This document shows, piece after piece, positions 1 to 64,000 of a stretch of DNA of 64,000 nt. Numbering within the stretch: the stretch's first letter is position 1; each line of letters starts with the position of its first letter. Both the position numbers and the translations under genes were made by a program. The notes beneath the pieces are model-generated. The model saw only the letters and a program-made list of their open reading frames with translations. It had not been told where the DNA came from and searched no databases. The DNA lies in contig CAIUSO010000084.1 in NCBI GenBank assembly GCA_903901875.1, positions 1 through 64,000 on the forward strand, in the 5' to 3' direction. Source of the DNA: an uncultured Geobacteraceae bacterium (GTDB lineage Bacteria > Desulfobacterota > Desulfuromonadia > Geobacterales > Pseudopelobacteraceae).

Positions 1-45
1 GGCATGATACAGGTTGTAGTCCGCGCCGTGCCAAAGATTACCCGA

Positions 46-130
46 GGTGGGTGAATGCTCTTGAAAATGGGGTGGGTGAATGCTCCTGAAAAATCAGGGG
101 CTCAGGTGGGTGAATGGTTATGAAAAATGA
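46..130 (+). repeat. Three direct repeats, IS-end-like
   Basis: The 12-mer ggtgggtgaatg occurs three times, starting at 46, 71 and 105, each followed by a tgaaaa stretch. Multiple short direct repeats of this style are typical of insertion-sequence termini such as those of the IS21 family; that assignment is an inference. The last copy ends about 10 bp before the open frame of the truncated receptor, whose in-frame upstream stop (TGA 128-130) lies inside the repeat. Confidence 0.5.
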
Positions 131-139
131 CAACGTATT

Positions 140-1267
140 GTGCTACTTTGTGTCTGCTATAGTTTTTGTATTATAGTTGCCGTTGGAGCAGGACGTTCAC
201 TGCCAACTTACCTTGCTATTGGCTCTACCGCAATTTTTGTCCTGCTGGGGATAGTGTTCAGCGCACTTCTTTTCTGGTCCGTCAATGAACCACTTCAACG
301 CATTATGGCCTTTCTTTCAAATATGACCGATGGTGATTTGACTCAACAAATATCCGCTAAGCGCAACAACGAGATTAGCGCAATCATCCGTTCGATTGGA
401 AGTCTACAGAAAACCATGCGGGATATAATTTCTCACATATCGCTCTCATCTGCAAAAGTTGCAGATGAGTCACTTCAATTACAAAAGACTGCCGATCAAA
501 TTGCAATCGGCGCTGATAAAGTTGCCACTCAAGTTATAACTGTTGCTACTGCCGGAGAAGAGATATCGGTGACATCAGGTGATATTGCTCAAAATTGTCA
601 GATGGCAGCAGAAGGTGCTCAACAAGCATCACAATCCGCCCATAACGGAGCTAAAGTCGTTGAAAGAACGATAACGGTAATGAATCAGATAGCAGAAACT
701 GTCCAGGAATCAGCTAAAACAGTGGCAAGCCTTGGGGAACGATCAAACCAAATTGGCACCATCATCGGTACAATTGAAGATATTGCCGACCAAACGAATC
801 TACTCGCTTTGAACGCAGCAATTGAAGCGGCAAGGGCAGGCGAACAAGGCAGGGGGTTCGCCGTTGTCGCTGACGAAGTTCGTGCTTTGGCAGAAAGAAC
901 TACAAGAGCTACGAGAGAAATAGGTCAAATGATTAAAACAATTCAGCGAGAAACCCAAAGTGCGGTATTTGCCATGGAACAAGGAGTCCTTCAGGTTGAA
1001 TCAGGTACCAACGAAGCGGAAAAATCCGGCGCAGCCCTTCAAGAAATTCTTCAGCAGGTCAATGATGTTGCAATACAGGTACATCAAATTGCTACCGCTG
1101 CAGAAGAACAGACCGCAACCACCAGCGAAATATCGAACAACATGCAACAAATCAATAAAGTGGTTCAACAAACCTCTAATGGTGCACATGCATCTGCCAA
1201 AGCAGCAACTGAGCTACATTGCAACGCAGAAGAGCTTCAGAGGCTGGTTCATAAATTCAGACTATAG
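140..1267 (+). CDS. Methyl-accepting chemotaxis protein, truncated at the N-terminus
   Basis: Inner-membrane chemotaxis receptor remnant of 375 aa beginning at GTG 140. It holds one transmembrane segment (about residues 25-48), a HAMP linker (about 48-105) and a complete MA signalling domain with the conserved hairpin tip ([19 protein letters not shown], about residues 215-235). This module binds CheA and CheW and controls the kinase. Full receptors have a first transmembrane helix and a periplasmic sensor ahead of this; both are missing, and the open frame starts directly after IS-end-like repeats. The C-terminus is intact, but a MITE has inserted at the stop codon. It is probably a cut-off gene that can no longer sense its ligand. 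No good ribosome site precedes the GTG, so expression is doubtful. Confidence 0.8.
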
Positions 1268-1272
1268 AAAGT

Positions 1273-1459
1273 CAGTGTTGTCCGGTTAGAAAATTGCATG
1301 GCGAAAAACGCTGCCTTATCCCCTCATCCGGCCTTCGTCCACCTTCTCCCGGGGGGAGAAGGGTTGCGTTTTTTTCCTTCTCCCTCTGGGAGAAGGTGCC
1401 CGTCAGGGCGGATGAGGGCGAACAGTTGCCTCATGCAAAAAAACTAACCGACAACGCTG
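1273..1459. mobile_element. MITE copy 1 (187 bp) with 9-bp target duplication
   Basis: The element begins CAGTGTTGTCCGGTTAG and ends with an imperfect inverted copy (CTAACCGACAACGCTG). The interior is a long imperfect hairpin: CCCTCATCCG pairs with CGGATGAGGG, and CACCTTCTCCC with GGGAGAAGGTG. It is flanked by the exact 9-bp duplication ATAGAAAGT (1264-1272 and 1460-1468), proof of insertion by transposition. The duplication contains the stop codon of the upstream receptor. A second copy of the same length lies at 40275-40461. It carries no transposase, so it must be mobilised by one encoded elsewhere. Confidence 0.9.
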
Positions 1460-1849
1460 ATAGAAAGTGAAAATCCGAGAGGTCATATACCAAGACTCCC
1501 TAAACCTCAATTTAATCTTCACTATTTCACTCTTTTGTTATGACTTTAAATATGGCGAGTTTCCATTGTTGACATCTCAGCGAGCAAAATATAAAACCAT
1601 ACGGGTTTATATGCTGGGTGATAAAAGGAACTTAACGATACAGAAACCGTCTATCCGGGGACAAATCTACGGCTGATTTATGAATTGGTATCATTGCGAA
1701 ATCCGGGAGGTAAGGAGTTCTGAACTTGTAAACCGAGAAGATCGAATGATCCAACAATTTTTATCGGATGACTCCAGGCGTGACGACCACTTCGCGTAAA
1801 ACAACTGTTTTTCGTGAATTTTAGAATTGCTATGAGAATGAAGACCTAT
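1460..1849. other. Intergenic stretch, no convincing gene
   Basis: About 390 bp with AT-rich sequence. A 69-codon frame starting GTG 1467 has no recognisable similarity, no ribosome site and begins inside the MITE target duplication, so it is not called. No RNA gene or clear promoter is seen. Confidence 0.5.
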
Positions 1850-1956
1850 GGTGGGGAAATACTGAGCGATTCCATACCGTTACTTTAAATCCCGCCTTAA
1901 GTAGATTTGTTGCCATAGCTGCCCATGATGCCGAGTCCCACAAATCCGATGTTTAT
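1850..1956 (-). pseudogene. Remnant of a beta-hydroxyacid dehydrogenase N-terminus
   Basis: Read on the minus strand this encodes NIGFVGLGIMG, the NAD(P)-binding GxGxxG signature of the 3-hydroxyisobutyrate dehydrogenase / glyoxylate-succinic semialdehyde reductase family. After a one-base frame change it continues as AMATNLLKAGFKVTVWNRS, the next conserved segment of the same family. The normal continuation is then lost. Only about 35 of some 285 residues remain. It is a frameshifted scar of a gene that once ran leftward. Confidence 0.7.
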
Positions 1957-1996
1957 ATGTATCCTATCACTTTAAATTTTTATATCTAACTATCTA

Positions 1997-2806
1997 TTAA
2001 ATAAAAGTTCTCACAACTGCCAACCCCAAGATAACGACCGTTGTTACACCACACATCAATGCCAAAGCATGATCGAAGTTACTCTCTCTTCGCTGCTCGT
2101 TGTATCCAACTAGATAACCGATTGCGATGCCACCGATGATCCCGCCACCGTGTCCCCAATTGTTTATGCCGGGGAAAATCAAACCAAAGACAAAGAGACT
2201 GATAACCCAGCCGCTCACCTCACGATAGACAGAACTACCGTAGGCACCACCTCTGCTTTTGCCATAATAGAGCAGAGCGCCGATCAGGCTGCAAACTGCT
2301 GCAGAAGCACCGATGGTGAATGAAACCCCCGCGAAATACGAGACCACGTAGCCTGCAACTCCACCAAGGGTATAGATCGTAAACATACGACTGTTGCCGT
2401 ACTCATTGGAAGCCCAGGGCGCAATCTGTTTCAACGCCATCAGGTTGAAGATGAGGTGAATTATACCGCCGTGGAGATAGTTGGCACTAACCACTGTCCA
2501 GAAACGGCCAAAATGAGCAATAGGGTATGTCCCGGTTGCACCGAGAAGCATGAGACTTGTCTGACCAGGCGAGAGAAAGTTGCCGGTGTCACCTGTATTC
2601 GTACTCAAAATGAGTGAAATTGCAAAAAAGAGTACGTTGGCAGTAATGAGGCCTTTTACCAGCCAGTCGCCATCCATTACTCCTTTACACCAGTTGATAA
2701 ACTGCCACCACGGAGCAGAACGGGCAGTCCCGCACCACGAGCAGACGGACTCTTCACTTCCGACCAGCTGCCTGCAGCGCGGACAGAGAATAGCCCGTTG
2801 GGTCAT
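1997..2806 (-). CDS. Rhomboid-family intramembrane serine protease with N-terminal zinc ribbon
   Basis: Predicted polytopic inner-membrane protein of 269 aa. Residues 8-25 hold a CxxC...CxxC zinc ribbon (C8, C11, C22, C25). A rhomboid core follows: HGGIIHLIFN (H112, H117, N121), the serine segment GAS (S168) and the catalytic histidine in NNWGHG (H219). Rhomboids cut transmembrane helices of client proteins with a Ser-His dyad. The serine motif here reads GASA rather than the usual GxSG, which may affect the oxyanion region. The start codon overlaps the stop of the Bax-inhibitor gene by 4 bp (ATGA), so the two are translationally coupled. Substrates cannot be predicted. Confidence 0.9.
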   Translation of the reverse strand: MTQRAILCPRCRQLVGSEESVCSWCGTARSAPWWQFINWCKGVMDGDWLVKGLITANVLFFAISLILSTNTGDTGNFLSPGQTSLMLLGATGTYPIAHFGRFWTVVSANYLHGGIIHLIFNLMALKQIAPWASNEYGNSRMFTIYTLGGVAGYVVSYFAGVSFTIGASAAVCSLIGALLYYGKSRGGAYGSSVYREVSGWVISLFVFGLIFPGINNWGHGGGIIGGIAIGYLVGYNEQRRESNFDHALALMCGVTTVVILGLAVVRTFI

Positions 2807-3498
2807 CGTCTGTTGCCGGTAAACCGGAGCAGCATCAGAAAGAGGTTAATGAAATCAAGATATAGCGTCAGTGCACCAAGAATGGCGGGCTTTCTGCCTT
2901 CAGTTCCCATTGCTGCCATCTCTTTGATTTTAGAGGTGTCGTATGCGGTCAGTCCGGTAAAAACAATTACGCCAATGCCGGATATGACCCATGATACAGC
3001 ACTACTGCCGACGAAGATATTGACGACAGAGGCAATCACCACGCCTATCAAACCCATAAACAGAAAGCTACTCCAAGATGTAAGGTCACGCTTGGTCATA
3101 TAGCCATACACACTCATCGCTCCAAACATGCCGCCGGTTATCACGAAGGTGGAAGTGATTGAGTTGGCGGTGTAGACCAACGCTACCGTAGACAGGGTGA
3201 CGCCGTTAAGCGCAGAATAGGCAATAAAGATAAGTGTTGCTGTAGACGCACTCATTTTATTGATAGCACCTGACAGGGTGAAGACCAGAGCCAACTCACC
3301 AATCATCAGCCCGTAGAATACCAGCCTGTTGCCTAAAACGGCATTGAGTATTGCCGGTGAGGTGAGTGTGACCAGAGCCATGAAAGCGGTAATGGCCAGT
3401 CCAGTTCCCATCCAGGCGTAAATCTGACGGATAAGAGCATTTTGTTTCACGACAACCTGGGTAGCTGTGCGGGGGAATGTAGAATTGAAATCATTCAT
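2803..3498 (-). CDS. Bax inhibitor-1 / YccA family membrane protein
   Basis: A 231-aa inner-membrane protein with about seven hydrophobic helices and the family C-terminus (TAYDTSKIKEMA... followed by LYLDFINLFLMLLR). The BI-1 family (YbhL, YccA) forms pH-sensitive calcium leak channels; YccA modulates the FtsH protease. The ATG is preceded by AAGGAG at a good distance. It overlaps the downstream rhomboid gene by 4 bp and follows the PPC-domain gene by about 20 bp, so these form a minus-strand operon. The pairing suggests a membrane-protein quality-control role, which is inference. Confidence 0.92.
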   Translation of the reverse strand: MNDFNSTFPRTATQVVVKQNALIRQIYAWMGTGLAITAFMALVTLTSPAILNAVLGNRLVFYGLMIGELALVFTLSGAINKMSASTATLIFIAYSALNGVTLSTVALVYTANSITSTFVITGGMFGAMSVYGYMTKRDLTSWSSFLFMGLIGVVIASVVNIFVGSSAVSWVISGIGVIVFTGLTAYDTSKIKEMAAMGTEGRKPAILGALTLYLDFINLFLMLLRFTGNRR

Positions 3499-3519
3499 GG
3501 AAGTACTCCTTTCTTTTGT

Positions 3520-3840
3520 CTATTGGTACGACTTCACGGAATCCCTTTTTCCATATGCTCCATGAAAATGTACTTTCGGTTGTTCCTTATCCCAAAACAA
3601 GGTGCCAAATCCAACGGCTTCATGACTTTCCTGCAACTCACGCCAGACCGGTATTGGCGGCATTTCTTCCGTCTCCGGACCCACAACGAATCGACCACCC
3701 TTCATGCCGCCGACAACATTGAAGCAAGCTGCTTTGATGTCCTCTGTACGGCAGATATTCGCGATTCCTCCCAGCACATCCTCGCCGTCACCGAACCGGA
3801 CAACGACAATCCTGCCCGGCTTTCCTACCTGATATTGCAT
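3520..3840 (-). CDS. PPC/DUF296 domain protein, shortened at the C-terminus
   Basis: About 106 aa starting at the conserved MQYQVGKPG; a start 15 bp upstream is also possible. The family signature is clear: GGMKGGRFVVGP, then PVWRELQESHEAVGFGT and KVHFHGAYGK. These proteins are small trimeric cytoplasmic proteins related to the plant AT-hook PPC domain, and their bacterial role is poorly known. Family members normally continue for about 25-30 residues after the HGA(Y/F)G segment to complete the sheet. Here a stop follows only ten residues later, right before the Bax-inhibitor ribosome site, so the last strand appears to be lost. It may be a decaying gene. Confidence 0.8.
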   Translation of the reverse strand: MQYQVGKPGRIVVVRFGDGEDVLGGIANICRTEDIKAACFNVVGGMKGGRFVVGPETEEMPPIPVWRELQESHEAVGFGTLFWDKEQPKVHFHGAYGKRDSVKSYQ

Positions 3841-3888
3841 CAGCAGTACATACATATCGGGATAATACCATCAGATTTATCGCATTAT

Positions 3889-6800
3889 TTAGTCACGCCG
3901 AAACCATTTTTCAATCATACCAGCCATCTCCTCTTTTTTGACCGGTTTTGATAGATAATCGTCCATTCCACTTTCAATGCACTTTTCACGGTCACCCTGC
4001 ATCGCGTTGGCTGTCATTGCTATGATTGGAACACTGTGATTGAGGACTTTCGAATCGTTATCGCGAATAACTTGAGTTGCTTCAAAACCATCCATCTCGG
4101 GCATCAGACAATCCATAAGCACCAAATCATAGTGGATAAGCTCAAGTGCCCGGACCGCTTCGAAGCCATTGGCTACGACGTCTGCCTTGCATCCGATTTT
4201 ATTTAGTATGTTCTGAGCAACTTTCTGGTTGATGATGTTGTCCTCAGCCAGCAGGATACGTATGCCCCGTGCAGCGCATTCAGCCACAGTATAGCGTGTA
4301 ACTATTCCTTGAGGTTGCTTTAGATTCTCAGGATCAGTAGTGTTTCCACCAAGAATCAGTGAAATACAATCACGCAGCTGCGACTGGCGCACCGGCTTGG
4401 CCAGATACCCGGCAAATCCTATCTGTTCCAGAATGGCGGCATCTCCACGTTGGCCAATAGATGTCACCATTACCATCAGGGTTGGTTCCAGAAGCGGGTC
4501 AGCCTTGATCCGCTTTCCCAGTTCCTGACCGTCCATGCCTGGCATTTCATGATCCAACAGGGCAATCTTAAAAGGATCTCCATCTTGTACACCCTTTGAC
4601 AGTAGTTCCAGGGCTTCATTGCCATCAATCGCAGCTTCATATCGACAACCCCAATGATTTAAGAGAGTCGTCAGCAGCATCCGGTTGGTCGCGTTGTCGT
4701 CAACTACAAGTATCCGAATCCCGGTAATATCTATGCTTACAAAATTGCCGGAAGGCTCAGAATGCGGTACTGCTTTTAGTAACTGTTTTTCAAAACATGC
4801 TTTGAACCAGAAGGTTGAGCCTTTACCCTCCTCACTGGTAACGCCGATCTCGCCTCCCATCAGTTCTGTAAGTTGCTTACAAATGGCAAGTCCCAGACCT
4901 GTACCACCGTATTTGCGGGTGGTGGATCCGTCCACTTGAGTGAATGGGGCAAAGAGAGCGTTAATTCGGTTAGCTGGTATACCTATGCCGGTATCATGAA
5001 TCTCAAAGAGGATAGTGGCATGTTCATGATCAGTGGAGGCGAGCGAGGCACTGATTATTATCTCACCATGTTGGGTAAACTTGATGGAGTTGCCAGTCAG
5101 GTTGGTGATAATCTGGCGGAGTCTCCCAGGATCTCCTCGCAGTAAGGAAGGTATCTCCGGATCAATCCGACATATCAATTCCAGCTTTTTGTCATCCGCT
5201 CTCAGTGCAAGCAGTTCGGCAGTATCTTCCAAAGTGACTCTTAAGTCGAAATTGAGTATTTCCAGATCCATTTTACCGGCTTCGATCTTTGAAAAATCAA
5301 GTATGTCGTTGATTAGCGCAAGGAGATTTTCACCGCTCTTGCGCACAATTTCTGCATATTCGTGCTGTTCTGCGTTTAGTCCGCTTTCCAGCAACAGATT
5401 AGTCATGCCGATAACGCCATTCATCGGGGTGCGGATTTCATGACTCATCGTGGCCAGGAATGAACTTTTGGCCTTAGTGGCCGTTTCAGCCTTTTCTTTT
5501 GCGGCGGTTAACTGATGCAGAATATATTTCTTTTCAGTTATGTCATGGGCAATTCCGGTTGTACCTACTACTATTCCCTTCTCGTCAAACAGCGGAGTTT
5601 TATAGGTTTGGAGCCACTTTATGCCGTCAGGAGTGCTTATCGCTTCTTCTGTCTGTTTCTTCTGGCCTAAGGCACATACCTCACGATCATCTGCAATAAA
5701 TCCTTGAGCCATTTCCTCAGGGAACAGATCAAGATCATTTTTGCCGATACATTCTTCTATGGTTAGGCCGCAAGCCTGTGCATATGGCTCGTTTATCATC
5801 TCAAGGCGGCTCTCGCTGTCTTTAAGCCATGCCATCATAGGCAGGTTGTCAAGAATTGCACGCTGGCGAAGCAATAACCTGGTGTTGTGTATCTCGGACT
5901 CTTTACGAACTGTGATATCTTCATATATGCCAAGAAGACCAATAATGTTATCAGCTTCATTGTGAAGCGGTACTTTAGATGTACTGAGCCAGATAGTAGT
6001 ACCATGAGGTGTGGTCTGAGGTTCATCATAAAATAGTTTGGGAACTCCTGACTCAATTATTTTTTGGTCATCAGTTCGGTAAAACTCAGCTTGATCCTTC
6101 CAGGCCAATTGGAAGTCGTTCTTGCCGATTATTTCATCCGCATTTGCCAATCCGGCATCTTTGGCAAAAAGGTTATTGGCACCCAGATAATGTAGATCTA
6201 TACTTTTCCAGAAAATACGTACCGGCGCGTTGTTGATGATCGTATTGAGTAGTTTGTTTGAGTTAAGGATTGCGTCGGAGGCTCGTTTTTGCTCAGTCAC
6301 ATTGCGGAATGACCATACTCTGCCACATTTCGGTGAATTGGCCTGTTGCTGTGGAAAAGAAAATCGCTCGAAAATCTTGCCGTCCTTGAACTGTACAGTA
6401 TCAAAACTGCTCTCATGCACATTGTACAAACGTTCAACTTCCTTCAAAAACAGTTCCGGTTCCAACAATTGCATCAGTACATGGGCAAGCAGGGCATTGT
6501 CATCTTTAGTCTCCAGAATTGCTTCTGGAATATTCCATAGTTCACTAAAGCGGTTATTGTAAAACAGGATTTTCCCGTCACCTCCGACAGAAAGTATGCC
6601 ATCAGCTGTTGCATTGAGGGTCGTGCTCAAACTATTTTTCAACTCAAGTAACGTTTTTTCTACCTGTTTTCGTTCGGTTATGTCAGTTGAAATGCCGCAC
6701 AACCCATATATTTTGCCACTGTTATCTCGGAGCGGAATTTTAACCGTCCAAAATGTGCGACCGACAACGACATCTACCGTTAGGTCGGTCTCTTCTCTCT

Positions 6801-7287
6801 GTACCATTTTCCCCTGTTCTATGACCTGACGGTCACTACGCATGATCTCTGTAACTGAATCAGCAGAAAAAAATGCAGAATCGTCCTTGCCAATGATATC
6901 CTGCTCGCTATATCCAAAAAGATCGCAAACTTTACGGTTCGCATAGGTGTAACGATACTGGGTGTCTTTAATGAAGATGTAAGCACCGACATTCTCCAGA
7001 ATTGTATCTGCTCGGTGCTTACTCTCTCGCAACGCTTCCTCGCCCTGACTGCGTTCAGTAACTATTTGCATGGCAAAGCGGTTGATTAAGCCGTATAGAA
7101 GGGCTGCCGTACATAAAATAAAGAGGGAACCTTTGATGACAACAATATTAATGATTATTTTGGGATCTTGGACCACCCAACCAAGCAGCGTATCAGACCC
7201 GTATATCCAACTGAGACCAAATAGCGCATAGATTGCCACTATTTTAAAGCTAGCCATCCTTCTCATTAATGGGTACTGTTGACTCAT
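3889..7287 (-). CDS. Hybrid sensor histidine kinase (TM-PASx4-HisKA-HATPase-REC-REC)
   Basis: Membrane-anchored BarA-like kinase of about 1130 aa. Two N-terminal transmembrane helices are followed by four PAS domains (roughly residues 90-590), a HisKA box [11 protein letters not shown] (phospho-His near residue 616), a HATPase with DTGIGIP and GGTGLGLAI, and two receiver domains. The first has [11 protein letters not shown], the second [11 protein letters not shown]. No HPt domain is fused, so a separate phosphotransfer protein is expected. The ATG at 7287 is chosen because AAGGA sits 7 nt upstream; an in-frame start 54 bp further up overlaps the vapC remnant. The second receiver closely resembles that of the pseudogene at 16463-17117. 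Confidence 0.9.
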
Positions 7288-7337
7288 GCTCATTTCCTTG
7301 TTCTGATCGACAAAATCGCAATTTATGTGACTATGTG

Positions 7338-7573
7338 TCATTCTATATGATCTGCGGCGGTTTCATCCCAAGGAATAACAACCAATCTCGATACGAAGTT
7401 ATCAATTTCGCGCCGTATGACAATTCCTTTAGGATGGCGAGCTGCACCGTAATATAATTCAGCGAGTACTATTGCTGAAATGCATATATTTCCGGCACCA
7501 ACCTCTTCAAATTGAAGCAGGATGATTTTTGAGGATGTAACTGCAGATATTTTGTATCGAGCATATAGCGCAT
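7338..7573 (-). pseudogene. Decayed vapC toxin (PIN domain)
   Basis: The gene starts MRYMLDT at ATG 7573, overlapping the vapB stop as TGATG, the usual vapBC arrangement. The VapC sequence then continues in two other frames: CSYILKNHPASI, and next FEEVGAGNICISAIVLAELY...PWDETAADHIE. At least two small indels therefore broke it. It ends where about 45 further residues with the second acidic cluster should follow. The first active-site aspartate and the conserved glutamate can still be read, but no functional toxin can be made. Confidence 0.88.
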
Positions 7574-7803
7574 CAAAACAACTCCCCTGTTTCAGGAGGG
7601 ACATCGTTTCTATCGGAAAGAAAATCAGTTGGTACCTTTGAGGGTTGTGAGAAAAAGTCATCCCAACACTCTGGCTTAGGCCGTAAAATAATTGCGTCAC
7701 CTTGACGCTCAATGAAAACTTTATGGGTAGAAAACCGGAATTCAGCGGGCAAACGCACCGCCTGACTACGACCGTTCTGAAATATTTTAGCAGTCATATT
7801 CAT
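7573..7803 (-). CDS. vapB: VapB/VagC-type antitoxin, intact
   Basis: A 76-aa AbrB/MazE-fold antitoxin with the signature AKIFQNGRSQAVRLPAEFRF and a C-terminal toxin-binding tail. Such proteins neutralise the VapC ribonuclease and bind their own promoter. The ATG at 7803 follows a G-rich ribosome site (AAGGGGGGG); a longer frame upstream is not supported. Its partner toxin directly downstream is frameshifted and truncated, so this antitoxin is orphaned. It may persist neutrally or protect against related VapC toxins. Confidence 0.9.
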   Translation of the reverse strand: MNMTAKIFQNGRSQAVRLPAEFRFSTHKVFIERQGDAIILRPKPECWDDFFSQPSKVPTDFLSDRNDVPPETGELF

Positions 7804-7896
7804 CGTGCCCCCCCCTTTCTTGGTATATATCAACGACATATCACGTTCTAGCAGTGTTTGATAGCATCTTTTCCTGCGGTGGAACATTATTCATAT

Positions 7897-7975
7897 GGAC
7901 TACAGGGTATTTATTCGTTTGAAAGGAGATACCTTTCAAGAGTCAAAACAATCAATCGTAAAGAACCTTGAGTAC
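7897..7975 (+). pseudogene. 3' scar of a PIN-domain gene
   Basis: The segment aligns with the 3' part of the PIN gene near 40790-40860: tatttattcgtttga is shared, and so are tcaatcgtaaag and the cttga end. It encodes the segment around the last PIN acidic residue (YSFDRKHLSRKLKPSIVKSL in the other copy) with a 2-bp deletion. Nothing else of that gene remains. It shows that a second PIN system once stood next to vapBC. Confidence 0.7.
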
Positions 7976-8103
7976 TTGTCCTTGTCATACATTTTTACCA
8001 GCCTATTTTCCGACAATCTGCTATCGGCGTTACGTTTGATGAGAATGCCATTTTCGACTTTTGGGCGATGAGCGGGTGAATGCATACTGCCAACGCAAAG
8101 GGC

Positions 8104-8132
8104 TTGACATTAGCCACCTGTAATTATATACA
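8104..8132 (+). promoter_or_regulatory. Sigma-70-type promoter for the riboswitch transcript
   Basis: TTGACA (8104-8109) and TATACA (8127-8132) are 17 bp apart, about 40 bp upstream of the riboswitch. The -35 is perfect and the -10 matches 4 of 6. Confidence 0.55.
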
Positions 8133-8169
8133 CGTAACGTAATGTTTCTCTGACATAGCCAATGATAAT

Positions 8170-8236
8170 AGCAAACTCAGGGCAACCTGGGGACGCAAAG
8201 CTACGAGTCCAGTGAATGGATAGTCGGGTTGCCAGA
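8170..8236 (+). promoter_or_regulatory. GEMM-I cyclic-dinucleotide riboswitch
   Basis: The conserved blocks CAGGGCAACC (8178-8187), GGGACGCAAAGC (8190-8201) and GGGTTGCC (8226-8233) occur in the order and spacing of GEMM-I aptamers, with a variable P2 arm of GAGTCC...GGATAGTC type between the last two. The base equivalent to G20 of the Vc2 aptamer is G (8182), which predicts c-di-GMP rather than the cAMP-GMP preference of Geobacter variants carrying A there. An intrinsic terminator follows 14 bp later, so control is most likely at transcription termination. Confidence 0.88.
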
Positions 8237-8249
8237 TGGAAAAGCGTGT

Positions 8250-8278
8250 AAGCCTTCTCTCTGTGAAAGGCTTTTTTT
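8250..8278 (+). terminator. Riboswitch expression-platform terminator
   Basis: AAGCCTT (8250-8256) pairs with AAGGCTT (8267-8273) around a 10-nt loop, followed by a T run to 8278. It lies between the aptamer and the ORF at 8332, so antitermination or termination would decide expression of that ORF. Confidence 0.85.
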
Positions 8279-8331
8279 GTTGGATTCGCGTTTTTCTTCT
8301 TATAGTTCGTTATGTAGAGAGGGGTATAATC

Positions 8332-8583
8332 GTGATCGAAAAGACGGTAAGAAACATAGCTGCTGAATTAGGAATACGTCCTCCCAAGGCATCTATTACA
8401 GACGGCCGTAGGCTTGGGTGCCGTGATATGCACCTGATGACACTGGAGTTTGCCAGTAAAAAAGCCTCTGTTCTGATCTTTGAGTCCGACCTGGATCAAC
8501 TTCGTAATAGCATTTGCAGTGACAGACTGGAGGAGAATATCAGGACGGCACTTACACGATTGGATAAGATGGTCAGTCCATAA
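8332..8583 (+). CDS. Unknown 83-aa protein under GEMM riboswitch control
   Basis: Starts at GTG 8332 with AGAGAGGGG upstream; the longer frame from 8236 would begin inside the riboswitch-terminator and is rejected. The protein (VIEKTVRNIAAELGI...LTRLDKMVSP) is soluble, mixed alpha/beta in appearance, with no signal peptide or transmembrane segment. I do not recognise a family. GEMM riboswitches usually control motility, surface attachment, extracellular electron transfer or c-di-GMP turnover, so a role in one of these is a context guess. It converges on the glycosyltransferase gene with a 19-bp gap. Confidence 0.75.
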   Translation: MIEKTVRNIAAELGIRPPKASITDGRRLGCRDMHLMTLEFASKKASVLIFESDLDQLRNSICSDRLEENIRTALTRLDKMVSP

Positions 8584-8602
8584 CTCGTTAATACAGCACC
8601 AC

Positions 8603-9682
8603 TTAATGGACTGTGGCCTTAAGAGGGCATTCGGTGTGCCGGTTGATAAAGATAAAGTCCCGCTGTATGGCAAAATTAGCCAGAAACACGATTGATTCAG
8701 CAACAACTTTTGCAACAACTACCGGGAAGTTCAGGAACATCACAAAGCCTTTTATAAGCAAAAAGGAGACAAAACCGGAAATGCATACGAGAATGAGATA
8801 TTTGGGGAATGTGGAGGTTGTTTTCTGATTGGAGTAAAAGACGGCCTTTTTTATGGCGGTGTAATTGAAGCCCATTGACACCAGCCGGGCCGAAGCCTGA
8901 CTGGCAGAGATGCTGCTGCTTAAATGATAGACAAAGATGAAGACCGTGTAGTCGATCACCGCTGACAGAAGTGCGGCAAGCGTAAAACGAAAGAGAACGA
9001 AGTATATTTTCATTGAGTCGATGAGAGGGTTGAAATGTGAGGATTTATTTCCTTCCAGATATACTGTGCTGATTGACTCTTCTATAATCTGGCGACCGGT
9101 ATACTTGCACGCTAACAGCATGTCGAGCTCGAATTCGTAACCGTTGGCACTCGTTTTAAGGAGCGACGGAATCATCGCTTGGGGAATTCCTCTCAGCCCT
9201 GACTGTGTATCAGAGATTTTTTTCCCCGTAAGCACACGGAAAATTGTTCGGGTGAAACTATTGCCGAATCTGCTCCGCATTGGGACAGCCCCATCAAAAG
9301 CCCGCGCACCAATAATCAGACTCTCCGGATTTTTTCTGAGGGTCATGGCGACCTTTGTTGCGTCAACCGCCAGATGCTGCCCATCGGCATCCACCGCTAC
9401 CACACCGATACACTCTTTATAATGGCAGTAAATATAGTTCAGGCCAGCCTTGAGCGCAGCACCCTTACCAAGGTTGACGGCATGGTGCAGTACGGTAACA
9501 TTCTGAATTTTCTCACTATCACTAAAACAGTGATCGAATTCAGGGGCACTTCCGTCATTAACCACGATAACTGCGTCAAAAACACCTGCAGCCAGTTTCT
9601 GGACTAACGAAACAAGTTGTTCAGATGGGTTATATGACGGAATGAGTGCAATAACCTGCATGTAATTTTTCCCATGGAACAT
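8603..9682 (-). CDS. GT2 glycosyltransferase fused to a GtrA membrane domain
   Basis: About 359 aa. The N-terminal half is a GT-A family 2 glycosyltransferase (IALIPSYNP, VVNDGS, then VAVDADGQH with the DxD metal motif), like polyprenyl-phosphate mannose/glucose synthases. The C-terminal 120 residues carry four transmembrane helices of the GtrA type that flip or anchor lipid-linked sugars. It probably makes polyprenyl-phosphate sugar donors at the inner membrane. The ATG at 9682 has TAAGGA 6 nt upstream and starts 14 bp after the TPR gene ends, so the two form an operon. The neighbour's GT-C fold fits use of such a lipid donor. Confidence 0.88.
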   Translation of the reverse strand: MFHGKNYMQVIALIPSYNPSEQLVSLVQKLAAGVFDAVIVVNDGSAPEFDHCFSDSEKIQNVTVLHHAVNLGKGAALKAGLNYIYCHYKECIGVVAVDADGQHLAVDATKVAMTLRKNPESLIIGARAFDGAVPMRSRFGNSFTRTIFRVLTGKKISDTQSGLRGIPQAMIPSLLKTSANGYEFELDMLLACKYTGRQIIEESISTVYLEGNKSSHFNPLIDSMKIYFVLFRFTLAALLSAVIDYTVFIFVYHLSSSISASQASARLVSMGFNYTAIKKAVFYSNQKTTSTFPKYLILVCISGFVSFLLIKGFVMFLNFPVVVAKVVAESIVFLANFAIQRDFIFINRHTECPLKATVH

Positions 9683-9696
9683 TGAATTCCTTACTT

Positions 9697-11745
9697 TTAT
9701 CTGGTGGTTTTCTGGTTTTTTGCCCACGCCAGATTGTTCCTGGCCAGTTGATTGGCCGGATTCAGCTGTATTGCCTGCTCTCCCGCCTTGATGGCCTTAT
9801 CCCATTGTTGTATTGAATTGTATGCAGCACACAGGTTGTTAAGTGCCAGGTCGTAATTGGGTTTTAGTTGCAAAGCACTCTGCGCCGCAGTGATACATTT
9901 GGCAAACTCACCACCCTGATAGTAACCAAGACTAAGATTCAGATAATACTCGGGGGTCCCTGGGGTTGATTCTGCCGCTGCGGTAATTTCTGCTTTTGAG
10001 GAACCGCTGTTGATGGCGGTCAGGTACATCGTGGCTTGCTTGTCCCCAGGGGCAAGACGGAGGGTCTCTGCGGCAATCCCGGTTGCCTTGCGGAAATCAC
10101 CGAGTTTCAGATATGTTTCCATCAGCAGAGAGCGAGCGTCCATATTCGCCGCATAAAGTGCAAGTGTCTTCTCCAGGTTTGTAATCGCTTCCGGATATCG
10201 GCTCCGTTTTTTGAGAAAACCGGCATAATAGAAATAAGGGAGTGGATCCTGTGGTTGCAGGGAGACGGCTTTCCTAAAATACTCTTCCGCCTGGGCAGTG
10301 TTGCCAATTGCGGCATGCAATACCCCAAGGTTCGTATGCAATCTCCCATAGTTAGGCGTTAGCACGAGTGCCTGTAAAAAGTATTTTTCAGCACCTGTGT
10401 AGTCAGCCTTCTCCATCAGAACCACGCCATAATTCATCAAGCCCCGCCCGTTCTGCGGACTCTTTTCAACAACATCGTGCCAGAGGGTTTCTTCCGACCT
10501 CCATACTTCGTTCCTGCGGTGGGTGCCGTAACAACCGGCCAGCAGGAAAATGGCAAGTACCGAGGTGACGGCCGTGTTGTAAAGGATCCGGGCAGAAAAC
10601 TGATGCCTGAACCGTCTCAAAAGCAGATTTACTCCCCAGCTCACGCTTATCATGAGGCCGACATAGGGAAGAAAGACCCGGTGATCATTCATCACTTCAG
10701 CAAGTGGAATGAGGCTGGTTGGCACAAGCGTAATAATAAACCAGAGGATGCCGAAAGAGATTGGACGCAGTGTCTCTTTTTTTGAGGAGCGGATTGCTAT
10801 GAGTAATAATGAAGCCAGAAAAATAATCCCGACAAAAAAACGGCTATCTGCAATTGATGCCAAGGGCTTAAGGTCTGTGTCCGCACTGAGAAAAACCGGA
10901 AGAAAAAAAGAGAGGCAATATTTCAGAACAACATACGGTTGCGTTATCACGTAACGAAATGTTGAATTTCCGCCGGCTACCCACGTGGGCGGTTCCATCA
11001 TTTTAAGGAAGATGAGCATGCCGACTATGAAGATGAGAGCCGGTGCAGTCTTACGCAATGCGGCATACAAGCTGCCGAGACCTTTTCTGCTGATCAGGTC
11101 GGTGAGTGAGGCTTTCTCTTCAAAGAGGAAGAGATACACGAGAAGCAACAGGGGAAAAACAGCGACAATCGGCTTGGTGAGCATGCCGAGAGCGACGGGG
11201 ACAAGATACAGATGCCAGCTTCGGCACAACGATGAACGGACGTAGAGTACCAGTGAAAGAACGATAAACATCGCTGAGAAAGAGTCTGAGCGGGAAATTA
11301 TATAGTTGATCGTCTCAGCGTTGGCCGGGTGGAGCAGATAACCAGCCACGGCGATAAGTGCGGTAAGATTGTGTGCGGTTTTGTCCTCTGCCACGTCAAA
11401 AATCTTCAGGTAGAGAAAATACATCAAGATCCCCTGGATGAGGAACGAGATAACCATTGAGAGATGAAAATAGAAGGTGTCACCGAGTCCCTTGCCAAGC
11501 CAATAATCAATCGCTAAGCTCGATGTAACCATGGGACGGTACGACTGATTGGATGGCAGCGAACTAAAGGTTGTGCTGTCCCTGAAAAAGAGAGGAATGT
11601 TGCTGATATTTTTCACGTAGAGGTTATTGACGATGGTGTGTGAATCATCAAAGTGGAAAGAGTTGTGAAAGCTGTTCCCATAGGCGGCAAGCACCAAGAG
11701 AGCTGTGGTAACGGCGAGAAGCACAAAAAGTCGTTTTTTGTTCAT
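9697..11745 (-). CDS. TMTC/PMT-like integral membrane glycosyltransferase with C-terminal TPRs
   Basis: 682 aa: about ten transmembrane helices in the first 420 residues, including a luminal-loop FDDSHTIVNN near residue 33 whose paired acidic residues are the GT-C signature. At least six tetratricopeptide repeats follow (residues about 435-680; e.g. NYGRLHTNLGVLHAAIGNTA). This is the architecture of the TMTC O-mannosyltransferases. It likely transfers sugar from a polyprenyl-phosphate donor to exported proteins or glycans. It lies upstream of the GT2-GtrA gene that could make the donor. A -24/-12-like promoter and upstream palindrome lie in the 5' region. Confidence 0.82.
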   Translation of the reverse strand: MNKKRLFVLLAVTTALLVLAAYGNSFHNSFHFDDSHTIVNNLYVKNISNIPLFFRDSTTFSSLPSNQSYRPMVTSSLAIDYWLGKGLGDTFYFHLSMVISFLIQGILMYFLYLKIFDVAEDKTAHNLTALIAVAGYLLHPANAETINYIISRSDSFSAMFIVLSLVLYVRSSLCRSWHLYLVPVALGMLTKPIVAVFPLLLLVYLFLFEEKASLTDLISRKGLGSLYAALRKTAPALIFIVGMLIFLKMMEPPTWVAGGNSTFRYVITQPYVVLKYCLSFFLPVFLSADTDLKPLASIADSRFFVGIIFLASLLLIAIRSSKKETLRPISFGILWFIITLVPTSLIPLAEVMNDHRVFLPYVGLMISVSWGVNLLLRRFRHQFSARILYNTAVTSVLAIFLLAGCYGTHRRNEVWRSEETLWHDVVEKSPQNGRGLMNYGVVLMEKADYTGAEKYFLQALVLTPNYGRLHTNLGVLHAAIGNTAQAEEYFRKAVSLQPQDPLPYFYYAGFLKKRSRYPEAITNLEKTLALYAANMDARSLLMETYLKLGDFRKATGIAAETLRLAPGDKQATMYLTAINSGSSKAEITAAAESTPGTPEYYLNLSLGYYQGGEFAKCITAAQSALQLKPNYDLALNNLCAAYNSIQQWDKAIKAGEQAIQLNPANQLARNNLAWAKNQKTTR

Positions 11746-11879
11746 GAAAGAAATGTTTCCTTTAGCACATACAGTATGTTCAACATTCTTCAGGCGGCCG
11801 TTTGAGATGGCAATGTCTCCTGTGGATAATGTACCTCACCTGTTCGTGGCAAGTTCTCCGCTGCCGTAGTCAAACAGCT

Positions 11880-11895
11880 ATCAACTTTCGTGCCG
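11880..11895 (-). promoter_or_regulatory. Variant -24/-12 promoter for the TPR/GT2 operon
   Basis: Reads CGGCAC-N5-TTGAT on the minus strand, ending TTGATAG exactly like the promoters at 38318 and 40093. The -24 GG is kept; the -12 has GA where sigma-54 promoters normally have GC. A palindrome lies 114 bp upstream. Confidence 0.5.
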
Positions 11896-12009
11896 ACCAA
11901 TGGTTGCAACAATAAAAGGTCAAGGGTCTGATTAATCGGGGAATAACGGTGCAGGAACGGAGAGTCTGCAAGAAATACCGTCAAAGGAGTCCGGCAATTC
12001 TCTTAATAA

Positions 12010-12025
12010 CTGTCATATATGACGG
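12010..12025. promoter_or_regulatory. 16-bp palindromic activator site
   Basis: CTGTCATATATGACGG, flanked to give the 20-mer AAC...GTT form seen also at 38446-38465. It matches CYGYCA-N4-TGRCRG. The segment 18 bp further on keeps 5 of 6 bases of one half-site. Confidence 0.65.
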
Positions 12026-12034
12026 TTGTCTGAC

Positions 12035-12226
12035 CGGTGGGAGGGAATTAATGATGTAGTGGAAATGTGATAACGAGGAGTGTGCGACCAAAAGGACAAT
12101 CGGAATATCAAAACCCAGTTTCCTGGGATGCAGCATCAGTGTTCTGGTAAACATCAAACTGCGCCATCAGAACCTTCTTTTATCTGCGGCAAACACGCCA
12201 TGTTGTTCGATGTGTGCGTTATAGTT
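12035..12226 (-). pseudogene. ccdAB toxin-antitoxin remnant
   Basis: On the minus strand the end of CcdA is readable (NYNAHIEQHGVFAADKRRF, stop). It is followed, with the classic TGATG overlap, by the CcdB start MAQFDVYQNTDAASQE. CcdB then hits a stop and continues in other frames with recognisable but broken pieces. Only the last 19 residues of the antitoxin and about 45 of the toxin are left. The antitoxin side is joined to the 3' end of the DUF4239 gene, whose stop codon lies inside the remnant, so a deletion junction sits near 12222. Confidence 0.8.
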
Positions 12227-13025
12227 GAGGTGGCAACGGGATGACATCCAGCTTCCAGTATTCCATAAGATCTTTAAAAGCATCCGATGAAACTGCTCCA
12301 GGTTCAGTAAATGGATAATTGTATATGATCAACAGATAGTAAACCAGGCCCAGGAATGCCGCTAAAGAGCCTATCATCACGGCATGGTGTTTTCCGTCCG
12401 GCAAGTCGAAAAAGCAGAGATACAGTAGGTAGAGGACTGTCCCGCCAATAAGTGTCAACCAAATCGGCGGTGTAAGGTTCGGTTTGCCACCGTTTATTCG
12501 ATCATGACGAAGTCCGCTGTATTCAGAAAGTTGTCTCACGGTTTCCTGGTGCAGCACTAATTCTCCGTAGTTCTGTGGAGTAAACGTGAGAATTAACGAC
12601 TTGATGCGGTTCAGTAACCGGTGAGCTTTTTCATCCTGCCGAGCATTGGCCAGTTTTGGCCACTCATCGGTGATAACAACCTGCACGTACTGGCGAATAA
12701 GCAGCTTTGACTGAGTGCTGATTGGCTCTGGATAAGCCTCAAGATTGCGATACATGTTATGTAAGGCATTGGCCTCTTTTGAAACATCATCATCAATTTT
12801 GTCATAGTTTTGCCAGATTGCCACCGCCACAAAAGCCAGGATCAAGGCAAACACGACACCAATGGCATCGGAGAAAATTTCGCCAAAATCAGTATGCCCG
12901 ACAAAAACCAATGGTTTACAAAATCGGCGAACAATCCAGAGAGAGATCAGTGATAGTGTGACAAACAACAAAACCACTATCGCTGCCACAGTGAAACTGG
13001 AATACGTAGAAAAATACTCTTTCAT
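12219..13025 (-). CDS. DUF4239 (bestrophin-like) membrane protein
   Basis: 268 aa with four predicted transmembrane helices (about 11-32, 52-72, 188-208, 216-236) and a soluble helical region between the second and third. Sequence such as GVVFALILAFVAVAIWQNY matches the DUF4239 family, compared with bestrophin anion channels; function is unproven. It follows NfnB by about 70 bp on the same strand. The C-terminus (PLPPQL) ends at the junction with the ccdA scar, so the original tail may have been altered. Confidence 0.75.
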   Translation of the reverse strand: MKEYFSTYSSFTVAAIVVLLFVTLSLISLWIVRRFCKPLVFVGHTDFGEIFSDAIGVVFALILAFVAVAIWQNYDKIDDDVSKEANALHNMYRNLEAYPEPISTQSKLLIRQYVQVVITDEWPKLANARQDEKAHRLLNRIKSLILTFTPQNYGELVLHQETVRQLSEYSGLRHDRINGGKPNLTPPIWLTLIGGTVLYLLYLCFFDLPDGKHHAVMIGSLAAFLGLVYYLLIIYNYPFTEPGAVSSDAFKDLMEYWKLDVIPLPPQL

Positions 13026-13097
13026 TGGGTAAAAGCATATTCCGCGTCACTGAGTCGCAGTACACCAACCCCCAGGTCACAAAAGTCCCGATCCAGA

Positions 13098-14543
13098 TCA
13101 CGCATGGAAGCAGTGCTTGTCAGGGTGAGAGATATGTGCGGATAATGAACTATGTATTGCCGCAGCTGCTCGTTTGCCGTCTCCCATGGCAAGAATGACC
13201 GTGGCTCCGCCCCGCACAATGTCGCCACCGGCAAATACGCCGTGAATACCTGTTTCACCTGAGGAATCTATCATGATGGTGCCTGATTTGTTGAGAGGCA
13301 GATCGGGGACGGTTGCCGAAAGCAACGGATTAGGTGCCGCTCCAACCGCATTGATGACCACACCTGCCGACAGTTGAAAATCGGAACCCTCAACCACTTC
13401 CGGCCGCTGTCTTCCCGAGGCGTCCGGTTCACCAAGCTTCATTTTCACGCAGGTAAGGGCAGAGACCCACCCCTCTTTCGTGGAGAGAATCGCGGTTGGT
13501 GCGGTGAGCATAACAAATTCAATGCCCTCTTCCCGGGCATGCCTGACCTCTTCGGTTCTGGCAGGCATTTCTGCCTCACTCCGTCGATAGACAAGCATTG
13601 CTCGCTCGGCACCAAGCCTTCTCGCCGTTCTTACACAATCGATGGCCGTATTGCCGCCACCGATTACCGCCACTTCACGGCGTATGATAACCGGTGTCAT
13701 GCTGTTGTTACTGCGTCCCGCTTCCATTAAATTTACCCGGGTCAAAAACTCGTTGGCGGTATAGACCCCTTTGAGATTTTCACCCGGTATCTGGAGCATT
13801 CGCGGTAACCCCGCGCCGTTGGCAATAAAGATTGCATCGAACTGTTCCTGTAAATCAGAGAGGGAAAGTGTCTTGCCGATAATCACATTATATTCAATGA
13901 CTACTCCCAATGCGCTCAGGTGCGCCATTTCCTCATCCACAATCATCTTCGGAAGACGAAATTCCGGTATGCCGTAGCGGAGTACACCGCCGCAATCATG
14001 CAACGCTTCGAAAATGGTCACGGCATGACCGTAACGTGCCAGTTCACCGGCGGCAGTGAGGCCTGCCGGACCACTGCCGACCACGACAATTTTTTTCCCG
14101 GTGGGGGAGGGCACCGGCTCTGTTAATAACAGTTTCCGGTTATTCATTTCCCAGTCAGCCACATAGCGTTCCAGATAGCCAATTGCCACCGCTTCGCCGT
14201 TTTTTTTCCGGACGCAGTGGGCTTCACACTGTATTTCCTGGGGACATACCCGGCCGCATACGGCAGGCAGCGCATTGTCACGCCTGAGGATTTGTACCGA
14301 GCGGGGGAGGTCCCCGGAGCTGAGCGCGGCAATGAATTCGGGGATTGATACTCCGACCGGGCACCCGCTGACGCAGGGGCGGGTTTTACACTGCAGGCAG
14401 CGTGCCGCCTCGGAGAGTGCCTGTTCAGCAGTTAAGCCACTGTTTACTTCCGCAAAACTATGTTGCCTCTCTTCGGCGGCCAGTTCATGCATGAGGACCC
14501 GTGGCACGGCTCGTTGTTCTTTGAGCGATAGTGAATCGTTCAT
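13098..14543 (-). CDS. nfnB: NfnB/GltD-like NADPH-dependent oxidoreductase, large subunit
   Basis: 481 aa, homologous to the glutamate synthase small subunit and to NfnB/SudA. Eight cysteines (C49, C52, C57, C61 and C96, C100, C106, C110) form two [4Fe-4S] cluster motifs. An FAD site (VVVGSGPAGLTAAG) and an NADPH site (VAVIGGGNTAIDC) follow, then the C-terminal GGDIVRGGATV FAD motif. Paired with the small subunit upstream (4-bp ATGA overlap), it forms a cytoplasmic complex that bifurcates electrons between NADPH, NAD+ and ferredoxin. No GltB large subunit is nearby, which favours NfnB over true glutamate synthase. Some organisms use the same pair as sulfide dehydrogenase. Confidence 0.88.
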   Translation of the reverse strand: MNDSLSLKEQRAVPRVLMHELAAEERQHSFAEVNSGLTAEQALSEAARCLQCKTRPCVSGCPVGVSIPEFIAALSSGDLPRSVQILRRDNALPAVCGRVCPQEIQCEAHCVRKKNGEAVAIGYLERYVADWEMNNRKLLLTEPVPSPTGKKIVVVGSGPAGLTAAGELARYGHAVTIFEALHDCGGVLRYGIPEFRLPKMIVDEEMAHLSALGVVIEYNVIIGKTLSLSDLQEQFDAIFIANGAGLPRMLQIPGENLKGVYTANEFLTRVNLMEAGRSNNSMTPVIIRREVAVIGGGNTAIDCVRTARRLGAERAMLVYRRSEAEMPARTEEVRHAREEGIEFVMLTAPTAILSTKEGWVSALTCVKMKLGEPDASGRQRPEVVEGSDFQLSAGVVINAVGAAPNPLLSATVPDLPLNKSGTIMIDSSGETGIHGVFAGGDIVRGGATVILAMGDGKRAAAAIHSSLSAHISHPDKHCFHA

Positions 14544-15388
14544 GGAGTGGCACCTCGTCCTATTTTACACTCTGACGGAATGAGATGGCAGGCTTCTTCA
14601 GTGCGGTAGCAGGTCAAACGATCACTAAGCCCGTCAAAATCAACGAGATGGCCATCAAATTCCGGTCCGTCAACACAGGCAAATTTTGTCTCTGTGCCGA
14701 TGGTAACCCGACAGCCACCGCACATTCCGGTGCCATCAATCATGATCGGATTGAGACTGACAATGGTCTCGATTTTCAGTGGGCGGGTCAGCTCGGCAAC
14801 CGCTTTCATCATTGGCACCGGCCCAACGGCAAATACCGCCTGTGGGATTTGTGCTGCATCGCCCAGTAACTTTGCAAGGGGAGCCGTCACAAATCCCTGT
14901 GTACCGAGACTGCCATCTTCCGTCGTGATAATCAGAGCAGTGGAAATTTGGGCAAGTTCTGCGGAGAGGATAATCAAAGGTTTTGAACGTCCACCGATAA
15001 TGGTGGTGACCTGGTTTCCGGCGTCGGCCAGTGCTTTTACCAATGGGTAAAGTACCGCAGTACCAACGCCGCCGCCGACACAGACAACTCTTCCCCAGGT
15101 GGTTATATGAGTAGCCTGACCGAGGGGGCCGGCAACATCTCTGATTGACTCGCCCGCTTTTGCTGCGACAATTTTCCTGGTTGCAGTGCCAATAGCCTGA
15201 ATGAAGAGGGTAATCGTTCCCTCCTCCTGGTCGGCGTCGCTGATGGTGAGTGGTATCCGTTCTTCACCCTGGGCCAGCCGTACCATAACAAACTGTCCCG
15301 CTTTACGTGCCCGGGCAATGCGGGGAGCCATTATCACCAGTTTATGAAGGTTTTCGGCAATTATTTCGTTACGGATTATGTTAAACAT
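14540..15388 (-). CDS. nfnA: NfnA/SudB-like FAD/NAD-binding, [2Fe-2S] subunit
   Basis: 282 aa of the dihydroorotate dehydrogenase electron-transfer (PyrK-like) family. The N-terminal FAD barrel has RIPLTISD; the Rossmann part has CVGGGVGTAVLYPL for NAD binding. The C-terminal cysteines in MCGGCRVTIG and FACVDGPEF ligate a [2Fe-2S] centre. It is the first gene of the pair and overlaps nfnB by 4 bp. The annotation as sulfide/dihydroorotate dehydrogenase-like protein would be equivalent. The ribosome site is weak. Confidence 0.88.
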   Translation of the reverse strand: MFNIIRNEIIAENLHKLVIMAPRIARARKAGQFVMVRLAQGEERIPLTISDADQEEGTITLFIQAIGTATRKIVAAKAGESIRDVAGPLGQATHITTWGRVVCVGGGVGTAVLYPLVKALADAGNQVTTIIGGRSKPLIILSAELAQISTALIITTEDGSLGTQGFVTAPLAKLLGDAAQIPQAVFAVGPVPMMKAVAELTRPLKIETIVSLNPIMIDGTGMCGGCRVTIGTETKFACVDGPEFDGHLVDFDGLSDRLTCYRTEEACHLIPSECKIGRGATP

Positions 15389-15597
15389 CGGGGTACCGGT
15401 ACGGGTCGGTATATGTCATTATGGGTCACCTTATGCCATCAGTATGATACGAGGAGCCTGTGGGACTCCTCCCACTCAAGTAAAGCAACATCCGCGCCAG
15501 AAAGGTCTGTAGATACCACGTGCCTAACAGGAGCCTGTCGGACTTAGGAGAAATCGAAAGCAATTGCGAGTAGATGTGCCTTTGGATGCCGAAAAAA
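15389..15597. other. Intergenic stretch with a degenerate short repeat
   Basis: About 210 bp before the pssA regulatory region. AGGAGCCTGTGGGACTCCT (about 15457) and AGGAGCCTGTCGGACTTAGG (about 15530) are similar to each other and look like decayed copies of one short interspersed repeat. No gene is seen. Confidence 0.4.
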
Positions 15598-15631
15598 CTG
15601 CTGCATATGACAGTAACGTCAAAACTGGCGG
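15598..15631 (+). promoter_or_regulatory. Tandem activator sites upstream of pssA
   Basis: Two 16-mers with starts 18 bp apart: CTGCTGCATATGACAG (15598) and ACGTCAAAACTGGCGG (15616). Each keeps one perfect half of the CYGYCA-N4-TGRCRG motif. They end 63 bp before the -24 element. Confidence 0.55.
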
Positions 15632-15694
15632 TTTACGCTAAAGCGTGTTGTCCCCTTTCAATGTATAAACAGAACCTTATATTGTGGTATCTTC

Positions 15695-15710
15695 TGGCAC
15701 TATCGTTGCT
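15695..15710 (+). promoter_or_regulatory. Sigma-54 promoter of pssA
   Basis: TGGCAC-N5-TTGCT, a full match to the -24/-12 consensus, about 40 bp upstream of the pssA start codon. Confidence 0.8.
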
Positions 15711-15751
15711 GTTGTAGAAAATAACTGTTACTACAAATGGGGGAACAAACC

Positions 15752-16381
15752 ATGATGAATACAGGCAAACCGCATAAACCCTTTGCCATGATCCGGGAAT
15801 TCCATCTTGCCGACTGGTTTACTCTGGCCAATGCGGTCTGTGGTACCGGTGCACTGTTTTCCATGTTGAGTTATATCCAGACGAGCGACGTCATTCATGT
15901 ATACTTCGCGTGCGGGTTGCTTCTTGCCGCGTTGTTTTTTGATGTCATGGATGGCCGGATTGCCAGATGGCGCCAGAAAAGTTCCGGTCTGGGGAGGGAA
16001 CTTGACTCCCTTGCCGACGTCATCTCCTTTGGGGTGGCCCCGGCTGTGATCGCCTATGGGTGCGGTATGCAGGGGCTCTACGACCGAATCTTTCTGATCG
16101 GTTTCGTTGTCTGTGGCGTCTCTCGCCTGGCGCGGTACAATGTGACCGCAGAAACCCTCGCGGGGGAAGATGGCAAGGTAGCCTATTTTGAAGGGACACC
16201 CATTCCAACATCGCTCGTGCTGGTAATCATGCTGCTCTGGGCTGCCCGGAGCGGTGCCCTGCGCGATAATCTCTGGTTTGGCCAGGTCCATATCGCCGGT
16301 TTCATTCTGCACCCTCTGGTGCTCTTGTTTGCAGCTTCAGGATCGTTGATGATCAGTCGGATCCGTATCCCCAAACTTTAA
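15752..16381 (+). CDS. pssA: CDP-diacylglycerol-serine O-phosphatidyltransferase
   Basis: 209-aa inner-membrane enzyme that makes phosphatidylserine, precursor of phosphatidylethanolamine, from CDP-diacylglycerol and serine. The CDP-alcohol phosphotransferase motif DG-x2-AR-x8-G-x3-D-x3-D is present as DGRIAR...GRELDSLAD (about residues 67-89), flanked by several transmembrane helices. ATG 15752 is chosen because GGGGGA lies 7 nt upstream; an ATG at 15737 overlaps that ribosome site. No decarboxylase gene is adjacent. The sigma-54 promoter makes it unusual, since pssA is normally housekeeping. Confidence 0.9.
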   Translation: MMNTGKPHKPFAMIREFHLADWFTLANAVCGTGALFSMLSYIQTSDVIHVYFACGLLLAALFFDVMDGRIARWRQKSSGLGRELDSLADVISFGVAPAVIAYGCGMQGLYDRIFLIGFVVCGVSRLARYNVTAETLAGEDGKVAYFEGTPIPTSLVLVIMLLWAARSGALRDNLWFGQVHIAGFILHPLVLLFAASGSLMISRIRIPKL

Positions 16382-16418
16382 CCGGTTACTTTTCCCATCC
16401 GGACCAGTTACCACATAG

Positions 16419-16434
16419 CTGTCAAAAGTGGCAG
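16419..16434. promoter_or_regulatory. Orphan copy of the 16-bp palindromic site
   Basis: CTGTCAAAAGTGGCAG fits CYGYCA-N4-TGRCRG perfectly but lies between convergent pssA and a kinase pseudogene. No -24/-12 promoter is visible at the usual distance on either strand. Confidence 0.4.
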
Positions 16435-16462
16435 ATGTTGTATAACGTTGCTTTATAGTTTG

Positions 16463-17117
16463 TTAGCTTTCGTTTGAGTGACATGCTTTTTCACCTTGCC
16501 ATTTATTGAGAATAACGCCGAGTTCATGCCTGTTTACTGGTTTTGACAGATAATCATCCATCCCGGCTTTAAGGCACTTTTCACGGTCACCCTTCAAAGC
16601 GTTGGCCGTCATGGCAATGATCGGCACAGCATGATTGATTGCCTTTAAATCAGGATTACGGATTATACTGGTTGCCTCAAAACCGTCCATCTCCGGCATC
16701 AAGCAATCCATTAGGACCAGATCGTAATTAATCAATCTCCAGGGCGCATACCGCTTCCTGCCCATTTGCCACCACATCAGCTTTATAGCCCAGCTTGTTC
16801 AGAACATGGGAGTGCGGATTTCGTGGCTCATATTAGCGAGAAAAGTGCTTTTGGCTCTGGTCGCGGCCTCATGCCTCATCAGTGCGTATCAAGAGCTCTG
16901 CATTCTGCTGTTCCAGCCTCACTTGCATCTGCTGTAGTTTATCGTTCCTGATTGCTGCCAACATAGCTCTCCCGTCCAGAATCGGCATTTCCAGATCCAA
17001 CAGAACCATATCGACGCTGTTTTGTGCCAGCACCTCAAGCCCCTCTTCCCCATTGCCGGCCAGCAGTATGTGTTCAAATTGATATGAGAACATACACTGT
17101 AGCATTTCACGGCTCAT
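16463..17117 (-). pseudogene. Dead hybrid histidine kinase (REC-coil-HisKA-REC remnant)
   Basis: From right to left: the C-terminal part of a receiver domain (VDMVLLDLEMPILDGR) with a following coiled coil, a stop after LIRTDEA, then in another frame an H-box MSHEIRTPM. The H-box is fused directly to [18 protein letters not shown] of a second receiver. After one more frameshift comes the rest of that receiver ([16 protein letters not shown] to the KP motif). The whole ATPase domain is deleted and several frames are broken. It lies 48 bp downstream of the intact hybrid kinase and reads the same way. Confidence 0.85.
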
Positions 17118-17165
17118 TTATTTCGTTATTTTTTCATTTTTGCATCCTCTAAAAGTCTTGCGTTG

Positions 17166-20100
17166 TCAAACCAGTAACGTTCTGGATACACGTTCAGGTT
17201 TGCCAAGAAAGTTGCGGAGGGCATCAGCTGCTTGATCGAACTGCCGGTCAAGCAGCGGCAATAATTCTTCTGCATCGTCAAGATTACCCGCTGCAGCAAT
17301 GGCTTCAAGCTTTCCAGCCGTGTTACTGAGCAGTGACAGGGATACATTGCTTGCTGCGCCTTTCAGTTTATGAGCCTTATGCCGCAACTCTTGCATATCT
17401 GCAGAAGTGAGGGCACGATGGATAGCATGCAGGTACTCTTCTTTGGCGTTAAGCAAAATAAGTGCCACTTCATGGGCCACTTTCAGGTCGTTTAGGCTCC
17501 GCTTTACTAACGTATCAGCATCAAAAATAGCTGCGCTCTGATCACCTAGAGTGTTCAGAGGAAGGTCCACCGCCGGTGACAGCCAATGGTGAAGGACATT
17601 CTGCAGCTCTTCAATTTCAAATGGTTTGCCGAGATAATCACTCATACCGGCAGCCAGACATTTTGCCCGGTCACTCTTGAAAGCGCAGGCTGTCATGGCA
17701 ATTATCGGTATAAGATGATTTCGTACTGAAGAGAGCGGATCGCGGATTATGGCGGTTGCTTCAAGCCCGCCCATCAACGGCATCATGCAATCCATAAGCA
17801 CGATGTCGTAGTCCCGGCATGCCAATGCCTCAATGGCCAAAATACCGTTTTCAACCATATCCACCTTATGGCCGAGCAGTTTCAGGTATTGCTTGGCCAC
17901 GACCTGATTAATTAGGTCGTCCTCAGCCAGCAGTATTCTACCGTCTGACAGCCGTGGGCCATACACGGGAATTGTAGGCGTTTTTGCCTCTGTAATATGA
18001 CAGGCTTCCTCTTCAGTTGCCTTAGATACAACAACGGTAAAGGTGAAATCAGAGCCCTTTCCCACTTCGCTCGTTACAGTAATCGTCCCCCCCATCATAT
18101 CCACAAGTTCCCTGCAGATTGCCAAGCCGAGTCCGGTACCGCCGAATCGTCTGGTTGTCGAGCCATCAGCCTGCACAAAAGGTCTGAAAATAATCCCCTG
18201 AGTATCTTCAGTAATGCCAATGCCGCTGTCACTGACGGTCACGTGCATGATACACAGATGCTCATCTTCATGCTCATTTCGTACATGCAGTTGAATAGTG
18301 CCGAAGGAAGAAAATTTAATGGCGTTGCCGATCAGATTGGTTATGACCTGGCGAATACGTGTCGGATCACCTTTTAATATTTTCGGCAGAGTGTCATCTA
18401 TGGATGCTTTCAGCTCAAGTCCCTTTTTTAGTGCCAACATAGAGAGCAGATTGATCGTATCGTCAACAAGTGCCCGCAGATCGAAGGGAGTGGACTCAAG
18501 CTTAATCTGTTTGGCCTCGATCTTGGCTATATCCAGAATGTCATTGAGTAGCTCTATCAGAACTGTACCGCTGGAACGTATCGCCCCCGCGTAATCCCGC
18601 TGCGTATCATCAAGATTGGTGGTAAAGAGCAGGTTGGTCATGCCGAGAACGCCATTCATCGGGGTGCGGATTTCATGACTCATATTAGCCAGAAATTGGC
18701 TCTTAGCAATGTTGGCAGATTCAGCCTGCTCCCGTGCAATCTTGAGCATACGATTACTGGCCAGAATATTTTGCTCTGCCAGAACGCGCTCGCTTATATC
18801 TCGCACAACCGCCTGGAGCAGTAATTCACCACCAAGTTTTATACTGTTAAGGCCAACTTCAGCAGCAAAAGGAACCCCGTCATAGTGTGAGTGCTGCCAC
18901 TCAAAGAACTGCGGCACTCCGGCTAACGCGGCATCTATTTTTTCCAGAGACTTTGATATTGAGCTTTGCCCGTCAGCTTGAAGTTGTGGTGAAAGCCTGG
19001 ACGGAGATTGCCCTATAATCTGTTCTCTCGAACAGCAAAACATCTGCAGTGTTTTGGCATTGCAGTCTATTATTTCATCGTTTTTCATAATGAAGATGGC
19101 ATCATTGGCATTTTCGAAAATTGTCCTGAATTTAATCTCTCTTTCAAGCAGAGCCTCATGAATTTCGGCGGATAAAATTACCTGCGAGGTGTAGTTGGCG
19201 AGATCGACGAGAAGCCCTGTTTCGATAGCACTAACAACCTGTTTACTGAACAGCGCCAAAACACCGATTGGTGTTCCATTAGCCGCGCGAATCCTGAATC
19301 CGGCAAAGGAAACCAGGCCCAAGGCATTTGCCCACTCATGGTTGTGAACTTTGGGGTCGTGGGTAACATCGTTTGTGATAAACTTGGACTCCGTACCGGA
19401 GGCTATCCGGCCTATCTTATAACAACCAAATGGAACCCTGCCATGGGTACCATCAATAGTGGTATAGCGTCCTGAACTGGCTGCCAGGTGAAGACAGCGT
19501 GATTTGTCACAGCACGCGTCTGATCCTTTAACTAATAGGGCATTCTTACAGCCGCTTTCACACAGATCCCCCTCCTTGACATGCCAGATCCGGGCAAAAT
19601 CTGCACCAAAGATAGCCACGATGCCATCAGTGATAATGGTAAGCTTCTCTTTAAGGCTCATGGTGGCAATGAGGCACTCTTTGAGAGCCCCTAACTCCGC
19701 AATCTGCGTTTCAAAACGTCTGCGTTGGGTGATATCGCGATTACTCCCCCTCGTACCCAAAAAAACGCCCTGTTTGCCATAGACCGGGCTACAGACGTGC
19801 TCGATCCAGCAGATTTCGCCATCCGCTCTGATGATACGAAATTCTACTTCCGCACACCTGCTGGCTTCTGCATACTCATTCCGGTGCTGAAGATATGTTT
19901 GCCGGTCATCGGGATGAATGATCTGGAGCATAAACTCCGGGTCGTCGAGAAATGTACCGGGGTCATAGCCGGTTACTTTGCGGCAGGAGAGAGAGTTATA
20001 GTTAAATGCGCCACTCGGTGCCAACCAGAACTCCCAATCAGAGGTGTTGTCCGCAACAATGCGAAACTTCTGCTCTTCAAGCCGGCGTTCGGTAATGTCA

Positions 20101-20636
20101 GTAAGTGCTACGAGGCACTCCTGTTCTGAACCATTCATATGAGCTTCCAACCGGACAACAAGAAAGGGTCCACTGATTCCCTCCCTCACCAGGCTCAGTT
20201 CACAAACCTGCATTCCCGGCCGATCCGAAAAGACAGTCTTTAGAAAGTCAATAAATGTAGCTTTATCCTCATCAGCAACCCAGTGGATAAACGGTAGTTC
20301 GCTCATTCTGGAGCGCACCTGGCCGAGAATGCTCGCCCCTCTTAAATTACATTTAAGGACAATGCCGAATCGATCAAAGGTGAAGTAGCCGACCGGAGCA
20401 AAGTCGTACAACAATGTGTACTGCTTCAGTAACAGTTCCTGACTATGAAAGTATCTCTCCAGTTCGTCGTTCTGCATTTGAAGCTCAATCTGATGAATCT
20501 GCAGTTCATGTAACAGCTTCTGCGTATCCATCTTTTCAGAGAAAGCGGCTTCTGGAGTAATTAGTTTGGCAACCTTCTTCTCTGCTCTCCTGCGCAATCT
20601 CTGATCTACCGTTGCAGGCAGATGTATTATATTCAT
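17166..20636 (-). CDS. Hybrid histidine kinase (PASx2-GAF-PAS-HisKA-HATPase-REC-HPt)
   Basis: Soluble kinase of about 1156 aa. An N-terminal coil and two PAS domains come first, then a GAF domain containing a cysteine cluster ([10 protein letters not shown]...DACCDKSRC) and a third PAS. HisKA ([11 protein letters not shown]) and HATPase ([15 protein letters not shown]) follow. The receiver has [11 protein letters not shown] (D kept, MDG changed to MGG), and a C-terminal HPt domain carries [10 protein letters not shown]. All four relay modules are therefore in one chain. A GTG start at 20696 directly abuts the stop of the upstream small gene; ATG 20636 with GGGGG upstream seems better. No transmembrane segment is seen. 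Confidence 0.88.
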
Positions 20637-20696
20637 GTACGCCCCCGGCGTGCGCTGGTCGTCATTTGAAGAACGATTGATTTTCAATTTGGACAC

Positions 20697-20936
20697 CTAC
20701 TTTAACGACACGGAATCATCTTGCTCGAACCAAGGGTATATTGTTGCAATACATTCCGGGCAAATCCCGTGACTGGATTGATTGTTACGGCTATTTTTTG
20801 CACTATCTGCGACGTAGCTCCAGAGGCCATCGTTGTTGCGGATTCTTTTACAACTTGCGCAGATGCAGGTGATAACGTGCAGGGCAACAACCTTTTCACC
20901 ATTTTTCATTGCTTCCTCATTGATCGACATTGTCAT
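20697..20936 (-). CDS. Small CxxC...CxxC protein of the sensor-kinase tail type
   Basis: 79 aa from ATG 20936 (GGAAGGG upstream). It has ICASCKRIRNNDGLWSYV then HGICPECIATIYPW. The same pair of motifs is often found as the C-terminal tail of PAS or receiver proteins in delta-proteobacteria (CxxCKKIRDD...SHGICPxC), probably a zinc or redox site. Here it is free-standing, and its stop touches the possible GTG of the hybrid kinase, so they are likely cotranscribed. It may supply this module in trans; function unknown. Confidence 0.7.
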   Translation of the reverse strand: MTMSINEEAMKNGEKVVALHVITCICASCKRIRNNDGLWSYVADSAKNSRNNQSSHGICPECIATIYPWFEQDDSVSLK

Positions 20937-21177
20937 GGCATGTTCCCTTCCTGTGTGGAAGATGTATTGTGCTAAAATAGAATTACACGATGCATGCCAA
21001 CATTCTTTTTTTAAAATACTCATAATGTCAAATGGTTGTATTATTACTCTGATAGATGAGAAGTAAATATTTCAAGTTTAATATCTGGATGAACCGTTGG
21101 TTTAGCCCGTAGATCTCAGATATATAAGCTAGTTAGCGCAGAAATATTTTTTTACCGAGAGGTTAAAAATTTGTACT

Positions 21178-22638
21178 TCAGGTGGTTGGCTTAGAGAGAA
21201 CCTTGGATTTCGTGGTTTTTACCGGGGAACCGCTACTTTTTATTCTATTCGAAATGGTTTGGCGGGTTATGCCAAGCATATCAGCCGCTACATTCAGGTT
21301 GCCTGCCGAGCGAAGCAACGCTTCATCTATAAGATAACTCTGGATCTCATGGAAGGTGGGAAAATGACCAAAAATGGCGTCAATTTCATGCAGAATGTTA
21401 TTGGACAAGGGCACTTCGCCTAAAACCGTGGTTACTCCTCCAGCACTACCTCCGAAGGATTGGGCCGTCAGATCTGCTTCGGAATTGCGTGCCACAGCAT
21501 CAAATATCATTGCTTTCAACTCACGGATGTTTCCAGGGAAACAGCACCCAAGCAAATATGAGGTTGCACTTACCGTTACAGAGGGCGGTTTCTTGTGATA
21601 GGCTTGCGCTGCCTCTTGTAGAAAATGTTCGAGCAGGAGTGGAATATCTTCGTAACGGTCCCGTAATGGCGGGATATGGATCTCATGGATGCATAGCCGG
21701 TAATAAAGATCCTTCCGGAACTGTTTTTCCGTTACGCGCTCTCGCAGGTTCTGATTGGTTACCGCCACGACGCGCGCAGTGGTTTTGTGCAGTCTGTCAG
21801 AGCCGATCGGATAGTATTCACCTTCCTGCAATAGTCTGAGTAGCTTGATTTGAGACCTCTCGTCCATATCTCCGATTTCGTCAAGAATGAGGGTGCCGCC
21901 AGCAGCACGTGCAACCAATCCTTCACGCGCACTTTCAGCACCGGTGAAGGCTCCTTTTGTATGACCAAAGAGTGTGTCAGAAAAAGTTGCATCATCGAGC
22001 CCGGCCACATTGATGCAGATCATCTGACCGGCAACGCAGCTCAAACGATGGAGCGCATGTGCCACGAGTTCCTTGCCCACCCCTGTTTCTCCGGTGATCA
22101 GGATCGGCTGTGTTGAGCAGGCGACTACCTCTGTGTACTGAAATAGTGCACGCATCTTGCTACTGCGGGTCTTGATCGCTTCGAAGGCAATCGGGTAATC
22201 AATTGTATTCTCAAGCATTCTTCTTTTGAGGGACAACAGATCGCTTTGCATGGCACAGGAAGCCAGAATGTTGGTGACGCAGGCAATTAACCGGCTGACC
22301 TCAAATGGCTTACTCAGGTAGTCGTTTGCACCAAGTTTCATGCACTCCACGGCTTTACCAAGATCGTCAGCACCCGAGACAACTACCACCTGAATGTAGG
22401 GGTAATCGCAACGAATGGCACTGAGTAGTTCGTAGCCAGACAAATAAGGCATAACCAGATCAAGCAGCACCAACGCAGCGCCATGTTCCTTTAGAAAGGG
22501 TAATACCTGGCGGCTATCTGAAATAGTGTGTACGTTTTTTACACCAGCTCTTCGCAGGGTGAGTGCCAGTATGGTACAACCGGTTTCGTCGTCATCTACC
22601 AGCAACACCTGTGAATGTGTAGAGCGTGACTCAAGCAT
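21178..22638 (-). CDS. Sigma-54-dependent response regulator (NtrC family)
   Basis: 486 aa. Receiver domain with the acidic pocket at residues 15-17 (VDDDE), phospho-acceptor D60 (LLDLVMP) and KPF; AAA+ sigma-54 activation domain with Walker A GETGVGKE, the sigma-54-contacting loop GAFTGA and Walker B LILDEIGD; and a Fis-type helix-turn-helix (AADMLGITRQTISNRIK). It should activate sigma-54 promoters when phosphorylated. A perfect -24/-12 promoter and a weak copy of the shared palindrome lie upstream, so autoregulation is likely. Neighbouring kinases at 22905 and 23699 are candidate partners. Confidence 0.92.
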   Translation of the reverse strand: MLESRSTHSQVLLVDDDETGCTILALTLRRAGVKNVHTISDSRQVLPFLKEHGAALVLLDLVMPYLSGYELLSAIRCDYPYIQVVVVSGADDLGKAVECMKLGANDYLSKPFEVSRLIACVTNILASCAMQSDLLSLKRRMLENTIDYPIAFEAIKTRSSKMRALFQYTEVVACSTQPILITGETGVGKELVAHALHRLSCVAGQMICINVAGLDDATFSDTLFGHTKGAFTGAESAREGLVARAAGGTLILDEIGDMDERSQIKLLRLLQEGEYYPIGSDRLHKTTARVVAVTNQNLRERVTEKQFRKDLYYRLCIHEIHIPPLRDRYEDIPLLLEHFLQEAAQAYHKKPPSVTVSATSYLLGCCFPGNIRELKAMIFDAVARNSEADLTAQSFGGSAGGVTTVLGEVPLSNNILHEIDAIFGHFPTFHEIQSYLIDEALLRSAGNLNVAADMLGITRQTISNRIKSSGSPVKTTKSKVLSKPTT

Positions 22639-22723
22639 GCGTTTCTACTCCAAGGCAAATTGCTGATTTACCTGCAACGTGCCGATAAGGTGCTTGGATA
22701 AAAATTAAATTTATTTTTTACAG

Positions 22724-22739
22724 AGCAATTCCTGTGCCA
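22724..22739 (-). promoter_or_regulatory. Sigma-54 promoter of the response regulator
   Basis: TGGCAC-N5-TTGCT on the minus strand, full consensus, 86 bp before the start codon at 22638. Confidence 0.75.
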
Positions 22740-22823
22740 TATATTTGTTTTGTGGTACCATCATGAAACTATTGTATTTAAAAGGAAACCCTTGGTGGGG
22801 TTACAGAATCAGGGAAGTGGTAC

Positions 22824-22839
22824 CTGTCAGATACGACAT
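22824..22839. promoter_or_regulatory. Weak palindromic site upstream of the response regulator
   Basis: CTGTCA-GATA-CGACAT: one perfect half, the other 4 of 6, 84 bp upstream of the -24 element. This is the right place for an enhancer. Confidence 0.4.
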
Positions 22840-22904
22840 ATGTTACTAATGCATGAGGGACGGTTTTGGTTCAAATAACAAAAAGAAACGTCTGATAATA
22901 GGTA

Positions 22905-23702
22905 TCACCTCGTTGTGGTCGGCAAAGGCAGCGAGATACTCACGCAGGTTCCTTGGCCGGGCTCTGAATCAATAAGCATACGACCGCCATGGTTGTGGAT
23001 GATCTGGTTCGTAACGGTCAAACCGATTCCCATGCAGCAACGCTCCTGCCATGTGGTGAAATATGGTTCGAGGATTTCCAGCAAAATTTCCGGGGATATA
23101 CCACTTCCTTCATCCTTTATAGATAGTTGGACACTGTCCGTTGCTCGCTCGTATCGCGTGGAGAGAGTGACCGCACAGTTTTGACCAGGCAGAGAGAAAA
23201 GAGCGTTCATCAACAGATTGAGAATAGCCTGCAGTATGTGCTGGGCATTACCGGGTAATGTTGGCACGTTTGCATCGAGATCAAGAGTTAAGTCGCGCGT
23301 ATAATTGGCTATTCGATGGTGTGCGATAGAGACGGCATATGAAATGAGCCAATTGAGATCTACCCCGTACTGCTTGGTAGTGGCACCTCTCCCCGTAAAC
23401 TCTGAAAGCCATGATACATACGTAGAAAGCTTGAGTGCAGAGTCGCTAATACCTTGTATTAGCAGTGGTATGCTTTCAGTAATAGTGCTGTATTCTCCGG
23501 AGCCGTCCATCGTCAAATGTTCCGGTTCTGCAATAAAAGTCCTAATATCTTGAAAATATCCCTTCAGTAGCTCATTGGCCATCTGAATGGAATTAAGCGG
23601 GTTATTGAACATATGGTTGAATTCATCAAGAAAAAAAACTTGATTATTAACCCGGTTAAGTTTTATGAGATGCTCAAAAGAAGATGTCAAATCGCCGGTC
23701 AT
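22905..23702 (-). CDS. Small soluble histidine kinase
   Basis: 265 aa from ATG 23702, which overlaps the upstream kinase stop (ATGA). The H-box DEFNHMFNNPLNSIQ (H30) lies at the very N-terminus, followed by a HATPase domain with N box LLMNALFSL, DEGSGISPE and MGIGLTVTN. There is no sensor domain. It is probably a dedicated partner for the overlapping hybrid kinase or for the sigma-54 regulator 267 bp downstream. AAGGA precedes the start by 8 nt. Confidence 0.88.
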   Translation of the reverse strand: MTGDLTSSFEHLIKLNRVNNQVFFLDEFNHMFNNPLNSIQMANELLKGYFQDIRTFIAEPEHLTMDGSGEYSTITESIPLLIQGISDSALKLSTYVSWLSEFTGRGATTKQYGVDLNWLISYAVSIAHHRIANYTRDLTLDLDANVPTLPGNAQHILQAILNLLMNALFSLPGQNCAVTLSTRYERATDSVQLSIKDEGSGISPEILLEILEPYFTTWQERCCMGIGLTVTNQIIHNHGGRMLIDSEPGQGTCVSISLPLPTTTR

Positions 23703-26700
23703 ATAATTTTTCCTTCCTTTGTTGGCCCTTGACCACACAGCTTTTCTATCTGTCCGAACAACTCTTCCAAATTAACAGGCTTTGAAACATAATTGTTAAT
23801 TCCTGCAGCCAGAAAATGTTCGCGGTCTTCAGCAAAAGCGTGGGCAGTCATGGCGATGATCGGAATGAGCGGGTTGATACCATCCCGCTCACCTGAACGG
23901 ATGATTCTCGCCACCTGCATCCCATCTATCTCTGGCATGGAAATATCGGTCAACACAATATCAAATTCCTCCTTCAGTAATGACTCGAGAAGTTTGGCAC
24001 CGTTTTCTACTGCTGTCACCTTGTAGCCTCTCCGTTGAAGCAATTTCTGGGTAACAGTCCTTCCAAACAGGTCGTCATCCGCAAGGAGAATGTTTCGAAA
24101 AGGAACTTGAATGTGGCTATTCGCTTGGACTCTGGATGTTGCCGGGAGTGGGCAGATGGCAACCGGCAACATAACGGTAAAGGCAGAACCAGCACCCGTC
24201 ACACTTGAAGCGGCAATGCTACCTCCCATCAAAGCAAGCAGCTGTCTACATATGGGCAGGCCCAATCCAGTCCCTGTCGTGGTCCGCGTATTGAAATCCT
24301 CAATCTGGGTAAAGTTGTCGAAAATACTCTCAAGTTTGTCGATAGGAATGCCTATGCCGGTATTACTGACGACTATGCAGAGCAGTCCCTTCTGCGAAAT
24401 ATGAGAGGCGGACGGTGTTTGTTCACGAGTAATTTTCAGCGTGACTCCCCCATGCTTGGTAAACTTTATGGCGTTACTGAGCAGGTTGGCGATAATTTGG
24501 CGCAAACGCTGCTGGTCGGCTTCAATGTATTCAGGCAGGTTGCTTGCTAGTTCAAGGGAGAGGTCGAGTCCCCCCCGTTTTGCTGCGGATGAGAACATTC
24601 GCACCAGTTGTTTACTCAGCAAAGACACTGAGAACACCTCGTTAAGCAGAACAAGTTTTCCGGCCTCAATTTTGGCAAGATCGAGAATGTCGTTAATTAT
24701 CTGGAGCAGCATCTGGGAGGCAAACTTGCAGTCGTTCAGGCATTCCAACTGACACGGAGAAGGTTGCATTCCTTCCAATAGATCGATATTTCCCAGTATG
24801 GTTGACAGTGGTGTTCGTATTTCGTGACTCATGGTAGCCAAAAACTGGCTCTTGGCGTAACTAGCGGTTTCAGCTTTAGTTTTTGCTTGCCTTAACTCTT
24901 CTTCCATCAGTTTGCGCTCTGTAATATCGTACGCCGTACCGCTTGTGCCAACAATATGCCCTTTTTCATCGGTTATGAAAAGGGCATTAAACACGAGATG
25001 TATTTCGTTGCCAGTTTTTCCAATATGAGTGGCTTCAAAACTGTTTACTGAATTACCTTTCATTAAACGATCGTGTGCAATCAAACCAGCCGCAGCACCC
25101 TCAAGGGTTTGGAAGCAACTGAATTCCTTGCCGATCATTTCATTAAGTTCGTAGCCAAAAACCTGCTCCCAGGCCAGATTGAGATAGGTATATCTCCCCT
25201 TTGCATCGCATTGCCAGATAAGATCCTGCGACGTCTCTACCAGTGAGTGATAGAGTGATTCCGACTTCTGGAGCGACACTTCAACCAGTTTCCGCTCTTC
25301 GATCTCTGCTAATAATTCCGTGGTGGTCACATCTAACTGGGACGTCCGTTCAAAAATACGAAACTCAAGTGATGCGTTGATCCGCTTGATCTCCATAAGC
25401 TGCTGCCTCAGCGAGTCGGCCATCTCCCTGAAATTATATATCAAGTGATTGGTCTCCTTGATGCCGCTCTCAGGCCAATCGATCTCTGCACATTCACTGT
25501 CCAGCACCAATCTATCGGGAAGTTCGTGTGTCAGTACGCGGAGCTGATCCAGTGTCGTGACAATCTTTTGGCTCAGCAATTCGGCCAGTGCCAGTGCGCC
25601 AAATAAAAGAAAGAATAACAGTGTCAGCTTGCCAGTATAATTGTCGTAAAGTGCCTTCTGAAAAGGAGCAATCGGTATCTCCAAAATCAACTTCCATTCG
25701 GCGAGGCCACCAATAGAGGTTTCCGCAACATAGAACGACTTTTTCCAACGTTCCGAGATCGGAGTATTGGGAGGGACATCGGGCAGCCACTGACTAATGC
25801 CTGTATCAAGACGAATAAACTTTCCTCTGCCACGTTCAAAAGGTTGCAGCATCATTTGATCGGAGCGGTTTGTCATTATGACATTGCCATTTTTGTCCTG
25901 CAGCGTATAGAACAAGGCATTCTCAGCCGTACTCTTGTTGAGTTGCTCACGTAACTGCTCCAGATTCAAGGTGGCTGCGACGTAGCCAGCGTATTCTCCG
26001 CCAATTACAACCGGTGCAAGCATTAAGACTATTGGTTTGGGGATGCCAATCTTGCCAACGACTACCTCCGAGAACATCGGCTTGAGCGTGCGTTTAAGAG
26101 TCGGGATAAATGGACGTTCAATAAAGCTCTTTCCGATGCTACTTTTTTTCAATTCATCACGTGGCGAATTATTGGCGATGATGGTTGCTTCTTTATCCAC
26201 CAGTCCAATTCTCAGAATATTGGCATCCGATTTATATGTCAGCGTCAGAAAAGGTTGTAACTGGTGTGGAGATTTTGATGCCGCCATCTCGGCAAGATTC
26301 AGGATGCTGCTTTTTCTGCTGGTCACCCACGATTCCACATAGTGATGAAGCCGCTGACTGCTCTGAATCAACGAAGAGCGCGCATGACGGTCAATCTCTT
26401 TAAAATCAGTTCTACTGCTGACTGCAAGAACAAGTAACGCCGGGAACAATACAAAGAATGCCAGCAGATTATAGACAATCTCGGAGTATGAGATGAGGGT
26501 TGATCGGGAATTAAGTACATAAACGGTAAATATCAACCGGGCGATTATGACATTGCCGATACCGTTCACCGCCTGCTTGATCATGACTATGAGGGTGTTG
26601 CTGAGCGGGACATGCATCACAAGGTGGTAGAAAAGGTAGACCAGTGGCATTCCAATGAAGAGCCAAAAGAGTGCATCGGCCAGCACCATTCCTTTTTTGA

Positions 26701-27061
26701 GACGCCCCATCAACGCGCCGACAACCGCTACCTCAGCTCCTTGGACAATGATTGCATAGGGGTGATTCCAGAGAAAATACGTATAGCTGGCTATGATGGC
26801 GGCTGCAATTATACCCCTGCTAAGCCCGAGGAATTGTAATGCCAGCATGGCGAAGATGCTGCCGAAAAGGAAATTGATATTGAGGAATATTTCGAAGTTA
26901 TAATAATTGCCAGCCAGGCCGGCGGAAATCAGGGCAATAAAAAGCAGAATATGGTATTTGCTGGATATATCACGATTGACTGATAGTAAGGTTTGCATGA
27001 GGCTCCTGAAATAAGACGCAACTCCGTTTTTTACAGAGTGCAGACCCTTCCAGGAGGGCAA
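23699..27061 (-). CDS. Hybrid histidine kinase with multi-pass N-terminus and Cache-like sensor
   Basis: 1120 aa. About six to seven N-terminal transmembrane helices (residues 35-225, MASE-like), then an extracytoplasmic region of about 280 residues resembling a double Cache sensor (e.g. ILRIGLVDKEATIIANNS), another transmembrane helix, a coil, and one PAS domain. HisKA ([12 protein letters not shown]746), HATPase (NTGIGIP, GTGLGLPI) and a receiver (LTDISMPEIDG) complete it. It senses something outside the membrane and may pass phosphate on through the overlapping small kinase and the sigma-54 regulator. A perfect inverted repeat lies 53 bp upstream. Confidence 0.88.
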   Translation of the reverse strand: MPSWKGLHSVKNGVASYFRSLMQTLLSVNRDISSKYHILLFIALISAGLAGNYYNFEIFLNINFLFGSIFAMLALQFLGLSRGIIAAAIIASYTYFLWNHPYAIIVQGAEVAVVGALMGRLKKGMVLADALFWLFIGMPLVYLFYHLVMHVPLSNTLIVMIKQAVNGIGNVIIARLIFTVYVLNSRSTLISYSEIVYNLLAFFVLFPALLVLAVSSRTDFKEIDRHARSSLIQSSQRLHHYVESWVTSRKSSILNLAEMAASKSPHQLQPFLTLTYKSDANILRIGLVDKEATIIANNSPRDELKKSSIGKSFIERPFIPTLKRTLKPMFSEVVVGKIGIPKPIVLMLAPVVIGGEYAGYVAATLNLEQLREQLNKSTAENALFYTLQDKNGNVIMTNRSDQMMLQPFERGRGKFIRLDTGISQWLPDVPPNTPISERWKKSFYVAETSIGGLAEWKLILEIPIAPFQKALYDNYTGKLTLLFFLLFGALALAELLSQKIVTTLDQLRVLTHELPDRLVLDSECAEIDWPESGIKETNHLIYNFREMADSLRQQLMEIKRINASLEFRIFERTSQLDVTTTELLAEIEERKLVEVSLQKSESLYHSLVETSQDLIWQCDAKGRYTYLNLAWEQVFGYELNEMIGKEFSCFQTLEGAAAGLIAHDRLMKGNSVNSFEATHIGKTGNEIHLVFNALFITDEKGHIVGTSGTAYDITERKLMEEELRQAKTKAETASYAKSQFLATMSHEIRTPLSTILGNIDLLEGMQPSPCQLECLNDCKFASQMLLQIINDILDLAKIEAGKLVLLNEVFSVSLLSKQLVRMFSSAAKRGGLDLSLELASNLPEYIEADQQRLRQIIANLLSNAIKFTKHGGVTLKITREQTPSASHISQKGLLCIVVSNTGIGIPIDKLESIFDNFTQIEDFNTRTTTGTGLGLPICRQLLALMGGSIAASSVTGAGSAFTVMLPVAICPLPATSRVQANSHIQVPFRNILLADDDLFGRTVTQKLLQRRGYKVTAVENGAKLLESLLKEEFDIVLTDISMPEIDGMQVARIIRSGERDGINPLIPIIAMTAHAFAEDREHFLAAGINNYVSKPVNLEELFGQIEKLCGQGPTKEGKII

Positions 27062-27113
27062 TCCGCCGAGTTTTTCTTGAGGATACCAGACAATTAAGCA
27101 AAGTCAAGTATAG

Positions 27114-27143
27114 CAACATTAATGAATCGGTATATTAATGTTG
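27114..27143. promoter_or_regulatory. Perfect 10-bp inverted repeat, possible operator
   Basis: CAACATTAAT and ATTAATGTTG separated by 10 bp, 53 bp upstream of the hybrid kinase start. Symmetry and position suggest a repressor or activator site; no family is assigned. Confidence 0.45.
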
Positions 27144-27160
27144 GAGGGGACATTTAACTA

Positions 27161-27313
27161 TTAGTTACTAAAGAATTTAAGCCTATCAACAATCTCCTTA
27201 GCTCGACTGTTATAAAATGCCAAAGTAACTTGCTTGTCATAATCCACCGTGAAGGTTTGAAAATCGGCGTTACCATAATTAGCTTCTTTTATAGCGAATT
27301 TATTAAAGGTTTA
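27161..27313 (-). pseudogene. Possible C-terminal remnant of an unknown gene
   Basis: An open frame without a start codon, ending TAA at 27161, encodes about 48 residues of protein-like composition (e.g. NADFQTFTVDYDKQVT, then SRAKEIVDRLKFF). It opens just after an in-frame stop. No family recognised; it may be a scar of a deleted gene. The rest of 27062-27426 shows only the inverted repeat and a terminator. Confidence 0.35.
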
Positions 27314-27378
27314 CATTTGAACTGATAGTGGACAGATTACGCCGGTTTGGGCGTAGTACCCAATGTAGAGAAAAAATA

Positions 27379-27412
27379 GCGTCAGGCCTCACTTTAAGTG
27401 GGTACCTGACGC
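27379..27412 (-). terminator. Terminator of the lipoprotein gene
   Basis: GCGTCAGG (27379-27386) pairs with CCTGACGC (27405-27412). On the minus strand the stem is followed by TATTTTTT. It lies 15 bp past the stop codon. Confidence 0.85.
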
Positions 27413-27426
27413 CGTTACTCTCTGAT

Positions 27427-28560
27427 TTACTGCTTGATGCCTCCGGTCAGAGTCGCCGAGCCGAGCGGAGCTACGCCGATCAGGGTAGCATTTAGTTTGC
27501 CATCAGTCGTTAGCGACAATGTGACGGTCACCGAACCGGTTGCTTGCTGGTTAGTCATAGTGTAAGTACCGGTTAGCGTCGAGCCATTTGCGTAATCACC
27601 TGATATCATATAAAAAGGGTGAGTTGTATCGTTATCAACATGGTAATCCAGCATGGTCGCATTTGTCAGCACCGACAGATGGGCACCGTTCGGGAACTGC
27701 CATTCGCCGAATGCGTTAGGGATGAGCTGCACATAGCTGAAAGTCACTACACCATAATTGGTACCGCCAGTACCTGTTGTCCGTACTGAAGAGCTGACGA
27801 TTTTCAGCTTGTAATATTGGACGGTGGTACTCATGGTCGAGCGTACCACGTAGATGGTTCCGGCGGTGGCCGTGAAAGTTGGGGGCGTCACGCCGTTGCT
27901 GTCCTGATACACACCGTATGGAGCTTGGGATATGTCGGCGTATGCCTGGCTGACTTGCAGTGCGCTCGCGTGTGGAAATATCAGGGTTCCGTCAGTATCG
28001 TTGTACATGATCTCACTTGGCGAGCCGCCATCGTTGACGCCGGAGGCGAATGTAAAATATTTGTCGCCGGGCAGCACCGCATTGACCGGAGCAAACAGGC
28101 CATAGGTGCTGAAGTGAGTAATAGATGCGGATGCGGTAAGTCCGCTGCTGCTTACTACCGCGCTTGTTCCAGCCGCTGTCCAGACACCTCCGCCCAGGCA
28201 ATAGACGGCCAGCACTTCTCCGGGGGTACGCGCTGGCGTCAATTTGAACGTCAAAGTGACCGGCTGTGAAAATTCAATGCCGGTCGGGCCGCAATCGACA
28301 GCAGCCAGGTAAGCTACTTCGGCTGGTGCGGCGGGCACTTCGTTGGCTGCTTTGGAAGTCAGTGTCAGGTTGCTTGCCGATACACCGCTTGGCAGAGCTG
28401 CCGTTGAACCGGTCAGGACAAAGGATTGGCTGGCGTCTGTTGAAGAAGAAAGCGTGGTTGGCGTTGGCGCAGGTGTGCTATCACCGCTGCTGCAGCCGAA
28501 CAAAACCAGCAGGCCAAGACAACTCAAAGCTGACATCAGATACAAAATACGTTTTTTCAT
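27427..28560 (-). CDS. Lipoprotein of unknown function
   Basis: 377 aa with a signal peptide and lipobox LFGC (C23), so it is anchored to a membrane, probably the outer one. A Thr/Ser/Pro linker follows, then a beta-rich ZU5-like segment (about 95-150; FSQPVTLTFKLTP) and a C-terminal beta domain without recognised family. Composition is rich in Ser, Thr and Gly, as in surface-exposed proteins. GGAGGATTT stands before the ATG. It ends in a clear terminator. Confidence 0.75.
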   Translation of the reverse strand: MKKRILYLMSALSCLGLLVLFGCSSGDSTPAPTPTTLSSSTDASQSFVLTGSTAALPSGVSASNLTLTSKAANEVPAAPAEVAYLAAVDCGPTGIEFSQPVTLTFKLTPARTPGEVLAVYCLGGGVWTAAGTSAVVSSSGLTASASITHFSTYGLFAPVNAVLPGDKYFTFASGVNDGGSPSEIMYNDTDGTLIFPHASALQVSQAYADISQAPYGVYQDSNGVTPPTFTATAGTIYVVRSTMSTTVQYYKLKIVSSSVRTTGTGGTNYGVVTFSYVQLIPNAFGEWQFPNGAHLSVLTNATMLDYHVDNDTTHPFYMISGDYANGSTLTGTYTMTNQQATGSVTVTLSLTTDGKLNATLIGVAPLGSATLTGGIKQ

Positions 28561-28798
28561 AAATCCTCCTCGGGAGCTTAATCCATCACACCATTACCAA
28601 CTCGTAAACCACCCTGCTCCCCAAACCAAACTTCTCCCCATGTTCAAACTGCATCTCCCACGGTATTTCCGACCAGCAGCCGCGCGCCCCCCCAGCTCAT
28701 TTCCCGAGAGCCTTCGTGCCGCGTGCGCCGATGACCAGATCGGTGCAGACCTGGATTACACGGCCTTTCCCGGCCGCAACAGTTCTTCATATGTAATT

Positions 28799-31700
28799 TC
28801 AGTACCTTTGGTCAACTTTTCCCATCCGGACGACTATCTGATGATTCATCAGACCATGTTCCAGCGTAATAGCACCATCGTCCACGCGCCGACCGTCCAG
28901 TTCCATCCAGGCGGTACCACTCTCACAAGCGTCCGGATTGTCCACCTGAATTTCGTAGACAGCTTCACCGTGGCGATAGGTGATGCTGAAACCGGGCCAC
29001 GATGCCGGAATAACCGGATGGATCAGCAGCTGTTCGCCGCGCAGTTGGAGACCTAAGACCTCCTCTAACCAGGCACGATACATCCAGGCCGACGAACCGG
29101 TGTACCAGGACCACCCACCTTGCCCGACCCGCCCTGACAGTTGATAGACATCTGCCGCCACCACATAGGGTTCAACCCGGTAGTGCCAGGCCGCCGCGGC
29201 ATCACGGGAGTGCTCGATCGGATTAAGCATTCCCAGCAGCCGGGCTGCTCGCGTACCATCCCCGGTGCGGGCCATGGCCATGGCCATCCAGATGGCGGCA
29301 TGGGTGTACTGTCCGCCATTTTCACGTACTCCGGGGGGATACCCATTGATATAGCCCGGAGAGGGGAGCGAGTTGTTAAACGGTGGTTCAAAAAGGAGTG
29401 CCACCTGTTCATCTTCGTGTACGAGGTGTTGCCAGGCTGATTCAAGGGCTTGTGCCGCCCGGACCGGATCGGCAGCTCCTGAGAGACATGCCCATGACTG
29501 GGGAAGTGAATCAATCCTGGCTTCCTGATTCTTTGACGAGCCGAGGGGAGAGCCGTCATCAAAGGTACCTCTCATATACCATTCACCGTCCCAACCGGCC
29601 TGCTCTACCCGCTGGATCAGGGCAAAGCGATCTTCCTGATAGCTTGTGCCAAGAGCAGGCTGCTGAAGCAGGCATGACATTTCCGACATACCCTGCAGTA
29701 CCTCACAGAGGAACCAGGCGAGCCAGACACTTTCCCCTTTCCCTTCCACTCCCACGAGATTCATGCCGTCGTTCCAGTCTCCGGTGCCGATCAAGGGCAG
29801 GCCGTGTGGACCGATAGTGAGGCCGGTGAGAGTTGCACGCCGGCAATGTTCAAAGATGGTTGCACGTTCAAAGGTGACTTCCGGCATCAGGAACAGCTCC
29901 TGCTGATTCTCCGCCAGAAGCGGTGCGTTGAGAAAAGCCACTTCCTCCTGCAAGAGCGTGAGATCACCCGTTGTCCGCACATACTGTGCGACCACATAGG
30001 GAAGCCAGAGCAGGTCATCGGAGATGCGGGAACGAATGCCGGCACCAGTTGGTGGATGCCACCAATGTTGTACATCGCCCTCCCTGAACTGGCGGCTGGC
30101 GGCCAGGAGAATCTGACTGCGAGCAAGTTCGGGCTTGACGAACAGGAATGCCATGACGTCTTGCAGCTGATCACGAAAGCCAAACGCTCCGCCGGACTGG
30201 TAGAAAGCAGAACGCCCCCAGATACGGCAGCTGAGAGATTGATACTGGAGCCATCGGTTCATCAGCAGGTCGGTTGCCAGTTCCGGTGTATGTACTTGTA
30301 CGGTGCCAAGGAGCTGGTCCCACCAGGTGATGGTCTTGAGCAGGGTCTGTTCGAATGCCTGCTCGTCCTGATAGACCTGTACCACCCGGCGGGCTTCACA
30401 GGCAGATTCTGCCTGGCCAAACAGGCAGAGTATGTCCTGTTGCTGGCCGGGGGCCAGTTCACAGGAGATGCGTAGTGCAGCGCACGGATCCAGCCCTGCA
30501 CCGGTTCGCCCCGACAAGCGGGTCTGCTCCATGGCTACCGGATTGGTCAAGGAATGGTTGCGGCCGATGAAGGCACTTCGGTCACCGCTGAATGATTCGG
30601 CAGGGGGGGTTACTGACACATACACAACCCGCTCACCAAAATCAGGGTTGTAGCGGTTACGTGCCATCACTGTGCTGCTTTCATCCTCCCAATTGGTTGA
30701 GATATGCATCTGCGAAGCTTCACGGTGCTCGCCAATGGTTAATTCAACATAATAGGTGATCGAGAGTGTCCGCTTCCGGGGTGACGTGTTGGTGAGCCGT
30801 AACCGCTGCAGTTTGATTGAATCACCGCCGTTATCGTCAACCGGTACCGTAACAGTGAGTTCCTGATTGATGCCGTTGCTGTTATGTTCAAAGACCGTGT
30901 ATCCTGCACCGTGGCGGGCCCGATAGGCGGATTCCTCCCGGATAGGCCGTGCCGTGGGCGTCCAGAAAGCTCCGGTTTCCTCATCGCGTATATAAATAGC
31001 CTCCGTTGCGGGGTCCAGGACCGGGTCGTTCGACCAACCGCTCAGGCGGTTACGTTGGCTATTGCCATACCAGGTAAAGCCGGAGCCGCTTTCACTTACC
31101 ATGGTGCCGAAGTTCGGGTTTGCCATTATGTTTACCCATGGAGCAGGGGTGTTGGTGCCAGGTCCAAGGTAGATGGCGTATTCGCGGCCATCCGGGGTAA
31201 ACCCTCCCAGACTGTTGAAATAGTGCAGTTCCATAAACGGCAATGGCGGTGAAGGTTCTCTCGGAAGCCGCTTTCGGGGTAATCTTTCCAAAAGCAAGGG
31301 GACTTCCGCCGGTGCCCCCAACTGCTGTGGCAGCGTTCCCCGTGCTGCCACCAGCACGATGCAGGCTACCGCCTTGAGCAGTACGATATCCGGCTCCTTG
31401 ATCTGTGTTGTTTTCTTGAGAAAAATGCCACCCGGTTGCTCGGTACCGTTAAAGAACGAATGGGTCTGGATCAGCCGCTCCAGCCGTTCCTGGAGTGGTT
31501 GTTCATAACCGCCAGCCTCTTCATTGAGAATCACCAAATCAGATGAAAAACCCCGTAACCGCCAGTAGATATAGGCCTGGAGCATTTGGCGGATCAGACT
31601 GATATCCCGCTCATCACCAATGGAAACCAGGGCGATCGGCACATCACCGGAAATGCCATATGCCCACAGAGACGATTGTCCTTTGTTGTTCTCCACCAAT

Positions 31701-34700
31701 CGCTCACCGGCCGCCCGAAGTAAATTATTCGGGAACAGCAAATGGCTTGCAAGCTGTTGAAAACGGCGTGCCTCGTCAGGCTGGATATGGAGCATCTGCA
31801 GTTGCTGTTGAGCCGAACCCCAGGCAAAATCCATAGCCCGCTCGGTTGCATGATAATCACCATATTTGTGCATTAACAGCATGACCTGATCATGGGTACG
31901 TCCGGCAGCAACAATGAGAGACAGACGACAGTGTTGTCCTGGGTGGAGCGTGACGGTACGACGTATGCCAAGCATGGGGTCAAGGACAAATCCCTGACTG
32001 TTACCCAGTTCATTTGTGGCTCCCATTGGATTGGACAATGACCGCCCACGACCAACAAAATGTCCCCGGTCGGTTTCAAACCGGAACTCTTCATGGGTGG
32101 TATTTTCGGCAAGAGTTGTGTCTAACGTCATGCAGTGGGCAACGAAGAGTGGCACTTCGTCTTTACTGCGTGCCCTCCGGTGAGCAAGCACTGTTTTATG
32201 TTCAGTAACAGCTTCCGTCTCAATGAATAGTTTATTGAAAGCGGGATGCTGACGATCCGCGTTGTGCGGAGCCATGGAAAGCTCCACATAGCTGGTAATA
32301 TCCAGGTGGCGGCTGCGGGTAGACCGGTTGATGAGGGTAAGCCGGCGGATTTCCACGTCATCCTCCGGAGAAACCACCACCTCCGTTTCACTGTGGATAC
32401 CGAAATCGACTCGCCGGAACAGAGCCCGATCAAGAGAAAAATTAACGGAATACTCTTTTACTGTTCCACACACCGGATGATACGTATTTGACCACATCCG
32501 CTCCTGATTAATCTCGTGAATATAACAGAACGTGCCATACTCATCGCAGGTTTGATCAGAGCGCCAACGGGTCAATTCTTGTCCCATCCATTGACTGTAG
32601 CCACTACCGCTGTTGGTGATCATGATGCCATAGCGGCCATTACTGAGCAGCAGCGTTCGGGGAGTGACCGTATCCGGTGTGGTGAAGATGATACTGGACG
32701 GTGTGACAAGGTCATCATCCGCTGCTGAAGGCCTGCTTCGATGGGTAGAAACAAGCTGTAATGGCGGTAACGTGGGTATACGTTCCTGAAGGAGTGCTTC
32801 AAAGGCTTTGACACGGGGATCATGGTGAAAACGGCGGGGAAACGGATTGCCATGGAGGAAATTAGTCAATGCAATAAAAGCCATTCCCTGATGATGGGCC
32901 ATATAGGCACCGATGATTATGCCGCGCTTCCCTTCCCGCTGCACCTGCCTGCTGAAATCCATTGCCTCATAAAAACCATACTCGGAAAGCAATCCTAAGG
33001 TAGCAAGCTTTTTCAAGTTCTTAACACTTTTTTCCGGGGAAATGTTCAGCGCCAACATGGTGGCATAGGGAGCGATAACCAGCTGTTCTTCCTGGCCTCG
33101 TTTTAAGCCGAGCAGTGACACTCCGAAGGCTTTGTACTGGTAGGTTTTTTCCCGGTCAAGGTCCGCAAAGGCTGACTCGGAAATTCCCCACGGTACATTG
33201 CACTTCTGGCCGTATCCAATCTGTATTGCAACCGCTTCCCTGGCCGCTTTGTCAAGCAGTGAACTTGTGTAGGTGCGTTGGAACAGCAGTGGCATCAAAT
33301 ATTCGAACATAGTACCGGTCCAGCTGAGCAGAACCCGTCCCCGACGGATGGCGCCATAGGGGCGACCCAGGGAAAACCAGTGTTCCATTGGCACGTCGCC
33401 CCTGGCAATGGCAATAAAACTGCCAAGCCGTGCCTCACTGGCAAGAAGGTCGTAACTTGATGTGTCGAGCATGTCAACGGAGACGTTGAAGCCGATGGAA
33501 AACAGTTTACGTTTCTTTTCATAGAGAAAGCCCATGTTCATGCCTGCCGACAACTGTTGAATATTTGCCAGGAGGCTATCCGCCTGAGCAAGAACTTCAC
33601 CTGCCAACCATTGTGCGGTGGAGAACGCCGTCAGGAGGCGGTCCAGCCACGGCATCAGAGAGGAACAGTGTGGCGATAAGTCCTCCCTGATTGCTCTCAG
33701 AAGATTGATGGAAACAATCTGATTATGTGCAAGCCCATAGAGTGACGGCGGGTGCTGCAAATCCTCACGGATGGCCAGTAACGCCGACGGTCCCAGTAAA
33801 ATCAGCTCTTCAAACTGTTTTTCAGCGAGAATATCGATCCAACCGAGAAAGTTAGCACTGTGTTGCTGCCATGCGTTAACCTGATTGGCAAGTTCTGTCC
33901 CCCACGGTTCGGTTTGTGTGGTGGTAATAATGATATCCACATTATCCGTTATCCGCCGTTGCAGACGGAGAAGGTCGATGGCTCCCGTGGGTGGTTCATA
34001 TAATTCCTTCAGTAAGGTATCTAGTGCAAGGTGCGTGGGATCGAGGCACTCTTTCCCCGAAGCCTGCTTGAGAATTTCACCGGTGTCAGCCAGGCCCGAA
34101 AAGATCATGGCATGCAGAAGAGGGGTATGCACCAATTCCATCAGCCCCTGTTCCACTGTCCAGAGGGCCCCGAGTAGATTGCCGCTATCGACCGTTGAAA
34201 CATACCGGGGTTCGAGGGGGGTGAGAGTCTGAATTTCGTACCAGTTCAGCAGGTGCCCCCTATGAAGTTCCAGCCGATTAATTGACGTCATAGTTTCGGT
34301 TAACAGGGTAATAACCTGACCGATGGTCAGGTAGCCGGAATCATGTGCAGCAAGGACACTGGTCATCCACAGGCCGATATTGGTCGGACTGGTGCGCATG
34401 GCGAGCCGCTCTTGATGAACCACCTGATAGTTGTCCGGGGGGAGCCAGGAAGAGTCTGCGGTGACAAACGTCGAAAAGTAGCGCCAGGTGCGACGGGCTA
34501 TGTGTCTCAGGAAACGGCGATCTGCTTCCGCCAGTGGATGGGCGAACTGCTCCGCCGGTTGCAGATTCAGCATCCAGCCAAGCAGCGGGGAGATAAACCA
34601 CAGGGCGAGCCAGGGGGTCGCCTGCACCAGACTGGCAGGTGCGGTGAACCAGATGAGCCCCCCGACCCCAATGCTGAAGATACTCCCCAGGGTCAAGCTG

Positions 34701-37700
34701 GTGATGAACAGTGTCTGGCGCCGTGAGGTGCTCCAGTGATTGGCCTGGGCGGTCCACTCCAGAAGGTTGTGCCGGGAAATCAGGCGACGGTAACAGACCC
34801 GTATGATGGCATCCAGGGTCACAACGGTCTGATGTGGCAGCAGGGCAGCATCTGCAGCTGCCCGGAACAGATCGTGGATCAATTTCGCCGGCGAAAAAGA
34901 TTTAAACCCCTTTCTGGTCGTTGCCATAGTGAATGGTTGGGCTAGCGGATGGAACAGCAACTGCGTACAAACTACCAGCGAGGAGATTGTGCCGACTTTC
35001 ACCGAAATGAACCATGACGTGATCAACAGGGCAAGACTGGTGGCGGGCAACAGACTGCGACGAAGGTTGTCGAGAATTTTCCAGCGGTTGAACAGCGAAA
35101 GCGGATTTGTCCTTTTAACTCCCGATGAGTGGGGAACGTTCGGGAATAACCACCCGGCGATCTGCCAGTCACCGCGAATCCAGCGGTGAGTTCTCCGGCT
35201 GTAGCTCTGGTATCCCTGGGGGAATTCATCGTAAAGCTCGATATCGCTGGCAAGGCCGACCCGGACGTGGGCACCCTCAATCAGGTCATGACTCAGTACC
35301 CATTCTTCCGGAAATTGCCCCGAAAGGACCCGGCTGAAGGCACGCACATCGTAAATCCCCTTGCCATGGTATGAACCTTCTCCACTCAGGTCCTGATAAA
35401 CATCAGAAACCGCCTGTGAATAGGGATCAATGCCGACCGCATCGGCAAAGAGGCGGCTAAACGTAGAAGCGGTGGTACTCTGCAGGGTAGGGCTTACACG
35501 TGGCTGGATCAGGGTGTAAGTACCGGCCACGATGGCACCCGAGGCATCAAAACGGGGTTGATTGAGCGGGTGTGCCAAGGTTTCAACCATACGTCGAGCC
35601 GTTGCGTGGGGTAACTGGGTGTCACTGTCAAGGGTGATAATAAAACGAATATCTGCAAGACGATGGGGATCACCAACGTAGACGATCTGAGGCGCGAACT
35701 CGGGCCGGGTACCGTCAATCAACCGGTTCAATTCTTCCAGTTTTCCCCGTTTACGCTCCCATCCGATAAATTTTTGTTCCGATTCGCTCCACGTCCGTTC
35801 CCGATGGAACAAAAAGAAACGCCCGCTGCCATGACGCCGATTAAGCTCTGTAATAGAATCAATCGCACTGTTCAGTAATTCATTGTCGCTGCTATCGGTG
35901 ACTGCATCGCAATCGATATGGTCGGTGAATAGGCTGAAAAACAGGTTATCTTCTTTGTTGGCAAGGAACCTGATCTCAAGCTTTTCCACCTCATAACGGA
36001 CAGTTTCCCTGTTTACCAGCATCATTGGTACCACGACCATGGTGCGGAACTCATCCGGTATTCCGCACTCCTCAAAATCCATTTTTGGGAGGGGGCGGGG
36101 GGGGAGTAGTCGCATTACCAGGTAATTTACGATCTCAATAGCCAGTTGGCTGACCGGAATTATCAAAAGAAGCAGCAGGCCGATACGGATGAGCGGTGGC
36201 GGGCCGGTCTGCCCAAAAGTGGCAATCATAATCATGAACAGGGTTGCCATTCCGACAATGCCAACAACATAGAGTGGAGCGTGGTGGCGATAGATCATCT
36301 CCAGAGTGCGATAGCGGAGCGACTCCCGACAGGAGAGCAGTGTGACCAGTTCGGCCCGCCCCTCGCCGGAGAGCCAGGCGCCCACATGGGTACGCCGTTT
36401 ATCGGCTGGCGTCACATGTGCCGCCTGGGTCGCCAGCATGATGACCCGTTCCGCTATCTGTTCTTCACTCTGGCCGGTTGCAACGGCAAGCTCTTCAATG
36501 GCCCGGCGACAGCGGTCACGGGTGGCAAAGTCCATATGGGGGTACACGCCACAGGGGTCGCAGCGGAGCAGACGTTCAACTCGGCTGAGTTGTTCGAAGA
36601 GTTCCCGCCAATCCAGAAGAGCCAGGAGACGTAGACTGGTAAAGGCATTGCCGCAGGAAATCTGCCCACGTGTCTGCCGATTCTGCTCCCGCAACGTGAC
36701 TTCGTGTAACGTGCTTTTCAGTGCACGCTCCAGCCAATTCTGTACTGGTGCCAACACCGTACCTTCGTCATAGAGCAGACTGACCAGTTGGGCAGCAAAG
36801 TAGGGCGTTGGTGTCAGCTCTGCTTTGGCCAGCTCCGCCAGAATTGCGAACAAGTGATTTGTATCGCGTCGATTTGCAGCAATCAGCCGGTTAGCCCAGA
36901 ATTCTGCAAGCTGCCGTTCACGGAGATCCGCCAGTGCCGTAATGGCAAGGCTCTGAATACTTTCTATCAGGGCGATACGGAGCATCTGGGGAATTGCCCA
37001 GAGTTCACTGATAGTTAAGGTCCGTACCGTCTGATACGCTTCAATAAAACCGAGGATATTTTCCTGATCAAGCCGCAGTTCAGTATGGGAGACAAGGTTC
37101 ATCGCCAGAGCGTAGATGCAAGGGAGACCTTGGTATGGATCGGACGCCAGGGTGGGAAGCTGTTGGTAAAAACGCCGGGGAAGGTTAAGCAAAACATCCC
37201 GGGCGTTTTTTTCCAGAATATACTCGTTATCAAGAATCCAGTCCGCTGCAGGCGTGGCCTTCTGTTCAAGACGACTTGCTGCGGTGAGATCGGCACAGAC
37301 AAGCCGTACCAGTTGGCGTGACTGTTTGAGTCGTTTCAGGATCTCGGCGGTATGGTGCGGCTCGAAACAGATCTGCTGTTCTCTGGCATGGCGCAGTGAA
37401 TGTTCAATGATCTGCTCCGGAGAAAGCTTGATCTTTGGCCCATTCACCTCTGAGAACCATTCACGCTTGGGGTGGACGATGAATAATGCCGGAGGAGTAT
37501 CAGCGCTTTCCCGTAGTAAAGCGACCGGCCGTTGAAGAGATTCGACCGGTGCCTGAAGAATCAATACCGATTCGCCAGGCACCAGCCAGCGAGAGTAATT
37601 GCCAATGATTTCGGTTGAAACGCCAAACTTATTACGGCGGAACACGCAGAATGCGGCGAGGATACCGATGCCAGCGCAGAAGAACGCTAACATCTGGGGG

Positions 37701-37960
37701 CTGGTTTGCCCCCAGAACGGTACTACTGGTCGCCACCGTACAAGCAGAGCAGTAACTGCGCCGATTCCTCCACACAGGCATGCCAGCAGCAGAATGCCAA
37801 GGGCACGGTAGCCGGGGAACGGATCGGTACAGCGAATATGCTCATCCATTCCCTTGTATACGACAACAGTCCGGCGAAATCCATGCTGTGCCAGTCCCCG
37901 GACAACCCGGCGGGCTTCGTCCCTTTTTGCGAAGTAACCTATCAGTATCCCGTCTCTCAC
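28799..37960 (-). CDS. ndvB: Cyclic beta-1,2-glucan synthase
   Basis: 3053-aa inner-membrane enzyme (NdvB/ChvB/Cgs). It starts at GTG 37960 with AAAAGGAA upstream. After an N-terminal region with paired transmembrane helices comes the GT84 glucosyltransferase (TLDSDTQLP near residue 770, HRWIRGDWQ near 930) and further transmembrane helices. Two glycoamylase-like/GH94 beta-sandwich and barrel regions end with GTGDWNDGMN (near 2730), which carries the phosphorylase catalytic aspartate that trims chain length. Cytoplasmic UDP-glucose is polymerised, cyclised and delivered to the periplasm, where the glucan acts in osmotic adaptation. Rhizobial and Brucella enzymes are about 2830-2870 aa. It is 24 bp from the upstream coiled-coil gene. 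Confidence 0.93.
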   Translation of the reverse strand: MRDGILIGYFAKRDEARRVVRGLAQHGFRRTVVVYKGMDEHIRCTDPFPGYRALGILLLACLCGGIGAVTALLVRWRPVVPFWGQTSPQMLAFFCAGIGILAAFCVFRRNKFGVSTEIIGNYSRWLVPGESVLILQAPVESLQRPVALLRESADTPPALFIVHPKREWFSEVNGPKIKLSPEQIIEHSLRHAREQQICFEPHHTAEILKRLKQSRQLVRLVCADLTAASRLEQKATPAADWILDNEYILEKNARDVLLNLPRRFYQQLPTLASDPYQGLPCIYALAMNLVSHTELRLDQENILGFIEAYQTVRTLTISELWAIPQMLRIALIESIQSLAITALADLRERQLAEFWANRLIAANRRDTNHLFAILAELAKAELTPTPYFAAQLVSLLYDEGTVLAPVQNWLERALKSTLHEVTLREQNRQTRGQISCGNAFTSLRLLALLDWRELFEQLSRVERLLRCDPCGVYPHMDFATRDRCRRAIEELAVATGQSEEQIAERVIMLATQAAHVTPADKRRTHVGAWLSGEGRAELVTLLSCRESLRYRTLEMIYRHHAPLYVVGIVGMATLFMIMIATFGQTGPPPLIRIGLLLLLIIPVSQLAIEIVNYLVMRLLPPRPLPKMDFEECGIPDEFRTMVVVPMMLVNRETVRYEVEKLEIRFLANKEDNLFFSLFTDHIDCDAVTDSSDNELLNSAIDSITELNRRHGSGRFFLFHRERTWSESEQKFIGWERKRGKLEELNRLIDGTRPEFAPQIVYVGDPHRLADIRFIITLDSDTQLPHATARRMVETLAHPLNQPRFDASGAIVAGTYTLIQPRVSPTLQSTTASTFSRLFADAVGIDPYSQAVSDVYQDLSGEGSYHGKGIYDVRAFSRVLSGQFPEEWVLSHDLIEGAHVRVGLASDIELYDEFPQGYQSYSRRTHRWIRGDWQIAGWLFPNVPHSSGVKRTNPLSLFNRWKILDNLRRSLLPATSLALLITSWFISVKVGTISSLVVCTQLLFHPLAQPFTMATTRKGFKSFSPAKLIHDLFRAAADAALLPHQTVVTLDAIIRVCYRRLISRHNLLEWTAQANHWSTSRRQTLFITSLTLGSIFSIGVGGLIWFTAPASLVQATPWLALWFISPLLGWMLNLQPAEQFAHPLAEADRRFLRHIARRTWRYFSTFVTADSSWLPPDNYQVVHQERLAMRTSPTNIGLWMTSVLAAHDSGYLTIGQVITLLTETMTSINRLELHRGHLLNWYEIQTLTPLEPRYVSTVDSGNLLGALWTVEQGLMELVHTPLLHAMIFSGLADTGEILKQASGKECLDPTHLALDTLLKELYEPPTGAIDLLRLQRRITDNVDIIITTTQTEPWGTELANQVNAWQQHSANFLGWIDILAEKQFEELILLGPSALLAIREDLQHPPSLYGLAHNQIVSINLLRAIREDLSPHCSSLMPWLDRLLTAFSTAQWLAGEVLAQADSLLANIQQLSAGMNMGFLYEKKRKLFSIGFNVSVDMLDTSSYDLLASEARLGSFIAIARGDVPMEHWFSLGRPYGAIRRGRVLLSWTGTMFEYLMPLLFQRTYTSSLLDKAAREAVAIQIGYGQKCNVPWGISESAFADLDREKTYQYKAFGVSLLGLKRGQEEQLVIAPYATMLALNISPEKSVKNLKKLATLGLLSEYGFYEAMDFSRQVQREGKRGIIIGAYMAHHQGMAFIALTNFLHGNPFPRRFHHDPRVKAFEALLQERIPTLPPLQLVSTHRSRPSAADDDLVTPSSIIFTTPDTVTPRTLLLSNGRYGIMITNSGSGYSQWMGQELTRWRSDQTCDEYGTFCYIHEINQERMWSNTYHPVCGTVKEYSVNFSLDRALFRRVDFGIHSETEVVVSPEDDVEIRRLTLINRSTRSRHLDITSYVELSMAPHNADRQHPAFNKLFIETEAVTEHKTVLAHRRARSKDEVPLFVAHCMTLDTTLAENTTHEEFRFETDRGHFVGRGRSLSNPMGATNELGNSQGFVLDPMLGIRRTVTLHPGQHCRLSLIVAAGRTHDQVMLLMHKYGDYHATERAMDFAWGSAQQQLQMLHIQPDEARRFQQLASHLLFPNNLLRAAGERLVENNKGQSSLWAYGISGDVPIALVSIGDERDISLIRQMLQAYIYWRLRGFSSDLVILNEEAGGYEQPLQERLERLIQTHSFFNGTEQPGGIFLKKTTQIKEPDIVLLKAVACIVLVAARGTLPQQLGAPAEVPLLLERLPRKRLPREPSPPLPFMELHYFNSLGGFTPDGREYAIYLGPGTNTPAPWVNIMANPNFGTMVSESGSGFTWYGNSQRNRLSGWSNDPVLDPATEAIYIRDEETGAFWTPTARPIREESAYRARHGAGYTVFEHNSNGINQELTVTVPVDDNGGDSIKLQRLRLTNTSPRKRTLSITYYVELTIGEHREASQMHISTNWEDESSTVMARNRYNPDFGERVVYVSVTPPAESFSGDRSAFIGRNHSLTNPVAMEQTRLSGRTGAGLDPCAALRISCELAPGQQQDILCLFGQAESACEARRVVQVYQDEQAFEQTLLKTITWWDQLLGTVQVHTPELATDLLMNRWLQYQSLSCRIWGRSAFYQSGGAFGFRDQLQDVMAFLFVKPELARSQILLAASRQFREGDVQHWWHPPTGAGIRSRISDDLLWLPYVVAQYVRTTGDLTLLQEEVAFLNAPLLAENQQELFLMPEVTFERATIFEHCRRATLTGLTIGPHGLPLIGTGDWNDGMNLVGVEGKGESVWLAWFLCEVLQGMSEMSCLLQQPALGTSYQEDRFALIQRVEQAGWDGEWYMRGTFDDGSPLGSSKNQEARIDSLPQSWACLSGAADPVRAAQALESAWQHLVHEDEQVALLFEPPFNNSLPSPGYINGYPPGVRENGGQYTHAAIWMAMAMARTGDGTRAARLLGMLNPIEHSRDAAAAWHYRVEPYVVAADVYQLSGRVGQGGWSWYTGSSAWMYRAWLEEVLGLQLRGEQLLIHPVIPASWPGFSITYRHGEAVYEIQVDNPDACESGTAWMELDGRRVDDGAITLEHGLMNHQIVVRMGKVDQRY

Positions 37961-37984
37961 GTTTATTCCTTTTATTACATTTGA

Positions 37985-38269
37985 CTAGAAACGTGATTTC
38001 GCGTCCTTGATTGCGTCTCCGAGGGAACCAAGGATACCATCAAGGCCACTTTTCAGACTTCCCCAGGCGTCTTCTCCAGCCTGCTGCAGTTCGTTACTTT
38101 TCTGGCGTGCAGAGGCAAGATTAACTTTCAGCGATGCAATCATCTCGTCATACTCACTTTTTACATCTGCCTTGACGACATGTGCCTTGACGGTCAGTGT
38201 TTCAATTTCGACGTCCAAACCATCTAATCGTGCCTGCATGTTACGGATGGTCTCGTTTTTTGCGCCCAT
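37985..38269 (-). CDS. Small coiled-coil protein ahead of ndvB
   Basis: 94 aa, strongly heptad-patterned (MQARLDGLDVEIETL... to the tail LGDAIKDAKSRF), no signal peptide. It resembles the short coiled-coil stress proteins annotated as sll1863 family. ATG 38269 is chosen since AGGAG lies 7 nt upstream. The 24-bp gap to ndvB and the shared -24/-12 promoter suggest that it is made with the glucan synthase. Confidence 0.75.
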   Translation of the reverse strand: MGAKNETIRNMQARLDGLDVEIETLTVKAHVVKADVKSEYDEMIASLKVNLASARQKSNELQQAGEDAWGSLKSGLDGILGSLGDAIKDAKSRF

Positions 38270-38317
38270 GATGTGACTCCTCATACGTAGATTATTGTTT
38301 GCTCCACCGATATCTCT

Positions 38318-38333
38318 ATCAACATGTGTGCCA
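38318..38333 (-). promoter_or_regulatory. -24/-12 promoter of the coiled-coil/ndvB operon
   Basis: TGGCAC-N5-TTGAT, followed by AG, about 50 bp before the start codon. The -24 is perfect; the -12 has GA in place of GC. Confidence 0.6.
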
Positions 38334-38429
38334 CTGCCGATGAGTCAGCGACATATGTGCAAGGGGCTGATTATATAAATAAAACTGTTTTGAGGGAGCG
38401 AGAGATGCGGAGAGAACTGCGCGGAGAAT

Positions 38430-38463
38430 CCGTCATGTGCGGAATAACCGCCATATATGGCGG
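38430..38463. promoter_or_regulatory. Activator sites upstream of the ndvB operon
   Basis: CCGCCATATATGGCGG (38448-38463) is a perfect palindrome, extended to 20 bp as AAC...GTT (38446-38465). A perfect half-site CCGTCA starts exactly 18 bp away (38430). Distance to the -24 box is 96 bp. Confidence 0.7.
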
Positions 38464-38661
38464 TTTATGATTCAGGGCGATTGAGAAAAAGATGTGTGAT
38501 ATCGTATATTGAATAAGGCAATTATCGGAATCAGTGAATGATCAACCACCCGTTTAGCTTTGTGCTGTCCATATCCATTGTAAGGAATGAAATCAGTTCT
38601 CAATTGACTGCCCCCATCCTTTGGCTACACCGACTTCATGACCACCTGCTGTTCGAAACAT

Positions 38662-38690
38662 AGTCTCACCTCGTGCTGAATGGTGAGACT
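38662..38690 (-). terminator. Hairpin after the PRC-barrel gene
   Basis: AGTCTCACC pairs with GGTGAGACT around an 11-nt loop, 34 bp past the stop codon at 38724. There is no T run, so this may be a weak terminator or an mRNA end stabiliser. The rest of 38466-38661 shows no gene. Confidence 0.45.
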
Positions 38691-38723
38691 ATTGAGGCTC
38701 TTGCAAAAGTCCATAACGATGTA

Positions 38724-39464
38724 TTAAATCCAGTATCCCTGACGGTTGTAGTGGCGATGCAGAAGATCTTCGTAGTCTCGACTAATGACAGAATCATCGG
38801 CAAATTCAGGCGATTGTTTAATGATCTCTTTGCTCAGATATACGAATACCTTTGCTTCACTCCAATTGACCTCTTTGATCCATGCTGTTGAAACTAAAAC
38901 TTTTTTACCCGGCCACCACTTGTTGGTATCCACAACCATATAGCGAATAGCCCAATTTTCTTCATCAATAACAAAATCAACAATATGACCGATATCACCG
39001 TCGCTGGCATGGATAGCATAGCCGCCGACTTCATGGGTGCTTCGAAGATCCGGATCCCACGCTTTACCATCCGGTGCTGCTTCACCGGCTTTATGAGCAT
39101 CGCGCATAATGGTGGGATACGCTCCCCACATATATGGACCGGCCCAATACATAGGCCATTCAAAATAATTAAAATAGTTGGTTTCATACTGCTGAGATAC
39201 CGGTAAGTCGGAAGTCAGGGGTGGGCTTTTTTCAATTTGCTCCTTGGTAAGGTTGACGGTGATATGATGCTCATTGGCATCTACGGAAATCAATGCATAG
39301 GGTGAAATCAGTACCCGCCGGTCAATAAGCCAATCACCGGTATCGGCAACCAGATAGCGGATCGTCCAATATCGGTCATCAAAATAAAACTCGCTGACAG
39401 TACCAAATGCTCCGTCATAGCCATCCACTGCGTATCCTTCCAGTTCCTTCATTCGATAGAGCAT
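38724..39464 (-). CDS. Protein with two PRC-barrel domains
   Basis: 246 aa. Two PRC-barrels (about 3-80 and 140-222; e.g. GTVSEFYFDDRYWTIRYLV and GHIVDFVIDEENWAIRYMV) are joined by a Tyr/Trp-rich linker. PRC-barrels occur in RimM, in photosynthetic reaction-centre H subunits and in stress proteins, usually as protein-interaction modules. It lies 9 bp downstream of the stress-protein gene and is therefore in the operon controlled from 40093. Confidence 0.85.
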   Translation of the reverse strand: MLYRMKELEGYAVDGYDGAFGTVSEFYFDDRYWTIRYLVADTGDWLIDRRVLISPYALISVDANEHHITVNLTKEQIEKSPPLTSDLPVSQQYETNYFNYFEWPMYWAGPYMWGAYPTIMRDAHKAGEAAPDGKAWDPDLRSTHEVGGYAIHASDGDIGHIVDFVIDEENWAIRYMVVDTNKWWPGKKVLVSTAWIKEVNWSEAKVFVYLSKEIIKQSPEFADDSVISRDYEDLLHRHYNRQGYWI

Positions 39465-39473
39465 GATATCTCC

Positions 39474-40046
39474 TTAGCGCCAAGAATTATTAGATTTATC
39501 CGCATAGTCATACTCGCAGGAAGGACCGCGGATCGCTTTATGTACATCAACCTGGGTTGCCCCGGCAGTTTCAAGAAGACTCTTGGCCTGCGACACCTGG
39601 CCGAACGTACCATGGGCAATCACGAGAAACTTATCGGATTTGAGGGCTGTTTCGTAGGTAATGCTGCTGTCATGGGGAATCCCTATACTGTAGAGTGCCG
39701 CGGCAATGGCACTAACTCCACCGATAATTACGGCTCCTTCCAGTGCTCCAACAATCCACATCGCCAGAGGACCGAATACGAAAAGCGGGCCAATCCCCGG
39801 AATAACAAAAAGTGCGGATCCAAAGAGTAACCCCCAGAATCCTCCCCAAAAAGCACCCTGTTTGCCCCAGACTTTCATTCGATCGCCTGCGTTATAGTAA
39901 CCAACCACATGTTCTTCGGTATGATAATCTTTACCGACAATGGAAAGTTTCTGCATATCGAAACCCGCATGTTGAAGTTCTTTGATGCTGGTCTCTGCTT
40001 CTGAGTGAGAACTGAAAATTCCTACTACGGCATTTTGCTCATTCAT
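39474..40046 (-). CDS. General-stress-type membrane protein
   Basis: 190 aa. The N-terminal 45 residues match the GSP17M/YflT-type domain (AVVGIFSSHSEAETSIKELQ). A glycine-rich hydrophobic hairpin follows (about 65-120; two transmembrane segments), then a C-terminal copy of a similar alpha/beta fold (FLVIAHGTFGQVSQAKSLLE). Such proteins are induced by general and osmotic stress; biochemical role unknown. It is the first gene of the operon with the PRC-barrel gene and has a -24/-12 promoter with tandem upstream palindromes. Confidence 0.8.
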   Translation of the reverse strand: MNEQNAVVGIFSSHSEAETSIKELQHAGFDMQKLSIVGKDYHTEEHVVGYYNAGDRMKVWGKQGAFWGGFWGLLFGSALFVIPGIGPLFVFGPLAMWIVGALEGAVIIGGVSAIAAALYSIGIPHDSSITYETALKSDKFLVIAHGTFGQVSQAKSLLETAGATQVDVHKAIRGPSCEYDYADKSNNSWR

Positions 40047-40092
40047 GGTGTTCTCCTGAGTGGGATTATTGTTTTTTAGTCAGTAACTGCCT

Positions 40093-40108
40093 ATCAACTA
40101 ATGTGCCA
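40093..40108 (-). promoter_or_regulatory. -24/-12 promoter of the stress-protein operon
   Basis: TGGCAC-N5-TTGAT then AG, 47 bp before the start codon; same variant -12 as at 38318. Confidence 0.6.
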
Positions 40109-40195
40109 GTTGTGATTAACACCAATAACTATTTGATTTATAGTACTTATGTATATATCAGGCGGTAACACCCTGGGTGGAAATACTGCAACAAA

Positions 40196-40229
40196 CCATC
40201 ACTATTGACGTTATCGCCATATGTGGCGA
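40196..40229. promoter_or_regulatory. Tandem activator sites upstream of the stress-protein operon
   Basis: TCGCCATATGTGGCGA (40214-40229) and CCATCACTATTGACGT (40196-40211) start exactly 18 bp apart, and the near edge is 87 bp from the -24 box. Confidence 0.65.
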
Positions 40230-40274
40230 CCGAAATTTCGTTGAAGAAGGCTGCGTAATTTTTTCTCGGTAACC

Positions 40275-40461
40275 CAGTGTTGTCCGGTTAGAAAATTGCG
40301 TGGCTAAAAACTCTGCCTTATCCCCTCATCCGGCCTTCGGCCACCTTCTCCCGGGGGGAGAAGGGTTGCGTTTTTTTCCTTCTCCCTCTGGGAGAAGATG
40401 CCCGTCAGGGCGGATGAGGGCGAACAGTTGCCTCATGCAAAAAACTAACTGGACAACGCTG
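40275..40461. mobile_element. MITE copy 2 (187 bp), no target duplication
   Basis: Same length as copy 1 at 1273-1459 and differing at only about eight positions. Termini are CAGTGTTGTCCGGTTAG and CTAACTGGACAACGCTG. The flanks (TCGGTAACC and ATAATGAAC) do not match, so this copy either lost one flank by deletion or arose by recombination. It ends 3 bp before the PIN-gene start codon. Confidence 0.88.
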
Positions 40462-40464
40462 ATA

Positions 40465-41088
40465 ATGAACAGATGCTTTGTCGACACCAATCTTTTTATC
40501 CGCTATTTTCCCCTGTTGGCAGATCGAGTGGAACAGTTGCTGGATGACGCTGAGGCTGGTTATGTGCGGCTTGTGACTACTGAGCTTGTAATGGCTGAAT
40601 CCGTGTGGGTACTTGAATGTTTAACCCACGCCCACATAGCTCAATTAATTCGCAGTATCCTTGCGACACCGGGTATGGACGTCATAAACGGAGATCTGGT
40701 TGGCAAAGCACTCGTTATGTATGAATTGCAGAATATTGACTTTGTGGATGCGTATATAGCTGCTTTGATGGAGAAACAGGGGATAAAGGATATTTATTCG
40801 TTTGACAGGAAACATCTCTCACGAAAGTTAAAACCATCAATCGTAAAGAGCCTTGATACCGTAGTCATCTCAAAACGACCTTCCGTGATATTTAGTAAAA
40901 ATCACCCAACCTGGGAAACCAGGCTGGGTGATACATGGGGTCTTCATCACGCAGGTCTACACAAACCCGTTTGCATTATACCACCTTACAAGCGTGTATT
41001 AACTCGTTCAGTACTGTGTCGGCCTGGTCATACGGAACTTGACACGTGCCTACTTTTTTATGTCCACCACCACCATATTTCAGCATGA
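40465..41088 (+). CDS. PIN-domain protein (VapC-like), flanks rearranged
   Basis: From ATG 40465 the first 135 residues form a complete PIN nuclease: VDTN (D7), E45 in VMAES, D95 in DFVDAY and D114 in SFDRKH, the usual acidic set for RNA cleavage. Upstream, where the antitoxin and promoter should be, the MITE ends 3 bp from the start codon; no antitoxin gene remains and no ribosome site is visible. The open frame also starts inside the MITE (40300), so a fusion could be read. Downstream the frame runs without a stop through a terminator hairpin and antisense to the DHH gene, so the last 60 residues are not native. It is probably silent. Confidence 0.7.
   Translation: MNRCFVDTNLFIRYFPLLADRVEQLLDDAEAGYVRLVTTELVMAESVWVLECLTHAHIAQLIRSILATPGMDVINGDLVGKALVMYELQNIDFVDAYIAALMEKQGIKDIYSFDRKHLSRKLKPSIVKSLDTVVISKRPSVIFSKNHPTWETRLGDTWGLHHAGLHKPVCIIPPYKRVLTRSVLCRPGHTELDTCLLFYVHHHHISA
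40901..40932 (-). terminator. Terminator of the DHH gene
   Basis: ATCACCCA-A-CCTGG pairs with CCAGG-C-TGGGTGAT around a GAAA tetraloop. On the minus strand it is followed by TTTTACTAAA. It lies 44 bp past the DHH stop and inside the read-through part of the PIN frame. Confidence 0.85.
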
Positions 41089-41884
41089 GTGAGCCAACAT
41101 CAACGGTAGCTGTCCGGTTGAGGATGCTATATCCAACCGAAATTGAGACAAATTCTTTCCCACGTCCGTCAATCAACCGTATAGAAATATTAGTTTCCGG
41201 ATACAGCGAGTAGATGAGGAATCTGTTTGACGGTGGGATTTCCTCTGTACCACGCGTATCGGTTACTAACACAGAGTCACACATGCGTGAATGTTTCTGG
41301 AGAAACGTGCGAGCTTGCTGTTCGTTTGTGTTGTAGCGTTCGATTCGCTCAAGCATATCGGGCAAACACATTATTTCGTCAATGGTTTTTGATTGAATGT
41401 GGTTAACTAAATCATTCATGAAGTCGAGATTACTAATACGATATCCCTTATAATATCCAAGTCCGGTTCTCGGGTCACAAATTAATCCCAGCAAAACCCA
41501 TCCGGTGGGGTTCAGAATTTCGGATTCCGACAGCAGGCCCGAATCAACTTTATCAACATATTCAAGCATTTCATTGAAACGGCTGAATTTATCTTCCCCA
41601 TAATAATCAGTAATTACTCGCGCAGCACTGGGTGCCAACTTACTACATCCTTCATATTTGCCATCAAGTTCAAGGCGTTCTTGCTCACTGGAATGATGAT
41701 CAAACCACAGTCCACAGCCAGGTACGTAGGGCACGTTTGCAAGAATATCGCTCTTACTAACCTGAATTTTACCATCCTGCAAATCTTTTGGATGAGCATA
41801 CACCATCTCTTCCATCAAGCCCAGTTCCTTCAAGAGTACTGCACAGCAAATACCATCGAAATCAGAACGTGTTACGAGTCGCAT
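40976..41884 (-). CDS. DHH-family phosphoesterase
   Basis: 302-aa cytoplasmic metal-dependent phosphohydrolase. Motif RSDFDG (residues 6-11), the DHH triad in WFDHHSSE (about 60-67) and a C-terminal DHHA1 motif GGGGHKKVGTCQV are all present. Relatives include exopolyphosphatase-like enzymes and oligoribonuclease/pAp or c-di-AMP phosphodiesterases. Without the GdpP or NrnA context the substrate cannot be assigned. GGAGGA precedes the ATG. Confidence 0.88.
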   Translation of the reverse strand: MRLVTRSDFDGICCAVLLKELGLMEEMVYAHPKDLQDGKIQVSKSDILANVPYVPGCGLWFDHHSSEQERLELDGKYEGCSKLAPSAARVITDYYGEDKFSRFNEMLEYVDKVDSGLLSESEILNPTGWVLLGLICDPRTGLGYYKGYRISNLDFMNDLVNHIQSKTIDEIMCLPDMLERIERYNTNEQQARTFLQKHSRMCDSVLVTDTRGTEEIPPSNRFLIYSLYPETNISIRLIDGRGKEFVSISVGYSILNRTATVDVGSLMLKYGGGGHKKVGTCQVPYDQADTVLNELIHACKVV

Positions 41885-41971
41885 ACATCCTCCTCCAGTT
41901 CAATATGTTCATTAAATATGATTCAGCAATTTACCCAATCTTCCCGGCATAGTCAAACTGTTCTTAGATTG

Positions 41972-43423
41972 CTACAGCAATCGTCCGAATAAACTAATGA
42001 ACCACTCCCTGACACGGGGCAGCATATCTCTCTGCTCCCACTCATGGGGCTCTATTCGCCGGGAATTAGCGAGGTCATGGGCAAACATTTTTTCCATTTG
42101 AACGGAAAAGTCATGGTTCAAAATGAGAGCGTTCACCTCATCATTATTGAGGAGACTTAAATAGTCCATATTGGTGGAGCCAACTGTTGACCATACGTTA
42201 TCGATGACTATTGTTTTCGCGTGCAGCAGGGACGTGCTGTGTTCATAAATCTGTACACCCGCCTGCAATAGTTCGGCATAGTAATGGCGCTGAGCATGAA
42301 GTGCCAATGAGGAATCGGTGATTCCGGGGAGAATGATTTTTACGTCAACACCCCGTTTGGCGGCGTCGGTCAACGCTTTAAGGATCTGCGTGTCAGGAAT
42401 AAAATAGGAATTGGTCATGTGTACTGAGTGCTCGGCAAACGTGATAGCAGACACATAGACAATAAAGGGAATCCGGTTTTTTTCACCTTCCGTACTGCCA
42501 ATAACTCGCACCAAGGCGGAACCACTTTCTTTTACCGTGGGAAAATAGGCCCGTCCCGACAGTGTGCCCCCGGCCTGTCGTTGCCAGGTGGTGATAAATA
42601 ACTTCTGCAATTCAGCAACAGCCGGGCCTTCAATCTGAATATCCGTATCACGCCAATGAATGGGCTTCGCCCCATGTTTTTTTCGTATCAGGGGAATGCT
42701 TGAATAGACTCTACTGATGTTGATACCACCAATTATGGCTAATTTGCCGTCGATGATAAGAATCTTGCGATGATCCCGGTGTGTCAGATCCCATTGTTCA
42801 CGGGCTTTCAGTGGATTGAGCGGATTGAAACCGACTACCTGTATTCCGCCATCCCGCAGACGCTGGAAGAATGATTCAGGGGTGTTTATACTCCCCATAC
42901 AGTCGTAGATAAGCGCAACCTGGATTCCTTCGGCCCGTTTTTTGAGGAGGAGATCGGCAAATTTCTTACCGGTCTCGTCATCTTCGATAATATAACTCTC
43001 AAGATTAATGTGATCTTTGGCATGGCGGATTGCGGTAAACATGGCGGCATAGGCGGCTGGACCGTCATTGAGCAGACTGACACGGTTTCCCCGTGTCAGT
43101 GGACTATCGGTTACCGACTCTACTACCGGGGTGAGGCGGTCGAGAACATCGGTTTGAGCAACCGAGCGTTTTAGCCGGGTCATGACGGCCGCACTCTGTT
43201 TAGTGGAGAGCTGACCTTTTGAAGTCATGATCTTGTGCGGTTTTTGTGATATGGGCGCATCGTCGATCATAGGGGAAATATTTGGCAGGGAAGCGCAACC
43301 GGCTATGAAGGAGCAGAGGATAATCAATACTGATGCACTCGCAAAAAAGCAGACAAGTTCCCTCCCCAGGAGGGGGAGGGTTAGGGAGGGGGCGTTTTCT
43401 GATGTTATCTCAACAAGATGCAA
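41972..43423 (-). CDS. Phospholipase D / cardiolipin synthase-like lipoprotein
   Basis: 483-aa frame with two HKD motifs, HRKILIID and HAKTIVID, each part of one active site. This is the arrangement of cardiolipin synthases ClsB/ClsC and other PLD-type phosphatidyltransferases. A lipobox FIAGC around residue 43 implies membrane anchoring outside the cytoplasm, unusual for a cardiolipin synthase. The first 30 residues (APSLTLPLLG...) are encoded by a REP-like repeat, so the original start and signal peptide N-region have been replaced or the true start is a rare codon further in. Confidence 0.82.
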   Translation of the reverse strand: MHLVEITSENAPSLTLPLLGRELVCFFASASVLIILCSFIAGCASLPNISPMIDDAPISQKPHKIMTSKGQLSTKQSAAVMTRLKRSVAQTDVLDRLTPVVESVTDSPLTRGNRVSLLNDGPAAYAAMFTAIRHAKDHINLESYIIEDDETGKKFADLLLKKRAEGIQVALIYDCMGSINTPESFFQRLRDGGIQVVGFNPLNPLKAREQWDLTHRDHRKILIIDGKLAIIGGINISRVYSSIPLIRKKHGAKPIHWRDTDIQIEGPAVAELQKLFITTWQRQAGGTLSGRAYFPTVKESGSALVRVIGSTEGEKNRIPFIVYVSAITFAEHSVHMTNSYFIPDTQILKALTDAAKRGVDVKIILPGITDSSLALHAQRHYYAELLQAGVQIYEHSTSLLHAKTIVIDNVWSTVGSTNMDYLSLLNNDEVNALILNHDFSVQMEKMFAHDLANSRRIEPHEWEQRDMLPRVREWFISLFGRLL

Positions 43424-43463
43424 AACATTCCCCCCTCCTGACCTCCCCCCGCTTGGGGGAGAA
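43357..43463. repeat. REP-like inverted repeat at the PLD gene start
   Basis: A G/C-skewed arm (TTCCCTCCCC...GAGGGGG, about 43358-43392) is inverted at about 43430-43462 (CCCCCCTCCTGACC...GGGGGAG), with a 37-bp spacer. This is a common intergenic palindrome type in many bacteria. It supplies the first codons of the PLD frame. Confidence 0.65.
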
Positions 43464-43539
43464 AATTACTTTTTACGAGAGCATCAATACTGCGAAAACA
43501 GTGGCGTGAGAGACTGATTTTATCGGTCAGGAGTCTGTC

Positions 43540-44673
43540 CTATACATCAATTCTGGATTTTTCTACCGCATTGTGCTGCCCGCTGTTCGTGATATCGTGC
43601 CACATGGTGATGAGAATGGCAAAAAGTACCGGACCAAGGATGAGACCGAGGAGACCGAGTGCAAACACGCCACACACGGCACCAAGTATTATTGCAGGGG
43701 CGGAAATATTGCTTTTAGCTTTGATGGCAAGCGGACGTATTGCATTGTCGGCCAGTCCGACAAAAATGACACACCAGAGCGCGAGCAGCACCCCTTTCAG
43801 ATAGAAACCGTTGAGTAAAATCATAACCGTAACAGGCACCCAGACGATGCCGGTTCCCACAACAGGTACCAGGGCTGCCACTGCTGTCAATGCACCGCAT
43901 ATAACCGGGGCCGGCACGCCGGCTATGTAGTAGCCAACGGCGGCGGTGACCCCTTGTGCAAGACAGGTAAAGATGGTGCCAACCGTCACGGCGGTGGTTG
44001 TGGCACGAATCTCCGAGGCGTAGTGACGTGCTCTGGCCTGATTGGCGGCAAAACGGTTGATTGCCACGCCCATGATTTTTTCGCCATCCCGGTAGACAAA
44101 AAAGAGTATAAAAAGTGTCAACGCCACGGTGAAGATGAACTCTCCAAAATTTATAGCCGTATTGGTTGTCAGGTCAAAGAGATAACCATAGACATTATTA
44201 GACAATTTGACCATGAGATTGGCCGGATTAATATTAATACGATCGCTGAGGGTGATAAGAGTACCGATGAATGGCAGTTGTTTGATACTGTCTACCCCGG
44301 TGGAGGAAAACAACATAAAGAGCCGCACGCCTTCGCCGTACCATTCCAATGCGTTCTCAACGATCAGCATAATCAGGCCGATAATCGGTAAGATGAGACA
44401 TACCGTTATTGCCAGAATCATCAATCCGGCCGAACGGTTCGGGTGACGGGGGAATCTGCAAGACAACCGATCATGGAGCGGGAGGGTGGAGATGCCGATA
44501 ATAAGTGCCCATGCAAGGGGCCTGGCAATTGGTGCCACCAAGAGGGCAATCAGCCAGATGGCAACTGCAGTAGCTAATGCGGCAATAATACCGAGATACG
44601 TTTTACTGTCCAGTGACATCGTTTTTCCACGTGCGGCCTGATGTACCATGAATTTCCTCACATTGTGTCTCAT
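43540..44673 (-). CDS. AI-2E family transporter
   Basis: 377-aa inner-membrane protein of the PerM/TqsA family with about eight transmembrane helices. The conserved central loop region and the C-terminal PVVGTGIVWVP and GLILGPVLFAI segments are present. Family members export small molecules or act in sodium/proton exchange. The ATG at 44673 overlaps the ABC permease stop by 4 bp; an internal ATG at 44619 preceded by GTGGA is possible. It is the last gene of the operon led by the 21-aa ORF. Confidence 0.85.
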   Translation of the reverse strand: MRHNVRKFMVHQAARGKTMSLDSKTYLGIIAALATAVAIWLIALLVAPIARPLAWALIIGISTLPLHDRLSCRFPRHPNRSAGLMILAITVCLILPIIGLIMLIVENALEWYGEGVRLFMLFSSTGVDSIKQLPFIGTLITLSDRININPANLMVKLSNNVYGYLFDLTTNTAINFGEFIFTVALTLFILFFVYRDGEKIMGVAINRFAANQARARHYASEIRATTTAVTVGTIFTCLAQGVTAAVGYYIAGVPAPVICGALTAVAALVPVVGTGIVWVPVTVMILLNGFYLKGVLLALWCVIFVGLADNAIRPLAIKAKSNISAPAIILGAVCGVFALGLLGLILGPVLFAILITMWHDITNSGQHNAVEKSRIDV

Positions 44674-45701
44674 GACAGTAACCAGCGCTTTTTGATGAGC
44701 AGGTAGGAAAAAGTCATGGTTATCACGCCGACTGCTGATAAGTACAGCAACTCAGGTGTAAAATGGGACATACTGAAATTAGTAAAAAGCAGTGCCTTGA
44801 CCGGTTCTATCAAGTAGTACGAGGGGAGAAACCGGCTATATGCAGATAATTGTGGGGAGTAGTCGGCAAGGGCACAGGGGAGAAGGTGTGGTAGATAGAA
44901 GATAACACCTAAGGTTCTGGCACTCGCCTGGTTCTGGCATAATAAGCCGAGAAATATGCCGTATGAGCAGAAGCAAAAACAACCAAGCAGGATGAAAAGT
45001 ACATAGTTTAAAATATTTTCTGGCTTGTCTTGGCTTAACAGATGAAGTGTCGCAATTGCAACGGCCGATAGAATCATCCCCGACGCTATTTTTGCACCTA
45101 ACCATTCTATCTCACCCATCGGCGTTTGCAGGAGGGAGAGCAGCACTTTTTTTTCTTTTTCTTCGGCAACCTGTGCCGGCATTACGATAAAGCCCACCAA
45201 AAGTACCAGCATGAGTATCCAGGTTGGCAATAATTGTTTTCCTATTCCACCATCCTCCGTGGCTCTCACCTCTGAAATCCAACTGCTGCCTTTCCCTTCA
45301 ACGACCTGTTGGAGCGTGGCTATCGACTCAATAATGACAAGCGTCTGCACCGCCTCTTTTTTCTGTACTACCAGCACAAATCTATCCCTCGTGAGCGCGG
45401 AATGGAGCAGAAGACCATCGATTTTCTTATCCCGTAACCTCTGCATTCCCTCCGCTTCATCGGTGACGGGTAACAGAGTCATCAGTGTACCCGCTGCTTT
45501 CATGGCACGGATCATGCCCGGTGCGTATGCTTCCGATCTGACAACGCCAACCGTTGCCTTGGGGAGATTGCGACCAGATTGATCTACCAGCTTTAATGAT
45601 ATGAACACAAAAAAGGGGATAAAGATGATCAACAGCACGCTCTTGTTTTTAACGGCGATAGCCAGATCGTTGAGCGTCAAAGTAATGAGAGGTGGCATCA
45701 T
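44670..45701 (-). CDS. ABC-2 type transporter permease
   Basis: 343 aa: one N-terminal transmembrane helix, a large external domain (about 45-160), then five to six helices with the ABC-2/NatB-like motif VAEEKEKKVLLSLLQTPM before the second helix. It exports an unknown substrate together with the ATPase upstream, with which it overlaps by 4 bp (ATGA), and overlaps the AI-2E gene downstream in the same way. Confidence 0.88.
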   Translation of the reverse strand: MMPPLITLTLNDLAIAVKNKSVLLIIFIPFFVFISLKLVDQSGRNLPKATVGVVRSEAYAPGMIRAMKAAGTLMTLLPVTDEAEGMQRLRDKKIDGLLLHSALTRDRFVLVVQKKEAVQTLVIIESIATLQQVVEGKGSSWISEVRATEDGGIGKQLLPTWILMLVLLVGFIVMPAQVAEEKEKKVLLSLLQTPMGEIEWLGAKIASGMILSAVAIATLHLLSQDKPENILNYVLFILLGCFCFCSYGIFLGLLCQNQASARTLGVIFYLPHLLPCALADYSPQLSAYSRFLPSYYLIEPVKALLFTNFSMSHFTPELLYLSAVGVITMTFSYLLIKKRWLLS

Positions 45702-46381
45702 GATATGTGTATCGGTTCGGCGTCTTTGGAGGAAAAGTAACTGTCGGGTGAACCATCAAATACCAGAAGACCCTTGCGCAGGATGATGACCCGTGTCGCA
45801 AGAGATCTGATTTCGTCCGGTCGATGGGACGTAAAGATGATGGTTTTCCCCGAGGCATGAAACCCACGGAGCATGTCATGGATTTCTCTTGTTATGTCGA
45901 AATCCAGACTGGACGTTGGTTCGTCAAATATAAGAATGGGCGGATCTGCCAGAAGTGTCCGCCCGATGCTGACCCGTTGCCGCAAACCTTTTGAGAGATT
46001 CCGGACGACGCTGTATCTGAAAGGGAGCAAGTCGAATTCATTCAGCACTTCTTCAATTCTTGAAGAGGGGGTACGAAAGAGGCGTGCAAACAGGGTAAGA
46101 TTGTATTCGACAGAAAAGGCATCAAAAAGACTGGGTAGCTCGGGAACAAAGCCGATTTTCCGGACTACCTTCTTTCTGTCACTCACCGGGTCGCCATCAA
46201 TCAGCACCGAACCGCTGTCCGGAAGATGCCACCCGGCTATCGTTTTGAGCAGCGTTGATTTCCCCGCACCATTGTGGCCAATCACGGCAATCAGTTCACC
46301 TTTTTCAACAGTAAAACTTATTGGTAAGAGTCCCCTGCTGCCGGCATACATTTTTGTAAGATTGTGGATTTCGATAGTCAT
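45698..46381 (-). CDS. ABC transporter ATP-binding protein
   Basis: 227 aa from ATG 46381, where the family begins (MTIEIHNLTKMY). Walker A GHNGAGKST, signature LSKGLRQRVSIGR, Walker B ILIFDEPTSSLD and the switch histidine (FTSHR) are all intact, so it is a working ATPase. The longer frame up to 46498 covers the small ORF and is rejected. It drives the permease overlapped downstream. Confidence 0.92.
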   Translation of the reverse strand: MTIEIHNLTKMYAGSRGLLPISFTVEKGELIAVIGHNGAGKSTLLKTIAGWHLPDSGSVLIDGDPVSDRKKVVRKIGFVPELPSLFDAFSVEYNLTLFARLFRTPSSRIEEVLNEFDLLPFRYSVVRNLSKGLRQRVSIGRTLLADPPILIFDEPTSSLDFDITREIHDMLRGFHASGKTIIFTSHRPDEIRSLATRVIILRKGLLVFDGSPDSYFSSKDAEPIHIS

Positions 46382-46395
46382 TGGTACTACCGTGG

Positions 46396-46461
46396 CTAGG
46401 TCAGTTTGATAATTACAATTACCAGAATTGCAATAATCAATACGCCGATGATAAATCCCAT
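46396..46461 (-). CDS. 21-aa hydrophobic small protein leading the ABC operon
   Basis: ATG 46461 is preceded by AAAGGGGG at a normal distance and encodes MGFIIGVLIIAILVIVIIKL plus Thr, then TAG. It is a single transmembrane helix with a C-terminal lysine. It ends 14 bp before the ATPase start. Small one-helix proteins often regulate transporters in the same operon; here that is only a suggestion. The strong ribosome site is the best sign that it is real. Confidence 0.6.
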   Translation of the reverse strand: MGFIIGVLIIAILVIVIIKLT

Positions 46462-46546
46462 GGTGTCCCCCTTTCATTGCTGGAATATATGGGGGCATGT
46501 GTGAGGTACCCCTGCAGTAACTTTATGGTATGAGTGGCATACCTGT

Positions 46547-47605
46547 TCAGGTGGTTTCCAACTCTTTCAGGCTTTTCATATCAATAACAAACCGGTAATG
46601 AACATCGCTTTTCAGTATCCGCTCATAGGCTTCGTTGATCCGATCTATGGGAATGACCTCCACATCGGCAACAACCCGGTGTTCGGCGCAGAAATCAAGC
46701 ATCTCCTGGGTTTCGCGGATACCACCTATCAGCGATCCGGCAAGATTCAGGCGTTGTAAGACAAGAGAAGAGGCCGAAAGGAGCATCGGTTCGGGTATAC
46801 CCACCAGCACCATGGTGCCGTCCCGACGGAGCATATTCAGGTAATCGTTGTAATTGTGCCGGGCTGAAATCGTATTGAGAATAAAGTCAAAGCGGCGAGC
46901 ATTGGTTGTGAATGCGTCTGCTTCACCTGAAGCGATAAAATCGGTGGCACCAAGTGCCAGGGCATCTTCCCGTTTATTCCCTGAATGGCTGATTACCGTA
47001 ACTTTGGCCCCCATGGCCACCGCGATCTTGACCCCCACATGACCAAGTCCACCCAAACCGACAACGGCAATATTGGAATTACTTTTGATGCCGAAGCGAT
47101 GCAACGGCGAATAGACAGTTATGCCGGCACATAACAACGGTGCCACCCGTTCAAGGGGCAAACTGGTCGGGATGCGCAGGATATAATCTTCGCTCACGGT
47201 GATACGGGTCGAGTAACCACCATAGGTAGGTGTCCTGCCGTCCCGCTCATACCCGTTGAATGTGGTATTCATACCTTCTTCACAGTACTGCTCTTCACCG
47301 GCGGCACAGGCTTCACACTGGTGGCATGAATCGATAAAATAGCCAATACCAACAATATCACCTATTCTCCACTTTATGACCTCCTCACCGGTCTTTACCA
47401 CCTTACCGACGATCTCGTGCCCCGGCACCATGGGATAGTGAGAACCGCCCCATTCGTTGCGGACCTGATGAATATCGGAATGACAGACGCCACAATAGAT
47501 AACCTCTACAAGAACTTCGTGTGCGTTCGGATTTCTCCGCACAATCGTGTGAGGGGCCAGCGGTGCATTTGCAGAAATTGTTGCATATGAAGCGGTCGTT
47601 ATCAT
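46547..47605 (-). CDS. Zinc-dependent NAD(P) alcohol dehydrogenase (cinnamyl-alcohol type)
   Basis: 352 aa from ATG 47605. Catalytic zinc ligands lie in CGVCHSD and GHEIVG; the structural zinc loop has four cysteines (CHQCEACAAGEEQYC); the Rossmann motif is GLGGLGHVG. This is the YahK/CAD branch, reducing aldehydes with NADPH. The longer frame from 47677 would start within the -24 promoter box, so the internal ATG is chosen. The promoter has two upstream palindromes of the shared regulon. Confidence 0.88.
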   Translation of the reverse strand: MITTASYATISANAPLAPHTIVRRNPNAHEVLVEVIYCGVCHSDIHQVRNEWGGSHYPMVPGHEIVGKVVKTGEEVIKWRIGDIVGIGYFIDSCHQCEACAAGEEQYCEEGMNTTFNGYERDGRTPTYGGYSTRITVSEDYILRIPTSLPLERVAPLLCAGITVYSPLHRFGIKSNSNIAVVGLGGLGHVGVKIAVAMGAKVTVISHSGNKREDALALGATDFIASGEADAFTTNARRFDFILNTISARHNYNDYLNMLRRDGTMVLVGIPEPMLLSASSLVLQRLNLAGSLIGGIRETQEMLDFCAEHRVVADVEVIPIDRINEAYERILKSDVHYRFVIDMKSLKELETT

Positions 47606-47660
47606 CTGAGCTACCTCGCATGAAGTTTTGCTGGTTATGTGACGTTCTGGAGGAGTAATT

Positions 47661-47676
47661 GGCAACTTGTGTGCCA
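47661..47676 (-). promoter_or_regulatory. Sigma-54 promoter of the alcohol dehydrogenase
   Basis: TGGCAC-N5-TTGCC on the minus strand, with GG and GC both at the canonical spacing, 56 bp before the chosen ATG. Confidence 0.75.
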
Positions 47677-47773
47677 TGACGGCATTATTCCGTTAACCGA
47701 TGTAACTATCCGAATGTATGTAGTTTAATGGTTTTCAAGGCAAGGAGTTATCAGAGTGCTCCCGTGCCGTATA

Positions 47774-47807
47774 CCGTCAGGGATGACACAACTGGCATAC
47801 TTGACGG
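47774..47807. promoter_or_regulatory. Tandem activator sites upstream of the alcohol dehydrogenase
   Basis: CCGTCAGGGATGACAC (47774) and CTGGCATACTTGACGG (47792) start 18 bp apart. The near edge is 97 bp from the -24 box. Confidence 0.65.
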
Positions 47808-47852
47808 GATATACGGTGGTGTGTTCGGTCGATGTGGTGGTGTGCCGACATC

Positions 47853-47882
47853 GGTAGAGACGCAAAATTTTGCGTCTCTACC
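47853..47882. repeat. Perfect 30-bp palindrome
   Basis: GGTAGAGACGCAAAA followed by its exact reverse complement. This hairpin is of a type scattered in many bacterial genomes and may end transcription of the sigma-54 regulator 40 bp away. There is no T run. Confidence 0.75.
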
Positions 47883-47921
47883 GCGGTGCGGTGCGACTGG
47901 TGAAGGGGAGGGGAGGGGGGA

Positions 47922-49409
47922 CTACTGTCTTGCAATCCCGTATTTACGCATGCGGGCTCGCAGGGTGCTGGCATTGAGGCCAAGGATACCGGCAGCACCA
48001 TTTTTGCCCTCAATGCGCCAACTGGTTTTTTTAAGAACTTGCAGAATATGATCATGTTCCAGTTCGATGAGTGCCTTTATCTCTTCTCCGGATGCTTCAC
48101 TCGGCTTACTCCTTGGTTCAAAATGATCCAACACCTGTAACGCGTTACCCTGAGTGACAATGACGGCCCGTTCAATGATACTTTCCAATTCACGCACGTT
48201 TCCTGGCCAGTGGTACTCTTGAAGTTTGCTCATGGTTTCTTTTGAAACGGAATCAATTTTCTTCCCGATTTTTTTGTTAAATTTATAGACAAAATGATTG
48301 ACCAGCAGTGGAATGTCTTCCGAACGTTGTCGGAGAGGCGGCATGGTAATGGGAAATACATTGAGCCGGTAGTAGAGATCCTCACGGAATCTGCCGTTCT
48401 TAACCTCTTCCGCAAGGTTTCTGTTGGTTGCCGCAATAATCCTGACATTGGTCTTTACGGTACGGGGGTTGCCGAGCCGTTCAAACTCACCATCCTGGAT
48501 AACCCGGAGCAATTTACACTGTATCTCCAGGGGCATTTCACCAATTTCATCGAGGAAGATAGTGCCGCCATCGGCCATTTCAAAGCGGCCGATCTGCCGG
48601 GCGTCGGAGCCGGTGAATGCGCCCCGTTCACGTCCAAAGAGTTCACTTTCCACCAATGTCGCCGGCAGTGTGGTACAGTTGACCGTGATCAACGGTCGCC
48701 CCTTGCGTGTACTCTGACTATGGATAGCACGGGCCACAACCCCCTTGCCGGTCCCCGTTTCACCCAGGAGCAGGACTGTTGCATTCATGGGTGCCACCTG
48801 CTCAACGTGGGAGAATACCCGTGACAGCGCACTGCTCTGGCCGATAATCTCTCCGAAGTTGTATTGCTGGGCAACCTCTTGCTGCAGATAGATATTCTCG
48901 GCCTGCAGCCGATCTTTCAATTGGAGAATTTCCAGATTCGTCCTGCTGAGCTCTTTCGTCCGTTCTATGATGGTCTGCTCGAGAGAGCTGTTGTTGATTT
49001 CAAGTTTGTTATAGAGTAAGCGAACTTCCAACATGTTATGGATACGGGTTCTCACTTCGGTCAGGTCGAATGGCTTGGCGATGAAATCCTTCGCACCTGC
49101 CTGGAGGGCGCGAAGTTTGTGACCCGGTTGGGCTGTCAGAACAAGCACCGGCAAATATCCGCTCTTGTCGACCTCCTTTAACCCCTCAAGCACTTGAAAA
49201 CCATCCATGCCAGGCATCTGTAGATCAAGCAGTATCAGGTCATAGTGATGTTTCTGATGCAATGCACAGACCTCATCAGGGTGAGTCGTTGATGTTATGT
49301 TGCTGTAGCCCGCTTCACGTAATAGTTGTTCAAGAAGAGTGATGTTTACTTCTTGATCATCGACAATTAAGATGCCAGCGGAAAGAATTTGAGACTCACT
49401 AATCATCAT
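47922..49409 (-). CDS. Sigma-54-dependent response regulator (operon partner of the hybrid kinase)
   Basis: 495 aa: receiver (acceptor D62 in LLDLQMPGMDG), a coiled-coil linker (about 130-185), AAA+ domain with GETGTGKG and the sigma-54 loop written GAFTGS instead of GAFTGA, Walker B IFLDEIGE, and a Fis-type helix-turn-helix (AAGILGLNASTLRARMRK). The GAFTGS variant is known in some functional activators. Its ATG overlaps the kinase stop by 4 bp, so it is the natural output of the CheBR-kinase operon. Confidence 0.92.
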   Translation of the reverse strand: MMISESQILSAGILIVDDQEVNITLLEQLLREAGYSNITSTTHPDEVCALHQKHHYDLILLDLQMPGMDGFQVLEGLKEVDKSGYLPVLVLTAQPGHKLRALQAGAKDFIAKPFDLTEVRTRIHNMLEVRLLYNKLEINNSSLEQTIIERTKELSRTNLEILQLKDRLQAENIYLQQEVAQQYNFGEIIGQSSALSRVFSHVEQVAPMNATVLLLGETGTGKGVVARAIHSQSTRKGRPLITVNCTTLPATLVESELFGRERGAFTGSDARQIGRFEMADGGTIFLDEIGEMPLEIQCKLLRVIQDGEFERLGNPRTVKTNVRIIAATNRNLAEEVKNGRFREDLYYRLNVFPITMPPLRQRSEDIPLLVNHFVYKFNKKIGKKIDSVSKETMSKLQEYHWPGNVRELESIIERAVIVTQGNALQVLDHFEPRSKPSEASGEEIKALIELEHDHILQVLKKTSWRIEGKNGAAGILGLNASTLRARMRKYGIARQ

Positions 49410-52400
49410 GACAGTTCCTTTTTGTTACCGGCCTTTGCGAAGGCGAACGCGACTTCCAGAGTTAATAAGAACTCATTTACTTTTATCGGTTTGGTAAGAT
49501 AGCGAAAGAATCCGGCTTTCAAACCTCTTTCAATATCGATGGGCAGGGCATTGGCACTGAGAGCAACTACCGGAATATGGGCCGTTGTCTGGTCAACAAT
49601 GAGGATTTTCATCGCATCAATACCACTGATCCCCGGGAGGTTAATATCCATCAGGATGACATCCGGGAGAGCACTGCGTGCCAGAGCAATGCCACTTCTC
49701 CCATCCCGGGCACTTAGCAGACGGATATCAGGCCGCCGTGCAATAATATCTTCAACCAGCATCAGATTAGCGGGGTTATCCTCAACGTACAGCAACGTGT
49801 ACAGCGGTTCACTGGTATGAACGGTCCGTTGCGAGAGAGTGGCGTCTTCGGAGATTACGTCGCTCTGCTTTGTATGCATGGTCAGCGGTAGTTCGATCCA
49901 AAAAGTGCTTCCCTGACCCACACAACTCTCCACACCAATTGTGCCATCCATCCATTCCATCAGACGTTTTGCCACGACGAGGCCGATGCCGGTACCTTGT
50001 TCGGTGTTGGCCTCCTGTCCAAGCCTGTTAAACGGCTGGAACAGTTGAATAAGTTGTTCGTGATCCAATCCATATCCGGTATCAGTGACGCTGATGCGTA
50101 CTGAATCACGGCTCACGGTATTTTTCACAACCACCGTTCCGCCAATTCTGTTGTATTTGATGGCGTTGGAAAGAAGGTTGATGAGCACCTGCTTCAAGCG
50201 CGTTCGATCAGCCTTGACACAGCAATGGGGAGCACAATGGTTGAAAGAAACAGCGATGCCCCGATTATTAGCCTGTGGCTCAATCATGGCCTCACATTCG
50301 ATGAGAACCTCCATCAGGGGAACAGGTTCAAGGGACATCGACAGTTTGCCTGATTCTATCAAGGCAAGATCGAGTATCTCGTTTATCAACTCCAGCAAGT
50401 ACCAACCCGCTTTCAATATCTGATCAACACTGCGAAGCTGGGCTGATGTTGGTGGCGGTATTCCCGATTCCAGGAGCTGGGCAAAACCAAGGATTGCGCT
50501 GAGTGGGGTACGCAGTTCATGACTCATGCTGGAAAGAAAATCTGATTTGGCAAGATTGGCTTTTTCCGTAATCTGCATAGCCTTCTCCAGCTCAAGATTT
50601 TTATCAAGCAACACCTGTTCAAGCCTGAGCCGCTCACTCTCTATGAGATTACGGGCACTGTTATCAGTACCGATGAGCAGATAGCCAATGATGTCATCCT
50701 GAGCGTCACGGAGTGCAGTGACTGAAACCACCGCCGGAAAGCGACTGCCATCCTTACGGATATAGGTGAGTTCATAAATATCCTCAATACCTCGCGAAGC
50801 TTTGAATACTAACGTCTCAAAACCCGGTGCCAGTGGTGTTTCCAACTCTCGGCTCAACTCGGTGGCACGGGCAATTACTTCCAAAGGGTCGGAGAGATCA
50901 GCCGGTGTGATCTTGTCCATAACTTCAGCGGCGCTGTAACCCAGCATTCGCTCAGCACCGACATTGAAAATCTGGATGACCCCCTGTGCGTCCGTTGCAA
51001 TACTTGAAAAATTGGCACTATTGAAAATGGCCTTTTGAAGTGCCCCCGCTTTTAGCAGTGCTGCTTCGGCCTCGGTGCGCGCCGTGATGTCCCGTAAAAT
51101 GCCGGTGAAGTAGCGTTGGTTATTCAGCCACATCTCGCTTATTGTCATCTCCAGCGGAAATAGGACGCCATTGCTCCGACGGCCAATTACCTCGCGACAA
51201 AAGCCACCGGCACGTTCTTCCTCACTGGCACAGTAATATTCAAGAGAATCAGTGCCCTCATTTTGATCAAGTCCAGGAATCAACAGGCTGAAGTTTTGCC
51301 CCGCCAGTTCCGGTCCATTATAGTCAAACATACGCTCTGCTGCCGGATTGACCGTTTCAATGAAGCCACTGCTGGCGTGGATGGTAATAATACCGTCCGC
51401 CACCGTATTGAGGATTGTTGTGACGAGCGCACCACTATCACGGAGTGACTGAGCTACTGCATACTCTTCGCTGACATTACGGAATACCAGTACCGCTCCA
51501 ACTATCTGGTCATTACGGCTGCGTATGGGGGCGCAACTGTCAGCAATGTCATATTCCTTGCCGTCACGAGCAATCAGTATTGTGTGGCTTGCCAGGCCTT
51601 GGGTTGTGCCCTGGATTATGGCATCCATAATCGGTATGGGGGCTGGTTTTCGACTCTCTTTGTTGATTATGTGAAAAATATCTTCCACCAGTTGTCCAAC
51701 GGCCTCTGCCTGCGTCCAACCGGTCAGTTGTTCGGCAATGGGATTAAGGCGCACGACCCGTGCGGCTCCATCGGTGGCAATTACCCCATCACCGATGGAG
51801 TTGAGCGTCACCGCTAATTGTTCTTCGCTTTCACGCAGCATTTTTACCACCGCGTCTGACTCGGCCTGAAGACGCCCCAGTTCTTCATTCTGAAATTCCA
51901 GTTCGATCTGCTGGTGTTCCAATTCCAGTTGGGAGCGCCTGAGTTCCGTGTTCTGTCCTTCAATCTCTAGCTGGGATAGTTCGAGCTCATTTAATAACTT
52001 ATGCGTTGTTATGCCTTTCTCCAGAAGTTCAACGTTGGCCTGGTGCAGTAATGTGTTTGTTTCCTCTTGAAGTTTCAAAAGCCGCTCGGTTTCCTGGTGG
52101 GCATTGATTTTGAACTGCTGCTGTTTGTTTCGAAGGATCAAATAGGCAAACGAGACCGCCAGTAACAAGTTACAGATACTGGCAGATATAATGAGGATAA
52201 ACATTCGGCGCAACTTTGACTGAAAGAGGGCATCGCGCTCTTTCAATATCTGGTCTTCCACCTGCATGAAACCGCGCATTTCGGAGCGGATCTCATCCAT
52301 CAGGCGCATACCCTTACCATTCTTTACGACATCGATTGCCGCAGCTGTGTCGCCGCTCGCGCGAAAAGCGATCACATTGGACAGTTCAGCCATCTTGGCA

Positions 52401-52744
52401 TCAACGAGTGGTACCAACCGGTCGAGGTGAGCGCGGGTTGCCTGGTTCGAAATATGTTGGCGTAGCGTGGTTAGCTCTGATGCAACGGTGTCTCGTACGG
52501 AGTTGTACGGTTTGAGGAATGCCTGGTTGCCGGTAAGCAGATACCCACGCTGGCCGGTCTCGGCATCAATCAGTGAGGACATCAGATTATTTGCCTGGTT
52601 GATGAGCAGAAAGGAGGCCTTTCGCTCTCTTGCAGTAGCTTCAATCTGCGTGAAGGATTGATATGCCAGTAAGATAATCATACAGAGTGACAGGAGGAGC
52701 AGAAGCCCTACCGAAGGAATATAAAGGGTGCGTTTAATTTTCAT
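49406..52744 (-). CDS. Hybrid histidine kinase with CHASE3 sensor
   Basis: 1112 aa. Two transmembrane helices bracket a CHASE3 domain (about 30-180; ETGQRGYLLTG). A long coiled coil (about 205-300) and three PAS domains (about 305-700) precede HisKA (MSHELRTPLS, H near 741), HATPase (DTGYGLDHEQ, GTGIGLVVAK) and a C-terminal receiver (LMDINLPGISG). The last receiver resembles the partial kinase at 63560. It sits between CheB-CheR and the sigma-54 regulator in one operon, separated from the former by 51 bp. Confidence 0.9.
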   Translation of the reverse strand: MKIKRTLYIPSVGLLLLLSLCMIILLAYQSFTQIEATARERKASFLLINQANNLMSSLIDAETGQRGYLLTGNQAFLKPYNSVRDTVASELTTLRQHISNQATRAHLDRLVPLVDAKMAELSNVIAFRASGDTAAAIDVVKNGKGMRLMDEIRSEMRGFMQVEDQILKERDALFQSKLRRMFILIISASICNLLLAVSFAYLILRNKQQQFKINAHQETERLLKLQEETNTLLHQANVELLEKGITTHKLLNELELSQLEIEGQNTELRRSQLELEHQQIELEFQNEELGRLQAESDAVVKMLRESEEQLAVTLNSIGDGVIATDGAARVVRLNPIAEQLTGWTQAEAVGQLVEDIFHIINKESRKPAPIPIMDAIIQGTTQGLASHTILIARDGKEYDIADSCAPIRSRNDQIVGAVLVFRNVSEEYAVAQSLRDSGALVTTILNTVADGIITIHASSGFIETVNPAAERMFDYNGPELAGQNFSLLIPGLDQNEGTDSLEYYCASEEERAGGFCREVIGRRSNGVLFPLEMTISEMWLNNQRYFTGILRDITARTEAEAALLKAGALQKAIFNSANFSSIATDAQGVIQIFNVGAERMLGYSAAEVMDKITPADLSDPLEVIARATELSRELETPLAPGFETLVFKASRGIEDIYELTYIRKDGSRFPAVVSVTALRDAQDDIIGYLLIGTDNSARNLIESERLRLEQVLLDKNLELEKAMQITEKANLAKSDFLSSMSHELRTPLSAILGFAQLLESGIPPPTSAQLRSVDQILKAGWYLLELINEILDLALIESGKLSMSLEPVPLMEVLIECEAMIEPQANNRGIAVSFNHCAPHCCVKADRTRLKQVLINLLSNAIKYNRIGGTVVVKNTVSRDSVRISVTDTGYGLDHEQLIQLFQPFNRLGQEANTEQGTGIGLVVAKRLMEWMDGTIGVESCVGQGSTFWIELPLTMHTKQSDVISEDATLSQRTVHTSEPLYTLLYVEDNPANLMLVEDIIARRPDIRLLSARDGRSGIALARSALPDVILMDINLPGISGIDAMKILIVDQTTAHIPVVALSANALPIDIERGLKAGFFRYLTKPIKVNEFLLTLEVAFAFAKAGNKKELS

Positions 52745-52795
52745 GGGTTACCTGTCCTGGTACTCTACAAATATGAACGATTGAAGCTTTAATGA

Positions 52796-55438
52796 TCATT
52801 TTTTTGCTAATAGTTCATTCATCTGTTTTTTTAAATGTTCATTCTCACTGCGCAACTTCTCTTCGAGCTTTTTAGCGGCAGTTATATTGGAAAAGGTAAT
52901 TACGACACCGGCAATGACAACGTCCATGGTGCGGTACGGCATGATACGCACTGAAAACCAACAACCATCGGTGGTAGTGATATGCTTTTCAGAAAAGACC
53001 AGGCTGCGCAGTACTTCCCGTATTTCCACATTCATTTCTGGATAGAGCAGATTACTGGCAATATCTGAGAGCGGCCGCCCAACATCGCCCGGGATAAGCT
53101 TAAACAGTTTATCCGCCCCGGTCGTGAAGCGCCGTATGGAGAGGTTGTTATCAAGGAACACGGTCACAATTTCCGTACTATTGAGCAGGTTCCTCATGTC
53201 GTTGTTCGCCCGTGCCAAATCGCCCATTTTTGATTGTTGTTCGGCGTTTACGGTCTGTAGTTCTTCGTTCAGTGACTGCATCTCTTCACGGGAAGTGGTC
53301 AGCTCTTCATTGGTTGATTGCAGCTCTTCATTGGTTGATTGGAGCTCTTCGTTAGCTGAAGTGAGCTCTTCCTGGGATATTTGTGTTTCCTCCCGTGTGC
53401 CTTGCAGTGCTTCCCGGAATTGACAGAGCTCCGCTTCCAGCTCAAGAATTCTGTTTTTACCGATAGAGGCAGTAAGTCGGGTTGACACTTTATCATCGAG
53501 TGTGGTCCCTTCTGCAAATACCACCATCACCATGCCGCGAAGCGCATCCGGCTTCTGAATCAGCTGGACGGTTATCTCAACGGATGGTCTTCGCTTATCT
53601 TCCGAACTAAGCAAACACTTGACCGTGACCCGCTCCTGTTGCCGTAGTGCCTTATGAAAGGCACTACCGAGGTCAAACCGAAGTTCCTCCCGAGCCATGG
53701 CGAAGATATTCCAGTTGGCTTTACCGGCTGCCGGCTCCAGATATTTACCGGTCCGGCCGCTAATGTAGATGATATCGCCTTTATCGGTGGTCAACACAGC
53801 GGGGGGAGCATAATGCTGAAGCAACAAGTGATCCGCAAGTGACTGGAGATTGGTGCCAGGCTCTCCCATTGGTAACTCCTTGGCAACTCCCGGATGAACA
53901 GGGGTGAACTTCACCGGAAACGCTAACTGTTCCGGGGGAAATTGCGTGTCACGTTTTCTAAACAGCCGTAATTTGCCATCCTCTGCCATAAACAAATCGG
54001 TGAATGAGCTGACCGATTCGGAGCTTCCCAACAACAGAATACCGTTCTTGTTCAGGCTATAGTGAAAAAGAGGCATCACCTTTTTTTGCAGCTCTGGCGT
54101 CAGGTAGATCAATAAATTGCGGCAGATCAGAATATCCAGTCTGGTAAAGGGAGGATGCATGATCATGTTCTGCGTGGCAAACGTTACCATCTCACGGATT
54201 TCTTTACCGATTCGAAAGCCATTTTCTTCCTCGACAAAAAAGCGGCGGAGACGATCGGGAGAAACATGGGCGGCGATAGACGTGGGATAGATCCCCTGTC
54301 GCGCCCTATCTATGGCATCTTGATCGAGGTCTGTGGCAAAAATCTGTAACGAGTATATCTGCCCGGAGTCAGTCTGTTCCAGGACCTCTTTGAAGCTGAT
54401 TGCCAATGAATAGGCTTCCTCACCTGTTGAGCAACCAGCCGACCACGCCCGGAGGTTCTTGCCGGCTGGATACCCTGCAAGAAGTGATGGAATAGCTTTT
54501 TCACTCAGTTCTTGCCACGCCTCCGGGTCGCGAAAAAAATGAGTGACGCCGATGAGCAACTCTTTGAAAAGAAGCTCCATTTCCTGTGAATTTTCTTCCA
54601 GATAGCGAACATACGAGCCTATAGTGTCAATCTGATGGATACCCATGCGGCGTTCGACTCGCCGATATACGGTATTTTTTTTGTACTGGGAGAAATCGTG
54701 GCCTGTTTTCGACCGTAACAGGTTGAGAACTTTTTCGAGGGAGCTTTGATCTTTTCCCTCTTCCGGAAGTTCACTCTTTTGTTCGATTCGTGGCAGATTG
54801 ACGGAGTCAATGATTTTGCCCGGCAGTTCTCCCGCAGTGGCCACAATAGTGGCAAGTCCCCCATCTATGACACTTCTTGGCATACTATCGAACTTGGCTG
54901 TCGATGGTTCCTGTACGGCACCAATTCCGCCATTGGCTCTGATTGCCCGAAGCCCGATGGTACCGTCACTCCCCATGCCGGAAAGAATGACACCTATGGC
55001 GGCAGTCCCCATCTCCTCGGCCAGAGAACAGAAGAAGTAATCAATCGGCAGTCGCAGTCCACGGGGTGCTGCCGGTTCACAGAGATGCAGGGCACCATGG
55101 GACAGTGATATATCTTTGTTAGGGGGGATGACATAGACACAATTTGGTGTGATCTTCACCAAATCGCTTGCCTGGATAACTGCCATCTTTGTTATGCGTT
55201 GCAAAAGTTCGGGGAGAATCCCCTGGTGGGTGGGGTCGAGGTGTTGGATGACGACAAATGCCATACCGCTCTGCTCAGATACATTGCCGAGAAACTGCTC
55301 TAACGCTTCGAGACCCCCAGCTGAAGCACCAACGCCAACAATGGGAAAAGAGGGTGGCAACTGTCGAGGAGCTTTTGCGCTCGGAGAAGATCTTGCGTGT
55401 CCATTGCAACTGTCAGCCGACGATATATTTTCTTTCAT
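52796..55438 (-). CDS. CheB-CheR fusion protein with coiled coil and PAS
   Basis: About 880 aa. CheB methylesterase domain (GASAGG serine motif, QHLDPTHQG histidine, SGMGSDGT aspartate; about 30-215), CheR methyltransferase (AGCSTGEEAYS for S-adenosylmethionine, ICRNLLIYL; about 240-500), a long glutamate/serine-rich coiled coil (about 690-745; repeats of LQSTNEEL) and a C-terminal PAS domain. There is no receiver domain. Such fusions act with hybrid kinases rather than flagellar chemotaxis. Starts at 55438 or 55450 are both possible; the first overlaps the stop of a 7-codon leader. Confidence 0.9.
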   Translation of the reverse strand: MKENISSADSCNGHARSSPSAKAPRQLPPSFPIVGVGASAGGLEALEQFLGNVSEQSGMAFVVIQHLDPTHQGILPELLQRITKMAVIQASDLVKITPNCVYVIPPNKDISLSHGALHLCEPAAPRGLRLPIDYFFCSLAEEMGTAAIGVILSGMGSDGTIGLRAIRANGGIGAVQEPSTAKFDSMPRSVIDGGLATIVATAGELPGKIIDSVNLPRIEQKSELPEEGKDQSSLEKVLNLLRSKTGHDFSQYKKNTVYRRVERRMGIHQIDTIGSYVRYLEENSQEMELLFKELLIGVTHFFRDPEAWQELSEKAIPSLLAGYPAGKNLRAWSAGCSTGEEAYSLAISFKEVLEQTDSGQIYSLQIFATDLDQDAIDRARQGIYPTSIAAHVSPDRLRRFFVEEENGFRIGKEIREMVTFATQNMIMHPPFTRLDILICRNLLIYLTPELQKKVMPLFHYSLNKNGILLLGSSESVSSFTDLFMAEDGKLRLFRKRDTQFPPEQLAFPVKFTPVHPGVAKELPMGEPGTNLQSLADHLLLQHYAPPAVLTTDKGDIIYISGRTGKYLEPAAGKANWNIFAMAREELRFDLGSAFHKALRQQERVTVKCLLSSEDKRRPSVEITVQLIQKPDALRGMVMVVFAEGTTLDDKVSTRLTASIGKNRILELEAELCQFREALQGTREETQISQEELTSANEELQSTNEELQSTNEELTTSREEMQSLNEELQTVNAEQQSKMGDLARANNDMRNLLNSTEIVTVFLDNNLSIRRFTTGADKLFKLIPGDVGRPLSDIASNLLYPEMNVEIREVLRSLVFSEKHITTTDGCWFSVRIMPYRTMDVVIAGVVITFSNITAAKKLEEKLRSENEHLKKQMNELLAKK

Positions 55439-55458
55439 GAAGCTGACCATATCAGCAT
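55435..55458 (-). CDS. Seven-codon leader ORF before CheB-CheR
   Basis: ATG 55458 is placed 10 nt after AGGAG and encodes MLIWSAS, stop. The stop overlaps ATG 55438 of CheB-CheR as ATGA. The best ribosome site in the region belongs to this mini-ORF, so CheB-CheR may be translated by reinitiation. Confidence 0.35.
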   Translation of the reverse strand: MLIWSAS

Positions 55459-55473
55459 TTAATTAATTCTCCT

Positions 55474-55803
55474 AAAGTTATTTTCCCCATGGCCGCTCGT
55501 TTCCTTCATATACTGAGGTTCTGCAACATATGGTGGTTATCTGTGAGTAAAGCTGTTGCCAGTTTCATGTCCCCAACAGTAAAACTTCCCAAAATCAGCC
55601 TATTATCAGGATGTTTAGTTATTCTTCCGTCTTTGGCGGGGTTTTTGCCTTACCAGAGCAGATGATCCTGGTCATCCTGCCCTACCTGCCGTTTTCGGTA
55701 GTTATGGGTGGGGGATGTTGAAATGTAAATTTGAAGGGGTGCTGAATCTCGGAAGTAGCATGGCAAGAATAATGTAACTCGCAAATAACTGAAAGGAGGG
55801 TTT
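55474..55803. other. Divergent intergenic region
   Basis: About 330 bp between the CheBR operon and the repeat-rich lipoprotein. It holds GATGA-N-CCTGG-TCATC and CTACC...GGTAG small hairpins and, at the right end, GAAAGGAGGG, the ribosome site of the lipoprotein. No convincing -24/-12 or sigma-70 promoter and no gene were identified. Confidence 0.4.
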
Positions 55804-58800
55804 ATGAAGAATTTTACAATAAAGAAATGGTATCTACTATTCGTATGTATGTTTACCAGCTTAGCTACGCTGACAGGATGCAGTGGAGGTGTATTCGGGG
55901 GGGGATTATGGAACACACCCCACCCGCCGGTCATTACCGCTTATTCTTTGGTCGGGGCCGTTGGCACCATCAATGAGTCTGCAAAAACCATCTCGGTAAC
56001 GGTTCCGTTTGCAACTGTTCTGACAAATCTGACCGCAACGTACGCCACCACAGCCATTTCCGTCTCAGTTGCCGATGTACCACAAACCAGTGGTGTGGCC
56101 CCCACAAATAATTTTACCAATCCGGTGCTATACACCGCAACCGCTGCCGACCATTCAACGGCAAAATATCTGGTGACGGTCACCGTGGCTTTGCCCATCG
56201 ATAAGGCCATTACCGCCTACTCCATTGATGGGGTTGTCGGCACCATCAATCCGGCAGCAAAAACCATCTTGGTGGCCATGCCGTATGGCACAGATGTTAC
56301 CGGTTCAGGCAAGGATCTTATGCGGCCGTCATTCTCGGCTTCAGCTACTGATGTCCGTGTCGGTGGTGTCCTGCAGCAGAGTCCTGCCCTGGTATCACGG
56401 AACTTTAGCAACCTGGTTGTCTATACCGTAACCGCAGCTGATACTTCTGCCGTAAACTATACCGTCATTGTAACCGTGGCTTCGCAAATTGACAAAGCAC
56501 TTACGGCATTTTCCATTGACGGTATTAACGGGGTCATCAACCCAACCACCAGGACCGTAGTGGTCGCGATGCCCTATGGCACTGACATCACCGGCTTGAG
56601 TAAGGATCCCATGAGGGTGACTTACTCCGCATCAGCCACTGATGTGCGGGTCGTGGGAACTCTCCAGCAGAGCCCGGCCCTGGTAGCTCGCAATTTCAGC
56701 AGTCTGGTTGTGTACACGGTAACGGCAGCTGATACTTCCGCCGTATCCTACACCATTTTTGTGACGGTTGCTCCGGCCATTGACAAGGGCATTACCGCCT
56801 ACTCCATTGACGGAGTTGTCGGTACGATCAATCCACTGACACAAACCATAGTGGTAACTATGCCGTATGGCACCGATATCACCGGTTTAAGCAAAGACCC
56901 CATGCGGGCCTCATTCACCGCAACAGCCACTGACGTCCGGGTAGCAGGCACACTCCAACAGAGCCCGGCACCGGCTGCACGAAATTTCAGCGGCCTGGTT
57001 GTCTACACGGTTACTGCTGCTGACAGCTCCACCGCGCTGTATACCGTTTTCGTTACGGTGGCGTCACCCATAGACAAGGCAATTACGGCATTTTCCATTG
57101 ATGGCATTAACGGGACTATTAATCCCACCACCAGGACGGTAGTGGTAGCGATGCCCTATGGCACTGACATCACCGGCCTGGGTAAGGACCCCATGCGGGC
57201 CTCATACTCCGCATCGGCCAGTGACGTTCGGGTAGCGGGCACATTGCAACAGAGCCCTGCCTTGACAGCACGCAATTTCAGCAATCTGGTTGTGTACACG
57301 GTAACGGCAGCTGATACGTCGTCAGCAAGCTATACCGTCTTTGTAACCGTAGCTTCACAGGTTGACAAGGCACTAACGGCATTTTCCATTGATGGCGTTA
57401 ACGGAACCATAAACTCAACGACCAGGACCGTGGTGGTAGCGATGCCCTTCGGCACTGACATTACCGGCTTGGGTAAGGACCCCATGAGGGTAACGTACTC
57501 AGCGTCAGTTACCGATGTTCGGGTTGCGGGTACTCCACAACTAAGCCCTGCCGTGGCAGCGCGCAATTTCAGCAGCCTGGTTGTGTACACGCTAACAGCA
57601 GCAGATACCTCCGCCGTGTCCTACTCTGTGTTTGTAACGGTTGCTCCGGCCATTGACAACGGTATTACCGCCTACTCCATTGATGGAGTTGTCGGTACGA
57701 TCAACCCAGTAGCAAAAACAGTGTTAGTAACCATGCCCTTTGGCACAGATATCACCGGTCTCAGCAAAGATCCGATGCGGGCGTCATTCACCGCAACAAC
57801 GACCGACGTTCGGGTCGCAGGCACACTCCAGCAGAGCCCGGCAGTGACTGCGCGAAATTTTAGCAGCCCCGTTCTGTACACGGTGACTTCCGCTGACAGC
57901 TCCACCGCACTGTATACCGTTATCGTTACGGTGGCTTCACCCATAGACAAAGCTATTACGGCATTTTCTATCGATGGCGTTAACGGGACTATTAACGCAA
58001 CCACCAGGACTATCGTGGTGGCGATGCCCTATGGCACTGACATTACCGGCCTGGGTAAGGACCCCATGAGGGCAACGTACTCCGCTTCAGCCACTGATGT
58101 TCGGGTAGCGGGCACACTGCAACAGAGCCCGGCCTTGGCAGCGCGCAATTTCAGCAGTCTGGTCGTGTACACGGTAACCGCAGCAGATAGCTCCGCCGTA
58201 TCCTACGCCATATTTGTGACGGTTGCTCCGGCCATAGACAACAGCATTACCGCCTACTCCATTGACGGAATTGTCGGTACGATCAATCCAGTAGCAAAAA
58301 CCATCTTAGTAACCATGCCGTATGGTACTGATATCACCGGCCTCAGTAAGGATCCGATGCGGGCGTCATTTACCGCAACAGCTACCGACGTCCGGGTAGC
58401 GGGCACACTTCAGCAGAGCCCGGCACCGGCTGCACGCAATTTCAGCGGGCTCGTGGTGTACACGGTAACTTCTGCAGATAGTTCCACCGCCACATATACC
58501 GTTATTGTTACGGTGGCTTCGCCCATAGACAAAGCTATTACGGCATTTTCCATCGACGGCGTTATCGGTACGATAAATCAGGTCACCAAGACAATCTTGG
58601 TAGCCATGCCATACGGCACAGACGTAACCGGTCTTGGCACAGATCCCATGAGAGCGACATACACTGCAACAGCTACCGACGTTCAGGTAGGTGGCGTTGT
58701 ACAGCAGAGCCCCGCTCTGGCAGCACGGAATTTCAGCAGTATGGTTGTTTACACGGTTACTGCTGCGGACGGTTCGACGGTATCATATACCGTGTTTGTT

Positions 58801-59874
58801 ACGGTGGCATCACCGGTCGACAAAACCATCACCGCATACTCACTTGATGGCGTTATCGGCACCATAAGTCAGACCACCAGGACAATCTTGGTCAATATGC
58901 CGTTCGGAACCAATGTCACCGGCATAGGTACCAATCCGATGATTGCCACGTACATCGCTTCTTCAACTGATGTTACGGTAAACGGAGCATCGCAGATCAG
59001 CGGCACAACGCGGAATAATTTCACCAATCCGGTCCCGTACAAGGTAACAGCAGCTGACACCTCAACGGCAACCTATACCGTTATTGTAACAGTGGCCTTG
59101 TATGTACCAACTCCCGGAGACGCCGGAGCCGCACCATTCCTGGCTTCTGCTGATACCTTTGGCATCATAGCAAACGATGCTATCACCAACTCCGGTGCAA
59201 CGTTGATGCATCTCTACGGTGATGTGGCATTGGCCGGTCCGACATCAACATCGACGGCTCTGGTTGCATTTACCGTCGGTGGAACTGCAGCGGTACCTAC
59301 TTCACCGCGAGTAACCGGGCAGATTATCACTACTGATAAAGGCAATTCAGCTCTTCTGCGACAGCTTCGCCTTGACCTTCAGTCCGCGTATGACAAAAAC
59401 AAAATCGGCTCAGTTCGTGTCGCACCGTCATCGGTACCGACATTGACCAGTAATGGCGGGACATTTATTCCAGGTGTTGTTGACCTCTCCGGAATGGTTC
59501 TTCGCCCCGGTATCTATGCGGTGGGGACGACTATTGACACGTTTGGTTTGAGCAATGTAGCCGGTCCCCTTGTGCTTGATGCACAGGGAAATGCCGATGC
59601 GGTGTTTATCTTCCAGGCCGATACCATGACCACGACAACCGGTAGCGTTGTGCTACAGGGAGGTGCCAATCCCAAAAACGTTTTCTGGATCATGACCAAC
59701 AATGCCACAATCGGAACGAACACCTTCTTTCAGGGGACAATTGTGGCGGGACGCACCATCACAATTAACGCCAACACGATCGTTGAGGGAAGAATGCTGG
59801 CAGGAGCTGACAGTTCGGCTCCGGTTGGTACCGGTAACCTTACGGTAAGTGGTATCATCACCGTGCCGAAATAA
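55804..59874 (+). CDS. Repeat-rich lipoprotein with C-terminal ice-binding (DUF3494) domain
   Basis: 1356 aa. Lipobox LTGC (C26) anchors it at a membrane, presumably the outer one, facing out. One divergent and ten near-identical beta-sandwich repeats follow, period 97 aa (291 bp) from about residue 131 to 1098; each begins like ITAYSIDGVVGTIN and ends YTVxVTVA. The C-terminal 240 residues are a DUF3494 domain (ADTFGIIANDAITNSGAT..., then FFQGTIVAGRTITINANT), the beta-helix fold of bacterial and algal ice-binding proteins; many mesophiles carry it with adhesive roles. The repeats would hold this domain away from the cell. Alternating repeat types point to recent duplication of repeat pairs. 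Confidence 0.88.
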   Translation: MKNFTIKKWYLLFVCMFTSLATLTGCSGGVFGGGLWNTPHPPVITAYSLVGAVGTINESAKTISVTVPFATVLTNLTATYATTAISVSVADVPQTSGVAPTNNFTNPVLYTATAADHSTAKYLVTVTVALPIDKAITAYSIDGVVGTINPAAKTILVAMPYGTDVTGSGKDLMRPSFSASATDVRVGGVLQQSPALVSRNFSNLVVYTVTAADTSAVNYTVIVTVASQIDKALTAFSIDGINGVINPTTRTVVVAMPYGTDITGLSKDPMRVTYSASATDVRVVGTLQQSPALVARNFSSLVVYTVTAADTSAVSYTIFVTVAPAIDKGITAYSIDGVVGTINPLTQTIVVTMPYGTDITGLSKDPMRASFTATATDVRVAGTLQQSPAPAARNFSGLVVYTVTAADSSTALYTVFVTVASPIDKAITAFSIDGINGTINPTTRTVVVAMPYGTDITGLGKDPMRASYSASASDVRVAGTLQQSPALTARNFSNLVVYTVTAADTSSASYTVFVTVASQVDKALTAFSIDGVNGTINSTTRTVVVAMPFGTDITGLGKDPMRVTYSASVTDVRVAGTPQLSPAVAARNFSSLVVYTLTAADTSAVSYSVFVTVAPAIDNGITAYSIDGVVGTINPVAKTVLVTMPFGTDITGLSKDPMRASFTATTTDVRVAGTLQQSPAVTARNFSSPVLYTVTSADSSTALYTVIVTVASPIDKAITAFSIDGVNGTINATTRTIVVAMPYGTDITGLGKDPMRATYSASATDVRVAGTLQQSPALAARNFSSLVVYTVTAADSSAVSYAIFVTVAPAIDNSITAYSIDGIVGTINPVAKTILVTMPYGTDITGLSKDPMRASFTATATDVRVAGTLQQSPAPAARNFSGLVVYTVTSADSSTATYTVIVTVASPIDKAITAFSIDGVIGTINQVTKTILVAMPYGTDVTGLGTDPMRATYTATATDVQVGGVVQQSPALAARNFSSMVVYTVTAADGSTVSYTVFVTVASPVDKTITAYSLDGVIGTISQTTRTILVNMPFGTNVTGIGTNPMIATYIASSTDVTVNGASQISGTTRNNFTNPVPYKVTAADTSTATYTVIVTVALYVPTPGDAGAAPFLASADTFGIIANDAITNSGATLMHLYGDVALAGPTSTSTALVAFTVGGTAAVPTSPRVTGQIITTDKGNSALLRQLRLDLQSAYDKNKIGSVRVAPSSVPTLTSNGGTFIPGVVDLSGMVLRPGIYAVGTTIDTFGLSNVAGPLVLDAQGNADAVFIFQADTMTTTTGSVVLQGGANPKNVFWIMTNNATIGTNTFFQGTIVAGRTITINANTIVEGRMLAGADSSAPVGTGNLTVSGIITVPK

Positions 59875-59884
59875 AGTAGTGATA

Positions 59885-59912
59885 GGGAGGCGGTCATGTT
59901 GGGCCGCCTCCC
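59885..59912 (+). terminator. Terminator of the ice-binding-type lipoprotein
   Basis: GGGAGGCGG pairs with CCGCCTCCC around a 10-nt loop, followed by TTGTTT; 10 bp past the stop codon. Confidence 0.8.
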
Positions 59913-59981
59913 TTGTTTCTGAAGAAGAAGTGATGCTGACAGTACTCAATTTACGAAGTATGACAAGAGGAGGGGGTTTAT

Positions 59982-61640
59982 ATGAAAAAGAAATTTTCAT
60001 TAGCTTTAAATATAACGAAAGTACTATCGGTCCTATTGCTCTCGGTATTCGCACTACCCGTGGCTGGTCACACAGAGATTAGGGAAGGAAGTGTAGAAAT
60101 TAGCCCGTTTGCCGGCTTCAACATGGTTGAAAAACGCCAGAATTTGAAAAATGCACCGATATACGGTGGGAGGCTTGGCTACAATTTTACCGACCATTTT
60201 GGAGTTGAGGCGACGGGAGAGTTTGTCCAGAGCTGGGTTGATGATAAGTCAGCCGTTTTCGATAGAGAGGGCAAATTTACCAGTCCGACAGATGGGGTGA
60301 GCGTCACCTCATACCATCTTGACCTGCTCTATCATCTGATTTCGGAAGGTAAATTCAACCCGTTTGTGGTCGCCGGCTATGGAGCTGCCATATATGATCC
60401 AAAAATAAACAACGAGAATATGTCCATTATCGATTTTGGTATTGGAGCTAAGTATTGGTTGAATGACACGATAGCCATCCGGGCCGATCTCAGGGATAAT
60501 CTTGTATTTGAGGATAAAATCAACAATGTACAGGCGACTATCGGCATAGTTATGGCTTTTGGAGGAGAGAACAAAAAGGTTGTGGCAATATCACATGCTT
60601 CGAATACTGCCATCATTGAAGTCGCAGATAGCACGACACCTACCGTTGTTTTTACGTCACCGGCTAATGGTGCTACAAAAGTGCATATCAATCAGAAAGC
60701 CTACGTTGCCTTTAGTAAGGATATGAACCAGACGACGCTTACCAACTCCACTTTTACGATAATGCAGGATAGCAGTCCCGTTCCGGGTGAAGTTACCTCC
60801 ACCGATTCGACCGCAACCTTCACTCCCACCAGCAATTTTGAGCAAGGTAAACTTTATACCGTTCTGATAAATGATGGCGCAAAAGATTCATCGGGCAATT
60901 CCATGACGCACAGTTATGAATGGCGTTTCACCGCCGGTGATGTGGCAGATGCTACCGCACCGACGGTCGCATTCACCGCTCCGGTGAACGGTGCTACCGC
61001 AGCACCGATCAAACAGAAAATCAATGTGGCCTTCAGCGAAGTAATGGATCCCAACACCCTTAACTCACAAACATTTATCGTAATGCAGGGTGAAAAGAGT
61101 ATCGCGGGTAAAGTGACAACTTCTGCCTCTAATGCCACCTTTACAACCAGTAAGGATTTAGCCAATGGAATGCCATATACTGCCACCATAACCACCGGTG
61201 CCAAAGATTTGGCAGGCAATCCGCTGGCACAGAATTATGTATGGAACTTCACTTCCTACGCACCACCAAAGGCGTCATCAACTCTGGTTACGCTGCAAAA
61301 TTCCCATTTTGACTACAACAGTACCGCGATCAGTGAAAACGGCCGAACTATTCTGAATAATAACATCATGGGAATGAAGAATAATCCCAAATTAAAGCTG
61401 CTTGTTTCCGGGTACACCTCTGCTTCCGGCACACCTGAATATAACCAGGATCTGAGCGAGAGACGGGCAGAATCGGTCAAGGCGTATCTGGTTACATTGG
61501 GTGGCATTGATGCTGGTCGGATTACTACCGTCGGGTATGGCGAATCACACCCGGCCCAACATGAAGTAAACCCCAGCGATCGGCTTTCCCCTGCGGCTCT
61601 CGCAAACATGAGAGTTGTCGTTGAGATCATCGAAGAGTAA
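59982..61640 (+). CDS. OmpA-like outer-membrane protein with two Big_5 domains
   Basis: 552 aa. A signal peptide (cleavage near LPVAG) is followed by an eight-stranded beta-barrel (about 35-200; e.g. GGRLGYNFTDHFGVEATGEF). Two SbsA-type Ig-like Big_5 domains (about 220-320 and 325-425; TPTVVFTSPANGAT and APTVAFTAPVNGAT) lead to an OmpA peptidoglycan-binding domain (about 445-552; LSERRAESVKAYL). It ties the outer membrane to the cell wall. GAGGAGGGGG precedes the ATG. The Ig-like spacers between barrel and OmpA domain make it longer than typical OmpA. Confidence 0.9.
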   Translation: MKKKFSLALNITKVLSVLLLSVFALPVAGHTEIREGSVEISPFAGFNMVEKRQNLKNAPIYGGRLGYNFTDHFGVEATGEFVQSWVDDKSAVFDREGKFTSPTDGVSVTSYHLDLLYHLISEGKFNPFVVAGYGAAIYDPKINNENMSIIDFGIGAKYWLNDTIAIRADLRDNLVFEDKINNVQATIGIVMAFGGENKKVVAISHASNTAIIEVADSTTPTVVFTSPANGATKVHINQKAYVAFSKDMNQTTLTNSTFTIMQDSSPVPGEVTSTDSTATFTPTSNFEQGKLYTVLINDGAKDSSGNSMTHSYEWRFTAGDVADATAPTVAFTAPVNGATAAPIKQKINVAFSEVMDPNTLNSQTFIVMQGEKSIAGKVTTSASNATFTTSKDLANGMPYTATITTGAKDLAGNPLAQNYVWNFTSYAPPKASSTLVTLQNSHFDYNSTAISENGRTILNNNIMGMKNNPKLKLLVSGYTSASGTPEYNQDLSERRAESVKAYLVTLGGIDAGRITTVGYGESHPAQHEVNPSDRLSPAALANMRVVVEIIEE

Positions 61641-61668
61641 GCTCGGATAGTTGTTGAAATAGATGTGA

Positions 61669-61701
61669 ATGAGCCCGCAACCACCTTTGGTTCGGGCTCA
61701 T
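61669..61701 (+). terminator. Strong hairpin after the OmpA-like gene
   Basis: ATGAGCCCG-C-AACC pairs with GGTT-CGGGCTCAT around ACCTTT, 28 bp past the stop. There is no T run, so termination is uncertain. Confidence 0.5.
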
Positions 61702-61759
61702 GAGTTCTGGGCGTGTGCTGGCGTAACTCGCCTGAGATTGAGATAACAAGGAGCAAAAA

Positions 61760-62029
61760 ATGACCAGAATAACCCTGCCAGTTCTCAGTATTACTCTGTT
61801 TTTACTCTGTTCATGCACGGTTTTCTGCAAAGGTGACCCAACACCTGAATCGGTGCCAATGCCAAAACAGCTGACAGCTCCGGTTGGCAAAAAATGGCAG
61901 CTTATTGAAGAAGCACCGAATATCAGTGACGAGCATGGCCGCCTCCCTTTTCAGGTTGAGCAGTCGGTCCGACCGGATGGGAAAACATCCACATCGCCAA
62001 AAAAATTCAAAAATGAAGCCGTGAAATGA
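61760..62029 (+). CDS. Small secreted protein of unknown function
   Basis: 89 aa with an N-terminal hydrophobic export signal (ITLPVLSITLFLLCSC) that may be a weak lipobox, then a short polar, proline-rich mature part without known family. AAGGAG lies 6 nt before the ATG. It lies between the OmpA-like gene and pyruvate kinase on the same strand. Confidence 0.6.
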   Translation: MTRITLPVLSITLFLLCSCTVFCKGDPTPESVPMPKQLTAPVGKKWQLIEEAPNISDEHGRLPFQVEQSVRPDGKTSTSPKKFKNEAVK

Positions 62030-62065
62030 TGCCATTCATGTGTGCCAACCAGAAGGATAAATCCC

Positions 62066-63511
62066 ATGGCTCTTCCTCTCAATAAAACAAAAATCATCTG
62101 TACCATTGGGCCAGCATCCGAATCTCCCGCTATATTACTCAATATGCTGGATGCCGGGATGAACATTGCACGGTTAAATTTCTCCCATGGTGATTTTTCC
62201 TGGCATAAGACCGTAATCGATAATATTCAGTCCGCTGCTCGTATGAGCGGAAAACCGGTAACAATAATGGCAGATCTTCCCGGCCCCAAAATACGCATCG
62301 GGCAATTGACTGAAGAACCAATTCAATTAATGCAAAACGATATGTTTACCTTGACCACACAGGAAATTATCGGTGATTGTCGGCGAGCTTCTGTTAATTT
62401 CCCCCGTCTGCCGGTGATTGTGAAGCCAGGTGATATCATGTCTCTCAATGACGGCATTATTCACCTGGAAGTAGTGAAGGTAGAAGAGCAGGAAGTGCGA
62501 TGCCAGGTTCTGATTGGGGGAGAATTGCGTTCCCATAAGGGGCTCAATTTACCTGGAATCAATCTTGGTATCACTGCATTTACCGAGCATGATCATGACT
62601 GTTTAAAATTTGCTCTCACACATGGTGTGGATGTGATCAGCCAATCATTCGTTGAGACCGCCGCCGACATTGACGCAGTACGTAACGCGGCAACAGAGCT
62701 TGGATTTAACGTATTCATCATTGCCAAGATTGAACGGGCAGGGGCATTGACTTACATTGATGAAATCCTGAAGGCTGCCGACGGGATCATGGTTGCACGT
62801 GGTGACTTGGGAGTAGAGACTCCCATGGAAAGAATTGCTGTGGTCCAGAAACAGCTGATCAGTAGGGCTAACTTATTCGGAAAGCCTGTTATCACCGCCA
62901 CACAAATGCTGGAATCAATGGTAGATCATTACCGCCCCACCAGGGCTGAGTCCACCGATGTGGCTAATGCCGTCCTTGACGGCACCGATTGTGTGATGCT
63001 TTCCGAAGAATCTGCCATGGGGCAATTTCCGGTGGAGGCGGTAAAAATGCTTGCCAAAATTGCCGGAGCTACGGAACCACATCGTACCGATGTCAGTACC
63101 CGCGAGGTTTTTGCTGACTATAATCGAGATACTGATGTGCATCTCGTGGATATTATCTCGCGAAATGTGCAGCGTACCGTAGCCCGTCTCGCCCCGATTG
63201 CCGTCATTGCCCCTACGGCCACGGGAAACATTGCCCGGATGATATCCCGCTTCAAACTACCCACGTGGATCGTGGTCGCCAGCCCAAATGGAGCGATCTG
63301 TCGCGGATTGCAATTCTCGTACGGAGTAGTTCCTATTCAGACGGAGTATCCTCTCAACTGGAAGGAATTTGCCCGGTCTTGGGTACAAAGTGAAAAATTG
63401 CCGGAGGAGTTAATCGTCATGGCGGAATGTCCCTGCCAACGGACCCCACACGTGAGCCCACACCTGGATATTATAGATTTACGTACCACCATGCATACGG
63501 AAACCCAGTGA
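62066..63511 (+). CDS. pyk: Pyruvate kinase
   Basis: 481 aa. It converts phosphoenolpyruvate and ADP to pyruvate and ATP, the last step of glycolysis. Seen motifs: GMNIARLNFSHG, DLPGPKIRIG, the catalytic lysine segment IIAKIERAG, ARGDLGVETP and ATQMLESM; the C-terminal regulatory domain is present. ATG 62066 follows AAGGA by 8 nt; the GTG at 62042 is not needed. It is convergent with the partial kinase at the window edge. Confidence 0.94.
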   Translation: MALPLNKTKIICTIGPASESPAILLNMLDAGMNIARLNFSHGDFSWHKTVIDNIQSAARMSGKPVTIMADLPGPKIRIGQLTEEPIQLMQNDMFTLTTQEIIGDCRRASVNFPRLPVIVKPGDIMSLNDGIIHLEVVKVEEQEVRCQVLIGGELRSHKGLNLPGINLGITAFTEHDHDCLKFALTHGVDVISQSFVETAADIDAVRNAATELGFNVFIIAKIERAGALTYIDEILKAADGIMVARGDLGVETPMERIAVVQKQLISRANLFGKPVITATQMLESMVDHYRPTRAESTDVANAVLDGTDCVMLSEESAMGQFPVEAVKMLAKIAGATEPHRTDVSTREVFADYNRDTDVHLVDIISRNVQRTVARLAPIAVIAPTATGNIARMISRFKLPTWIVVASPNGAICRGLQFSYGVVPIQTEYPLNWKEFARSWVQSEKLPEELIVMAECPCQRTPHVSPHLDIIDLRTTMHTETQ

Positions 63512-63559
63512 CTCCTGTCAGTGTCATCGGCACTTATCTACCGGGCTCTGCCTCAGCTT

Positions 63560-64000
63560 TTACATCTGTACTCCCGTATCGGCATAATCCAGCGTTACGT
63601 GAAGTGCATCAAGGAACTCATGTAATTTTATCGGCTTTGTTATATAGCGAAAAAACCCGGCATTCAGCCCCCGTTCAATGTCAAAGGACATAGCGTTTGC
63701 ACTGATGGCAATAACCGGGATATGGGCAGTGGCCTGGTCAGATTGCAGAGCATTCAAGACTTCGTACCCGCTGATATCAGGCAGATTAATATCGGTAAGA
63801 ATTACATCCGGCCGTGATTCACGCGCAGCTTTGATTCCGCTGTATCCGTCTCCGGCGGTTATCAGAGAAATTTCGCGATGTCGCAGCATGATCTGGGTAA
63901 CCAGTGCCAGATTCGACAGATTGTCTTCTATATAGAGCAGTGTATGTATCCGTTCTCGGCAGGATAACTGCTGTCCGGTATCTGTTGTCGCACTGTCGCT
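63560..64000 (-). CDS. Hybrid sensor kinase, C-terminal receiver domain (runs off the window)
   Basis: The minus-strand frame is open from the window edge to the stop at 63560, 146 residues. It shows RIHTLLYIEDNLSNL, the phospho-acceptor in LTDINLPDISG, and ITKPIK. The layout and sequence match the end of the CHASE3 hybrid kinase at 49406 (LLYVEDNPANL, LMDINLPGISG, LTKPIK), so this is very probably the tail of a paralogous hybrid kinase. Confidence 0.88.
   Translation of the reverse strand, partial: SDSATTDTGQQLSCRERIHTLLYIEDNLSNLALVTQIMLRHREISLITAGDGYSGIKAARESRPDVILTDINLPDISGYEVLNALQSDQATAHIPVIAISANAMSFDIERGLNAGFFRYITKPIKLHEFLDALHVTLDYADTGVQM

Follow-up and report, generated by a model that had tools for sequence, protein, structure and literature searches.

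A predicted cGAMP-preferring GEMM-I riboswitch upstream of a gene for an unnamed 83-amino-acid protein in an uncultured Geobacteraceae bacterium

The window analysed here, a stretch of 64,000 nucleotides from an uncultured Geobacteraceae bacterium (assembly GCA_903901875.1, contig CAIUSO010000084.1), carries a riboswitch followed by a single small ORF. The features of this locus, all on the plus strand, are as follows:

8104..8132, +, putative promoter TTGACA-17-TATACA (read from the sequence; TTGAC conserved on contig C35 of the sister genome G004)
8160..8236, +, GEMM-I / c-di-GMP-I aptamer (RF01051, 62.6 bits; RF03168, 64.4 bits, below its gathering score of 65.9)
8170..8170, +, A at the Vc2 G20 position, within the A-A-C signature of cGAMP aptamers (RF03168 and RF03167 alignments; 27-nt spacing)
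8233..8263, +, predicted antiterminator hairpin CAGA-U-GGAA / UUCU-C-UCUG (MFE folds of transcripts ending at 8264-8276)
8250..8278, +, intrinsic terminator hairpin with U7 run (folding; conserved in G004; absent from the scanner list)
8316..8324, +, ribosome-binding site AGAGAGGGG (read from the sequence)
8332..8583, +, 83-aa protein with GTG start, unnamed family, predicted alpha-beta-beta-beta-alpha fold (profile searches, AlphaFold2, dN/dS)

An Rfam search of the 64-kb window returned a single match at gathering score, the GEMM-I / c-di-GMP-I aptamer RF01051 (gathering score 35). Its E-value of 7e-10 puts the aptamer beyond chance, and an alignment that covers model positions 1-87 of 87 places it in the GEMM-I class. 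In a narrow search of 8000-8700 the top-scoring model was RF03168, which fell just short of its own gathering score. The ligand-contacting core is intact in the alignments to both models. By single-sequence folding, the energy of 8150-8280 alone was not better than that of shuffles (z -0.35). P1 of this copy is weak: scored as a simple duplex of the nearest 20 nt in the 18 GEMMs of the window's own genome (G000), it reaches -2.9 kcal/mol, compared with -3.7 to -10.6 kcal/mol in the other 17. A longer P1 starting at 8142 was present in only some folds of 3'-shortened transcripts. Additionally, the CTCTG lead and the core lie about 13 bases apart in this copy, and, counted by eye, 8 of the other 17 have CTCTG immediately next to the core.

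The initial annotation described a promoter, an aptamer, a terminator and a single small ORF in this order. The Rfam match, the terminator recovered by folding and a conserved ORF all bear out a GEMM riboswitch on the plus strand, while the promoter is plausible but weak. Its TTGACA (8104-8109) and TATACA (8127-8132) are 17 nt apart, the -10 element matches at 4 of 6 positions, and a promoter scanner did not list the pair. On G004 contig C35 the TTGAC is conserved at a nearly equal distance (3-nt gap), and the lead there is identical to the window at 16 of 20 bases; the 17 other GEMMs of G000 reach at most 10 of 20. The ORF runs for 83 codons from a GTG at 8332 to the stop at 8583, with AGAGAGGGG seven bases 5' of the start. 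In 29 of the 30 family rows, for which the start nearest to the match was chosen, there is a start codon at the position of this GTG or one residue away. A longer ORF of 115 amino acids from 8236 was rejected: it overruns the terminator, and coding-type conservation with G004 starts only at 8332. Just upstream of the riboswitch, on the minus strand (7338-7887), lies a gene pair that we take to be VapBC-like; a similar ORF is found at L089 11008-11406.

The 83-aa protein belongs to no recognised family, as had been proposed, giving no Pfam and no NCBIfam match above cut-off. Among 30 homologues, Pfam and NCBIfam hits were scattered, each limited to one or two members and none better than E 0.02. 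The protein was matched in 23 of 58 genomes, and a 30-row profile in 32 of 141 genomes of the order and 33 of 277 genomes of the class, the own genome being included each time; 32 of these 33 fall in one taxonomic family. The seven named hits are MAGs labelled Geobacteraceae, Geobacter, Desulfuromonadaceae, Deltaproteobacteria or Proteobacteria. A tblastn search at E 1e-3 of 72,556 plasmid and 50,697 phage records did not find the protein. The G004 orthologue is 71-73% identical, with a dN of 0.18 against a dS of 0.43, as expected for a real gene under purifying selection. Ten residues are near-invariant (M1, G14, G25, G29, C30, L66, E67, R71, L74 and L77). This sequence evidence marks the ORF as a genuine gene whose family has no name.

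Comparison of ORF lists by eye revealed no neighbourhood common to all 18 loci. Close relatives share a gene neighbourhood (L051 with L053; L052, L054 and L055), and a 418- or 419-aa ORF adjoins the family member in L086, L087 and L091. One 170-aa protein (L082 471-980) apparently contains the family domain twice, with a similar-looking half in front. Its gene sits between a tmRNA gene (L082 1-244) and an ORF that is presumably SmpB-like, and a homologue is encoded in G004 (L083 285-794).

AlphaFold2, run from eight sequences, predicted a helix-strand-strand-strand-helix fold with a pLDDT of 91.2 and a pTM of 0.79. A sequence search for relatives of known structure returned at best a designed protein (E 0.11), and Foldseek gave no match at E 0.001 or better in the PDB (best E 0.11). 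At the same threshold no match was found in a viral library, where the best row was an uncharacterised 78-aa Aeromonas phage protein (E 0.024, probability 1.00, TM 0.58-0.61) and the next rows were small phage proteins of unknown function. VIA-align, with rows drawn from Foldseek's best 1000 chains, gave no standout: Z was at most 6.2 (top row clusterin), which the tool grades as middling, and the rows include clusterin, LptE, HPF, dsRBD and Acb4. The dsRBD, SRP9/14 and HPF folds have the alpha-beta-beta-beta-alpha order seen in our predicted model. This likeness comes without a significant structural or sequence match; the dsRBD comparison gave a Foldseek E of about 0.5-1.3, a TM of at most 0.47 and a VIA-align Z of 3.3-3.8. 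The comparison with the fold of Acb4, which binds cGAMP, and T7 Gp1.2 gave Z values of 3.5 and 4.0, again in the middling range. The fold of the 83-aa protein is confidently predicted, without a clear relative.

The initial annotation read the base equivalent to G20 as G and predicted c-di-GMP as the ligand. We fixed the numbering of this position through two Rfam variant models from the same clan as the window's aptamer, RF03167 (c-di-GMP-I-GGC) and RF03168 (c-di-GMP-I-UAU), which we take to be named after the bases at Vc2 positions 20, 47 and 92. The model columns agree with these letters: the column preceding the conserved GC-AAA is G in RF03167 and U in RF03168, and the column 27 beyond position 20 is G and A, respectively. 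A 20-to-47 spacing of 27 nt also appears for Vc2, Vc1 and Bc1 in the consulted parts of PMC4744006 and PMC11218506. In the alignments to both models, Vc2 position 20 corresponds to A8170, A47 to A8197 and C92 to C8232, giving a triplet of A-A-C in the window, where RF03168 has U-A-U and RF03167 has G-G-C. The base is therefore A rather than the G that defines c-di-GMP-specific GEMM-Ia, and A20, A47 and C92 together are the bases of GEMM-Ib (cGAMP). The ligand call was thus overturned; the adjacent base, a G that opens the next helix, was probably taken for position 20. According to the sections consulted of PMC6456294 and PMC9481103, A20 marks cGAMP-preferring aptamers; the latter associates G or A at position 20 with binding of c-di-GMP or cGAMP, and the former describes an A20G mutation that switches Gmet_0970 to c-di-GMP sensing. 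The window's A20 aptamer most likely prefers 3',3'-cGAMP.

A possible source of this ligand was sought in the own genome, which is 4.3 Mb in size and 99.76% complete. It encodes 25 GGDEF domains at E 1e-8 or better, and the GTP/ATP selectivity residue is Asp in 23 of them (20 called by script, three by eye), Gly in one degenerate domain and Thr in one. Ser, usual for Hypr enzymes, occurs in none of them at this residue (the Asp344 position). Ser or Thr here is given as the Hypr signature in the part of PMC9140294 available to us. The Thr-GGDEF protein (L077/L104, G000:C45:37233-38324) has a hydrophobic N-terminal half and Met at the cross-dimer position, a residue that is Arg in 18, Ala in one and Val in one of the 20 script-read domains. 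It was matched in 21 of the 39 genomes of the genus, and Thr, the cross-dimer Met and GGDEF are invariant in all 19 orthologous loci that include the domain; two fragment loci without the domain stand outside this count (loci L104, L105-L122). GEMM-like A20 cores, identified with a strict pattern, occur in five of the 39 genomes, all five with the Thr-GGDEF gene (Fisher p 0.035, post hoc, for related genomes and uncorrected for kinship). The 12 pattern hits kept in these genomes include the G004:C35 half aptamer; the A20 hits in G035 and G028 did not look GEMM-like on inspection by eye and were left out. Because only a small part of the 417 GEMM matches in the genus is caught by the strict A20 and G20 patterns, the counts are lower bounds. 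The SMODS domain (PF18144) had no match in the own genome. From its sequence, we regard the Thr-GGDEF protein as a candidate Thr-type Hypr cGAMP synthase.

Downstream of the aptamer, reading and folding of the sequence identified a terminator: the arms AAGCCTT and AAGGCTT form a hairpin at 8250-8273, a run of seven T occupies 8272-8278, and the fold energy is -8.8 kcal/mol, some 5' flank included. The hairpin is conserved in G004. A stock pattern scanner listed no terminator (0.4 expected in shuffles), probably because the loop exceeds its limit. The antiterminator takes in the aptamer's 3' flank and the terminator's 5' arm, and this competing fold, together with the terminator and its U-run, gives the locus by folding the layout of a terminating riboswitch. 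With aptamer and terminator both forced, the fold energy was -34.0 kcal/mol; the terminator alone forced gave -36.4 kcal/mol and the free antiterminator fold -36.5 kcal/mol. The latter two lie 0.1 kcal/mol apart, so the energies leave the switch direction undecided. The 3' side of P1 (about 8232-8241) does not overlap the terminator. Among the 16 GEMMs with a printed competing fold, about 13 show a similar pairing by eye; the window's own antiterminator came from the 8264-8276 transcript folds and not from this comparison. In permutations over the 18 GEMMs, neither the antiterminator (3021 of 10000 as good) nor the P1 pairing (5999 of 10000 as good) was significant, because the arms are alike across GEMMs.

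We propose that a short transcript from a promoter near 8104 would open with the A20 (GEMM-Ib) class-I aptamer, whose 3' flank could pair either into P1 or with the terminator's 5' arm as an antiterminator. Bound ligand would hold P1 and free the terminator arm, and transcription would stop; read-through would yield a single-gene mRNA for the 83-aa protein. The layout is thus predicted, from the modelled folds, to be an OFF switch like Cd1 of Clostridioides difficile, where in the account given in the consulted part of PMC9262584 antiterminator and aptamer compete and ligand promotes termination. Cd1, a c-di-GMP-I riboswitch, binds c-di-GMP and carries G where the window's aptamer has A, at the equivalent of position 20. 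The Geobacter GEMM-Ib riboswitches Gs1761 (pgcA), Gmet_0970 and pilM share the aptamer class, and for Gmet_0970 the source, as far as consulted, states the same A20. They also resemble the window's riboswitch in having a downstream terminator, a related host and many copies per genome. In contrast, the window's copy has a weak P1 and extra bases between the 5' lead and the core, its terminator does not overlap P1 (a layout of OFF rather than ON type), and its target is an unnamed 83-aa protein rather than a cytochrome or pilus gene.

In G004 a related riboswitch appears as two halves. Contig C128 starts inside a dispersed repeat and continues with the aptamer's 3' half, the terminator and the ORF. 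Contig C35 ends with a promoter-like lead, the 5' half of an A20 aptamer, the whole 167-nt repeat and 44 further bases. The repeat abuts both halves at the P3 loop (L125, about 6512-6678, on C35; L020, 1-72, on C128), and we infer that the halves, although on two contigs, form one locus. The 44-base tail does not match the aptamer's 3' half, and the genes upstream on C35 differ from those upstream of the window's riboswitch. The repeat, a hairpin that looks MITE- or REP-like, has 43 matches in G004 and about 18-19 in G000, with partial ones and the riboswitch itself counted. Folded alone, it forms a hairpin (-75.6 kcal/mol); when the halves are joined, the predicted fold preserves the aptamer core and lengthens P3. 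A literature search for inverted-repeat insertion in a riboswitch aptamer found a match that, in the part consulted, concerns giant-virus hairpins.

Lack of conservation of the ORF behind GEMM elements elsewhere was a refuting outcome named in the initial annotation, and it was largely observed. A cmscan of about 1.5 kb upstream per locus (only 215 bp in L020 and 930 bp in L046) found a GEMM within 1.5 kb of a family member in 1 of 30 loci, the window's own; the split remnant in G004 is the one addition. Among 13 further loci (12 of 6-12 kb, one of about 3 kb) there is a single GEMM, divergent from the family member (G104:C68; L089 5260-5338, minus). This divergent GEMM, which has G20 and a terminator, scores as c-di-GMP-I-GGC; downstream of it lies a small CxxCH-rich ORF. 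The riboswitch would have been placed recently before one gene copy only, as seen in the own genome and its sister G004, and the window's gene copy has probably captured it recently.

The 18 GEMM aptamers of the own genome carry A (7), G (5), C (5) or U (1) at position 20, with that of L009 set to G by eye. The C20 copies (L001, L002, L003, L007 and L008) and the U20 copy (L017) receive no ligand prediction from the G/A rule. Taking as regulated the long ORFs that start within 700 nt of each GEMM, we found sensory genes behind 10 of the 18, namely six chemoreceptors and four PAS-type sensors. Other targets are a STAS/RsbRD protein, an HU-like protein before a response regulator, a papain-like peptidase and a ParE/HTH pair; the remainder are two proteins without Pfam matches, one cut by a contig end, and the window's ORF. 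By eye, no U-run terminator is present between the L009 GEMM and its chemoreceptor gene, and this GEMM may act on translation. Riboswitch control would join the 83-aa protein to this regulon, and such company, read from sequence, is the sole hint to its role. That it is a small cytoplasmic regulator in a sensory programme is a speculative reading, to which we give a low probability.

Alternatives exist for both ligand and direction. The aptamer could sense c-di-GMP, or both dinucleotides, in the cell: canonical Asp prevails among the GGDEF domains (23 of 25), and the G. sulfurreducens switch before omcST is reported to respond to both dinucleotides (PMC6456294, where the consulted part leaves its position 20 unstated). 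Additionally, the A20 aptamer of PMC9481103, in the part consulted, retained much c-di-GMP affinity, perhaps only slightly reduced, so our ligand prediction is one of preference, not proof. Position 20 is nevertheless A, the selectivity for cGAMP of two GEMM-Ib aptamers from Geobacter is about 1200- and 1600-fold in the portions consulted of PMC6456294 and PMC8835794, and the genome holds a Thr-type Hypr candidate; we consider c-di-GMP sensing doubtful. An ON switch, whose ligand would block termination as it does in the pgcA and pilM riboswitches of Geobacter, is a real though lesser possibility. The genes behind G. sulfurreducens GEMM-Ib switches fall on deletion of the cGAMP synthase and are thus cGAMP-activated (PMC6456294, in part), pilM is ON (PMC9262584, likewise in part), and the fold energies here give no decision. 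In pilM, however, the 3' strand of P1 belongs to the terminator (same source), an overlap that the window's riboswitch does not have; its alternative hairpin uses the terminator's 5' arm instead, and the roughly 13 of 16 GEMMs noted above pair likewise. The predicted OFF direction is the one we retain.

The weak P1, and the sister aptamer split across contigs by the 167-nt element, could also point to a degenerating switch, an unresponsive leader with a leaky terminator. This seems quite improbable given the intact ligand-contacting core, a terminator conserved between both genomes, and an element that is itself a hairpin and, in the joined fold, extends P3 with the core pairs kept. A much stronger contender, which we place only a little short of even, is that the 83-aa protein is unrelated to cyclic dinucleotides and acquired a GEMM leader by chance, its real role lying elsewhere, for example in RNA binding. 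Such a capture would fit the finding of a nearby GEMM at only 1 of the 30 loci, the divergent GEMM before a CxxCH-rich ORF as the only one in 13 further loci, the want of a common neighbourhood, and a dsRBD-like topology with dsRBD, SRP9/14 and HPF rows among the weak fold matches. Against it, the terminator and half an aptamer persist before the G004 orthologue, and the pairing is therefore older than one genome. The analysis shows the aptamer, its A20, the terminator sequence, the coding gene, the family's distribution and the rarity of the pairing; which ligand is bound, in which direction the switch works, when it was captured and whether the protein is a regulator are inferred. With moderate confidence, the best explanation is a cGAMP-preferring A20 OFF switch, recently captured, that controls a protein of an unnamed family.

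Both the riboswitch class and its layout are known, and what is new is an unnamed small protein as the target in one lineage. The initial annotation suggested a new second-messenger output; this is possible, but a GEMM at 1 of 30 family loci makes the suggestion weak, and conservation gives it no support. In the boldest and, to us, unlikely version, an OFF switch for cGAMP, specific to this lineage and supplied by a Thr-type Hypr GGDEF enzyme, would have recruited an undescribed alpha-beta-beta-beta-alpha family as a new cGAMP output in Geobacteraceae-like bacteria, while in the sister genome a mobile inverted-repeat hairpin would have entered exactly at the P3 loop and been tolerated as a P3 extension. 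Correction of the ligand call matters for bench work, which would otherwise be aimed at the wrong messenger. The analysis also delimits a family of small proteins that neither Pfam nor NCBIfam names and whose fold is confidently predicted, and singles out the Thr-type GGDEF enzyme as a testable cGAMP synthase. The G004 copy may be a naturally occurring case of a riboswitch stem that tolerates a mobile hairpin within it.
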